From positions 1 to 9,630 of the forward strand of contig JAUIFW010000034.1 in the NCBI GenBank assembly GCA_030430105.1: a stretch of 9,630 bases of DNA, read 5' to 3'. Source of the DNA: a bacterium. GTDB taxonomy: Bacteria > Patescibacteria > Gracilibacteria > 1-14-2-50-48-13. The notes beneath the pieces were generated by a model. The model was not told the DNA's origin and did no database searches. It worked only from the letters and a program-made list of their open reading frames with translations. Made by a program: the position numbers and the translations under genes. Shown here in pieces: positions 1 through 9,630 of this stretch; within the stretch, counting starts at the first letter, position 1; each line of letters begins with the position of its first letter.

Positions 1-1509
1 TCAGGTGGACGCGTTGAAATATCAAGTGTTTCTGAGGATAGAGATGATAAGATTTCAGGATCTGCAAAGTCCAAAATCTCAACGTTGATGAGTGAGACGT
101 TTTATGATGAGTCGGACCCTGCGTATACTGCAGATAAGGAGAAGGTTCACAAGCAGATGCGTGATGCACTACTTACAGAGCTTGCAGTACATTTGAAGGA
201 AAGACTATTATCCTCTCCTTCAACTGATCGGACTGAGCTTCTGAGAATTCTTGGAGATGATCCTTCTTCGGATAAGACCATTACCGTTGCCCTTCTTATT
301 GAAAAGAAGAGTCGTTTGGGTAGGTTCCCAAAGCTCAAGCATGCACTAGATCATTACGATGAAAGTAATCTGGCAGCAAGTACCGCTCTTCAAAAGCTTG
401 CGGATACACTTAATGAGCATGCCCAGGTACAAGCATCCACTGAGGAACAAATGACGCAGGCAGCAAAGGAGGCGACTGAGGGAGATGATTCTTGGTATGG
501 TAGATCGAAGGAGGGGCTTAAGAAGTTTGCTGCGCAATCAGGTAAGGAGCTTCAGAAAACTTTGGATAATCCATTTGGTATTATTGATAATCCTCTTGCT
601 GGTGCGAGTGTACTTGCTGCGGTTATGCTTCTTTTTCTTCCAAAGGATTCGAATAGTGGTTTTGTGAAACTATTGCGGGGACTTGGCTGGGCTGGTGTTG
701 CTAACCTAGGTCTCAAGGCCCTTTGGCCTGGTATGCGCCATAGTTTGTTTGCACCTGGTGATGCGGCCAAGGGGCTTGGAACAAGAGCCTCTCAGTGGAT
801 GCAGTGGCTAGGTGGTGAAGGAAGCATGTCCTCCAGAGAGATGGAGCAATTTGTTCAGTCTGGTGATATGGAGAAGGTTGAGAAAACGCTCAGTTCTCAT
901 TTGGACAAAAGAGACTTGCGCTTTATTGCGCTTGCAGCAGATGCAAAACTCAGCAATATCGCCCATGGTTCCTCTGCGGTGAAGGTGGATATGAAAGATA
1001 TTGAGTTTTTCCCAAATGATCAGGGTCTAGATAAGCTCTATAGCCAGGGAGAAATTGATATGATTGAGGCGACCAAGCGACCTACTAGTGAGCTTGCTGC
1101 GGTGTACAAGCGTATGTTTGATATTGTTGAACTTGGTACGGGTCAGCCTAGGGTCAAGAAGGCTCTGCTGGCTCCTCAGAATCAAGCGATGGTACAATAC
1201 TACCTTCCAGGTAATCCCACGATTACGCAGGCGGTGGTGGATGGTATGTCGCCTACCCTACGGTCGTATTTATTTGTGAAGCTTCGCTACCATGCACAAG
1301 GTGGAAAGAATGTGATGCTACAACGATTACAGAACTTCAATACCTCTTCTCTTTCTGCCGTGGATAGACAGCGGTTTCAAAAGGGAGTTGATGAGGCAAA
1401 GAATCGATTGAAACCAAATCCAAATCTCAGCGAGATGCTGGATATGGTTGCGAATGATAATGATCCGTTGCTTGATATGAATTGGGCGCTTGAGAAAGTA
1501 GAAGGGTAG
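1..1509 (+). CDS. Uncharacterised protein, 5' end outside the window
   Basis: The reading frame has no stop from base 1 to the TAG at 1507-1509, giving 502 visible residues. TTG at 85 and ATG at 88 are possible internal starts, but the codons before them are open and unremarkable, so the gene most likely begins upstream and I annotate it as 5' partial. I do not recognise a family. The protein is mostly charged and helix-prone. It has a hydrophobic patch at about visible residues 197-213 (nt 589-640) and a second, weaker one at about 228-244, which could be one or two membrane segments or a buried helical hairpin. The downstream part (about residues 275-500) is soluble-looking, with many Leu, Lys and Asp. 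No catalytic motif or signal peptide is visible, though the true N-terminus is not in view. It converges on the SPFH gene across a repeat element. Confidence that it is a real gene is high; no function is assigned. Confidence 0.8.
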   Translation, partial: SGGRVEISSVSEDRDDKISGSAKSKISTLMSETFYDESDPAYTADKEKVHKQMRDALLTELAVHLKERLLSSPSTDRTELLRILGDDPSSDKTITVALLIEKKSRLGRFPKLKHALDHYDESNLAASTALQKLADTLNEHAQVQASTEEQMTQAAKEATEGDDSWYGRSKEGLKKFAAQSGKELQKTLDNPFGIIDNPLAGASVLAAVMLLFLPKDSNSGFVKLLRGLGWAGVANLGLKALWPGMRHSLFAPGDAAKGLGTRASQWMQWLGGEGSMSSREMEQFVQSGDMEKVEKTLSSHLDKRDLRFIALAADAKLSNIAHGSSAVKVDMKDIEFFPNDQGLDKLYSQGEIDMIEATKRPTSELAAVYKRMFDIVELGTGQPRVKKALLAPQNQAMVQYYLPGNPTITQAVVDGMSPTLRSYLFVKLRYHAQGGKNVMLQRLQNFNTSSLSAVDRQRFQKGVDEAKNRLKPNPNLSEMLDMVANDNDPLLDMNWALEKVEG

Positions 1510-1510
1510 G

Positions 1511-1529
1511 CACAGGCCTTTGGCCTGTG
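1511..1529 (+). other. GC-rich 8-bp hairpin after the left-edge gene
   Basis: CACAGGCC at 1511-1518 pairs with GGCCTGTG at 1522-1529 around a TTT loop, starting one base after the stop codon of the upstream gene. It is followed by AAAGATTAAAT instead of a T-run, so it is not a standard intrinsic terminator on the plus strand. It may protect the mRNA 3' end or help the larger adjacent hairpin to terminate transcription. It has a counterpart at 1618-1632 at the end of the convergent gene. Confidence 0.6.
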
Positions 1530-1617
1530 AAAGATTAAATCGCTAAAGACTAAAGATTAAATTCTAGAGTATGCTCTATTTAATCTTTAGTCTTTAGTAT
1601 TTAGTAATTTAATCTTT
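1530..1617. repeat. Long AT-rich inverted repeat with heptameric arms
   Basis: The outer arms AAAGATTAAAT (1530-1540) and ATTTAATCTTT (1607-1617) are exact reverse complements. The inner arms at 1543-1562 and 1578-1597 are a perfect 20-bp inverted repeat, extended towards the loop by AGAG/CTCT (1566-1569 with 1574-1577). The arms are built from 7-mers. The right arm reads ATTTAAT (1578-1584), CTTTAGT (1585-1591), CTTTAGT (1592-1598) and ATTTAGT (1599-1605). On the opposite strand these are ACTAAAT, ACTAAAG, ACTAAAG and ATTAAAT. The left arm carries three matching units at 1542-1562. The element fills the space between two convergent genes, where a bidirectional terminator or a REP-like dispersed repeat would be expected. 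Confidence 0.85.
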
Positions 1618-1632
1618 CGATGCGTAGCATCG
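1618..1632 (-). other. 6-bp hairpin after the SPFH gene
   Basis: CGATGC (1618-1623) pairs with GCATCG (1627-1632) around a 3-nt loop. It lies just past the TAG stop of the minus-strand SPFH gene (1635-1637). Read on the minus strand it is followed by AAAGATTAAAT, the same arrangement that follows the plus-strand gene at 1511-1540. Both convergent genes therefore end in a GC-containing hairpin plus the same AT-rich 11-mer. Confidence 0.55.
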
Positions 1633-1634
1633 TC

Positions 1635-2402
1635 CTATTCTATGGTGACAAACGGTGTTGCTCCACCTGTCACCTTTGGCATTACGCCGTTCCATTTCTC
1701 GATTGCTCGTAGCTGCAAGAGTTCTGGGGTGAGCTCTTGCTTTTGTAGTCTGAGCGCTTCTGCCTCAGCCTTTGCTTGCTCGATTTTTTGCTGTGCCTGT
1801 ATTTTTACCCGCTCAAGTTCCCACTTCTCACGAAGGGCTTGCTGCTCAGCCGTTTGCTTTTCCTCGATAGCCTTGTCGAATTCTGGAGAGAAGGAAAAGT
1901 CCACGATGGATACCTCATCGACCACAATATAGGTCTCGGAAAGTCTACTGTTGAGTATCTCCGTAATCGTATCCTTTACTTCCCTTCTTTTCGTGATTAG
2001 TTCTTCTGCCGTAAACTGTGCTGTGGATGCTTTCACGGCCTCTTCGATCGCTGGCTTGATAATCTTTGTCTCATAGTTGAGTCCAATTTCTCGATACAGG
2101 TTGTTTACATCTTCTGGATCCGGGAAGAAGTTGATTGCTACTACGGTAGTGACCGATTGTAGGTCTCTTGATGCTGAATTAGAGGAGTACTCTACCTTTT
2201 GTGTCTTTACATCCACATTTACAATCCTCTGGATAAATGGCATGCGAAGGTGAATTCCCTCTGCGAGAATATCTTCAGATACTACACCGAGCGTTACTTC
2301 TACACCTCGTTCTCCTGGGTTTACAATACGCAGTGAAGCAAAGAGTAGTATGAGAATCAGGGCACCTAGGATGATGCCTCCTGACATGAGAAAATTTTTC
2401 AT
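1635..2402 (-). CDS. SPFH/prohibitin-family membrane protein
   Basis: 255 residues. The N-terminus is a single hydrophobic segment at about residues 8-24 (GGIILGALILILLFASL), a membrane anchor. It is followed by RIVNPGERGVEVTLG, typical of the start of a prohibitin-like SPFH (band 7) domain, which runs to about residue 185. A charged region rich in Ala, Glu, Gln and Lys at about 175-225 is a predicted coiled coil. It ends in LLQLRAIEKWNGVMPKV, a tail common in bacterial prohibitin homologues. Such proteins form ring-like membrane assemblies and often associate with membrane proteases such as FtsH or organise membrane domains; the partner here is unknown. No NfeD or protease gene lies beside it. 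The ATG at 2402 has no Shine-Dalgarno; its leader contains ACCCCC. It is divergent from dnaX and convergent with the left-edge gene. Confidence 0.9.
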   Translation of the reverse strand: MKNFLMSGGIILGALILILLFASLRIVNPGERGVEVTLGVVSEDILAEGIHLRMPFIQRIVNVDVKTQKVEYSSNSASRDLQSVTTVVAINFFPDPEDVNNLYREIGLNYETKIIKPAIEEAVKASTAQFTAEELITKRREVKDTITEILNSRLSETYIVVDEVSIVDFSFSPEFDKAIEEKQTAEQQALREKWELERVKIQAQQKIEQAKAEAEALRLQKQELTPELLQLRAIEKWNGVMPKVTGGATPFVTIE

Positions 2403-2533
2403 CGAATGGGGGTTATATAGATATACAATACATCTCTATTCCTCTTTGACAAGTATTGCTTCAGACTTGTCTATCTGCTTGATGCTCACTGCTTCCTGTA
2501 TTAGGGTGTTGATGTACTCTTAACGCCTGTTAC
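2403..2533. promoter_or_regulatory. Divergent intergenic region, SPFH gene / dnaX
   Basis: 131 nt between two divergent starts must hold both promoters. On the plus strand a perfect TTGACA lies at 2446-2451, but no good -10 follows at 16-18 nt (closest is CTATCT at 2471-2476, spacer 19). On the minus strand TTGTCA (2452-2447) overlaps the same bases, with TATTGT (2430-2425) 16 nt downstream, ahead of the SPFH start. The two -35 candidates would therefore share bases and their polymerases would compete. These assignments are weak. Confidence 0.3.
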
Positions 2534-3877
2534 GTGTCCCACACTACGCTCTATCGCAAATATCGACCTCAGTGTTTTGATGAGGTACTTGGACAGGAAC
2601 ATGTGACCCAAACCTTGCGTAATAGTTTGAAAAAAGCTCGTGTGACGCACGCATACCTTTTTTCAGGACCGAGAGGGACGGGGAAAACTTCTACTGCCCG
2701 CATCCTTGCAAAGGCACTTCTCTGTGAGTCCCCTACGGAGGCTATGGAGGCCTGTGGATCGTGCTCCTCTTGCGTGGATGTGATGCAGGGTGGGCATATC
2801 GATTTGATAGAAATCGACGCTGCTTCGCATCGAGGTATCGATGAAATGCGTGCGCTTCGTGAGGGTGTGCAGTTCACTCCTCATCGAGGGAAAAAGAAGG
2901 TATATATTATCGATGAGGTGCACATGCTTAGTAAGGATGCCTCCAATGCGCTCCTTAAGACTCTTGAGGAGCCACCTGCGTATGTGCATTTTATGCTCGC
3001 AACTACAGAGCTTCATAAAATTTTGGACACGATTGTGAGTCGGTGTCAGGTGTTTCACCTACAACCCGTCTCGGCTGAAATTATCGCTGCGCATGTGCAG
3101 GAGGTTGCGAAGAAGGAAGGACTTGATGTGGATGCGCATCGCGGTAAGGAGGTTGCAGGACTAGCTCATGGAGGAATGCGAGATGCACTCTCTTTATTGG
3201 AGCAAGTACTTGCGGGTACAGAAGGGCAAGGAGATCCTGCTTCGCTCGATACTTTTGTTGCATGCTTTTTGGATGCGTATGAACAACATGAATCTCTTGA
3301 ACGCTTGTATGCGGTGCTGGATCAGGTGAAAGCACATGGCCTTGGGCATGATCGTTTTCTCACTGAGCTTCTTTCTCAGGCATTTATACGTCTCCGCGCA
3401 TCTTTGGCCTCTGGTGCTGGGAATTCGCGTTTAACAGGGTTGCTTCGATTGATTCAAGAGTCTCTACCCGAGGCAAAGTATGCAACTATGCCCCTGCTAC
3501 CTTTTGAGGTGCGACTTGCTACGGCGGAGCTATCTGATGCACCGACTACCCATGTCAGTACACCTACATCTAAGCAAACAGTTGACCAGTCTCCGCGGAA
3601 GCCCACAGTTTTAGATAGTGCGCCCACCACTGCAGAGGTGCGTAAGCCTGCTGCTCTACTGTCTACAAAAGCTCAGGCACAGGCTTCGGATGTGGATGTC
3701 AAGCCTGCGGCTGCTACTTCTGAAACCCTTGATAAAGCACCTTTGAAACCTGCTCCTACACCTAAGCCCTCAGTAAAGTCTGAGGAGCCAGCTCCTGAGC
3801 GCCCTGCTCCACCGGAGTCAGTTTCACCATCCGTAGAAGATATAGCTTCCTTGTTTGGAGGCTCTGTAGAACCTTAA
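2534..3877 (+). CDS. dnaX: DNA polymerase III clamp-loader subunit DnaX (gamma/tau)
   Basis: 447 residues from a GTG start; the frame has a stop shortly upstream and no better start, and the N-terminus (SHTTLYRKYRPQCFDEVLGQ) is the family's opening. It is the AAA+ ATPase of the clamp loader, which places the sliding clamp on DNA. Visible motifs: Walker A GPRGTGKT (45-52), zinc-module cysteines C64, C74, C77 and C80, Walker B VYIIDE (123-128) with EEPP at 145-148, the SRC arginine-finger motif (169-171), and sensor-2 GGMRDALSLLEQ (213-224). A helical collar domain spans roughly 240-340. After that comes a low-complexity Pro/Ala/Lys/Ser/Thr linker (about 345-430) and a short end, VEDIASLFGG. 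The protein is clearly shorter than E. coli tau (643 aa) and lacks a recognisable DnaB/alpha-binding region, so it resembles a gamma-like form. No Shine-Dalgarno is visible. fmt follows 9 nt later, almost certainly co-transcribed. Confidence 0.96.
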   Translation: MSHTTLYRKYRPQCFDEVLGQEHVTQTLRNSLKKARVTHAYLFSGPRGTGKTSTARILAKALLCESPTEAMEACGSCSSCVDVMQGGHIDLIEIDAASHRGIDEMRALREGVQFTPHRGKKKVYIIDEVHMLSKDASNALLKTLEEPPAYVHFMLATTELHKILDTIVSRCQVFHLQPVSAEIIAAHVQEVAKKEGLDVDAHRGKEVAGLAHGGMRDALSLLEQVLAGTEGQGDPASLDTFVACFLDAYEQHESLERLYAVLDQVKAHGLGHDRFLTELLSQAFIRLRASLASGAGNSRLTGLLRLIQESLPEAKYATMPLLPFEVRLATAELSDAPTTHVSTPTSKQTVDQSPRKPTVLDSAPTTAEVRKPAALLSTKAQAQASDVDVKPAAATSETLDKAPLKPAPTPKPSVKSEEPAPERPAPPESVSPSVEDIASLFGGSVEP

Positions 3878-3886
3878 TCCCAGACT

Positions 3887-4831
3887 ATGCCCTACCGCGT
3901 TGTATGTATGGGGACGCCAGACTTTGGTGTCCCAAGTTTTGAAGCCTTGATACAAGACCCACGATTTGATGTGGTACTTTTTGTTTCGCAACCTGCTAAG
4001 CCACAGGGACGCAAGGGTGAGGTGAAGCCTACGCCAGTCATGGCGCTTGCTGAGCAGTATGCGATTCCTTGCATTACACCTAGTTCCCTCAAGAGTGAAG
4101 AAGTCCTGAGCAAGCTAGAAGAGACTCAGGCAGATTTCTTTGTAGTGATTGCCTATGGAAAAATTGTGTCACAGCGCGTACTCGATATGCCAAGCATCGC
4201 GGCTATCAATGTTCATGGGTCTCTCTTGCCTAGACATCGAGGGGCATCACCGATACAGGCTTCTTTACTTGCTGGTGATGAAAAGCTTGGAATATCCATC
4301 ATGCGCATGACTGCTGGCATGGATGAGGGGCCGTTTTACAGTAAGCATTCTATATCCAACGCTACTTCACTTACTGCTGGAGAGGCTTTTGAGCGCTTAT
4401 CTGCTCTCAGTGCAGAGGTGCTTCCACAGGCACTCTGTGATATTGCAGAGGGTCAGGAGGAAGTGGCTCAGAACGAAGAACTCGCTACGTATTGTGGAAA
4501 GCTGCGTAAGGAGGAGGGAGAACTTGATTGGGAGCTTTCTGCCGATGAAATTCTACGAAGATGGCAGGCATATACGCCGTGGCCTAGCGTGTATACGTTC
4601 CTCGAAGGAAAACGTGTGAAACTGCTACAGCTCGAGCACTCTGATCGCAAGGGACTACTTCCAGGGCATCTGGAAGAGCATGAAGGAAAACTTTACGTCG
4701 GGACTGGCAGCGCTCCGCTCTGCATTGTTCGTCTTCAGAAGGAAGGTGGAAAGGCTATGACTGCTCGGGACTTTTTGGCGGGTCTGCAGATTGCGCCTCA
4801 CGAGCTAGTGTTTCGCCCTCAATCATCATAA
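3887..4831 (+). CDS. fmt: Methionyl-tRNA formyltransferase
   Basis: 314 residues, the usual family length. It formylates Met-tRNAfMet with 10-formyl-tetrahydrofolate before translation initiation. The N-terminus MPYRVVCMGTPDFGVPSFEAL is the typical Rossmann-like start. The folate-binding/catalytic core shows INVHGSLLPRHRGASPIQ, with Asn108 and His110, and MTAGMDEGP with Asp146; these match the Asn-His-Asp catalytic set of formyltransferases. The C-terminal domain ends with the conserved pattern KAMTARDFLAG (from about residue 289), implicated in tRNA binding. The gene starts 9 nt after dnaX and is probably translated from the same message; no Shine-Dalgarno is seen before the ATG. Its last 77 nt are antisense to the end of miaA. 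Stop TAA at 4829-4831. Confidence 0.97.
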   Translation: MPYRVVCMGTPDFGVPSFEALIQDPRFDVVLFVSQPAKPQGRKGEVKPTPVMALAEQYAIPCITPSSLKSEEVLSKLEETQADFFVVIAYGKIVSQRVLDMPSIAAINVHGSLLPRHRGASPIQASLLAGDEKLGISIMRMTAGMDEGPFYSKHSISNATSLTAGEAFERLSALSAEVLPQALCDIAEGQEEVAQNEELATYCGKLRKEEGELDWELSADEILRRWQAYTPWPSVYTFLEGKRVKLLQLEHSDRKGLLPGHLEEHEGKLYVGTGSAPLCIVRLQKEGGKAMTARDFLAGLQIAPHELVFRPQSS

Positions 4832-5726
4832 CTTGATACTGGGTCCTAAGTCTGCGAAGCCAGGTTTCTTGTCGCTTTGCGTACTTTCTCGCACCTCGCT
4901 TAGTGAGCTCTATGGCTTTTTCCAGCGATATCTTCCGTTCGATATATTGAAGGCACTCTCTGTATCCAATACTGCTCATAGACTCGAGATCCTTGGTATA
5001 TCCTTTGCTTCTTAGCTCGTGCGTTTCTTTGACGATGGATGGCTTCGCATCAAACATGTGTTGATGTCGTTTGTTGATCCTAGTTTTTAGTGTGGATCGA
5101 TCCCATTCAATAGCAAGTACCTTCGCTTGGTACTGACTTTTTTTCTTCCCCTTTTGTTCTGACTTTGGTCTCCCAGTTACTTCATATATTTCCAAGGCTC
5201 TAAGGAGATAGCGTAGGTTGTGCCTTCCCAATGCTTTCGCTTCTGCAGGATCAACTTCTTCTAAGCGTTGGTATACAGCTTCTGTGCCCACCTCTTCTGC
5301 CCAGCGTTCTAATTTGCTTCGTATGCCTTGATCTGACTTTGGACCAAAGGACAGGTCGAAGAGAATACTCTCAAGATAAAGGCCTGTTCCCCCTGCTAAG
5401 ATAGGTAGATTTCCTCTTTCTTTGATAGCTTGTATAGCAGCGTCTGCATGCTTTCTGTAATCAGCCACAGTAAATACTTCGTCTGGATCGCATATGTCAA
5501 AGAGATGATGAGGAATATCTCCCATCTCTTCCTTTGTGGCTTTTCCTGTTCCTATATCCATCCCCGTATAGATTTGCCTTGAGTCCATGTTGATAACCTC
5601 TCCACCCAGGGCCTTTGCTAGCTCAATACTGAGATGCGTCTTGCCTGAGGCTGTGGGCCCATAGATACAGAGGATTTCCGGACTTTCTTGTTCTACCTTG
5701 CTGATGATGCTCGAGAGATAGCTCAT
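4755..5726 (-). CDS. miaA: tRNA dimethylallyltransferase
   Basis: 323 residues. MiaA transfers a dimethylallyl group to N6 of A37 in tRNAs that read codons beginning with U. Visible motifs: P-loop GPTASGKT (23-30), DSRQIYTGMDIGTGK (48-62) with the catalytic Asp48, GGTGLYLESIL (from 112) with Thr114, EWDR, and SIGYRECLQYI in the C-terminal half, followed by the basic KRGARKYAKRQETWLRR helix. The ATG overlaps the rlmD stop as ATGA (5726-5723), so translation is probably coupled to rlmD and the two form one minus-strand operon. The last 25 residues (about 299-323), including the Asp/Pro-rich end, are encoded opposite the conserved 3' end of fmt. This tail lies beyond the usual family end and is probably a secondary extension. 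No miaB is in view. Confidence 0.96.
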   Translation of the reverse strand: MSYLSSIISKVEQESPEILCIYGPTASGKTHLSIELAKALGGEVINMDSRQIYTGMDIGTGKATKEEMGDIPHHLFDICDPDEVFTVADYRKHADAAIQAIKERGNLPILAGGTGLYLESILFDLSFGPKSDQGIRSKLERWAEEVGTEAVYQRLEEVDPAEAKALGRHNLRYLLRALEIYEVTGRPKSEQKGKKKSQYQAKVLAIEWDRSTLKTRINKRHQHMFDAKPSIVKETHELRSKGYTKDLESMSSIGYRECLQYIERKISLEKAIELTKRGARKYAKRQETWLRRLRTQYQVMMIEGETLAREAQSADPPKSPEQS

Positions 5727-7201
5727 TCTTTTGTCTCGAGAAGAACAACCGTTTCGACATGATAGGTTTGAGGGAACATATCTACACCCTGTACCTTTGT
5801 AATCTTGTACTTCTTTGCAAGGAACTCTAGATCTCTTGCAAGTGTTGTAGGGTTACACGAGACATAGACGATTTTTCTTGCGCGGAATTTTGGAAGTAAT
5901 TGCAGCGCCTTTGGGTGCATTCCACCTCGTGGTGGATCGATGATTACCGTATCTGGCCGCTCGAAGAGTAACGAGAATGCGTCCTTTTCTACCTTTCCTG
6001 AAATGAATTCAATATTGTGGATATTGTTGAGTTTTGCGTTGGTCTTTGCGTCTTCTACGGCATGGGTGTTTTCCTCGAGAGAAAAGATCTTCTTTGCCTC
6101 CTTCGCTAGATACATACCTATGGTTCCGGTTCCAGAGTAGAGGTCGAGTACCACTTCATTGTCTCCGATTTGTGCAAAGTCTTTTACTACATCATAGAGC
6201 TTTTCAGCTCCCTTGGTGTTGGTCTGGAAGAAGGAGAAGGCAGAGATCTTGAACATAAAGTTTCCGATCTTATCGATGATGTAGTCTCTACCATGAAGGA
6301 CATATGTTTCATCTGCCTTGGCCACATCCGCCTTGGAACTATTTACAGACCAAAGTATTGATTCCATCTTGAAGTCCTCCTTTTCTAGAAGCCTAAGCTC
6401 ATCCACGAGTGGCTCCCAGAACTCTCTTGTATAGTCCTCCGTAGTGTTTGTGATGAGGTGTACCATCACTTCCCCTGTGTGTACTCCATAACGAACAACG
6501 AGATGTCTCAATAATCCTTCGTGTGTTCGTACATTATATGCAGGGAGTCCCTTTTTCTGGATGAAGTGTTTGATGGTTTCAACGACTCCTCGCAGACCAT
6601 CGTGCATTAGCATGCAGTGATCTACGTCGACGATTTTGTAGAAGCTTCCTGAACCATGATAACCTAGGTATCTTCCTTCTTCTTCTACCGCCTTCGTGGA
6701 TGCCTCCCCTTCAGCTGCTTCAGTAACTTCTACTGCTGCCTTTCTTTTGCTGTGATAGTTTGCCTGATCCGTGTATGGCACTACACCAAAGGAAAGCTCG
6801 ATTTTGTTCCTGTATCCAAAGCTCTCTGGGCTTGGTATTATTGGTGGAAGCTCTGGCACATTGGTGATTTTACCGATGTGCGTAAGGCTTTCTTGTATAA
6901 ATTGCTGCTTATATTCCATCTGCTTTTCTATGGCTAGATTCTGCCATTTGCAGCCTCCACACACTCCAAAGTAAGGACATGGAGCAGCTTGTTCGTCTGG
7001 TGATGCCTTTAGGGTTTCTAGCTTTCTTGCGTGGCCTACGCCCTTCTTTTTCTTGGTAACAACCACCTTGCACTCTTCTCCTGGTATAGCTTGCTGCACA
7101 AAGAGAATACTTTCTCTTTCCTCCTCTTTCACTCTTGCTATTCCTAGGCCCTTATAGGCCATCTTGTTGATTTGTACATCGAATACCTGCCCTACCTTCA
7201 T
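5723..7201 (-). CDS. rlmD: RNA m5U methyltransferase, RlmD/TrmA (RumA) type
   Basis: 492 residues from the ATG at 7201. It makes 5-methyluridine in RNA using SAM, most likely in 23S rRNA (RlmD or RlmCD type), although the exact site cannot be read from sequence. In this numbering a TRAM domain occupies about 1-60 (MKVGQVFDVQINKMAYKGLG). The 4Fe-4S ligands are C75, C81 and C84 in CPYFGVCGGCKWQNL, plus C196 in VDVDHC. The Rossmann methyltransferase domain follows, with FFQTN, LDLYSGTGTIG, IIDPPRGG, the catalytic Cys449 in VSCNPTTLARDL, and the general-base Glu in HVETV near the end. An Ala/Glu-rich stretch at about 152-176 looks like an insertion relative to typical RlmD. A GTG at 7288 would add 29 residues, but that extension runs through a plausible promoter and into a hairpin arm, so I prefer 7201. 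The stop is TGA, overlapping the miaA start. Confidence 0.93.
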   Translation of the reverse strand: MKVGQVFDVQINKMAYKGLGIARVKEEERESILFVQQAIPGEECKVVVTKKKKGVGHARKLETLKASPDEQAAPCPYFGVCGGCKWQNLAIEKQMEYKQQFIQESLTHIGKITNVPELPPIIPSPESFGYRNKIELSFGVVPYTDQANYHSKRKAAVEVTEAAEGEASTKAVEEEGRYLGYHGSGSFYKIVDVDHCMLMHDGLRGVVETIKHFIQKKGLPAYNVRTHEGLLRHLVVRYGVHTGEVMVHLITNTTEDYTREFWEPLVDELRLLEKEDFKMESILWSVNSSKADVAKADETYVLHGRDYIIDKIGNFMFKISAFSFFQTNTKGAEKLYDVVKDFAQIGDNEVVLDLYSGTGTIGMYLAKEAKKIFSLEENTHAVEDAKTNAKLNNIHNIEFISGKVEKDAFSLLFERPDTVIIDPPRGGMHPKALQLLPKFRARKIVYVSCNPTTLARDLEFLAKKYKITKVQGVDMFPQTYHVETVVLLETKE

Positions 7202-7226
7202 GACATCAAATATGAAATATGGGCCT

Positions 7227-7254
7227 ACTATACGGTGGAATTGCGGTTTTGCAA
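7227..7254 (-). promoter_or_regulatory. Putative sigma-70 promoter of rlmD-miaA
   Basis: On the minus strand TTGCAA (7254-7249) and TATAGT (7232-7227) are separated by 16 nt. The -10 matches 5 of 6 consensus bases and the -35 matches 4 of 6. Transcription would start near 7220, giving a leader of about 20 nt to the ATG at 7201. This placement would put the alternative GTG at 7288 outside the transcript. Confidence 0.5.
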
Positions 7255-7272
7255 CGGGTAAAACTGGTGAGT

Positions 7273-7349
7273 ACTGTTCACTGATCACTCTTCACTGTTC
7301 ACAGTCATACATTCAAGCAGTGATCTGTGATTAGTGATCAGTGAACAGT
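7273..7349. repeat. 77-nt inverted repeat of five heptamers per arm
   Basis: The arms at 7273-7289 (ACTGTTCACTGATCACT) and 7333-7349 are perfect 17-bp reverse complements. The whole element divides into eleven 7-nt units. The left arm holds five units at 7273-7307: ACTGTTC, ACTGATC, ACTCTTC, ACTGTTC, ACAGTCA. A 7-nt spacer TACATTC follows (7308-7314). The right arm holds five units at 7315-7349, whose reverse complements, read from the outside in, are ACTGTTC, ACTGATC, ACTAATC, ACAGATC, ACTGCTT. It lies upstream of both rlmD and dnaG, so it could act as an operator, a hairpin in the leader of either transcript, or a dispersed REP-like element. Confidence 0.85.
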
Positions 7350-7457
7350 TACAATGAATCGTTCTGATAGTGTGTTATTTGTGGATACTTTAGTGGATTT
7401 TAGTATTGGTACTATGGTATGAGTGTAGCAGTTACTCTACTCTAATTTGTTCCTCCT

Positions 7458-9182
7458 ATGGCTGATATCGTAGAAGACATCAAGAATCGTCTCGACATCG
7501 TAGAAGTGGTGTCGGACTATGTGCAGCTCAAGAAGGCTGGAAGGAACTTCAAGGCACTTTCTCCTTTTAAGAAGGAGCGTACGCCCTCTTTTGTGGTTTC
7601 TCCTGATAAGCAGTTGGCTTATTGCTTTTCTACCCAGAAGGGTGGAGACATGATTCAATTTATCATGGACGTGGAAAATGTGGATTTCAAGGCTGCTCTT
7701 GCTCATCTTGCTCAGAAGGCAGGTATAGAGTATGAGCCTACAACTGCAAAGGGACCGCAGATACCAAAGGATGTAAAGGAAGGTATGTATTTGGCTCATA
7801 CGATGGCAACGGAATTTTATGCAAAAGCGCTCGCTCAGGACGCCAAGGCAAAGGCATACGTGGACGGGAGAGCTCTTACGGAAGAGACCATAGCTACCTT
7901 TCAATTGGGCTATGCTCCTGCGTCAGGATCTAGTCTATGGAAGCACTTGCAAGCGAGCTTCGGATCTAGACCTGGATTACTCCTTGAGGCTGGTCTCCTT
8001 AGTAAGAAGCAAGGGTATTATGATAAGTTTCGAGATAGGATTATTTTCCCTATCCATAATACCATTGGGAATGTGGTCGCTTTTGCTGGGCGTGTACTTG
8101 GGGATGGTACGCCGAAGTACCTCAACTCACCTGAGTCACCCATCTACAATAAAAGTGCATTGGTGTATGGACTTCACCTTGCTAAGGAGCATATTCGCAA
8201 GGAAGGATGTGTGATTATTGTGGAAGGATATATGGATGTTATCTCTGCGCACCAGGCTGGTATACGGAATATTGTTGCCACCTGTGGTACGGCGCTTACT
8301 GCAGATCAGGTCCGGGTGCTCAAGCGCTTTGCACCTGTCATGTATTTTCTCTTTGATGAGGATGAAGCGGGTTGGCAGGCTACACTTCGCAATGGAGAGC
8401 TTGCGCTCAAGGAAGAGGTCGAAGTGCAGGTAATTAGTTTGGGTACGGATGCCAAAGATGTGGATGACTTTGTTCAGGAACACTCATTGGAGGAGTTCAA
8501 GGAGCGTATGAGTCAAGCGAAGCCACTCTTTGATTATGTCCTGCAGAAATATCAGCAGACTGCCCCGCATACGCCGGATGGGCAGATGCGTGTAGTACGC
8601 TTGCTACAACCACTTCTTCATGCAGTACCTAGCCCCCTTAAGAAGCAGCTTTTTATACGGCAATTGGCTCTCGAACTAGGAGTAGAAGACGCGATTTTGG
8701 TACAGGAGATGGATAGAAAACCTGCACCAAGGATTCATACGGAAGTGTCTGGCCCGGCTACTAGCTTTACCCCTGAAGCACTTATCCTTGGTGTGTTACT
8801 TCAGTATCCTTCTCTGACAGAGGAGGTGCGTGAGGTTGTGTCCTACTTGAGTACGGAGGATCCACTTGTACTTGAGCTACGAGGGTTCATCCTCAGCGAG
8901 GTTGACTTTGATGGTGAAATCTCTGAGGAAGTGCTTGCGAGCCTTTCTGAAGATGTAAGAAAGCGTATTGGCCTTCTCACCGTATATGTTTCTGAACATG
9001 CTTTTGCAGAGACAGAGGAAGAGGCGAGGAAAATACTGAAGCAAAAACTTAAAGTAGCCTTGATGCAGGAGCAGGCTCGTGTTCTGAGGAAGCTTAAACA
9101 AGCTGAGCAGCAAAAGGACTTTCGAGCCTGGAAAGAGCTCTTCGATCGAATGTCTAAAATGCAAGCTTTTTTGAAAGAATAG
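7458..9182 (+). CDS. dnaG: DNA primase DnaG
   Basis: 574 residues, the normal family length. DnaG makes RNA primers at the replication fork. The N-terminal domain (1 to about 95) has the fold signature NFKALSPFKKERTPSFVVSP...KGGD, but the CHC2 zinc ligands are mostly gone: the four positions read Ser35, Lys38, Cys56 and Thr59, with the normal spacing kept. The RNA polymerase core follows, with YLNSPESPIYNKS (about 217-229) before the TOPRIM domain. TOPRIM shows VEGYMDV with Glu256 and FDEDEAG with Asp300 and Asp302, the metal-binding acidic residues, so catalysis looks intact. The region from about 430 to 574 is helical and corresponds to the helicase-binding domain. The ATG at 7458 has no Shine-Dalgarno; its leader is pyrimidine-rich (ends TTCCTCCT). 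rpoD follows after 137 nt, the classical dnaG-rpoD order. Confidence 0.97.
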   Translation: MADIVEDIKNRLDIVEVVSDYVQLKKAGRNFKALSPFKKERTPSFVVSPDKQLAYCFSTQKGGDMIQFIMDVENVDFKAALAHLAQKAGIEYEPTTAKGPQIPKDVKEGMYLAHTMATEFYAKALAQDAKAKAYVDGRALTEETIATFQLGYAPASGSSLWKHLQASFGSRPGLLLEAGLLSKKQGYYDKFRDRIIFPIHNTIGNVVAFAGRVLGDGTPKYLNSPESPIYNKSALVYGLHLAKEHIRKEGCVIIVEGYMDVISAHQAGIRNIVATCGTALTADQVRVLKRFAPVMYFLFDEDEAGWQATLRNGELALKEEVEVQVISLGTDAKDVDDFVQEHSLEEFKERMSQAKPLFDYVLQKYQQTAPHTPDGQMRVVRLLQPLLHAVPSPLKKQLFIRQLALELGVEDAILVQEMDRKPAPRIHTEVSGPATSFTPEALILGVLLQYPSLTEEVREVVSYLSTEDPLVLELRGFILSEVDFDGEISEEVLASLSEDVRKRIGLLTVYVSEHAFAETEEEARKILKQKLKVALMQEQARVLRKLKQAEQQKDFRAWKELFDRMSKMQAFLKE

Positions 9183-9257
9183 TATTTACTTTTGCGTAGT
9201 ATCTTTTAGAATCCACCAGTCAATGTGGTAGTGTATTATACGTGTATCTTGCGATTC
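9183..9257 (+). other. dnaG-rpoD spacer upstream of the promoter
   Basis: This AT-rich stretch follows the dnaG stop. I see only a very short CCAC/GTGG inverted match and no convincing terminator with a T-run, so readthrough from dnaG into rpoD is likely, in addition to the dedicated rpoD promoter. Confidence 0.4.
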
Positions 9258-9286
9258 TTGATAGCTTCCCATTTACATTGTATAAT
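9258..9286 (+). promoter_or_regulatory. Near-consensus sigma-70 promoter of rpoD
   Basis: TTGATA (9258-9263, 5 of 6) and TATAAT (9281-9286, 6 of 6) are separated by exactly 17 nt. Initiation is expected around 9293, giving a pyrimidine-rich leader of about 27 nt before the rpoD ATG. It is the best promoter in the window and would let the sigma factor be made independently of dnaG. Confidence 0.8.
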
Positions 9287-9319
9287 ATACACACTCTTAC
9301 TCTTTAGCCTTCCCTCTGC

Positions 9320-9630
9320 ATGACAAAGCCTAAAAAGGACACGCAGAAGAAAAAGAAAAACATAGGAAATTTCCACAACGAAAAACTCGATCAATTGCCT
9401 GAGGATATGCGGCCATTGATGGAGAAGGCAGTAGAACAAGGATTTATCACCCATCAAGAGCTATCAAAGAAATTGCCTCAAGCAGAGGACAACATCGAGC
9501 TGATTGATCAGGTGTATTCATTCTTGCTGGAGATGAATGTGGATGTGATTGATTATAAGGATTCGATTACGATTCAGGAAAAGGAAGAACTCGATAAAAA
9601 GAAGATTGAGGAACAGCGCTCCCAGGAGGT
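9320..9630 (+). CDS. rpoD: RNA polymerase primary sigma factor, N-terminal part
   Basis: An ATG at 9320 opens a frame that runs to the right edge without a stop, 103 full codons. The start MTKPKKDTQKKKKN is a strongly basic tail. It is followed by a region resembling sigma-70 region 1.1: LMEKAVEQGFITHQELSKKL, then IELIDQVYSFLLEMNVDVID, the helix-turn pattern that ends in 'LEELGIDVVD' in well-known RpoD proteins. Region 1.1 keeps free sigma from binding promoters and gates the DNA channel. Position directly after dnaG supports the call. The visible part ends in a charged Lys/Glu stretch before region 1.2, so regions 1.2-4 are outside the window. No Shine-Dalgarno precedes the ATG. Confidence 0.88.
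   Translation, partial: MTKPKKDTQKKKKNIGNFHNEKLDQLPEDMRPLMEKAVEQGFITHQELSKKLPQAEDNIELIDQVYSFLLEMNVDVIDYKDSITIQEKEELDKKKIEEQRSQE

Follow-up and report, generated by a model that had tools for sequence, protein, structure and literature searches.

Heptanucleotide simple sequence repeats are over-represented in bacteria (Mrazek et al. 2007, via PMC4679880 and PMC4692102), being reported there as direct tandem arrays that form the commonest class in most genomes and are taxonomically scattered. For the number 7 itself, the available text of these two papers offers only an untested idea from Mrazek 2007, namely polymerase slippage over a 7-nt contact. Intergenic TAACTGA repeats have been described in Beggiatoaceae, Cyanobacteria and Bacteroidetes (MacGregor 2015, PMC4679880). 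They favor one unit, are direct repeats (with one indirect in the main genome), lie mostly just before start codons, and vary between two Cyanothece strains by indels that are mostly 7-nt increments. Repeats with the units GGGAATC and GGGGA(C/T)T, from Xanthomonas and Nostoc, are mostly intergenic, G-rich and quadruplex-forming, and in Xanthomonas some pairs are inverted, giving potential stem-loops (Rehm et al. 2015, PMC4692102). The cyanobacterial trnL intron, a group I intron within a tRNA gene, has a P6b stem in which two very different 7-nt motifs each pair into a hairpin and length varies by whole repeat motifs (PMC4476775). A survey of DNA structure found inverted repeats over-represented in prokaryotes, chiefly between genes, and simple sequence repeats generally suppressed; in the part of its text available here, arms built of heptads are not discussed (Huang and Mrazek 2014, PMC4060949).

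Small dispersed elements form a second point of comparison. The small dispersed repeats of Nostoc, which Elhai et al. are said to have described in 2008, are reportedly very small and mobile-looking. SDRs are mentioned in PMC3116915, which also describes REPINs, small palindromic hairpin elements dispersed between genes and defined by conserved REP ends and linked to RAYT genes.

The DNA analyzed here (the window, 9,630 nt in full) contains two hairpins, E1 and E2, whose arms have a 7-nt period (Table 1).

Table 1. Coordinates of E1, E2, their parts and their neighbors in the window
Feature	Position	Strand	Description
Gene upstream of E1	1..1509	+	502 aa, open at window edge, no Pfam match
Small perfect hairpin directly before E1	1511..1529	.	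8 bp, loop TTT; 1 nt past upstream stop codon; -14.4 kcal/mol, z -3.67
E1 (whole)	1529-1618	.	Hairpin, both arms with 7-nt period
E1 left arm	1529..1561	.	GAAAGATTAAATC, then heptads GCTAAAG ACTAAAG ATTAAA; inverted repeat I1; period 7 over 1543-1561
E1 center, outer register	1562..1585	.	Between arms; partly paired in predicted fold
E1 right arm, outer register	1586..1618	.	Inverted repeats I1 and I3
Small perfect hairpin directly after E1	1618..1632	.	6 bp, loop GTA; -6.7 kcal/mol, z -3.04
Band_7/SPFH protein gene	1635..2402	-	Convergent with 1..1509 gene across E1
TRAM and tRNA (uracil-5-)-methyltransferase-type gene	5723..7201	-	Divergent to dnaG, with E2 between; inferred start 7201
E2 (whole)	7273-7349	.	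Hairpin, 7-nt periodic arms
E2 left arm	7273..7302	.	ACTGTTC ACTGATC ACTCTTC ACTGTTC AC; inverted repeat I2; period 7, 4.3 copies
E2 loop	7303..7319	.	17 nt
E2 right arm	7320..7349	.	Reverse complement ACTGTTC ACTGATC ACTAATC ACAGATC AC; period 7, 4.6 copies over 7318-7349
DnaG primase gene	7458..9182	+	Start 109 nt past E2

The outer inverted repeat of E1, I1, is 33 nt long and 88% complementary. Its inner register, I3 (1543-1562/1578-1597), is 20 nt long, 100% complementary and offset from I1 by about one heptad; the right arm is one heptad longer than the left, and the predicted fold has an 8-nt bulge. I2 of E2 is 30 nt long and 87% complementary. Both elements carry imperfect tandem 7-nt units; the left arm of E1 has 2.7 copies and each of the other three arms between 4.3 and 5.4. 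The units of E1 read TTAAATC, GCTAAAG, ACTAAAG and ATTAAAT on the left, and TTAAATT, ACTAAAT, ACTAAAG, ACTAAAG and ATTAAAT on the right. They are unlike those of E2, whose right-arm units, reverse-complemented and including the last partial one, are ACTGTTC, ACTGATC, ACTAATC, ACAGATC and ACTGCT. A first-pass annotation had proposed tandem 7-nt units, mostly starting with ACT, in the arms of both hairpins. Inverted-repeat, tandem-period, shuffle and fold evidence bears out the architecture; the ACT start holds for nearly every unit of E2, and fails for E1 (one of four units on the left, three of five on the right).

The highest lag-7 values in the window (0.77, 0.73, 0.73 and 0.57) come from four stretches that lie on the arms of E1 and E2. 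Three of these exceed the maximum of 0.67 reached in 200 dinucleotide shuffles of the window; the E1 left arm alone (0.57) is therefore within chance. The best 30-nt hairpin arm in the window, that of E2, has 26 pairs, against 18 once both elements are removed and at most 21 in 60 shuffles. As RNA, E1 is predicted to fold at -38.2 kcal/mol (z -7.65) and E2 at -39.9 kcal/mol (z -6.47). Nothing in Rfam exceeded its gathering score; three matches to microRNA families had E values of 0.079 to 0.3 and scored far below it. Among plasmids, E2 matched 13 records with E values of at most 10, the best being 0.07 and six of the 13 cyanobacterial, and E1 matched two with E values of at most 1; E2 had no record among phages.

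The described repeats resemble E1 and E2 in part. The arrays of Mrazek share the 7-nt tandem unit, but they are direct, whereas the arrays of E1 and E2 are imperfect and occupy both hairpin arms (PMC4679880, PMC4692102). Rotating TAACTGA gives ACTGATA, which differs at one base from the ACTGATC of E2, and TAACTGA likewise forms intergenic heptads (PMC4679880); the written-out units of E1 and E2, however, include no exact TAACTGA, and neither element adjoins a start codon, E1 lying between stop codons and E2 well upstream of dnaG. The Xanthomonas and Nostoc heptads are also mostly intergenic, although E1 and E2 are neither G-rich nor quadruplex-forming (PMC4692102). The whole-motif length variation of trnL P6b is akin to the heptad steps seen here, but those repeats lie in an intron and E1 and E2 between genes (PMC4476775). 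The first-pass statement that no such family had been described was thus wrong for the heptanucleotide part, since heptanucleotide repeats, TAACTGA repeats and a paired-heptanucleotide hairpin are published (PMC4679880, PMC4692102, PMC4476775). It is the inverted-arm form that is less described.

E1 nearly fills a 125-nt gap (1510-1634) between two stop codons. The gap holding E2 is 7202-7457 if the methyltransferase starts at ATG 7201, one residue before the TRAM match; a mechanically called ORF with its start at 7288 would reach into E2. The claim that both elements lie only between genes accordingly stands for E1 and depends on that start for E2.

The same annotation had suggested a genome-wide family defined by period and an ACT anchor, which we examined in relatives only. 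Of 286 genomes of the phylum, an even draw from a larger group, 152 contain four successive ACTNNNN units, and 62 contain the equivalent at spacing 8; these counts, like those from 50 genomes below, are of overlapping four-unit windows, not arrays. The nearest relative examined, G059, had no match. Genomes were partly picked for having matches. The choice of the G019 stretches, of two stretches of G010 and of L160-L179, used in the gene-orientation and element-pair counts, was made with matches in view, whereas no regard was paid to match positions for G001 C1-20, the G011 stretches or G338 C1-20. Period 7 dominated 2.7 Mb of relatives' DNA, with 190 arrays against 2, 3, 12, 21, 14, 15, 3 and 12 at periods 4, 5, 6, 8, 9, 10, 11 and 12. 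ACT or AGT was present in 73 of the 190 (47.6 expected), and TCA was nearly as frequent at spacing 7 in the 50 genomes (915 matches versus 1224 for ACT, arrays such as ACTTTTC scoring for both). What survives of the proposal is a sequence-diverse period-7 class, often with inverted arms, in other genomes of the phylum and elsewhere; ACT is enriched in it and was rejected as its defining anchor. Multi-frame stop cassettes, considered because 7 is not a multiple of 3, were also rejected: of the 190 consensus heptads, 152 carry a stop on one strand or both, against 155.2 expected.

The enrichment of ACT and AGT, which extends to distinct heptad classes (38 of 102 versus 25.9 expected, sd 4.4), raises the idea of a signal read by a protein, with AGT/ACT at fixed 7- or 8-nt spacing, free filler, and a regulator, uptake or RNA-processing factor as reader. 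Some arrays do keep ACT or AGT constant while nearly all the filler differs (G338:C18 and G365:C8, and octamers in G399, G317 and G304). That constancy is built in, however, because ACT was the search term; 117 of the 190 arrays lack ACT/AGT, and the octamer form appeared in just 1 of 17 (G317) and 2 of 24 (G399) unselected codirectional gaps. We consider such a signal improbable.

E1-like matches were present in 9 and E2-like matches in 3 of the 286 genomes (at most three candidates scored per listed genome). Eight E1-match loci comprised two hairpins (L317, with ACTAAAG/ACTAATG heptads, and L320), four one-armed arrays and two loci without an array; the E2-like matches inspected were one-armed. 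A scan proposed earlier, for three ACT at 7-nt spacing followed within 100 nt by three AGT, matched once in the window and never in shuffles, and E1 cannot match it. Run in both orders it gave two matches in G001, five in G010/G011, one in G338 and none in the broad loci, G019 or G059/G118; all eight were ordered AGT-ACT, while that of the window is ACT-AGT. Other spacings yielded nothing except one match at spacing 6. The pattern misses E1 and most heptad hairpins.

Hairpins with the architecture of E1 and E2, built from different heptads, were found at many places in relatives. Period-7 arms were present in both long hairpins of the window, 20 of 24 in G001, 4 of 8 in G010, 4 of 15 in G011, 1 of 5 in Alkaliphilus pronyensis and 4 of 18 in 79 mixed loci; 289 kb of G059 and G118 held no long hairpin. 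In G001, 25 of 48 arrays had an inverted partner within 130 nt, and 1 of 48 did so in each control, whether the surroundings were those of another array or of a random place; in the mixed loci 10 of 22 arrays had one (controls 1 and 0, respectively). Partners were rarer in G338 (2 of 12) and G010/G011 (12 of 66), and none of 38 Alkaliphilus arrays had one, though 7 of 38 would pair around another array. To the eye, the order of units seemed convincingly mirrored between the arms, but a permutation test did not bear this out: mirrored variant units reached p<0.05 in 1 of 39 hairpins (E1 0.32, E2 0.83). The arms therefore need not be inverted copies of one another.

Scattered copies with unrelated-looking flanks were also observed. 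Among 47 elements, 108 pairs were similar at E<1e-4. One G001 element occurs at no fewer than 17 places, itself included, with at least 88% identity over at least 84 of 111 bases (40 of 76 candidates scored). Its loop is conserved in 19 of 22 stretches, and the flanks, judged by eye, differ. Arm lengths of the copies are mostly 20/26-27/33-35/41 and 31-33/38-39/46, that is, they differ mostly by whole heptads; L291, L297 and L305 are exceptions, and L304 ends at a contig edge. In the sister species G010 and G011, which are 95-98% identical over much of one stretch, some 175 nt including a heptad hairpin are present at L156 where L149 has an empty site. This sole empty site was judged by eye, and no target-site duplication was identified. 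The lineage that supplies the evidence of dispersal counts as distant, with a DnaG about 42% identical to that of the window. A second copy of E1 or E2 did not turn up in the searches, which covered relatives of the window.

These observations bear on whether the hairpins arose in place, a heptad array growing by polymerase slippage and its inverted copy forming by template switching in a hairpin. Local birth without mobility would agree with the differing units of E1 and E2, with arms that differ by whole units, with the commonness of one-armed arrays and with the slippage proposed in the literature (PMC4679880, PMC4692102). However, copies in G001 and in G010/G011 have loop and arms in common while their flanks differ, they vary in presence and absence, and the mirrored unit order that a template switch should leave was not found. 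We therefore regard local birth as rather unlikely.

The elements might instead be transcription terminators or mRNA-stabilizing 3' stem-loops, in which case the 7-nt period would be a by-product. The strong folds and the convergent setting of E1 would suit this, as would the excess of G-T over A-C mismatches (16 vs 7) on the coding strand of codirectional hairpins. Yet no terminator-like site, with a GC-rich stem followed by a T tract, was found at E1 or E2, E2 lies between divergent genes, and G-T and A-C mismatches are equal (19 each) over 47 hairpins when genes are disregarded. By ORF calls made in this analysis, 35 of 40 hairpins could be placed relative to genes (four were inside ORFs and one at an edge), and their orientation showed no preference, with 3 convergent (4.6 expected), 4 divergent (5.6) and 28 codirectional (24.8). 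A primary role of this kind, proposed at first pass in its terminator form, has little probability. A secondary effect of E1 and E2 on mRNA ends is plausible, because if transcribed they would form strong stem-loops.

REP/REPIN-type elements moved by a Y1 (RAYT) transposase are likewise small, palindromic, dispersed and intergenic, and heptad and Y1_Tnp matches per Mb show a weak positive rank correlation over 50 genomes (0.26, p 0.07). REPINs are not defined by a 7-nt period, however (PMC3116915), and Y1 is not required in relatives: G001, with 271 heptad matches, has a single broken, sub-threshold Y1_Tnp match, five genomes with 3 to 11 heptad matches have none, and G054 shows the reverse, with 15 Y1_Tnp matches and no heptad match. 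None of the seven window proteins scanned, the only part of the genome covered, is a Y1 transposase. The link to such a transposase was not supported, and we hold this origin to be very improbable.

The heptad hairpins look like small dispersed elements because they occur at many places, change in steps of seven and differ between sister species, in distant relatives. We place at about even chances the reading that E1 and E2 are such elements, small dispersed palindromes of non-coding DNA with arms that vary in 7-nt units and with at most a putative function. Extending from relatives to the window, E1 and E2 would have arrived as, or descended from, dispersed elements. Their arms may then gain and lose 7-nt units by slippage or unequal exchange, which would preserve period and pairing while unit sequence drifts between elements, and gaps between genes would tolerate them. 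A broader proposal, which we find doubtful, is that miniature palindromes defined by unit length rather than sequence exist across phyla, with arms kept as arrays of 7 nt (8 nt in some lineages) whose units are rewritten one at a time and which scatter within genomes. Some Patescibacteria would keep only AGT/ACT constant, with filler free to change, and the step would be set by a polymerase, recombinase or binding protein that is either dedicated to it or unusual.

Heptanucleotides are reported as the commonest long repeat unit in many bacteria (PMC4679880, PMC4692102). Dispersed hairpins that change by whole heptads, together with occupied and empty sites in sister species, would allow direct measurement of how such units are gained and lost and of whether they travel. 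Because repeat finders based on sequence similarity would split or miss a class defined by its period, this class is probably under-annotated in small-genome phyla.

Two hairpins with arms built from 7-nt repeat units (heptads), E1 and E2, lie in gaps between genes of the window (see table). The top four lag-7 stretches of the window are the four arms of these elements, and the lag-7 score exceeds the maximum of 200 dinucleotide shuffles for every arm except the left arm of E1. The best 30-nt arm in the window forms 26 pairs; no arm in 60 shuffles exceeds 21, and with E1 and E2 excised the window reaches 18. RNA folding of both elements is strong whichever strand is taken, with z between -5.8 and -10.9, and DNA folding is also strong. 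E1 has two pairing registers offset by approximately one heptad, because its right arm contains one more unit than its left. Its 5' arm is purine-rich (0.70) and that of E2 is the opposite (0.30); a purine-rich 5' arm occurs in 35 of 47 heptad hairpins, whose copies are not independent. The pattern is real and was correctly seen in the first-pass annotation.

Positions of E1, E2 and neighboring features in the window
Feature	Position	Context
E1, heptad-armed hairpin	1529-1618	125-nt gap between convergent genes
Gene for 502-aa protein without Pfam match	1-1509	upstream of E1; open at window edge
Small perfect hairpin	1511-1529	directly flanks E1
Small perfect hairpin	1618-1632	directly flanks E1, other side
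Band_7 gene	stop end at 1635	convergent across E1
TRAM/tRNA-uracil-methyltransferase-type gene	start inferred at 7201	one side of E2
E2, heptad-armed hairpin	7273-7349	between divergent genes
dnaG		other side of E2, divergent from TRAM-type gene

The proposal that units mostly start with ACT holds for nearly all E2 units (4/4 left, 4/5 right) and fails for E1 (1/4 left, 3/5 right). The exact search pattern proposed with it (three ACT, then three AGT, at 7-nt spacing within 100 nt) scored one element in the window, necessarily E2, and not E1. Thus, period and architecture are common to both elements, and the anchor only partly. ACT or AGT was present in 73 of 190 consensus period-7 heptads, where permutation predicts 47.6, and in 38 of the 102 distinct heptad classes (25.9 expected, sd 4.4); the anchor is enriched in the class without defining it. 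Stop codons showed no enrichment in the heptads (152 of 190 consensus heptads, 155.2 expected).

A sequence-diverse repeat class defined by its period, as had been suggested, does exist in related genomes. An anchor-free census of 2.7 Mb of fetched DNA yielded 190 period-7 arrays; every other period between 4 and 12 gave 2-21. Four tandem ACTNNNN units, for which chance predicts ~0.3 matches per 2.4-Mb genome of even composition, were present in 152 of 286 phylum genomes (62 at spacing 8), in 30 of 50 mixed bacteria (14 at spacing 8) and in all eight genomes of the class of the heptad-bearing relative G001. Counted as overlapping four-unit windows, matches in the mixed bacteria numbered 1224 at spacing 7 versus 251 at spacing 8, 228 of the latter coming from two genomes. 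The window's DnaG had a match in 184 of the 192 genomes of the class of a Peregrinibacteria record (L005, genome G002), which probably places the window in the Patescibacteria, toward Peregrinibacteria/Gracilibacteria. The best match, G059 (445.7 bits, 40% over residues 5-569; runner-up 383.2), is the sole genome of its order in the set; this closest genome by DnaG has no four-unit match, and no long hairpin within 189 kb. Since 40 of the 190 arrays lie inside ORFs of at least 90 codons, confinement to intergenic DNA is not a strict rule for the class. By our own ORF calls, heptad arrays at L310 (G335) and L231 (G338) lie within apparent coding frames that are open throughout.

Octamer arrays were also seen. 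Those at L324-L335 (G304, G399, G317, G357, G409, G428), picked via pattern matches and with rough gene calls, are intergenic and mostly (T)AAGTNNN with variable filler. Nine are one-armed (L326-L330, L332-L335) and have AGT on the strand that codes for a neighboring gene, several beginning at its stop codon; L336 (G076) and L338 (G138) are counter-cases with ACT there. Among unselected codirectional gaps, the octamer form occurred in 1/17 (G317) and 2/24 (G399). The 24 codirectional gaps of a 20-kb G399 stretch (L346) contain period-7 TAA runs in seven, versus a mean of 1.4 in shuffles, and AAT runs in eight. Octamer arrays such as ACTCCATT occur in G035:C325 (L343) and G053 (Chloroflexi, L072); that at L343 is in inverted arms, a period-8 version of the heptad-hairpin architecture.

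The hairpin form of heptad arrays is a lineage trait. An inverted partner was sought within 130 nt of each period-7 array, with controls taken around a different array from the same collection or at a random position. Partners were found for 3/3 arrays in the window (other-array control 0, random 1), 25/48 in G001 (1, 1), 10/22 at 80 mixed loci (1, 0), 12/66 in the relatives G010/G011 (1, 1), 2/12 in the relative G338 (0, 0), 0/1 in G059/G118 (0, 0) and 0/38 in heptad-rich Alkaliphilus pronyensis (7, 0). Period-7 arms were present in 20 of 24 long G001 hairpins. Mirroring of variant units between arms did not exceed chance (1 of 39 hairpins; E1, p 0.32; E2, p 0.83), which makes it less likely that one arm was recently copied, inverted, from the other. 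E1 matched 9 of 286 phylum genomes; the eight loci viewed comprised two hairpins, four one-armed arrays and two places without an array. One hairpin is L317 (G395), with 41-nt arms of ACTAAAG and ACTAATG; the second is L320 (G427). E2 matched heptad arrays in 3 of 286, the best being G384, where the ACTGTTC arrays are one-armed. It also matched cyanobacterial plasmids weakly (best E 0.07), and the three matches opened were located within or next to heptad arrays with the unit ACTGTTC, ACTGTTT or AGTTATC, the last being the complement of the TAACTGA class.

Dispersal of heptad hairpins is evident in G001 and G010/G011. Among 47 hairpins compared, 108 pairs were similar at E<1e-4, and in several aligned pairs similarity stops near the arm ends. 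One G001 element occurs in at least 17 places including itself, at 88% or more along no fewer than 84 of the 111 bases. The 31-nt loop of this element recurs, with 28 or more matching positions, in 19 of 22 stretches examined, whose flanks differ on visual inspection. The arm lengths are mostly 20, 26-27, 33-35 and 41 nt, and 31-33, 38-39 and 46 nt, indicating steps of one heptad (exceptions L291, L297 and L305; L304 is cut off). G010 and G011, two species that share 95-98% identity along much of one stretch, differ in the presence of heptad hairpins: a ~175-nt insertion (G010 L156, 13524-13697) with imperfect terminal inverted repeats (ACTT.../...AAGT) encloses one, and G011 has the corresponding empty site (L149, 17872-17874). 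We infer from architecture only that E1 and E2 are members of this dispersed class, and they may likewise have been dispersed. Many copies of the ~100-nt G001 element (L288-L302, L122, L125) reach a Shine-Dalgarno-like GAGG at both ends, which could supply a ribosome site to a gene downstream of the landing place. Heptad hairpins at L113 5038-5103, L121 1152-1236 and L001 12395-12481 are enclosed by a larger repeat whose ends resemble GGGACGGTTCA and TGAACCATCCC.

Terminators and a dedicated transposase had been offered as explanations. Against a terminator role, 35 placed hairpins are oriented as the available gaps predict (convergent 3 vs 4.6 expected, divergent 4 vs 5.6, codirectional 28 vs 24.8), with no gene-orientation preference, and neither E1 nor E2 was called as a terminator-like site. 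When codirectional hairpins are read on the coding strand, G-T exceed A-C mismatches 16 to 7, a hint toward a role at the transcript level; A-A versus T-T mismatches are more uneven still (30 to 3), and the bias may stem from repeated families. A Y1-type transposase appears not to be needed, as G001 has one broken, sub-threshold match and five genomes with 3 to 11 four-unit matches have none; heptad and Y1 matches across genomes had a rank correlation of 0.26 (p 0.07).

The view that no such family had been described does not extend to heptads as such. As excerpted in PMC4679880 and PMC4692102, Mrazek (2007) found heptanucleotides to be the most abundant long-repeat class in most genomes studied and proposed slippage over a 7-nt polymerase contact as the cause. 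Published cases include TAACTGA repeats (PMC4679880), GGGAATC repeats, some of whose pairs are inverted (PMC4692102), and a trnL P6b stem with paired heptanucleotides (PMC4476775). Searches of the open-access literature found nothing on dispersed heptad-armed hairpins or on heptads in Patescibacteria. The dispersed hairpin form, whose arms change by whole heptads, is a variant of heptads that merits follow-up.
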